This document shows, in pieces, positions 1 to 21,264 of a DNA stretch of 21,264 bases; the first letter of the stretch is position 1; each line of letters opens with the position of its first letter. The notes beneath the pieces were generated by a model, which was not told where the DNA came from, did not search any database, and was given only the letters and a program-made list of their open reading frames with translations. Source of the DNA: a virus; the IMG/VR virus record IMGVR_UViG_3300048836_000170, positions 1 to 21,264 of that record. One strand, given 5' to 3'. Position numbers and translations under genes: made by a program.

Positions 1-51
1 TGCTACGGCGAGGCCCATGCACATCGCCTGATAGAACAGCATTCGTTTCAT
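1..51 (-). CDS. N-terminus of an unknown protein with signal-like start (cut by window edge)
   Basis: An ATG at 51-49 opens a leftward frame that runs off the window. The 17 visible residues are MKRMLFYQAMCMGLAVA, a basic start followed by a hydrophobic run, as in a signal peptide or membrane anchor. The start shares an ATGA overlap (48-51) with the stop of the gene to its right, the junction type used throughout this operon, which is the main reason to believe it. Function cannot be stated from so short a piece. Confidence 0.5.
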   Translation of the reverse strand, partial: MKRMLFYQAMCMGLAVA

Positions 52-281
52 CCCTCCCTCCCCATCGCCGCATCCGCCTGCGCGATCACGGCGTCATATC
101 GGCTAAGAACAACGCCGTCGTCGTTATCCATGCGACCATCCGGCCAGATGTTCGCCAGCGCAAACCCTGCGCGATGGTCATGCACGATTTCCATCGCAGA
201 GATGAGTGCGGCCCGCAGCCGTTCGATCTGCCGCGACTGCTCGGCCATGACGCGCATGGCGTTGTCGAGGTTGTCGCTCAT
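48..281 (-). CDS. Small phage protein, helical N-terminus, unknown function
   Basis: This 77-residue protein begins MSDNLDNAMRVMAEQSRQIE. Its first 30 residues look like an amphipathic helix or coiled coil; the middle contains an Asp-rich WPDGRMDNDDG stretch. No catalytic motif is visible. The ATG at 281 is preceded by a purine-rich GGGGAAGGA and overlaps the stop of the upstream gene as ATGA (278-281), so translation is probably coupled. The junction lies inside a 27-nt repeat also found at 2669-2695. Not recognised beyond being typical of accessory genes in early phage operons. Confidence 0.6.
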   Translation of the reverse strand: MSDNLDNAMRVMAEQSRQIERLRAALISAMEIVHDHRAGFALANIWPDGRMDNDDGVVLSRYDAVIAQADAAMGREG

Positions 282-304
282 TCCTTCCCCCTCGCTGCGT
301 CGAT
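278..304. repeat. Gene-junction repeat A, copy 1
   Basis: A 27-nt sequence identical to 2669-2695. On the minus strand it encodes the C-terminal IDAARGKE of the upstream gene, the Shine-Dalgarno, the ATGA overlap and the start codon of the downstream gene. Confidence 0.85.
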
Positions 305-718
305 TGCATCGTCAAGATCGGCCCGGCGTAGGTCGCCTGTCCAGGATGGCGCTTTCCAGCAGCGCACCTCCCACTGTGTCCAGCGCGACGAGTGATTCGG
401 GCAGGAGTCGCCACGCAGCCACCGATACCGTTCCGCGTCCTCGCGCAGGAGTTCGCTCTCTCGCTCTGTCGCGTCGAGCCGGTCGAGCATGGCGCCAGTG
501 GGTTCATCATCACGGTCAATCAAAGCCTCGAAGCCGTGCAGCATCGCCAGAATGCAATGGGCGTGCTTATTCCTCCATTCGTCCCAAGCCGCGCACCGTG
601 CTTCATACGGTGCCTCGTAGGCTAGCGGCGAGACATCCTTTCCCGGCGCCATGTACCCTGTCATCACGCGAAACGCGAATGCTTGAATCTCGTAGCTCTC
701 GAGCTTTGTCAGCTTCAC
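278..718 (-). CDS. Phage accessory protein with DAERYRWLR module
   Basis: I start this 146-residue protein at the GTG at 718, which overlaps the upstream stop as GTGA (715-718); an in-frame extension further upstream would run through the C-terminus of the neighbour. The protein begins VKLTKLESYEIQAFAFRVM. It has a helical middle (LDRLDATERESELL) and ends with a module opening DAERYRWLR, followed by a Trp-rich stretch and the tail AIDAARGKE. Related modules occur at the ends of the genes at 715-1650 and 2669-2935. DAxRYRWLR...AIDxA proteins are common in proteobacterial phages but have no established function. The last codons (GGG AAG GAA TGA) double as the ribosome-binding site of the next gene. 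Confidence 0.65.
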   Translation of the reverse strand: MKLTKLESYEIQAFAFRVMTGYMAPGKDVSPLAYEAPYEARCAAWDEWRNKHAHCILAMLHGFEALIDRDDEPTGAMLDRLDATERESELLREDAERYRWLRGDSCPNHSSRWTQWEVRCWKAPSWTGDLRRADLDDAIDAARGKE

Positions 719-1650
719 TTTATGCCCCTCGCTGCGTTGTATTCGGCTTCGTAGGCGTCCGCTGCCGCATCCATGCTGCCTTGGTTGATGTGCTGTCCTG
801 CCATTGGGTGCGGTTTTTCCTGCTCTTGCAGGTGCTTGATCCAGTCGGTATCGCTCCATCCGACAGGCGTGGGCGGCCGCTTCGCACCATCCAGTCCGAG
901 CCTTTCCCTGTCGAGCGCAGTGTCCAGCTCGATAGCAGTATTCGGAGCTATGTAGACCGGGCGCGGCAAGTTGATCGGGCAGAACTCTGCGTTGCCCTCG
1001 CCATCGGAAATGATGGCAAACTTCCTGCGCAACAGACGGTAACGCGCGGCATCATTCGACATACGCTGTAACTGTTTCAACAAACTTACGTCGCCACCGT
1101 CTGGCGGGTCCATGTAGTAGACGCCTGGCAGCACGTTCGCCATCGCCTCGCGCTCTGCCCGTGCCTCGTCTAGCTGCCGACGCAGGTCGTCGCGCTCGGC
1201 AACAAGCGCCTTGAGTGCGTTGATCGGGAGGTTGCCGTTCGCGTTCGATAGCTCATGTCCAGCCTCGGCCAGCGTGTCCTCGGTATCCCTCATTCGCTCT
1301 GGCAGTCCATAGCGGTGATGCCACGATCCGCAGTTGCAGGCCGGGATGTCGCACGGCACGAAGCCTCTGCGCAATAGCACGTCGCGCAGTTCGTCGCGCT
1401 CGGCGGTCAGGCGCTCGATTTCCTCGCGCAGAGCGTCGGCGCGGTGCTTACCAAGCCAGCGCACCGGAGCGTCCCTGCTCTGCATCCAATCGGTTTTGGC
1501 GGCCCACTCGCGCCCGACGAGTTCCCACTGGCGCAGGCGCTCGATTTCGGCGAGCAGGGCGGGCACCTCCGCGTCATTCAGCACAGCACCGTGCCCGTGG
1601 TCGCGTGATACGCGCAGGGCTATAAGCGCGCGGTCTAGGTCGTTGGTCAT
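715..1650 (-). CDS. Coiled-coil phage protein with Cys/His patch, unknown function
   Basis: This 311-residue protein begins MTNDLDRALIALRVSRDHGH. The ATG at 1650 has a well-placed AAGGA (in GGCGAAGGATGCGAC) and overlaps the upstream stop as ATGA (1647-1650). Heptad-like segments (LLAEIERLRQWE, EEIERLTAERDELRDVLLRR, ALVAERDDLRRQLDEARAER) predict coiled coils. Between the second and third lies a Cys/His patch, CDIPACNCGSWHHRYG, that could bind metal. The C-terminus has a diverged copy of the DAxRYRxLR module (NDAARYRLLRRKF). The combination looks like a mosaic of several phage accessory modules. No enzyme motif is seen. Confidence 0.65.
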   Translation of the reverse strand: MTNDLDRALIALRVSRDHGHGAVLNDAEVPALLAEIERLRQWELVGREWAAKTDWMQSRDAPVRWLGKHRADALREEIERLTAERDELRDVLLRRGFVPCDIPACNCGSWHHRYGLPERMRDTEDTLAEAGHELSNANGNLPINALKALVAERDDLRRQLDEARAEREAMANVLPGVYYMDPPDGGDVSLLKQLQRMSNDAARYRLLRRKFAIISDGEGNAEFCPINLPRPVYIAPNTAIELDTALDRERLGLDGAKRPPTPVGWSDTDWIKHLQEQEKPHPMAGQHINQGSMDAAADAYEAEYNAARGIK

Positions 1651-2075
1651 GTCGCATCCTTCGCCGCGAGTGCGCTGACTGCGAACACGATTCCCCGGCA
1701 ATACGGCTCGCCGTCCTCCATGACGATGAAGGTCGCGTGCGGAATATCGGTCTGGTAAGACCATGAGAACCCGTCGCAATCCCACTTCGCTTCGATCGTT
1801 CTCGCCTTGCGTCTGCGTGCCACGAAGTCAGCGATAGCCTCATCGTCGTCGTCGATCCGCCCACGATCCAGCAGCCCTTGTGCATCAACGAATGCCGTGC
1901 CACCGCTGCAGCAACCGAACTCGTCATAGATCGCGCCGTCGAATTCCATCAGGTCGTCGCTTGCGCCATAGACGATGACCAATCCGGCAGCTTTCGCTTC
2001 GGCAAGCAGTTCCCGCGAGGGTCGCAGCGGGTACTCGGCTCCGTCGAGCCGCGCGGCCAGTTCATTCGCCTGCAT
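1647..2075 (-). CDS. Conserved phage protein of unknown function (YPLR / GASDDLMEF type)
   Basis: This 142-residue protein begins MQANELAARLDGAEYPLRPS. The ATG at 2075 is chosen because it has a clear GAAGGATAACGGAA leader and leaves only a 14-nt overlap with the upstream gene. Characteristic stretches are LVIVYGASDDLMEFDGAIYD, EFGCCSGGTAFVD and, near the end, a polar aromatic segment (WDCDGFSWSYQTDIPHATF). I recognise the pattern as a widespread phage accessory family, from memory only and without an assigned activity. The C-terminus ALAAKDAT is encoded in a 19-nt sequence shared with the end of the upstream gene (2083-2101). Confidence 0.65.
   Translation of the reverse strand: MQANELAARLDGAEYPLRPSRELLAEAKAAGLVIVYGASDDLMEFDGAIYDEFGCCSGGTAFVDAQGLLDRGRIDDDDEAIADFVARRRKARTIEAKWDCDGFSWSYQTDIPHATFIVMEDGEPYCRGIVFAVSALAAKDAT
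1656..1674. repeat. Gene-junction repeat C, copy 1
   Basis: A 19-nt sequence shared with 2083-2101, encoding the ALAAKD end of a gene plus the AAGGAT leader of the next gene. Confidence 0.7.
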
Positions 2076-2466
2076 TTCCGTTATCCTTCGCCGCGAGTGC
2101 GGCACGAGCAGCATCAAGCGCCGAATCGAAATGTGCTGTCGTCTGCCAACTTGACCAGTGCGTTGCTTCGAGTCCAGCCACCAGATCAGCGAGTAGTTGC
2201 CACGCCTCGATCTGCGCCTCGGTCGGCTCGCCATGCACTGCTCTGCATTCGTTCAAGGCGTATTGCTGCGTGCACGGGACAGGCGGGTTGTCGTCCGGGT
2301 GGCAGGTGCAAGGACGCGGCGGCTCAGGCCATGCGAGAGACGCGAGCCGCTCGATCTCGTCAGCGGCTTCTGCGAGCAACGCTTCTTCTGCCAGAACCCA
2401 TCCGGTTAATCCGTGAGCAGCGCGGAGTCGCGTCTTGTCGCGCAGTCGTTCGATCAGATCGCTCAT
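2062..2466 (-). CDS. Small Cys-rich phage protein, unknown function
   Basis: This 134-residue protein begins MSDLIERLRDKTRLRAAHGL. The ATG at 2466 follows AAGGAG with about 5 nt spacing and shares ATGA (2463-2466) with the upstream stop. An N-terminal helical segment (LAEEALLAEAADEIERLASL) precedes a Cys/His cluster, CTCHPDDNPPVPCTQQYALN plus a further EC, which may bind a metal. The C-terminal part is helical (HFDSALDAARAALAAKD). The Cys motif is frequent in phage early proteins, but no function is established. Confidence 0.62.
   Translation of the reverse strand: MSDLIERLRDKTRLRAAHGLTGWVLAEEALLAEAADEIERLASLAWPEPPRPCTCHPDDNPPVPCTQQYALNECRAVHGEPTEAQIEAWQLLADLVAGLEATHWSSWQTTAHFDSALDAARAALAAKDNGNAGE
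2083..2101. repeat. Gene-junction repeat C, copy 2
   Basis: Identical to 1656-1674. The gene at 1647-2075 therefore also has a repeat copy at each end. Confidence 0.7.
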
Positions 2467-2672
2467 GTCTGCTCCTTCGCCAGTTCCTCGCGCACGATCC
2501 GGCGTACATCATCTTCGGTGAGCAGAGACGGCGAACTCCATGCCGGGTCAGCGGGTCGCGGCGGGTAGCAGCCGGAGTGGCACTCAAGGCCCCACGCCCA
2601 CAGCGACGGCTCACCGGCATAGATGACCCCGTGACAGATCGAGCAAGTGCGGAACGGTGCAGTGGTGTTCAT
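2463..2672 (-). CDS. Small putative zinc-binding protein
   Basis: This 69-residue protein begins MNTTAPFRTCSICHGVIYAG. The N-terminal half contains CSIC and, after about 18 residues, ECHSGC, which together could form a four-ligand zinc site. The C-terminal half ends in a charged helix (LLTEDDVRRIVREELAKEQT). The ATG at 2672 lies within the 27-nt repeat 2669-2695, with the purine-rich leader GGGGAAGGA, and overlaps the upstream stop as ATGA. Function unknown; a small nucleic-acid-binding or protein-interaction factor is possible but not shown. Confidence 0.6.
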   Translation of the reverse strand: MNTTAPFRTCSICHGVIYAGEPSLWAWGLECHSGCYPPRPADPAWSSPSLLTEDDVRRIVREELAKEQT

Positions 2673-2695
2673 TCCTTCCCCCTCGCTGCGTCGAT
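2669..2695. repeat. Gene-junction repeat A, copy 2
   Basis: Identical to 278-304 and placed at the equivalent junction between the genes at 2669-2935 and 2463-2672. The proteins downstream of the two copies are unrelated. Confidence 0.85.
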
Positions 2696-2935
2696 AGCGG
2701 CGCGCGCTGTAGTGCCGTGATACTGAATGCAGTTGTGATAGACGAAGAACCCGAGACTACCGATGCTGTCGCAGCCAAGGCCATTGATTTCCATGAAGTC
2801 CATGCGCTCCGCATCGGCCCGCAGCCGGTCCATCTCGGCGAGCAGTGCTGCGATGTCGACCGACTTAATCTCGACATGAAAGCCGCGCTCGACGGCCGCC
2901 AGCGCCTCGCGGATTGCCTTCTCTGCATCAGTCAT
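2669..2935 (-). CDS. Small phage protein with DAERM...AIDAARGKE module
   Basis: This 88-residue protein begins MTDAEKAIREALAAVERGFH. The ATG at 2935 has a strong GGGAGG 4 nt upstream and overlaps the upstream stop as ATGA (2932-2935). The first half is a helix with a coiled-coil register (IAALLAEMDRLRADAERM). The second half matches the C-terminal module of the gene at 278-718 in layout and shares its last nine residues, AIDAARGKE. That identity extends into the DNA as a 27-nt repeat, so recent duplication or recombination at the junction is likely. No catalytic motif is visible. Confidence 0.62.
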   Translation of the reverse strand: MTDAEKAIREALAAVERGFHVEIKSVDIAALLAEMDRLRADAERMDFMEINGLGCDSIGSLGFFVYHNCIQYHGTTARAAIDAARGKE

Positions 2936-3174
2936 GCTGCCTCCCATTTCAATGCGCGGATAGCGTCGGCAATCACTTCGGCAGCGCGGTTGAATCCACA
3001 CTCGTATGGGTCATCCGTTTCGTCGCTGTACGGACTGCCGCACAGTGCCGCCGCCCGCTCATAGGCTGCGCGCTCGACGGCGCGGGCGAAGGCGTGCTGT
3101 TGCGTCGTCTCCGGGCCTTGATCCTGTGCGGCTGCCCATGCCCACAGATCGGCGATTTCGCGGTCACTCAGCAT
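2932..3174 (-). CDS. Conserved small phage protein (DREIADLWAWAAAQ type)
   Basis: This 80-residue protein begins MLSDREIADLWAWAAAQDQG. The ATG at 3174 is chosen for its GGAGG 5 nt upstream; it overlaps the previous gene by 11 nt. The rest is helical and Ala-rich (HAFARAVERAAYERAAALC), with a DDPYECGFNRAAEVIADAIR segment. I recognise the general pattern from proteobacterial phage accessory proteins, without a function. It sits in the translationally coupled train of small leftward genes. Confidence 0.6.
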   Translation of the reverse strand: MLSDREIADLWAWAAAQDQGPETTQQHAFARAVERAAYERAAALCGSPYSDETDDPYECGFNRAAEVIADAIRALKWEAA

Positions 3175-3427
3175 CGCTGCCTCCAAAGGCACGGACGAAA
3201 TCACGTAACTCAGGGTTGTGTGCAACCGGGTATGGGCCAACCTCCTCGCCTATTACCCCTGGTCCGTTGATGGCCCCCAATTGGGCGGCCAACTGCGCTC
3301 GCGCCGCAGCTTCCATTTTCGGACTGGACTTCATGCAGTGGAAACAGATCCACTGACCCTTCGGTCCATAAGGACGGATGTCGTTTGCCTTTTGGCAGAG
3401 GTAACAAACTTTCGTCATGTCACTCAT
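3164..3427 (-). CDS. Small zinc-ribbon-like protein
   Basis: This 87-residue protein begins MSDMTKVCYLCQKANDIRPY. CYLC and CFHC are separated by about 18 residues (CxxC-x18-CxxC), a zinc-ribbon spacing. The remainder is Ala-rich, then GPYPVAHNPELRDFVRAFGG. The ATG at 3427 has GGAGG 5 nt upstream (ATCGGAGGCAGCG). A second in-frame ATG at 3418 has no such site, so 3427 is preferred; it gives an 8-nt overlap with the upstream gene. A nucleic-acid-binding or adaptor role is an inference from the fold only. Confidence 0.62.
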   Translation of the reverse strand: MSDMTKVCYLCQKANDIRPYGPKGQWICFHCMKSSPKMEAAARAQLAAQLGAINGPGVIGEEVGPYPVAHNPELRDFVRAFGGSDAE

Positions 3428-3941
3428 CGCTGCCTCCGATTCCGTGCGCGCGTTCGACTGCGCGGACGATCTGCAACAGTTCGGCCTGTTCATCAGCATC
3501 GAACGGCAGGGCTGCGTGAATCTCGTTCGCGGTGTCGATGATCCAGTCGTCGCTCAACGGCTCGCGCTTCGGCTCGGCCTGCTCACCGCTGCCGGCCGCT
3601 ACCTGCGCTGCGGCGTCCTCCAGGTTAAGTGCCTGGCGCTCGGGACTCGCCGCGCTCGTGGCCTTTGAGCTTGGCGTTTCTGAGCTACGACAGCGGTCAG
3701 CATGCTGAGGTGCGGCTGGCGCGGCGTAGAGCGGTACGCACTTCTCGCACGGCGCTTCGTCTGCGCCAAAGTAGGCCACGCTACCGTCCGGCTCGGTGTG
3801 CTTGTACGCCACCGACCGCTGCTCGGCGCACTGGCGCAGCCACGCGCAAAACTCGACCACCGGCAGGCAATCGAAGCGCGGCGCTGCGGCCATCGGTTCG
3901 AGCGCATCGGCCAGTGCGCGCAGTTCATCTGGTGACATCAT
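3420..3941 (-). CDS. Two-module phage accessory protein, unknown function
   Basis: The 173-residue frame begins MMSPDELRALADALEPM at tandem ATGs (3941 and 3938). The second sits at better spacing from AAGGAGG, so a 172-residue form is equally possible. The N-terminal module includes FCAWLRQCAEQRSVAY and a short Cys pair followed by VPLYAAPAAPQ. A low-complexity Ser/Ala linker follows. The C-terminal module is PLSDDWIIDTANEIHAALPF...ERAHGIGG. Both modules resemble segments often seen separately in phage accessory proteins, so this looks like a fusion. The start region lies inside the 31-nt repeat 3936-3966. Confidence 0.6.
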   Translation of the reverse strand: MMSPDELRALADALEPMAAAPRFDCLPVVEFCAWLRQCAEQRSVAYKHTEPDGSVAYFGADEAPCEKCVPLYAAPAAPQHADRCRSSETPSSKATSAASPERQALNLEDAAAQVAAGSGEQAEPKREPLSDDWIIDTANEIHAALPFDADEQAELLQIVRAVERAHGIGGSDE

Positions 3942-3966
3942 TCCTCCTTCGCCGGCACGGTGGCCG
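3936..3966. repeat. Gene-junction repeat B, copy 1
   Basis: A 31-nt sequence identical to 4388-4418. It covers the codons for TVPAKEE, the AAGGAGG ribosome-binding site and the tandem ATGATG start. Confidence 0.85.
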
Positions 3967-4393
3967 CGAGCGCCTTCCAGTGCTTGAGAACATTCGGCGA
4001 CGTGTGCTCGCTGCGCGCGGCCAACAACTTGCGCGCCTCGCCAGCGGCCCACGGCAGCCACTCGTTCATTGCCTCGCGAACGTCACGCTCGATGCTGTAC
4101 TGTGGGTAAAGCATTTTGTTCGAGTCCACGAGCATGAATGGCCCCGCGATCCGGCGAGTGCGACGCAGCACATCGAGGTCGGCGCACGACGCCTGGAATC
4201 CCGTCACACCAAGCCGATGCGCGACATAGTTGAACGCAGCGGTCGCAGCCATGCTCATCGCATAGACGCAGGTTCCGTAGTCGTGCTCCTGCTGAACGAG
4301 TGACTCGATGTAGTCGCTCAGTTCGCCTATAGTTTCGGCGCTCGGCACTTCGGCGGCGAGCATTTCCTGTTCGGACATTCGCTTGCTCATCAT
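3938..4393 (-). CDS. Conserved phage protein of unknown function (ACADLDVLRRTRR type)
   Basis: This 151-residue frame begins MMSKRMSEQEMLAAEVPSAE, with tandem ATGs at 4393 and 4390 downstream of AAGGAGG. Notable stretches are IGELSDYIESLVQQEHDYG, MAATAAFNYVAHRLGVTGFQ, the Asp/Arg segment CADLDVLRRTRRI, and EAMNEWLPWAAGEARKLLA. The composition is that of a soluble, mostly helical protein. I recognise it as a family recurring in phage and prophage early regions, with no assigned activity. Its last residues ATVPAKEE are encoded by the 31-nt junction repeat, so they are also the C-terminus of the lipoprotein gene at 4390-4485. Confidence 0.65.
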   Translation of the reverse strand: MMSKRMSEQEMLAAEVPSAETIGELSDYIESLVQQEHDYGTCVYAMSMAATAAFNYVAHRLGVTGFQASCADLDVLRRTRRIAGPFMLVDSNKMLYPQYSIERDVREAMNEWLPWAAGEARKLLAARSEHTSPNVLKHWKALAATVPAKEE

Positions 4394-4418
4394 TCCTCCT
4401 TCGCCGGCACGGTGGCCG
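4388..4418. repeat. Gene-junction repeat B, copy 2
   Basis: Identical to 3936-3966. Here it joins the end of the lipoprotein gene to the start of the gene at 3938-4393, so that gene is flanked by a copy at each end. Confidence 0.85.
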
Positions 4419-4485
4419 GCTCTGTCGATTCGCAGGCGCTCAGGCCGGCGAGGACGAGCAGGATGGCGAGGGCGTAGCGGTTCAC
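4390..4485 (-). CDS. 31-residue putative lipoprotein
   Basis: This very short gene starts at the GTG at 4485, which overlaps the upstream stop as GTGA (4482-4485) and has a GAGGGG leader. The product begins MNRYALAILLVLAGLSACES: one Arg, a hydrophobic run, then the lipobox LSAC, with Cys18 as the predicted lipidated residue. The mature part is only 14 residues and ends ATVPAKEE. Residue +2 is Glu, so retention by the inner-membrane Asp rule is not expected. It is too short and too early in the genome for a typical Rz1 spanin. Small early phage lipoproteins can block superinfection (for example T5 Llp); that role is a guess here. Confidence 0.5.
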   Translation of the reverse strand: MNRYALAILLVLAGLSACESTEPATVPAKEE

Positions 4486-4673
4486 CGCACGCCCCTCGGC
4501 ATCTCTGCCCAGTGCGTGACCTCGACACGCGCCCCCTCCGATTCGTACCAGCAACCGTCGATGAGCCAGCCGATCCACACCGGCTCGGCGGTGCCGGTCG
4601 TGCAGATGAGCACCGTCGTGTCGTCGTCCGGCAGGCGCTCGGCGACGGGGGTCCAGGTGAGGGTTTCGTTCAT
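4482..4673 (-). CDS. DUF551 domain protein
   Basis: This 63-residue protein begins MNETLTWTPVAERLPDDDTT and ends VTHWAEMPRGVR. The order W-x-P-x-x-E-R-L-P-D...WIGW...DGCWY...VTHWAEMP is the DUF551 signature (PF04448), a small domain very common in phage early operons; its function is not known. The start at 4673 overlaps the upstream stop by one base (TGATG), consistent with re-initiation after termination. The stop overlaps the GTG of the lipoprotein gene downstream. Confidence 0.78.
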   Translation of the reverse strand: MNETLTWTPVAERLPDDDTTVLICTTGTAEPVWIGWLIDGCWYESEGARVEVTHWAEMPRGVR

Positions 4674-4984
4674 CAGAATGGCACTCCGTCATACTCCCAG
4701 CGGTCGCACCCGCTGGCCTGAAATTCCGCTGGCGGCTTCGCTTCCCAGATCGCGCACCACCCGGAGCCGTCCAGATACACGCACGACTGGCAACGCGGAG
4801 CCATCTGGTCGTATCGGGCGAGCTGGGCCGCGAGCGCGTCGCGCGTCGCCTGCCACTGTGGGCGGGTGATCGTGGGGCCGGCGCCGGCCTTCATCATCGT
4901 GGCGATCGACGGCCCGGCCCGCTCGCCATCTGGCCCGCCGTACACATCGCCCAAGTCCGACTTCATGTCGGCGAACTCGTTCAT
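4673..4984 (-). CDS. Small protein with four-Cys putative zinc finger
   Basis: This 103-residue protein begins MNEFADMKSDLGDVYGGPDG. The C-terminal third holds the pattern C-x2-C-x7-W-C-x14-G-C (residues CQSC...GWCAIW...SGCDRWEYDGVPF), a likely metal site. A closely similar pattern occurs at the C-terminal end of the nuclease immediately upstream (CRTC...GWRCER...AGCPDH), which suggests a shared module. The middle (ITRPQWQATRDALAAQL) is helical. The start at 4984 overlaps the nuclease stop as ATGA (4981-4984). Function unknown; a partner of the nuclease is an inference from adjacency and the shared module. Confidence 0.62.
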   Translation of the reverse strand: MNEFADMKSDLGDVYGGPDGERAGPSIATMMKAGAGPTITRPQWQATRDALAAQLARYDQMAPRCQSCVYLDGSGWCAIWEAKPPAEFQASGCDRWEYDGVPF

Positions 4985-6042
4985 CTGGCGGCCCCACTCA
5001 TGGTGACCACATGACCCTCGAACTCGGCCCGCAGCGCGTCGGTGGCAGGGTCGCCCAGCGCCCGCTTGTCGTCGGCCGCGTGAATCTCCGTCGACAGGTA
5101 GCCAGGCGCCGGGCCGTTCGTGAACTCGCGATCGGTCAGCGCGTTCCGGTACCGAACCGAGTCGCCATCTGAGTCGACGAGCTCGGCAAATCGACCCAGC
5201 AGGCTCGGGATGTAGCGGTGATCCGGGCAGCCGGCGCGCTGCTCATCGACGGTCAGCGTCCGATCGTGGCGCTCACACCGCCAGCCGCCGGTCGGCAATG
5301 GCGTAACGTGCGCGCACGTCCGGCAGGTCGCTGGCGGCGCCGCAGTCCCGTGGCACAGCTCATACGCCGGGCAGAACTTGCACTCGTGCCAGGCGGGGTC
5401 GGTGCTGATGCCGGGCGGCGGCTCCGGCGCGAAAATGATGCGGCCCGCCCGCTCCATGATCCGGTTGAACTCGGGCCGATCGAACTCGAAGCGCTCCACG
5501 TGGATCTCGTCGGTGTCTTTCACGACGAACACGAACGCCGCGCGCTCGAGCTCCATCATCAGCCCCATGTAGACCTGGCCCTGAGCCCAGTACCGCGGGT
5601 AGGCGGCGCGAAAGCCCTTCTTCGTGAGTTCGGCGAACTTCTTCCCGCTCACCGTCTTCACGTCCACCAGGTGCCAGGTCTTCGGCGCTTCCGGGAGTCC
5701 GCGCACAACTGCGTCGACATGCCCGCGGAAGTGCCCGCCGTGGGCCGAGACGGCGTACTGCGAGCCATCCGGCTGGCGGTCGTGAACCTCGAGACCGAGC
5801 TGGCGCAGCTCGTCGAGCAAGCGCGCTTCCTCCCGATGTCCGGTGTCGAACAGCCGCAGCATCCGGCCGCCGAAGCGCTCACGCATCGCCCACCGAAACC
5901 CGTACCAGAGCCGGCGAGCGCACGGCTCGCCGATCTCCGAGGCTCCGAGATACGGGCGAGCGCTTGAGTCCGCCTCGCGCCGCTCGTACAGGCCGTAGAT
6001 GGCCTGCGCGAGCGTGTGCATGGGCTCGGGCAGCACGGCCAC
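4981..6042 (-). CDS. PD-(D/E)XK exonuclease, Cas4/RecB-like with Fe-S-type cysteines
   Basis: A DNA end-processing nuclease of about 353 residues. Counting from the GTG at 6042, motifs are: GASEIGEPCARRLWYG with Cys41; GHVDAV with Asp110; VDVKT with Asp127 and Lys129 (the D-x-K catalytic pair); QGQVY, Gln154 to Tyr158 (the QxxxY motif of RecB/Cas4 nucleases); and CKFCPAYELC with Cys221, 224 and 230. Cys41 plus these three match the Cas4/AddB arrangement for a 4Fe-4S cluster. A second four-Cys group (240, 243, 256, 272) follows, then a 75-residue tail. The GTG lies 2 nt past the DUF669 stop; an ATG at 6021 is the alternative. With the Sak4-like ATPase and DUF669 protein upstream it would form a phage recombination module, the nuclease producing single strands for annealing. 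Confidence 0.85.
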   Translation of the reverse strand: MAVLPEPMHTLAQAIYGLYERREADSSARPYLGASEIGEPCARRLWYGFRWAMRERFGGRMLRLFDTGHREEARLLDELRQLGLEVHDRQPDGSQYAVSAHGGHFRGHVDAVVRGLPEAPKTWHLVDVKTVSGKKFAELTKKGFRAAYPRYWAQGQVYMGLMMELERAAFVFVVKDTDEIHVERFEFDRPEFNRIMERAGRIIFAPEPPPGISTDPAWHECKFCPAYELCHGTAAPPATCRTCAHVTPLPTGGWRCERHDRTLTVDEQRAGCPDHRYIPSLLGRFAELVDSDGDSVRYRNALTDREFTNGPAPGYLSTEIHAADDKRALGDPATDALRAEFEGHVVTMSGAAR

Positions 6043-6044
6043 GA

Positions 6045-6524
6045 TCAGGCCGCCTTCGCCTTCGCCCAGGGGGGCGTCGCCGACGCGGGCTTCTGCGCGG
6101 CGGGCTTGGCCTGCGCCGCGCCCGCGCCGACCGGCGAGAACCCGGTCACGTCGTTCGAGTCGCCATACGTGTCGCCCGGCTTGGCCTTGCGGACCTTGAC
6201 CGTCACCAGCGTCGGCTTTTCGTGCAGCTCGAGCGTGTCCGTGAGCTTCGGCAGACCGATCGCGTGGCACAGCGCCGAGAGCTGCGCCAGGCCGATCTGC
6301 TGGGCCTGTGCGTTCTCGTTGCGGATGTTCAGCCGCGCCCACAGCTTGCGGTTGGCGTGCTCGCCCTCGAGGATCTCGAACGTGAGCTTGAGAATGTCGC
6401 CGGTGCCAGCCTTCGTCGGCACGATCTCGGAATCGATCACGTGCGCGACGTACTTGCCGGCGGGCAGCAGGTCGAACTCCTGCTGGGGGGCGACGGTGGA
6501 ACTGTCGAATGAGAACTCGGCCAT
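6045..6524 (-). CDS. DUF669 protein, putative single-strand DNA-binding partner of the ATPase
   Basis: This 159-residue protein begins MAEFSFDSSTVAPQQEFDLL. Features of DUF669 (PF05037) are LPAGKYVAHVIDSEIVPTK, a beta segment LKLTFEILEGEHANRKLWAR, LNIRNENAQAQQIGLAQLSA and VTVKVRKAKPGDTYGDSNDV. The C-terminal 25 residues are Ala/Pro/Lys-rich and end PPWAKAKAA, lacking the acidic tip of bacterial SSB. The family accompanies Sak4-type ATPases in phage genomes and is usually viewed as an SSB-like partner; binding is inferred here. The start at 6524 is 1 nt beyond the ATPase stop, with GGAG in the leader. Confidence 0.8.
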   Translation of the reverse strand: MAEFSFDSSTVAPQQEFDLLPAGKYVAHVIDSEIVPTKAGTGDILKLTFEILEGEHANRKLWARLNIRNENAQAQQIGLAQLSALCHAIGLPKLTDTLELHEKPTLVTVKVRKAKPGDTYGDSNDVTGFSPVGAGAAQAKPAAQKPASATPPWAKAKAA

Positions 6525-6525
6525 T

Positions 6526-7305
6526 TCAGGCTCCTTCGGTTTCGGCGGCCGGCTCGGCCGCTGGTTGAGAAACTTTCGCGCCGATCGCCTCGGCGAACGC
6601 TGCCCAGGACAAAGGGAGCGAGTCGGGCAGCGCATAGCGGTTCTTCGCGAGGTACGCGGGGCGCTCGACCGTGTACAACAGGCGCTCGCCGGTGGTGACG
6701 CCGCGCGAGACCTTCTGGTTGAAGCCCACGTCGTCCTTCTTCACCATCGTCTTGAAGTTGGCGAACAGCACGCAGTCGCACCACTCCTGGACGAGTGCGG
6801 AGGAGCGCTCCTGCAGCTTCGGCATGTAGCGGTCGAACGGCTCGACTTCGGGGCTGTCGAAGCGCTTGATCTGCGCGTGGGCCAGCAGGATCACGGCCAT
6901 GCCTCGGTCGTTCCGGAGCGCGTTCAGCCCATCGAGAATGGTCCGCCACCGCTCTGCAGCGATCACGGCGCCCTTGCCATACGCGAGATCCTTCGCCTCG
7001 TGCTTCTCGTTGATGTCGTGCCAAATGAGCGCGTCGAGCCAGTCGAGAGAGTCGACGACGACCGTCTGGAACTCGTGCTCTTCGCTGTAGAGCACGCCGA
7101 TCGCCTCGATCACCTCGCCCTCTGTCTTGGCCAGCGGGAAGTGCGGCACCTGCAGCGTGCCCAGGCCGTCCTCGGTGAGGATGAAGATCGGGCTCGGGGC
7201 GCTTGCGCCGAACGTCGTCTTGCCCAGCCCGTGAGGGGCGTAGAGCATGACGCGGGGGGCGCGCACGGCGGCGGATCGGCTGATGGAATTCAGGTTGATA
7301 GCCAT
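6526..7305 (-). CDS. Sak4-like RecA-fold ATPase (AAA_24), single-strand annealing protein
   Basis: This 259-residue protein has a Walker A motif at residues 23-31 (APHGLGKTT, Lys29) and a Walker B strand at 81-86 (TVVVDS). A further strand AVILLAHAQIKRF (about residues 136-149) corresponds to the motif after the core ATPase strands. This order and length fit the AAA_24/Sak4 family (PF13479), RecA-fold proteins that anneal single strands for phage recombination, often with a single-strand binding protein. The next two genes downstream are exactly such a DUF669 protein and a PD-(D/E)XK nuclease. The ATG at 7305 has AAGGAGA about 12 nt upstream. The tail is Ala/Glu-rich and probably disordered. 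Confidence 0.85.
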   Translation of the reverse strand: MAINLNSISRSAAVRAPRVMLYAPHGLGKTTFGASAPSPIFILTEDGLGTLQVPHFPLAKTEGEVIEAIGVLYSEEHEFQTVVVDSLDWLDALIWHDINEKHEAKDLAYGKGAVIAAERWRTILDGLNALRNDRGMAVILLAHAQIKRFDSPEVEPFDRYMPKLQERSSALVQEWCDCVLFANFKTMVKKDDVGFNQKVSRGVTTGERLLYTVERPAYLAKNRYALPDSLPLSWAAFAEAIGAKVSQPAAEPAAETEGA

Positions 7306-7336
7306 GACTGGCCGTTCTCCTTGGGTTGCGGCCCGC

Positions 7337-7525
7337 CTACCGGGCGGGCGTCGGGGTAGGCTTGAGCACCCGGCCGTACCAGCGCTTGAGCGCCTCGGCC
7401 AGCGGCTGGGTGGCGATCGGCTCGGCCGGCTCGGTGCGCTTGGCGCGGCCGATGTCGCTCTTCTCGAGCACCTCGCGGGCTGACTGCAGCACGCGCGCCT
7501 CGCGGTAGGTGTGGGCGGGTTTCAT
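7337..7525 (-). CDS. Small conserved phage protein, unknown function
   Basis: This 62-residue basic protein begins MKPAHTYREARVLQSAREVL and has a second helix, PLAEALKRWYGRVLKP. It lies between a membrane protein and the Sak4-like ATPase, with 2 nt to the upstream gene and a 31-nt gap to the ATPase. A GCGAGG lies about 12 nt before the ATG. The pattern is familiar from phage early operons next to recombination genes, but no function is known. Confidence 0.58.
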   Translation of the reverse strand: MKPAHTYREARVLQSAREVLEKSDIGRAKRTEPAEPIATQPLAEALKRWYGRVLKPTPTPAR

Positions 7526-7527
7526 GG

Positions 7528-7755
7528 TCAGTCGAGCCTCGCGATGAGCGCCGCGATCTGCGGCAGGACGGTTTGCGGGTTGCCCTGCAGCCAGTCGACG
7601 ATGGCGATCAGGCCGGCGATGCCGGCGGCGAACAGCACGCCGTAACCAATGGCGATCGCGAACAGGTCCGCGGCGCGTAGTTGGTGGGCGGCGAGGTCGG
7701 CCTGGCGGGCGCGGCGCATGAGCCGCGACTCGGGGCGCAGGTAAGCGGGTCGCAT
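7528..7755 (-). CDS. Small single-pass membrane protein
   Basis: This 75-residue protein begins MRPAYLRPESRLMRRARQAD. A very basic N-terminus is followed by one strong hydrophobic helix (LFAIAIGYGVLFAAGIAGLI) and a short tail PQTVLPQIAALIARLD. By the positive-inside rule the N-terminus should be cytoplasmic. I choose the ATG at 7755, which overlaps the upstream stop as TGATG and lies 5 nt from GGGAGG; a GTG one codon earlier (7758) is the alternative. Early, promoter-proximal membrane proteins of phages often alter host physiology or exclude other phages, but nothing here shows which. Confidence 0.6.
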   Translation of the reverse strand: MRPAYLRPESRLMRRARQADLAAHQLRAADLFAIAIGYGVLFAAGIAGLIAIVDWLQGNPQTVLPQIAALIARLD

Positions 7756-8063
7756 CACAGCCTCCCGGAGATCAGCATGTCGGCGATCTCTTGTGCGAGC
7801 GCGTCGGTCATGTCGCGAGCGATGCAGTCCGCCTCGGTATGCCTGCCGGCCATGATGCGCAGCCGCAGGTAGTCGGCGGCGGCGAACAGGTCGATCTGCT
7901 GGCCGTCGATCTTCACGAAGATCCTGCTGTAGTCGATCTTCGCGTCGGCCTGCAGGTCGTTCAGCGCATCGGGGTCGTGGGCGATCGACTGCGCGCGATC
8001 CCAGGCGGCATCCGGACCCATGCGGAGGTCGTATGCGGAGTCGTTCAGTTGATTCGTTCTCAC
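7755..8063 (-). CDS. Phage early protein of unknown function
   Basis: This 102-residue protein starts at the GTG at 8063, which overlaps the upstream stop as GTGA (8060-8063) and has GGGAGC about 7 nt upstream. It begins VRTNQLNDSAYDLRMGPDAA. Visible features are a beta-like segment IDYSRIFVKIDGQQIDLFAA and a helical C-terminus (DMTDALAQEIADMLISG). No catalytic or metal motif is seen. An in-frame extension further upstream would read through the neighbour and the promoter region and is not credible. Confidence 0.58.
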   Translation of the reverse strand: MRTNQLNDSAYDLRMGPDAAWDRAQSIAHDPDALNDLQADAKIDYSRIFVKIDGQQIDLFAAADYLRLRIMAGRHTEADCIARDMTDALAQEIADMLISGRL

Positions 8064-8299
8064 AGCAGGGCTCCCAGCGTCAGTGCGCGCGTGGCGCGGC
8101 GGATGATTTCGTCGTCGGCCGGCGTGCGCGGCGGCGCGTAATCGAGAAGTTTGATCACGTCCGCGAGGGCCTCGCGCAGCAGCCGGTTCGTGCGCTCCAA
8201 CTGCTCGCGGTCGCGCTGCAGGAGCGCCGCGCGGAAACCGTCGGCAGCCGCCTGCGGGCTGTCCGCGAGTTTGGGGAGATCGGCGAGGGAGTGAGTCAT
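8060..8299 (-). CDS. First gene of the leftward operon, small helical protein
   Basis: This 79-residue protein begins MTHSLADLPKLADSPQAAAD and is helical with coiled-coil character (RDREQLERTNRLLREALADV). The ATG at 8299 follows GGAGG with 5-6 nt spacing. It would be the first reading frame of the PL transcript, with a leader of about 23 nt. It has no recognisable helix-turn-helix, protease or dimerisation domain of a CI-type repressor, although it occupies the promoter-proximal leftward slot. It might be an early regulator analogous in position to lambda N, but it lacks an obvious Arg-rich RNA-binding motif, so function is open. Confidence 0.6.
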   Translation of the reverse strand: MTHSLADLPKLADSPQAAADGFRAALLQRDREQLERTNRLLREALADVIKLLDYAPPRTPADDEIIRRATRALTLGALL

Positions 8300-8328
8300 C
8301 TGGGCCTCCGTGCGTGAGCAGTGGAGAC

Positions 8329-8357
8329 ATTGAACCATAGTTAAATTCTCGTGTCAA
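8329..8357 (-). promoter_or_regulatory. PL, leftward early promoter
   Basis: On the minus strand a perfect -35 TTGACA (8357-8352) is followed after 17 nt by TTCAAT (8334-8329) as -10. Initiation is expected near 8322, giving a leader of about 23 nt before the first gene. The -35 touches one operator and the -10 overlaps another, so a repressor or Cro would block it directly. Confidence 0.7.
8331..8344. promoter_or_regulatory. Operator O1 (PL, over the -10)
   Basis: The core AACCATAGTT at 8333-8342, flanked by TG on the left, is the reverse complement of the core AACTATGGTT found at two sites near PR. It overlaps the PL -10 box. Its centre is 23 bp from that of O2. Confidence 0.65.
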
Positions 8358-8367
8358 CCATGGTTCA
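8354..8367. promoter_or_regulatory. Operator O2 (PL, at the -35)
   Basis: TCAACCATGGTTCA contains the perfect 10-bp palindrome AACCATGGTT (8356-8365). It overlaps the first two bases of the PL -35. It is the most symmetric copy of the operator motif in the window. Confidence 0.65.
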
Positions 8368-8379
8368 GCGATGAACGAG

Positions 8380-8401
8380 AAAAAACCCGCCGAAGCGGGC
8401 T
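8380..8401 (-). terminator. Leftward intrinsic terminator inside the control region
   Basis: Read on the minus strand, CCCGC-TTCG-GCGGG (8399-8386) is followed immediately by six T residues (8385-8380): a compact GC stem, a stable TTCG tetraloop and a U tract. On the plus strand no T tract follows the stem, so the orientation is leftward. No annotated gene ends here, so what it terminates is unclear. Confidence 0.75.
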
Positions 8402-8430
8402 CGTTACTGTGGCGGCGGGGTGTCTGGCGG

Positions 8431-8446
8431 ACGCATGGTTGCAACC
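8431..8446. promoter_or_regulatory. Operator-like half site O3
   Basis: ACGCATGGTTGCAACC carries one good half site (CATGGTT) and the palindrome GGTTGCAACC. It is 33 bp centre-to-centre from O4, in the position of a third, weaker site of a lambdoid right operator. Weaker match than the other four. Confidence 0.35.
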
Positions 8447-8463
8447 CTACACATAGGCGGGGG

Positions 8464-8473
8464 AACTATGGTT
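8464..8473. promoter_or_regulatory. Operator O4 (PR, at the -35)
   Basis: Core AACTATGGTT, overlapping the first two bases of the PR -35 exactly as O2 overlaps the PL -35. Confidence 0.62.
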
Positions 8474-8500
8474 GCAATCGGCTGTGAACTATGGTTCAAT
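8472..8500 (+). promoter_or_regulatory. PR, rightward early promoter (leaderless cro predicted)
   Basis: TTGCAA (8472-8477) and TTCAAT (8495-8500) are separated by 17 nt. The layout relative to the operators is identical to PL. Initiation 6-7 nt after the -10 would fall at or next to the A of the cro ATG (8506), and no Shine-Dalgarno sequence precedes that ATG, so a leaderless transcript is predicted. Confidence 0.6.
8485..8498. promoter_or_regulatory. Operator O5 (PR, over the -10)
   Basis: TGAACTATGGTTCA is palindromic apart from its centre, 23 bp from O4, and overlaps the PR -10. Together with O1, O2 and O4 it defines the consensus TGAACYATGGTTCA. Confidence 0.65.
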
Positions 8501-8505
8501 GCGTC

Positions 8506-8724
8506 ATGCTCAAGAAAACGGCCATTGACCTACTCGGTGGTTCGGTATCCGCCGCAGCAGATGCCATCGGGATTTCGTACCAGGCCGTGGACAAGTGGCC
8601 TGACGATCTGCCGCCGCGGATTGCCGATCGCGTGCTGGCAGCGCTGGCGCGAAAGCACCTCCCGGAAAAGCTGCTCAAGGCAGCTGGCGAGGAGCCGCCC
8701 GAGCCCGCGAAAGCGGCCGCCTGA
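8506..8724 (+). CDS. cro: Cro-like transcriptional regulator
   Basis: This 72-residue protein begins MLKKTAIDLLGGSVSAAADA. A helix-turn-helix spans about residues 14-32 (VSAAADAIGISYQAVDKW), followed by LPPRIADRVLAALARKH. Size, the GISxQAVxxW recognition helix and the PPRIADRV segment match the P22 Cro / YdaS-like family. It sits immediately right of divergent operators, as cro does in lambdoid phages, and should repress PL and PR. The ATG at 8506 lacks a Shine-Dalgarno site; the predicted PR start coincides with it. The C-terminal 20 residues are Pro/Glu/Ala-rich and probably flexible. Confidence 0.85.
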   Translation: MLKKTAIDLLGGSVSAAADAIGISYQAVDKWPDDLPPRIADRVLAALARKHLPEKLLKAAGEEPPEPAKAAA

Positions 8725-8727
8725 TCC

Positions 8728-9075
8728 ATGTCGCTCGAACGCAAAGACGTGCGGGCGAAACGCCGTGGGCGGCAAATGATCGCCTACGCACCGAAGCCAG
8801 GATCGGTCGCCGACTACGTGCTGCGGCGCCTGCGTGAGCCGGCGGCGCCCGAGCGGATCTCGCAACTGTCGATTCAGCGAGCGCTGGGCAAACCGCAGGC
8901 CGCGTGCATCTGGCAGTCGTGCGAGCGTGCCGTCGACTACGGCCTGCTCGAGCGGGTGAACATCGAAGGCCGCACCTACTACTCGCTGCCGGAGCGCGAG
9001 CGGATCGAGGCCGGCGCGCGCGTCATGGCGTGGGTGGCGCGGCAGGCGGTGACCGAGATCCGGATTGCAGCGTGA
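8728..9075 (+). CDS. Small phage protein, possible winged helix
   Basis: This 115-residue basic protein begins MSLERKDVRAKRRGRQMIAY. A segment from about residue 25 to 90 (PGSVADYVLRRLREP...ISQLSIQRALG...ERAVDYGLLERVNIEGRTYY) has the helix-helix-helix-hairpin rhythm of a winged-helix domain. It starts 3 nt after cro and its stop overlaps the next start as GTGA (9072-9075), so it is in the PR operon. A DNA-binding role in replication or regulation is inferred from pattern only. Confidence 0.6.
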   Translation: MSLERKDVRAKRRGRQMIAYAPKPGSVADYVLRRLREPAAPERISQLSIQRALGKPQAACIWQSCERAVDYGLLERVNIEGRTYYSLPERERIEAGARVMAWVARQAVTEIRIAA

Positions 9076-9608
9076 TCAAGGCCATCGAGACCGTGTATCG
9101 CGGCTACAGGTTTCGCAGCCGGCTCGAGGCACGGTGGGCGGTGTTTTTCGATGCGCTTGGGATCAAGTGGGAGTACGAACCAGAGGGATATCACCTTTCT
9201 GATGGGTCGATGTACCTGCCTGACTTCTGGTTGCCTGGCTTCCACCTTCCGGGCGGCACGTTCGTCGAGGTTAAGCCACAAGGCGGCGACGTATCGAAGG
9301 CGCGTCAATTCGCACTTGACTCTGGCGCGGCGGTGCTGCTCGCAGTCGGAGCCCCGAGCGTGTCTTTGCTCGATTGCCTGTTCACTGACATCGGCGACGA
9401 TGGCGAACAGTGTCTTTCGACCTATAAAGTCGCATTCGACAGTAAGTACCTGCCATGTAACAAATCGCGCGGAGAGAGCAGGTTCTTCGTGTGTCCAGGC
9501 GACGATCACTGCGATGGCGATGAGTTTCTATTGGATGCAGTCATCGCAGCTCGCCAGGCCAGATTCGAACACGGGCAAGTCGGAGCGCCTTCGGCATGGA
9601 CGCGTTGA
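9072..9608 (+). CDS. PD-(D/E)XK-like phage endonuclease (putative)
   Basis: This 178-residue protein starts at the GTG at 9072 (GTGA overlap) and begins VIKAIETVYRGYRFRSRLEA. The sequence FRSRLEARWAVFFDALGIKW, then EYEPEG, then YLPDFWLPG, then FVEVKP is characteristic of a phage family with a restriction-endonuclease-like core: Asp in PDFWLP and the Glu/Lys pair in EVKP fit the D...ExK catalytic set. The C-terminal half carries several Cys (CLFTDIGDDGEQC, CPGDDHCDGD), possibly a metal site. It lies just before the replication gene. Nuclease activity is inferred, not shown. Confidence 0.6.
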   Translation: MIKAIETVYRGYRFRSRLEARWAVFFDALGIKWEYEPEGYHLSDGSMYLPDFWLPGFHLPGGTFVEVKPQGGDVSKARQFALDSGAAVLLAVGAPSVSLLDCLFTDIGDDGEQCLSTYKVAFDSKYLPCNKSRGESRFFVCPGDDHCDGDEFLLDAVIAARQARFEHGQVGAPSAWTR

Positions 9609-11743
9609 TGGCCAACGTCGTACCGATCGGCCAGTCACGCCCCATGATCGAGTACGCGCTGGCCTATGCGGCGCTCGGCTGGCCAGTGTTCCCGGTGCAA
9701 TGGGTAGAACAATCCGTCGACAACGAGTCCGGCGAAGTCCAGAACCGCTGCTCGTGCAAGTCGCCGACATGCGATCGCGCCGGGAAACACCCGCTCACGC
9801 GCGGCGGGTTTCGCGACGCATCGTCCGACGCCGAACAGGTGCGCCAGTGGTGGTCGCAATGGCCGATGGCAAACATCGGTGTGACCACGGGCCCCACCTG
9901 CTGGGTGCTCGACATCGACTTCCGGCACGGCAAGGACGGGCACCTGACAGTCGAAGCGCTCGAGCGCAAACACGGCCTGCTGCCGCAAACACTCTCGGCG
10001 CGTAGCCAGGGCGGTGGACGCCACCTGTTCTTCCGGCCAGCGCCCGGCGTCGGCTGCTCGACCGAACGGGTCGGCCGCGGCGTGGACGTACGAGGCCGCG
10101 GCGGCTACATCATCGTCGAACCCAGCCGCATCACCGGAACCTATGCGTTCGAAGACTGGGACGTTCTGTCCGGGGAGCCACCCGAGCTGTGCGACGCGCC
10201 AGCGTGGCTGCTCGAGCTCGTGGCCAACAAGCCGGACAACGCCGCCGCTCCCGCTGTCCCGTTTCGCCACGTCGAGCCGGATACGCTCGACGACCTGCGC
10301 TCGGCGCTCTCATGGCTGGACTGCTCGAACTACCAGGCGTGGATCGACGTCGGCCTTGCGCTCAAGCCCCTCGGCGACAACGGCTTCTGGTTGTGGGACG
10401 AATGGAGCCGGACCTATCCCGGGTACAACTTTCAGCAGATCCGCCAGAAGTGGCACAGCTTCAAGACCAACCGGATCGGCCACGAGTCGATCTTCTCCAG
10501 GGCACAAGCCCGCGGATGGCAAAACCCCAGGGCCCGTGCCGCCGACCCCACCCCGGACGAACCCGCCACCCGACCGATCGCGGCCTCGGCCTTCACGCTC
10601 AGAGACCCCTCGACGATCGAGCCGCGCGACTGGCTCTACAAACGCATCTGGATCCGGCGCTACGTCACCGGCACCTTTGCGCCCGGCGCCGCCGCCAAGA
10701 CACAGGTCAACCTGTATGACCTGGTGACGGTCGCCTGCGGGTTCGACCTGTCCACGCGGGAGCCGCTCAAACGCGGCCCGCTGCGCGTCTGGTACATCAA
10801 CGTCGAGGACGATCGCGAAGAAATCGATCGCCGCCTGGCGGCAATCTGTCTGCACTACGGCGTCACCGACGCCGACCTCGGCGGACGGCTGCACGTCGAC
10901 ACCGACCGAGAAGGGCGCTATCTGGTCGCCGAGACCCTCAAGGTCGGCGTCATCGTACGCAAGGCCGTGGTCGAAGCGATCCTGGAACAGATCCACGAGC
11001 TCGGGATCGACCTGGTGCTCATCGACCCGCTCGTCGGGCTGCACGCGGTCAGCGAGAACAGCAACCCGGAGATGAACCGGGTCATCGCCCAGCTTCGGCG
11101 CGTGGCCGAAGAGGGCGCCTGCGGCGTTCACGTCATCCACCACGTCCGCAAGGGCACCGACGGCGACGAGGTGAGCGCCGAGGACGGCCGCGGCGCCTCG
11201 GCCATCAAGGACGCCTGTCGGGCTATCAGAACGCTCACGCCCATGTCGGAGAAGGAAGCGGCCGAGTTCGGCGTGGCGCTCGAGCGACGGCGCTTCTACG
11301 TGTGGGCCAACCATAGCGGCAAGCCGAACCTCGCGCCGCCAATCTCGGTGCGCGACTGGTACTTCCTCGAGGACGTCGGACTCGGCAACGCCCGTCCCGA
11401 CCGCGACGAAGACAGGATCGGCGTACCTACACCCTGGCGCCCGCCGTCCGTGTTCGAAGGCGTCTCGCTCGACGACTGCCGGCGCATCTGGACCGCCATC
11501 GACGGCATCCGCGACCCGCTGGCCTGCGCCCGCGAGAGCTCCCAGTCGCTCGCCTGGCTCGGCGTGCTGATCTGCAACCTGATGGACTGGATCCCGACCG
11601 AGGAGTCCGCCAAAGCCCAAGCCAAGCGAATGATCGGCGAATGGGAACGGTCCGGCGTGCTCGAAAAAGTGAAGTTCCGCGACGCAGCAAAAGGCCGCGA
11701 CGTGCCCTGCTATCGGCTCGGAAGCGCCGCGAAGATGAACTGA
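9596..11743 (+). CDS. Replication protein: primase-polymerase plus RepA-like ATPase
   Basis: A 715-residue bifunctional replication protein. Residues about 15-205 are a Prim-Pol domain (PF09250): a Cys/His group CSCKSPTC...GKHP (52-66), the metal-binding WVLDIDFRHG (DID at 106-108), SARSQGGGRHLFF (His143) and GRGGYIIVEPS. Residues about 230-310 match a primase C-terminal domain (PriCT-2: SNYQAWIDVGLALK...FWLWDEWSRT...KWHSF). Residues 350-560 form an AAA_25/RepA-like ATPase: Walker A-like FAPGAAAKT (361-369), Walker B LVLIDP (473-478, Asp477), then HVIHHVRKG. The Walker A lacks the usual Gly before Lys. The start at 9596 overlaps the previous gene; an ATG at 9608 (TGATG) is an equal alternative. 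It probably initiates phage replication. Confidence 0.88.
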   Translation: MDALMANVVPIGQSRPMIEYALAYAALGWPVFPVQWVEQSVDNESGEVQNRCSCKSPTCDRAGKHPLTRGGFRDASSDAEQVRQWWSQWPMANIGVTTGPTCWVLDIDFRHGKDGHLTVEALERKHGLLPQTLSARSQGGGRHLFFRPAPGVGCSTERVGRGVDVRGRGGYIIVEPSRITGTYAFEDWDVLSGEPPELCDAPAWLLELVANKPDNAAAPAVPFRHVEPDTLDDLRSALSWLDCSNYQAWIDVGLALKPLGDNGFWLWDEWSRTYPGYNFQQIRQKWHSFKTNRIGHESIFSRAQARGWQNPRARAADPTPDEPATRPIAASAFTLRDPSTIEPRDWLYKRIWIRRYVTGTFAPGAAAKTQVNLYDLVTVACGFDLSTREPLKRGPLRVWYINVEDDREEIDRRLAAICLHYGVTDADLGGRLHVDTDREGRYLVAETLKVGVIVRKAVVEAILEQIHELGIDLVLIDPLVGLHAVSENSNPEMNRVIAQLRRVAEEGACGVHVIHHVRKGTDGDEVSAEDGRGASAIKDACRAIRTLTPMSEKEAAEFGVALERRRFYVWANHSGKPNLAPPISVRDWYFLEDVGLGNARPDRDEDRIGVPTPWRPPSVFEGVSLDDCRRIWTAIDGIRDPLACARESSQSLAWLGVLICNLMDWIPTEESAKAQAKRMIGEWERSGVLEKVKFRDAAKGRDVPCYRLGSAAKMN

Positions 11744-11935
11744 GGCCCCCACTATGCCCCACTGTTCCACCACTTCTACCCCCACTTCCCACCAAGGCCG
11801 TTTTCACCCCTCAACCCCCCACCCCCACCACCTCCTAGGGGGTGTGGGGGTGGTGGGGGGGTGGCGGTGGGGTGGCGGAAAGCGGTCTCCAAGGCCCCCT
11901 CACCCCACCACGTTTTCCCCCACCTGGGTGATGGC
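11744..11935. other. Intergenic C/G-tract region with hairpin and G-quadruplex motif
   Basis: No credible gene lies in these 192 nt. The left part repeats CCCCACT three times (near 11746, 11756 and 11779) among C tracts. A near-perfect inverted repeat spans 11819-11853 (CCACCCCCACCACCTCC against GGGGGTGTGGGGGTGG) with almost no loop. From 11838 the plus strand reads G5, TGT, G5, TGGT, G7, TGGCGGT, G4, a canonical four-tract G-quadruplex motif. It follows the replication gene directly, so an origin, a replication-pausing site or a transcription-attenuating structure are all possible; the sequence does not decide between them. Confidence 0.6.
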
Positions 11936-12274
11936 ATGAGAGTCATCCTCCCCTGGCCTCCCGCCGCCCTCAGCCCGAACGCGCGAGCCCACTGGGCGAC
12001 GAAGAGTCGGGCGGCCAAGGCTTACCGGCATGCCTGCGCGACGCTGGCCCGCGCGGCCCGGCTGACGGTGCCGGTGGCTGCCGGCCGGTTGCACGTCGTG
12101 CTCGAGTTCGTTCCACCAGACCGGCGGGCGCGCGATCGCGACAACATGCTGGCGGCGATGAAAAGCGGCCTCGACGGCCTGGCCGACGCGCTGGGCGTCG
12201 ACGATCGCCGGTTCGACCTGACCATCCGTGTCGCAGACGAGATCGGCGGCATGGTCCGGGTGTCGATCGCATGA
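11936..12274 (+). CDS. rusA: RusA-like Holliday junction resolvase
   Basis: This 112-residue protein begins MRVILPWPPAALSPNARAHW. RusA features are PWPPAALSPN near the N-terminus, the acidic catalytic stretch DRRARDRDNM (about residues 62-71), then GLDGLADALGVDDRRF. RusA cleaves four-way DNA junctions as a dimer using three conserved Asp residues; the Asp positions in RDRDN and the later DAL/DD block correspond. Length matches the family (about 120). It lies downstream of the replication gene, where it would resolve branched replication and recombination intermediates before packaging. Its stop overlaps the next start as ATGA (12271-12274). Confidence 0.85.
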   Translation: MRVILPWPPAALSPNARAHWATKSRAAKAYRHACATLARAARLTVPVAAGRLHVVLEFVPPDRRARDRDNMLAAMKSGLDGLADALGVDDRRFDLTIRVADEIGGMVRVSIA

Positions 12275-12480
12275 GCGCACTGGGCACCGACAGCCTGCGC
12301 GCCATCGCCAACGATCTGGACGAAGCCGGCGAAGACCTGACCGGGTTCGCGATGGTCACGGTCACGCACGACGGCTCCGACAACGTGATCCGCGCGCTCG
12401 GGTCGATCACCGACCGCGACGCGCTCGTGGTACTGCTCAGGGCTGGCGTGAAGATGCTGGCGGGAGGGACGGAACAGTGA
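12271..12480 (+). CDS. Small acidic phage protein, unknown
   Basis: This 69-residue protein begins MSALGTDSLRAIANDLDEAG and continues with a beta-like FAMVTVTHDGSDNVIRALGS and a helix DRDALVVLLRAGVKML. It is acidic and compact. Both ends are coupled: ATGA with rusA and GTGA with the next gene. Small proteins of this type often sit between resolvase and late-regulator genes in phages; no function is known. Confidence 0.58.
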   Translation: MSALGTDSLRAIANDLDEAGEDLTGFAMVTVTHDGSDNVIRALGSITDRDALVVLLRAGVKMLAGGTEQ

Positions 12481-12860
12481 TCGCCGACTGGATCGACGAC
12501 GAATTGCAGAACTGGGCGCGTTGGTGCAACAGCGGTCCCTGGCCGCACCCGGTGCCTCCGGACCACGCGGCATCAGCGGAAGGCCGCTACCTGTCGCCGA
12601 GTGACATCGACGCCGAGCCGGAACCGCGTCCGGTACGGCCGAACGCCGAGCGCGCCGAGATCGTCCACCGGGTCTACCGGGAGCGCCTGACGGATCGAGA
12701 GCGCCGTGTACTCGTGGTCAGGTACATCCACAGGACGCCTGCCGATCAGGTGCCGCGCAGGACTCGGCTATCGGAGGCGCTGGTCGCCGAGGCAACGATG
12801 GCCGCTGCACGACTGATCGGCGAGGAGTTCAGGGAGGAAAGGCTTGCGCTACGCGCGTGA
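12477..12860 (+). CDS. Putative late-gene regulator (antiterminator Q / sigma-region-4-like)
   Basis: This 127-residue protein starts at the GTG at 12477 (GTGA overlap) and begins VIADWIDDELQNWARWCNSG. The N-terminal part carries WARWCNSGPWPHPVPP. The C-terminal half, RAEIVHRVYRERLTDRERRV, then LVVRYIHRTPADQVPRRTRL and SEALVAEATMAAARLIGEEF, has the two-helix arrangement of sigma region 4 or ArpU/RinA-like regulators. Position supports the idea: last part of the early rightward operon, before a terminator and the packaging genes, where Q-type regulators lie. The assignment rests on pattern and location only. Confidence 0.45.
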   Translation: MIADWIDDELQNWARWCNSGPWPHPVPPDHAASAEGRYLSPSDIDAEPEPRPVRPNAERAEIVHRVYRERLTDRERRVLVVRYIHRTPADQVPRRTRLSEALVAEATMAAARLIGEEFREERLALRA

Positions 12861-13071
12861 GGTGATCGACCTGCTCGGCGCCTACCCCGGCAGGGACTTC
12901 AAGCCGGGACACATCGTCCGGTACGTGGCCGCGAAACGCGCAGAACTGGTGCGCCCACGCCTGCGCGTCGGTGTGCATCGCGTGCTCGTCGCATTGGTCG
13001 AATCCGGCCAGGTCGAGCGTGACCCACCTGGGCGGTACGGCAGCTATGCCGTCTATCGCTGGAAACCGTAA
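12844..13071 (+). CDS. Small winged-helix-like protein
   Basis: This 75-residue protein starts at a TTG (12844) supported by a strong AGGGAGG about 6 nt upstream, overlapping the previous gene by 17 nt. It begins MRYAREVIDLLGAYPGRDFK. The order LLGAYPGRDFKPGHIVRYVA, then RVGVHRVLVALVESGQVERD, then GSYAVYRW is that of a winged helix with a C-terminal beta wing. I recognise it as a recurrent phage family next to late-control genes. It may act in transcription control; direct evidence is absent. Confidence 0.62.
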   Translation: MRYAREVIDLLGAYPGRDFKPGHIVRYVAAKRAELVRPRLRVGVHRVLVALVESGQVERDPPGRYGSYAVYRWKP

Positions 13072-13108
13072 CATCAAGTCGTGGCAAACCGTAACAGAAA
13101 CCGTCACA
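13063..13108 (+). repeat. Three direct repeats AAACCGTMACA
   Basis: AAACCGTAACA occurs at 13063-13073 and 13086-13096, and AAACCGTCACA at 13098-13108. Starts are 23 and 12 bp apart, roughly two turns and one turn of the helix. The first copy includes the stop codon of the upstream gene. They lie just ahead of the terminator at 13166-13200 and could be a regulator-binding array. Confidence 0.55.
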
Positions 13109-13205
13109 CTAGCGCCGGGTCAGTGTCTCTACTGATCCAGTCTCCTCCTTCGGTAGTACCTTGCGGCCCGGCCGGTCACTCGACTCGCCGGGCTTTCTTT
13201 CGCCC
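13072..13205. other. Intergenic region before the packaging genes
   Basis: No gene is seen in this 134-nt gap. It holds two of the three AAACCGTMACA repeats, an imperfect hairpin around TCAGT-GTCTCT-ACTGA (about 13119-13137), and the terminator at 13166-13200. A promoter for the late genes could lie here, but I see no convincing -35/-10 pair. Confidence 0.5.
13166..13200 (+). terminator. Intrinsic terminator after the early rightward operon
   Basis: GCCCGGC (13166-13172) pairs perfectly with GCCGGGC (13187-13193) across a 14-nt loop, followed by TTTCTTT. The HNH gene begins only 6 nt later, so late transcription must start beyond it or read through it, as expected with a Q-type antiterminator. 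Confidence 0.65.
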
Positions 13206-13556
13206 ATGAAGCTCACCACGCTCAAGCCGCGGATCACCACGATCAGGACCGAGCGCGTGCGCTCAACCGTTGACTCGACAAGCTGGCGCGCCGGCAAGAC
13301 CAGCACCGAGCGAGGCTACGGGTACAGGTGGCAGCAGGCGAGGGCGGCGCACCTTGCCGAGCACCCGTTATGCGTGATGTGCCAGTCCGAAGGTCACGTG
13401 ACCGCCGCTGACGTGGTTGATCACGAGACGCCGCACAGGGGTGATGCACAGTTGTTTTGGGATCGCTCGCAATGGCAAAGCCTATGCAAGCGCCACCACG
13501 ACTCGGCCAAGCAAGCAGAGGAGAGGAGAGCCGGGTCGAGTCACGCTAAAACGTAA
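13206..13556 (+). CDS. Phage HNH endonuclease next to terminase
   Basis: This 116-residue protein begins MKLTTLKPRITTIRTERVRS. The core RGYGYRWQQARAAHLAEHPL leads into CVMC, then VVDHETPHRGD, then LFWDRSQWQSLCKRHHD: first Cys pair, the DH metal/catalytic motif, and the Asn/His-type third motif with Cys and HH. This is the HNH family located by terminase genes in HK97-like phages (as HK97 gp74), needed with terminase for DNA cutting during packaging. The ATG at 13206 has no clear Shine-Dalgarno site because the terminator hairpin sits directly before it. Confidence 0.85.
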   Translation: MKLTTLKPRITTIRTERVRSTVDSTSWRAGKTSTERGYGYRWQQARAAHLAEHPLCVMCQSEGHVTAADVVDHETPHRGDAQLFWDRSQWQSLCKRHHDSAKQAEERRAGSSHAKT

Positions 13557-13604
13557 AGCGGGCCGCGCGTGGCGCTAGCAGCACCACGGCGACCCTAACC
13601 ACCA

Positions 13605-13621
13605 CGAACTTCTGAGGTTCG
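13605..13621 (+). promoter_or_regulatory. Small hairpin holding the Shine-Dalgarno of the homing endonuclease
   Basis: CGAAC (13605-13609) pairs with GTTCG (13617-13621) around the loop TTCTGAG. The only Shine-Dalgarno candidate for the ATG at 13624, GAGG (13614-13617), lies in the loop and the edge of the stem. Pairing could limit translation. The stem is only 5 bp, so the effect may be weak. Confidence 0.35.
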
Positions 13622-13623
13622 CA

Positions 13624-14226
13624 ATGGCTAGAAAGCATCGTACATCATGTTCTGTTGCTGGTTGTGAGAAGCCTGCCAGCCGCGTCGGCGCCGGTCTTTG
13701 CGAGATGCACTACATGCGCGTTCGTAGGCACGGCGACACCGACAAGGTGAACCGAGTAAAGTCTGGGCTACTTGAGCACACTGGCGGATACCTATTGGCC
13801 TACGCGCCAGATCATCCGCTCAGTCGCAATCGCGGCCGCGTGTATGAACACCGTGCGGTCTTCTACGCTGAGAAAGGTGAGGGACCGTTTCGCTGCCATT
13901 GGTGTGCAAGAGTTGTGACGTGGGACGACATGCACGTCGACCATTTGAACGACGATGTTAAGGACAACCGACCTGGCAATCTCGTTGCGAGCTGCCCTCG
14001 TTGCAACCAGCGGCGCGGCCTATGGAAGATGGCTAAAGTCCACCGCGAGTCGTCCGGTCGACGGTATAGCGCGCACGGTAAGACGATGTGTTTGTCCGAG
14101 TGGTCCAGAGAGACGGGCGTGACACGCGCCGCGCTGGAGTTCAGGTTGAGAGCGGGTTGGCCGAGCGAGAAGGTCTTTGGGCCGCGCGTCGGTCGATCAG
14201 GTCCGCCAAGCAAGCCACGGCGATGA
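13624..14226 (+). CDS. Free-standing HNH homing-type endonuclease
   Basis: This 200-residue protein begins MARKHRTSCSVAGCEKPASR. It has an N-terminal zinc finger (SCSVAGCEKP...GLCEMHYMR). A central HNH domain follows: HRAVFYAEKGEGPFRCHWC, then MHVDHLNDDVKDNRPGNLVA, then CPRCNQRRG, with the metal-binding VDH, the conserved Asn and two Cys pairs. A C-terminal helix-turn-helix-like segment follows (CLSEWSRETGVTRAALEFRL). This order matches phage homing endonucleases that nick intergenic DNA and spread their own gene. Its codon use appears less GC-rich than its neighbours (many T/A third positions near the start), which supports insertion between the HNH and terminase genes. Confidence 0.82.
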   Translation: MARKHRTSCSVAGCEKPASRVGAGLCEMHYMRVRRHGDTDKVNRVKSGLLEHTGGYLLAYAPDHPLSRNRGRVYEHRAVFYAEKGEGPFRCHWCARVVTWDDMHVDHLNDDVKDNRPGNLVASCPRCNQRRGLWKMAKVHRESSGRRYSAHGKTMCLSEWSRETGVTRAALEFRLRAGWPSEKVFGPRVGRSGPPSKPRR

Positions 14227-14356
14227 CTGGTAGGGGGTAGCCCCATCCGATCTCTGGAACCCTAGGCACCCTAGACCGCGCTCCCCCTCATTCGGACCGA
14301 ATACCTCCTGGTTGATTTTCGGCGAGGCGATTTCGGGCTATTCAACGGAGATTCAA
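14227..14356. other. Intergenic region before terminase small subunit; candidate cos/pac region
   Basis: No gene is seen in this 130-nt gap. It contains CCCTAG twice within 16 nt (around 14261-14274), a C tract and the perfect inverted repeat ATTCGG-A-CCGAAT (14290-14302), then an AT-richer leader with GGAG before the ATG at 14357. In HK97-like phages the packaging start site lies close to the small terminase gene, so this is the natural place to look; I cannot identify the cut site itself. Confidence 0.4.
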
Positions 14357-14695
14357 ATGGCACGCGGAGGGGCTCGGCCAGGTGCCGGCAGGCCGAAAGG
14401 CGTCAAAGCGCGTACGGAGAGGCCGGAGAAGCCGGTGCTTTCGGTGCCTGCGGACATTGTGGCCGCTGGCCAAGCGATGAAGATGTCGCCGCTCGAGTAC
14501 ATGCTGTCCGTGATGAACGACAGGACCGCCGAGGCTACGCGCCGGGATCGGATGGCGCAGGCGGCGGCGCCGTTCGTGCACGCCAGGGCTGGCGAGGCGA
14601 CCAAGAAGGTCGACGCCGCGGACAAGGCGAAGCGCGTCGCTGCTGGCCGATTCGCCCCGAGCGCTGCGCCGCAGTTGGTTGTGAACAACCGCTGA
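14357..14695 (+). CDS. terS: Terminase small subunit (putative)
   Basis: This 112-residue protein begins MARGGARPGAGRPKGVKART. The start motif GGARPGAGRPKG is typical of phage small terminase or packaging-associated proteins just upstream of the large subunit. A helical middle (IVAAGQAMKMSPLEYMLSVM, then EATRRDRMAQAAAPFVHARA) and a basic tail follow. Small terminase binds the packaging site and recruits the large subunit. The ATG at 14357 has GGAG about 8 nt upstream; the next gene starts 1 nt after the stop. The protein is short for the family and no full HTH is clear, so the call leans on position and the N-terminal motif. Confidence 0.72.
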   Translation: MARGGARPGAGRPKGVKARTERPEKPVLSVPADIVAAGQAMKMSPLEYMLSVMNDRTAEATRRDRMAQAAAPFVHARAGEATKKVDAADKAKRVAAGRFAPSAAPQLVVNNR

Positions 14696-14696
14696 C

Positions 14697-16358
14697 ATGG
14701 ATTGGACGACCGCCTGCCCGGACTGGGAGGAACGGGTAGTCGGCCGGCGTTCGCTGATCCCGTTCGAGCCGCTGTTCCCGGGGGAGGCCGCGGCGGCGCT
14801 GGCCGTGATGGACCAGTTGCGGATTGTCGACATGCCCGGCGGGCCGACATTCGGCGAGATCAGCCGGCCGTGGGTGCGGGAGTTTGTCGGCAGCGTGTTC
14901 GGGGCGTATGACCCGGAGCAGGGCCGGCGCCTGGTGCGCGAGTGGATGCTGTCGATCTCGAAGAAGAACACGAAATCGACGACTGCCGGTCTGCTGATGC
15001 TGACGTTCCTCATTCGGAACTGGCGCCGGGCTGGCGAGTTCGGAATTCTTGCGCCGACGGTCGAGGTTGCGAACAACGCATTCAAGCCGGCCGCCGACGC
15101 GGTGAAGGCGGACGAAGAACTGAGCGCGCTGTTCCACGTTCAGGATCACATCCGGACGATCACGCACCGACAGACGCGGGCGACGCTGCAAGTGGTTGCG
15201 GCGGACTCTGAGACGGTCGCTGGCAAGAAGTGGATCGTGACGCTGATCGACGAGCTGTGGCTGTTTGGCAAGCGGCCGAATGCCGAGGACATGCTCAGGG
15301 AGGCGACGGGTGGGATGGCGTCGCGGCCGGAGGGGTGCGTGATCTGGTTGAGCACGCAATCAAACGATCCGCCTGCCGGTGTGTTCCGCCAGAAGCTGCA
15401 ATACGCTCGCGGGGTTCGTGCCGGCCGGATCGTCGACAAGCAGTTCTGTCCGGTGATCTACGAATTCCCGGAGTCGATGATCAAGTCGGGCGCGCACCGC
15501 GACCCGGCGAACTTCTACATCACGAATCCGAATCTCGGCGCGTCGGTCGACGTCGAGTACCTGAATCGCGAGTTCGCCAAGGCGCAAGAGTCCGGCGAGG
15601 AGTCGATGCGCGGCTTTCTTGCCAAGCACCTGAACGTCGAGATCGGCCTCGCGCTGATGTCCGACCGGTGGTCCGGCGCGGATTTCTGGGAGCGCCAGGG
15701 CACGGCCGGTCTCACGCTCGACGAGGTGATCCGGCGATCCGAGGTCGTGACGGTCGGGATCGACGGCGGCGGCTTGGATGACCTGCTGGGCCTGGCTGTG
15801 CTGGGCCGGGATGCGCGCACGCATGACTGGCTGCACTGGGGTCACGCTTGGGCGCACCCGTCGGTGCTCGAGCGGCGCAAGAGCGATGCAGGACGGTTCA
15901 CTGACTTTGAGCGTGACGGCGACATGACGCTTGTGCGTCAGATCGGCCAGGACGTTCAGGCGGTGGCCGAGATCATCTCGACGGTCTACGGGGCCGGGAA
16001 GCTGGACAAGATCGGCGTCGATCCGCACGGCCTGGGCGGGATTTTGGATGCCCTAGTCGATGCGGGGATTCCGCAGGAGCTTGTGGTCGGGATCTCGCAG
16101 GGCTGGAAGCTGACCGGGGCGATCAAGACGACCGAGCGCAAGCTGGCCGAGGGCACGTTGCACCACGGCGACCGGCCGTTGATGAGCTGGTCGGTGGGCA
16201 ATGCGCGGGTCGAACCAAGAGGGAATGCGGTGATGATCACGAAACAGGCGGCAGGGTTCGCGAAGATCGATCCGCTGATGGCGCTGTTCAGCGCGGTGTC
16301 GCTGATGAGTTTGAATCCTCAGGCGAACACCCACGACGGCGAGATCACCTTCGTATGA
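14697..16358 (+). CDS. terL: Terminase large subunit
   Basis: This 553-residue protein is the DNA-packaging motor and nuclease (Terminase_1 type, PF03354). The ATPase part has a Walker A-like SKKNTKST (about residues 88-95; the usual KNGKS has Thr for Gly) and Walker B VTLIDE (181-186, Glu186). The motif after it is VIWLSTQSNDP. The C-terminal RNase H-like nuclease shows VGIDGGGLDD (Asp356 and Asp361/362) and KIGVDPHGLGG. Length and order match HK97-group terminases. The ATG is one nt after the terS stop, and the stop overlaps the next start as ATGA (16355-16358). It acts at the portal vertex. Confidence 0.93.
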   Translation: MDWTTACPDWEERVVGRRSLIPFEPLFPGEAAAALAVMDQLRIVDMPGGPTFGEISRPWVREFVGSVFGAYDPEQGRRLVREWMLSISKKNTKSTTAGLLMLTFLIRNWRRAGEFGILAPTVEVANNAFKPAADAVKADEELSALFHVQDHIRTITHRQTRATLQVVAADSETVAGKKWIVTLIDELWLFGKRPNAEDMLREATGGMASRPEGCVIWLSTQSNDPPAGVFRQKLQYARGVRAGRIVDKQFCPVIYEFPESMIKSGAHRDPANFYITNPNLGASVDVEYLNREFAKAQESGEESMRGFLAKHLNVEIGLALMSDRWSGADFWERQGTAGLTLDEVIRRSEVVTVGIDGGGLDDLLGLAVLGRDARTHDWLHWGHAWAHPSVLERRKSDAGRFTDFERDGDMTLVRQIGQDVQAVAEIISTVYGAGKLDKIGVDPHGLGGILDALVDAGIPQELVVGISQGWKLTGAIKTTERKLAEGTLHHGDRPLMSWSVGNARVEPRGNAVMITKQAAGFAKIDPLMALFSAVSLMSLNPQANTHDGEITFV

Positions 16359-16510
16359 GCCCCGTCGTCTACAACGCGACCGTCGGCCTCGGCGTCGTGC
16401 TGGCGTCGATCGGCGCCGGAGCGCAGTTCGGCTGGCCGGTGGGGCTGATGGTCGGCGGCGGGCTGATCATCGCTCTTTCGCTGGCCACGCTCAGGATGCT
16501 GGTGCGCTGA
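16355..16510 (+). CDS. 51-residue two-helix membrane protein between terminase and portal
   Basis: This short gene starts at ATG 16355, overlapping the terL stop (ATGA), and its TGA (16508-16510) overlaps the portal ATG as TGATG. It begins MSPVVYNATVGLGVVLASIG and has two hydrophobic segments (ATVGLGVVLASIGAGAQF, then VGLMVGGGLIIALSLATL) joined by a short GWP turn, ending RMLVR. The perfect coupling at both ends argues for a real gene. Tiny hydrophobic proteins in this slot recur in HK97-like phages; function is unknown. A holin is possible by topology, though location in the head cluster makes that unlikely. Confidence 0.65.
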   Translation: MSPVVYNATVGLGVVLASIGAGAQFGWPVGLMVGGGLIIALSLATLRMLVR

Positions 16511-17997
16511 TGTTCATCACGGCCTCGATGCTCTCGGCCGGGCCTGCGGCGTCGGACGACTTCTGGTACGGGCCGGTTGGCGTGGTCTCGGCGTCCGGCG
16601 CGACCGTGTCGGCCGACTCGGCGCTGCGGCTGTCGGTCGTATTCGCCTGCGTGCGCGTGCTCTCGGAGTCGGTCGCGAAAATCCCGCTGCGGATGATGCG
16701 GGGGGTCAACGAGGTCGTCACCGATCACCCGCTCGCTCGCCTGGTGTCGCGCCGACCGAATCGCTGGCAGACCGCATTCGAGTTCCGCGAGATGCTGCAG
16801 GCGCACCTGTGTTTGCGCTCCAACGCCTACGCGCAGATCGTGTACGCGCGCAATGGCGATGTCGCAGAGCTGGTGCCGCTGCACCCTGACCGAGTCAAGG
16901 TCGAGCAGGTCGGCGATTTCGCGATGCGCTATATCGTGACCGACTGGCAGAGTCGGCAGCGGGCGCTGACGCAGGACGAGGTGCTGCACATCCGCCAACT
17001 CCCGCTCGACGGGTTCTGCGGCCTATCGACGGTGGCGACACAACGCGAACCGATCGGGTCGGCACTCTCGGCGCAGGAATACGCGGGGCGGTTCTTCCGC
17101 AACGGCGCCAAGCACGGCGGCATGTGGATCGAAATGCCGGGCAAGTTCGAGTCGGACGAAGCGCGGGCGCGGTTTCGCGCAGCGTGGCGCGCGTCGCTTT
17201 CTGGGTCGAACGCCTACGACACCCCGATCATGGATCGCGGCATGAAGCTGCATGAGCTTGGCATGACCAACGCAGATGCGCAGTTCATCGAGAGTCGCAA
17301 GTACAGCGATTCGGACCTGTGCCGGATGTTCCTGGTCCCGCCGCACATGGTCGGCATTCTGGACCGGGCGACGAACAACAACATCGAGCAGCAGTCGGCG
17401 GAGTTCTACCAGGGAACGCTGATGGGCCTCTTCCGCCGCTGGGAAGAGGCGTTCGAGGTCCAGCTGCTCACCGATGACGAGGCGGCCGAGCTGCGCTTCG
17501 AGTTCGACGTGCGGCAGCTGCTGCGGGCGAACTCGGACGCGCGCTCGAAGTACTGGCACAACGCCATCGTCGATGGCTGGCTCACGCGCAATGAGGTCCG
17601 GCTCGAGGAGGGCTACGAGGCGCTGCCCGGGCTGGACGAGCCGCTGCACCCGTTGAACATGGGGCCGAATCGCGACCGTGAGCCGGCGGACGATGGCCGC
17701 GCGAGCGACGAGGGTCGGGCGCAGGCAATTCTGCGGGCCGCGGCCGACCGGGTCGTGGTGCGCGAGTGCAATGCGCTGCAGCGGTTGCTGGATCGTCGCG
17801 CTGGCCTGGACGCGGCGGCCGACTTCTACGGCGCGCACGCCGGCTGGATGGCGCAGGTGATGGCGATCGCCCCGGAGCTGGCCGAGCGCGTGTGCGAGCG
17901 CCGGTTCGATGCGCTGCGCGCCGCTGGTGGAACGCAGTTGCTCATCGACGATTGGCGCGAGCTCGGCGGCGCCGAACTTCTGAGGATCATGCAATGA
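16510..17997 (+). CDS. Portal protein, HK97 family
   Basis: This 495-residue protein forms the ring at the capsid vertex through which DNA enters and leaves (PF04860). Recognisable stretches are SALRLSVVFACVRVLSESVA, KIPLRMMRGV, DHPLARLVSRRPN, LRSNAYAQIVYARNGDVAEL, FFRNGAKHGGMW, ESRKYSDSDLCRMFLVPPHM and IEQQSAEFYQGTLMGLFRRW, which is the standard HK97 portal order. The C-terminal 100 residues, after a polar linker near PNRDREPADDG, are helical and vary among relatives. The ATG overlaps the membrane miniprotein stop (TGATG) and the stop overlaps the protease start (ATGA). Confidence 0.93.
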   Translation: MFITASMLSAGPAASDDFWYGPVGVVSASGATVSADSALRLSVVFACVRVLSESVAKIPLRMMRGVNEVVTDHPLARLVSRRPNRWQTAFEFREMLQAHLCLRSNAYAQIVYARNGDVAELVPLHPDRVKVEQVGDFAMRYIVTDWQSRQRALTQDEVLHIRQLPLDGFCGLSTVATQREPIGSALSAQEYAGRFFRNGAKHGGMWIEMPGKFESDEARARFRAAWRASLSGSNAYDTPIMDRGMKLHELGMTNADAQFIESRKYSDSDLCRMFLVPPHMVGILDRATNNNIEQQSAEFYQGTLMGLFRRWEEAFEVQLLTDDEAAELRFEFDVRQLLRANSDARSKYWHNAIVDGWLTRNEVRLEEGYEALPGLDEPLHPLNMGPNRDREPADDGRASDEGRAQAILRAAADRVVVRECNALQRLLDRRAGLDAAADFYGAHAGWMAQVMAIAPELAERVCERRFDALRAAGGTQLLIDDWRELGGAELLRIMQ

Positions 17998-18902
17998 ACC
18001 CTGTTCTCGCGGCGCTGCTGGCGCAGGTCTGGGCGCTCGACGCCACGGTGATGCACCGGCTCACGATGATCATCGAGCGGCACGCTGCCGGCGTTCGGCT
18101 GGACGCGACGCAGATCGAGGCGGCGGTCGGACCATCCGTCGAGGCGGCCCAGGCGCGTCGCGCTGCCGCCTCGAACGCGCCAGGGGTCGCGGTGCTGCGG
18201 CTCTACGGCGTCGTCGCGCATCGCGCGCACATGGTGTCCAACGTCTCGGGGCCGGGCGGGACGTCGACGGAGCTGTTCGGCCGGTCGCTGCGCGCGGCGC
18301 TCGCCGACGAGCAGGTCGGCGCGGTCCTGCTGGACGTGGATTCGCCCGGCGGCGCGGTGGCGGGCACGCCCGAGCTCGTCGACCTGATCTACCAGTCGCG
18401 CGGGCAGGGCAAGCCGATTGTGGCGAGCGCGAACTCGCAGGCGGCCTCCGCAGCCTACTGGATCGCCTCCGCCGCTGACGAGTTCGTCGTGACGCCGTCC
18501 GGGTCAGTGGGTTCGATCGGTGTGCTCGCCGCGCACGAGGATCGCAGCGAGGCGGCGGCGAAAGAGGGTCGCCGGATCACCTACGTGACCGCCGGAAAGT
18601 TCAAGGCCGAGGGCAACCCGCACGAGCCGCTGACCGACGAGGCCCGCGCCGAGGTGCAGCGGATGGTCGACCACGCCTACGGCGTGCTGGTCGATTCGAT
18701 CGCGCGCAATCGCGGGGTGTCGGCGCAGACGGTGCGCGAGAGCTACGGCGAGGGGCGGATGTTTCACGCGAAACAGGCGCTCGCCGTCGGGATGGTGGAT
18801 CGGATCGAGTCGTTCGACGACACGCTGGCGCGGCTCGCGAGCCCGCGCCGGCGCTCGCGGATCGCGGCGGCGCGAAACGCGGTGCGGATCGCTCAGGTGT
18901 GA
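17994..18902 (+). CDS. Head maturation protease, S49 (SppA-like)
   Basis: This 302-residue protein begins MNPVLAALLAQVWALDATVM. The serine protease core shows VLLDVDSPGG (112-120), the nucleophile region NSQAASAAYW with Ser152, SGSVGSIGVLAAHED, and GKFKAEGNPHEPLT (from residue 201) with the likely general-base Lys204. This is the phage S49 type, which cleaves the capsid scaffolding segment and itself during head maturation. The N-terminal 60 residues are helical; the C-terminus is basic (SPRRRSRIAAARNAV). The start overlaps the portal stop as ATGA and has GAGG about 8 nt upstream. Confidence 0.9.
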   Translation: MNPVLAALLAQVWALDATVMHRLTMIIERHAAGVRLDATQIEAAVGPSVEAAQARRAAASNAPGVAVLRLYGVVAHRAHMVSNVSGPGGTSTELFGRSLRAALADEQVGAVLLDVDSPGGAVAGTPELVDLIYQSRGQGKPIVASANSQAASAAYWIASAADEFVVTPSGSVGSIGVLAAHEDRSEAAAKEGRRITYVTAGKFKAEGNPHEPLTDEARAEVQRMVDHAYGVLVDSIARNRGVSAQTVRESYGEGRMFHAKQALAVGMVDRIESFDDTLARLASPRRRSRIAAARNAVRIAQV

Positions 18903-18909
18903 GTTTCAT

Positions 18910-18927
18910 GCAGGCCCGAAGGTCTGC
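18910..18927 (+). promoter_or_regulatory. CGAA-tetraloop hairpin upstream of the capsid gene
   Basis: GCAGGCC (18910-18916) pairs with GGTCTGC (18921-18927), with one G-T wobble, around a CGAA loop. It starts 8 nt after the protease stop and precedes a stronger hairpin. No T tract follows, so it is not itself a terminator; it could protect the 3' end of the upstream message or the 5' end of a processed capsid message. Confidence 0.45.
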
Positions 18928-18939
18928 GAACAGTGAACC

Positions 18940-18966
18940 GGGCGCCTCGAGCGCCCTTTCTTTTTT
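18940..18966 (+). terminator. Intrinsic terminator between protease and capsid genes
   Basis: GGGCGC (18940-18945), loop CTCGA, GCGCCC (18951-18956), then TTTCTTTTTT. This is a textbook intrinsic terminator form, inside what should be one late transcript. The capsid Shine-Dalgarno (GAGGGA) and ATG follow within 16 nt. Confidence 0.75.
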
Positions 18967-18981
18967 CCAGAGGGAACCAGC

Positions 18982-20295
18982 ATGAACAAGGCACTCCGCG
19001 CGCTTCTGGCGCGCAAATCGAAACACGTCGCCGAGGCGCGCGCACTGATGGACCTGGCCGCGAAGGAGCAGCGCGACCTGAGCGACGACGAGCAGGCGAC
19101 GTTCGACGGCCTGATGGCCGCGGCCGAGGCCATGAACCCGCAGATCGAGCGCGAGCAGCGCCTGATCGAGGCCGAGCGCACGGTCACCGGCAAGCCGCTG
19201 GATCTGCCGGACGGCAGCCGGATCGAGGTGGGCGCGACGGCGATCGAACAGGACCCGCGCCGCGGGTTCCGCCACTTCGGCGAGTTCGCGCATGCGGTGC
19301 GCCAGTCGATCGTGGCCCGCGTCACCGACGAGCGCCTGGCGCTGATGGCGGCGCTGCCGGCGAACTACGGCTCCGAGGGTGTGGGCGCCGACGGCGGGTT
19401 CGCGGTGCCGCCGGAGTTCGCGCGCGAGATCGCGACGCATTCGCTCGAGCAGGATGCGCTGCTGCAGTTCTGCGACAACGTGCCGGTGTCCGGCAACAAC
19501 ATGGCATTCCCGAACGACGAGACCACGCCGTGGGGCTCGGACGGCGTGCGGGCGTACTGGGAGGGCGAAGCGGACGCCGCGTCGGCCACCAAACCGAAGC
19601 TCGGCGACCCCCAGGTCCTGCGCCTGCGCAAGCTGATGGCGCTGGTCCCGGTGACGAACGAGTTGCTCGACGACGCGCCCGCGATGGCCGCCTACCTGAC
19701 CGGGCTGATGGGCCGGTCCATCCGCTGGAAGTCCAACGACGCGATCCTGAACGGCTCGGGTGTCGGCCAGCCGCTGGGTGTCTTCAACTCCGCGGCGCTC
19801 GTCGCCCAGGCGAAAGAGACCAGCCAGACGGCCGACACGGTGGTTGCTGCCAACGTCGCGAAGATGCTTGCGCGCCAGCCGGCGACTGGCATGTCGCGCG
19901 CGCGCTGGGTGATGAACCAGGAAGTGCTGCCGCAGCTGATCACTATGACGATCGGCGATCAGCCCATCTGGACTCCTCCGAGTGAGGGGATCAAGGGCTC
20001 TCCCGGTGGCCTGCTGCTCGGCCGCCCGATCACGTTCAGCGAGTCGTGCGCGGTGCTGGGCGACCAGAACGACATCGCGCTGATCGACTTCACGAAGTAC
20101 CGCGTCATCACCAAGTCCGGCGCCGCGGCGATCGACATCGCGAGCTCGATGCACCTGTACTTCGACCAGGGCGCGACCGCGTTCCGGGCGACTTTCCGCA
20201 TGGACGGCCGCCCGTCGGTCAATCAGAAGATCGCGAAGAAGAACGGCAGCTCGAACGAGCTCTCGCCCTACGTCGTGCTCGTCGCGCGCACCTGA
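18982..20295 (+). CDS. Major capsid protein, HK97 fold
   Basis: This 437-residue protein is the major capsid subunit (PF05065). Residues 1 to about 105 are the charged helical delta/scaffold domain (KHVAEARALMDLAAKEQRDL, ERLIEAER-like repeats), normally removed by the protease encoded upstream. The shell domain follows: GGFAVPPEFAREI, DNVPVSGNNMAFPNDE, LRKLMALVPVTNELLDDAP, NDAILNGSGVGQPLGVFNS, WVMNQEVLPQL, GLLLGRPITFSESC and FDQGATAFRATFRMDGRPSV, the usual HK97 landmarks in order. GAGGGAACCAGC provides the ribosome-binding site. Whether the isopeptide cross-link of HK97 exists cannot be seen from sequence alone. Confidence 0.94.
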   Translation: MNKALRALLARKSKHVAEARALMDLAAKEQRDLSDDEQATFDGLMAAAEAMNPQIEREQRLIEAERTVTGKPLDLPDGSRIEVGATAIEQDPRRGFRHFGEFAHAVRQSIVARVTDERLALMAALPANYGSEGVGADGGFAVPPEFAREIATHSLEQDALLQFCDNVPVSGNNMAFPNDETTPWGSDGVRAYWEGEADAASATKPKLGDPQVLRLRKLMALVPVTNELLDDAPAMAAYLTGLMGRSIRWKSNDAILNGSGVGQPLGVFNSAALVAQAKETSQTADTVVAANVAKMLARQPATGMSRARWVMNQEVLPQLITMTIGDQPIWTPPSEGIKGSPGGLLLGRPITFSESCAVLGDQNDIALIDFTKYRVITKSGAAAIDIASSMHLYFDQGATAFRATFRMDGRPSVNQKIAKKNGSSNELSPYVVLVART

Positions 20296-20325
20296 TCAAC
20301 CGCAGCATTCGAAAGGAACGAAATC

Positions 20326-20766
20326 ATGGGCATCAATGCCAAGCTCTACGAAGACGTCCGAGTGGTCGGCATCATCGACCCGGACGCCTACGCCGCCAAC
20401 AGCTACTCGACCGGCTGGATCGCCGCGCGCGACTACCAGCGGTTCATGGCGATCGTCATGGCCGGCGACCTCGGCACCAACGCGACCGTCGACGCGAAGA
20501 TCGAGGAGGCCACCGACGGCAGCGGGACCGGGGTGCAGGACTGCCCCAGCAAGGCCATCACGCAGCTCACCCAGGCCGGCACGGACAGCAACAAGCAGGC
20601 GCTGATCCACGTTGGCCAGGAGGATCTGAGCGACGGTTTCACGCACTTCCGCCTGACGATCACGGTTGCCGTGGCGACGTCGGACGCCGGCGGCCTGATC
20701 GTGGCGGTCGAGCCGACGCGCTCGTACCAGACGCAGCCGGCGACGGTCGACGAGCAGGTGGCTTGA
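20326..20766 (+). CDS. Putative virion protein downstream of capsid (decoration-like)
   Basis: This 146-residue protein begins MGINAKLYEDVRVVGIIDPD. It is rich in predicted beta strands (RFMAIVMAGDLGTNATVDAK, FTHFRLTITVAVATSDAGGL, LIVAVEPTRSYQTQP) with the segment ITQLTQAGTDSNKQALIHVG between them. The pattern is one I have seen directly after HK97-fold capsid genes in proteobacterial phages, where a head-decoration or structural role is likely; no activity has been established to my knowledge. AAGGAACG about 6 nt before the ATG is a good ribosome-binding site, suggesting strong expression, as for a structural protein. Confidence 0.65.
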   Translation: MGINAKLYEDVRVVGIIDPDAYAANSYSTGWIAARDYQRFMAIVMAGDLGTNATVDAKIEEATDGSGTGVQDCPSKAITQLTQAGTDSNKQALIHVGQEDLSDGFTHFRLTITVAVATSDAGGLIVAVEPTRSYQTQPATVDEQVA

Positions 20767-20788
20767 GCGGCTGACATCGCAACCTGAG

Positions 20789-20812
20789 CGGCCGCTCCTT
20801 GCCGGGCGGCCG
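20789..20812 (+). terminator. Hairpin after the decoration-like gene (weak terminator)
   Basis: CGGCCGCTC (20789-20797) pairs with GGGCGGCCG (20804-20812), one T-G wobble, across a CTTGCC loop. Only a broken T run follows (TTCACACTCTT), so it is a strong hairpin but a poor intrinsic terminator; it may reduce downstream transcription or protect the 3' end of the capsid message. Confidence 0.45.
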
Positions 20813-20833
20813 TTCACACTCTTGACCGTGCAA

Positions 20834-21037
20834 ATGAGCGTCGACGAACCCCTGATCTACACCGCACGCGGCAACCTCCCGATCGACTCGTTGCAGTACG
20901 AGACGCGCTGGGAAGACACGCCGGACTACATCAAGTTCGTCGAGGTCTACCGGCTCGACGGCGAGGTCGTGCGCGAGTCGGCGCATGTGTACAGCAAGCG
21001 CGGGCTGCTCGCAGAGCCGGCCGCAGCCAAACTCTAG
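20834..21037 (+). CDS. Small phage protein in the head gene cluster, unknown function
   Basis: This 67-residue protein begins MSVDEPLIYTARGNLPIDSL. The rest is acidic with beta-like segments (YETRWEDTPDYIKFVEVYRL, GEVVRESAHVYSKRG). The ATG at 20834 lacks an obvious Shine-Dalgarno; in-frame GTG (20828) and TTG (20822) codons are alternatives. The stop TAG overlaps the AGGAG of the next gene, implying a continuous operon. The protein type occurs near capsid and head-tail connector genes of siphophages; no function is recognised. Confidence 0.62.
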   Translation: MSVDEPLIYTARGNLPIDSLQYETRWEDTPDYIKFVEVYRLDGEVVRESAHVYSKRGLLAEPAAAKL

Positions 21038-21048
21038 GAGAGCATGAC

Positions 21049-21264
21049 ATGGCGAATACTGCAGGCGTGACTGGCGCCGCGAAGCAGGCCGCGCTCGGTG
21101 CGATCGTCAACGGCAAAACGCTCAAAGCGGCGCTCTACCTCGCTTCGGCGACGACCGGGCCGACCAATGCGGCGTACACCGCGACCGGCGAGCTGGCCGC
21201 GACCGGCAACTACTCGGCAGGCGGCGCGTCGGTGACGAACGCCAACAGCGCCGGTCTTACCGGC
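21049..21264 (+). CDS. Virion structural protein, N-terminal part (cut by window edge)
   Basis: The ATG at 21049 follows AGGAG by 7 nt and opens a frame that runs off the right edge after 72 codons. It begins MANTAGVTGAAKQAALGAIV. The stretch KTLKAALYLASATTGPTNAA followed by YTATGELAATGNYSAGGASV resembles a family of small phage structural proteins with an ALYxASA...AYTATGE...Y-AGG pattern. An upstream ATG at 21044 is out of frame and soon stops. Position after the head genes fits a head-tail or tail accessory role. Confidence 0.6.
   Translation, partial: MANTAGVTGAAKQAALGAIVNGKTLKAALYLASATTGPTNAAYTATGELAATGNYSAGGASVTNANSAGLTG

Follow-up and report, generated by a model that had tools for sequence, protein, structure and literature searches.

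The 192-bp non-coding gap behind the primase gene of this phage is most likely an iteron origin of replication, with its initiator encoded directly upstream. The proposed origin (positions 11744-11935 of the window, by which we mean the whole stretch of DNA analysed, a virus record of 21,264 bases) fills the space between the primase stop at 11743 and the rusA ATG at 11936, and stands out by its tracts, its repeat array and its conservation in a second phage (L003). A gap of this length is unusual among the neighbouring replication genes because these overlap or abut (the ORF at 8904-9608 with the ATG at 9596; 12271 with 12274), and for these genes the remark of an earlier note, made from the sequence alone, that the other gaps of the phage are very short holds true.

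Runs of at least four C or G occur 13 times in the gap as opposed to at most 4 times in any other 192-bp window, and runs of at least five occur 9 times versus at most 2. Among 5000 mononucleotide shuffles of the gap, the mean number was 3.89 for runs of at least four (maximum 13) and 1.48 for runs of at least five (maximum 6), while CCCCAC and GTGGGG, which together occur 10 times in the gap, reached a mean of 0.34 and a maximum of 3. The C/G tracts that had drawn attention to the gap are thus far beyond chance by comparison with both other windows and shuffles. GTG and CAC are found 7 and 14 times, respectively, versus about 3.1 and about 2.8 per 192 bp across the remaining window. The GC content of the gap is 68%, hence it has no AT-rich melting region of the kind that lies beside the iterons of classical iteron plasmids. 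Rfam and tRNA scans were empty, an initial genome scan returned no find, and the search for DNA relatives gave none among plasmids and three marginal short matches among phages.

The C/G tracts form a single array in which 16 copies of (R)RGTGG[GT]GG are grouped in blocks with a spacing of about 11 bp. Counted on both strands, the core GTGG[GTC]G has 60 occurrences in the entire window, 16 of them in the gap; the shuffle mean for the gap is 0.77 (maximum 5), and any other 192 bp has at most 5. The left block (11747-11785, minus strand) has four GTGG[GT]G cores at 11747, 11757, 11768 and 11780, all in the same orientation and separated by steps of 10, 11 and 12 bp. A 37-bp step leads from it to a central inverted cluster (11817-11877), in which three minus-strand cores (11817-11831) face six plus-strand cores (11844-11877) and of which the hairpin and the G-quadruplex motif described below are both parts. 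The right block (11903-11923, minus strand) has three cores at 11903, 11906 and 11918.

The upstream gene (9596-11743, plus strand) encodes a protein of 715 amino acids, which we propose as the initiator on the basis of Pfam, a match to RSF1010 RepA and a model of its C-terminus. Pfam assigns a PrimPol domain to residues 21-204, a PriCT_2 domain to residues 235-302 and an AAA_25/RepA-like helicase to residues 335-521, and the helicase part matches RSF1010 RepA both by sequence (E 6.9e-13) and by fold (whole model pLDDT 60). With a pLDDT of 74, the last 101 residues are predicted to form three helices plus a wing of two strands. The best structural neighbours of this model include many winged-helix domains, at middling Z scores of up to 7.9, and we refer to the predicted domain, at about residues 625-708, as winged-helix-like. 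The downstream neighbour, outside the element, encodes a RusA-like Holliday junction resolvase (11936-12274, plus strand; PHROGs phrog_34, E 1.7e-25). The ORF at 8904-9608, upstream of the primase gene, weakly matches Holliday junction resolvase families (phrog_9019, E 7.4e-11), so that resolvase-like genes may flank the primase gene on both sides. Elsewhere in the window, a recombination module on the minus strand (4981-7305) encodes a Cas4-domain exonuclease (phrog_1990) and a Sak4-like annealing protein (phrog_124).

The element is conserved in the second phage (L003/L004), the primase protein of which is 76% identical to that of the window; another record, L002, is the window phage itself (100%). 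The 15 cores of the L003 array match the 16 of the window in order, orientation and spacing, with left-block steps of 11, 11 and 12 bp and an identical 37-bp step. Between the two phages, 156 of 187 aligned bases of the gap are identical, compared with 179 of 295 fourfold-degenerate sites in the primase gene. The gap is more conserved than the fourfold sites of its flanking gene, which suggests selection on the array. Absence or random variation of the tracts in relatives, named in advance as the outcome that would speak against a function, was not observed in the only close relative, and more distant relatives keep the layout with a changed repeat sequence. The gene downstream of the gap differs between the two phages, as do the large-terminase families (a Terminase_6N match in L003 versus TerL_nuclease in the window). 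Since the primase gene and the array are shared and the genes straight after them differ, the array marks a module boundary (L003 6364-9580; window 11936-16358).

Repeat arrays follow genes of this class in many lineages. From IMG/VR and a phage set, 32 loci with diverged PrimPol genes were collected, 29 of them usable, among these the window and L003 (three had less than 250 bp downstream), and in 9 of the 29 no stretch of the locus is richer in repeats than the 250 bp after the stop codon. An independent set from bacterial genomes comprised 80 loci, 73 of them usable (seven had less than 250 bp downstream). In this set, 28 of 48 PrimPol genes of at least 500 amino acids have a stretch in the top 1% of repeat richness directly downstream, although many of these loci are from related sphingomonads and thus are not 48 independent events; the other 20 fused PrimPol genes have no top-1% array directly downstream. 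None of the 48 upstream controls and none of the 25 stretches downstream of short PrimPol genes reached the top 1%. The 40 array loci fall into 20 repeat-sequence groups (L163 left out); the repeats differ by lineage, and the helicase type varies among loci as well (AAA_25, D5_N, DUF3987). An origin downstream of the primase-helicase gene, which the earlier note had considered plausible, is therefore well supported by comparison, i.e., by L003, by this rule of array position and by the annotated origin of phage Sfi21. A simple rule would follow, that a lineage-specific repeat array just after a PrimPol-helicase gene is probably an origin, and with it origins would be placed in a single step for many uncultured phages and prophages.

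Among ten named phages, the array is clear in Sfi21 and 16-3 and borderline in SBlackberry (0.010), and the remaining seven have no array directly downstream. The Sfi21 record annotates a 302-bp origin directly after orf382 (helicase), with the PrimPol gene orf271 upstream, and this origin is the most repeat-rich stretch of its locus. Rhizobium phage 16-3 (L163 6170-6560) has 14 copies of CGTGACA in both orientations after its PrimPol-AAA_25 gene p101; its record annotates no origin at these repeats. In Dickeya phage Sucellus, a strong array (L169 about 8851-9100, score 194) that may be the origin occupies a gap without annotation, about 1.3 kb downstream of the PrimPol gene. Among close genome relatives, L012, L171, L172 and L202 have a common array sequence one gene further downstream, the array of L180 lies about 1.85 kb further downstream, and no array was found in L173 and L041.

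A distance to the gene that is not fixed, as in L012 and L180, could be expected of an array that serves mainly for control, at which the replication protein represses, counts copies or pairs origins while replication starts elsewhere; iterons in iteron plasmids often have a control role too. Nevertheless, we consider this unlikely, as the annotated origin of Sfi21 occupies the matching place and no sigma-70-like promoter was found in 11600-12100. An origin at the array itself is the reading we prefer. Cumulative GC skew, put forward earlier as a check, turned out to be uninformative across relatives: in a 2-kb comparison the skew rises across the element in 9 of 17 loci and falls in 8, and the local skew minimum of the window at 11835 is partly a product of the tracts of the element.

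Short pieces of the repeat do not by themselves point to such loci. An 18-base G-rich core was found in seven IMG/VR stretches. Those in L005, L006 and L011 belong to the same two phages, and its reuse in L007-L010 is due to chance or unexplained, no PrimPol gene or like array being present in the parts read. In L010 (4975-5135; also L008), an unrelated phage with a GC content of 48%, a terminase gene is preceded by several G tracts, among them GGGGGGTGTGGGGGTGGTGGG, and no primase was noticed in that stretch. The heptamer TGTCCCC is the repeat of L016, where the gene order with rusA is as in the window. Triplet arrays of it were found by pattern in at least 120 stretches. Among the matches listed, seven stretches have a PrimPol ORF by profile (L160 was added by Pfam), and in five of these seven the array lies 11-224 bp downstream of the PrimPol-matching ORF. 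Most arrays among the matches listed are in other contexts, e.g., next to VapE, HipA or integrase genes, hence the heptamer was rejected as a diagnostic sign.

The facing iterons of the central cluster can form an imperfect hairpin (11812-11863) with the apex CCTAGG. Its arms (11812-11831 and 11844-11863) are 85% complementary with 12 nt between them, and a perfect arm reaches 7 bp at best, around a loop of 11 nt. The inverted repeat reported earlier therefore exists, but it is imperfect and its description as nearly loop-free was wrong. Folded as single-stranded DNA, the hairpin has a z score of -1.88 in the window (6 of 200 shuffles as good) and -2.42 in L003, only modestly better than shuffles. 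Arms of at least 8 are found in 18 of 41 array windows versus 114 of 1238 other windows, and owing to inverted repeat copies hairpins are more general among arrays than the G-quadruplex motif. As a universal part the hairpin was rejected, since arms of at least 8 are missing from the window and L003. The apex pattern CCT[AT]0-4AGG, which was picked once four of its five occurrences had been seen, is present in 5 of 43 array windows versus 0 of 1099 others; it lies at 11830-11840 in the window and in the arrays of L013, L016, L163 and L174. In the same apex region, L012 and the window have CCTCCTAGGG in common.

A GC-rich inverted repeat after a stop codon could also terminate or attenuate transcription between the primase gene and rusA, and short T runs follow comparable hairpins in 16-3 and L115. 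However, no terminator-like site combining a GC stem with a T run was found in 11600-12100, the L003 hairpin is not followed by a T run, and conservation extends beyond the hairpin to the left and right repeat blocks. Furthermore, in the case of pRN1 the terminator stem-loop was dispensable and a larger stem-loop was required, according to the accessible part of the source (PMC4234260). Thus the transcriptional block before rusA that had been offered as the alternative finds no support, and we regard termination as very unlikely.

The four-tract G-quadruplex motif noted earlier is present (11838-11872, plus strand). It is the sole plus-strand match in the window, with looser matches on the minus strand at 10546-10571 and 11950-11976, and it is kept in L003 within 30 identical bases. 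Such conservation in L003 is what a G-quadruplex or fork-control element, in which the structure itself is the function, would lead one to expect, but the conservation also reaches blocks outside the motif. Across homologous arrays the motif is not generally kept: it is found within the arrays of the window, L003, L016, L115 and L160 (5 of 13 arrays checked), and a match is absent from those of L013, L014, L018, L020, L033, L037, L161 and L068. A function for the structure itself is consequently hardly to be expected. As most related arrays are without the motif, it looks like a by-product of the repeat of this lineage, which contains a run of G. The potential for both hairpin and G-quadruplex is a consequence of the repeat sequence and of the inverted order of its copies and is not general to such origins; it may help in strand opening or priming. 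As functional parts, which the earlier note had suspected them to be, the two are less well supported, given the 5 of 13 arrays and the modest stability of the hairpin. A packaging or recombination site, at which the position of the element on the boundary where the modules of the window phage and L003 diverge and the adjoining resolvase gene might hint, is barely credible, as the terminase genes of the window (14312 and 14697) are at least 2.4 kb away and arrays follow PrimPol-helicase genes across many different lineages.

With the array taken as an iteron origin, the domain that reads the repeats was sought by comparing pairs of loci with true domain limits (L163 left out). Repeats are shared by 49 of 50 pairs with similar PrimPol domains and similar C-termini and by none of 99 pairs with similar PrimPol domains and dissimilar C-termini; seven pairs share repeats despite dissimilar C-termini. 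In the converse comparison, of pairs in which the C-termini are similar and the PrimPol domains are not, none of six share repeats, all six involving L215. The outcome for repeat recognition by the C-terminus is mixed: the first comparison speaks for it, and the converse test of specificity fails and lends it no support. An apparent reciprocal domain swap through L230 was gone with true domain limits, the PrimPol domain of L230 starting at residue 116. For a related primase, the accessible part of one report speculates that a C-terminal winged helix recognises the origin (PMC5862659).

We propose that the winged-helix-like C-terminus of the upstream-encoded protein would attach it to the GTGG[GT]GG repeats, and that the protein would stack along repeats spaced about one helical turn apart. 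Its RepA-like hexameric helicase would then be loaded by the protein itself at the inverted cluster in the centre, where the strands would be unwound, and the PrimPol domain would synthesise the initial primers on the strands thus exposed, from which replication might start bidirectionally. A more ambitious version, which we consider doubtful, gives the repeats three functions, as initiator site, as a strand-specific fold, be it hairpin or G-quadruplex, that holds the melted origin open, and as a GTG-bearing template for PrimPol priming. If true, this would make a self-contained replicon of one protein and one element, in which an AT-rich melting region is unneeded.

Several known systems place an origin in the same position. 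The element of Streptococcus thermophilus phage Sfi21, described as an independent origin in the accessible part of PMC6356513, likewise is a non-coding origin directly downstream of a helicase gene, with PrimPol upstream and short repeats in both orientations, but it is AT-rich with GTAAC-type repeats, and its PrimPol and helicase are separate genes. SaPI origins consist of iterons directly downstream of the helicase gene and are recognised by its C-terminal domain, such C-terminal binding having been shown for SCCmec Cch2, according to the accessible part of PMC7581432. In SaPI and SCCmec the iterons thus follow the initiator helicase gene directly, as in the window; in contrast, their repeats are others, with G tracts none noted in that part of the source, and the SCCmec helicase and primase are separate proteins. 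Like these systems and Sfi21, the window has a non-coding region directly after a putative initiator-helicase gene and multiple repeats, which are conserved in L003. In the literature searched, with most subscription papers outside its scope, only the SCCmec work brought PrimPol and iterons together, and no phage origin pairing a primase-polymerase with iterons was found.

The protein ORF904 of pRN1 resembles the window protein in the fusion of PrimPol, helicase and C-terminal winged helix, and for pRN1 a stem-loop that directly follows the PrimPol gene is essential, as far as the accessible part of PMC4234260 goes. The position after a PrimPol-helicase gene is therefore common to both, whereas pRN1 has an SF3 helicase and, in place of iterons, a 100-nt stem-loop, and the window has an imperfect hairpin of about 50 nt. 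In the same part of that source, its authors suggested that related phages have stem-loops rather than iterons, and the pRN1 primase starts at the motif GTG, although mutation of this motif did not stop replication (PMC4234260). The helicase domain of the window is nearest to RepA of RSF1010, the origin of which, oriV, has iterons and short hairpins (accessible part of PMC4234260), but RSF1010 has separate RepA, RepB' primase and RepC initiator where the window phage has one fused 715-aa protein. The element is most likely a variation on these known origins, with PrimPol, a RepA-type helicase and a winged-helix-like domain combined in one protein and G-rich repeats without an AT-rich region, and it suggests how a fused RepA-type primase-helicase could start replication without a separate initiator.
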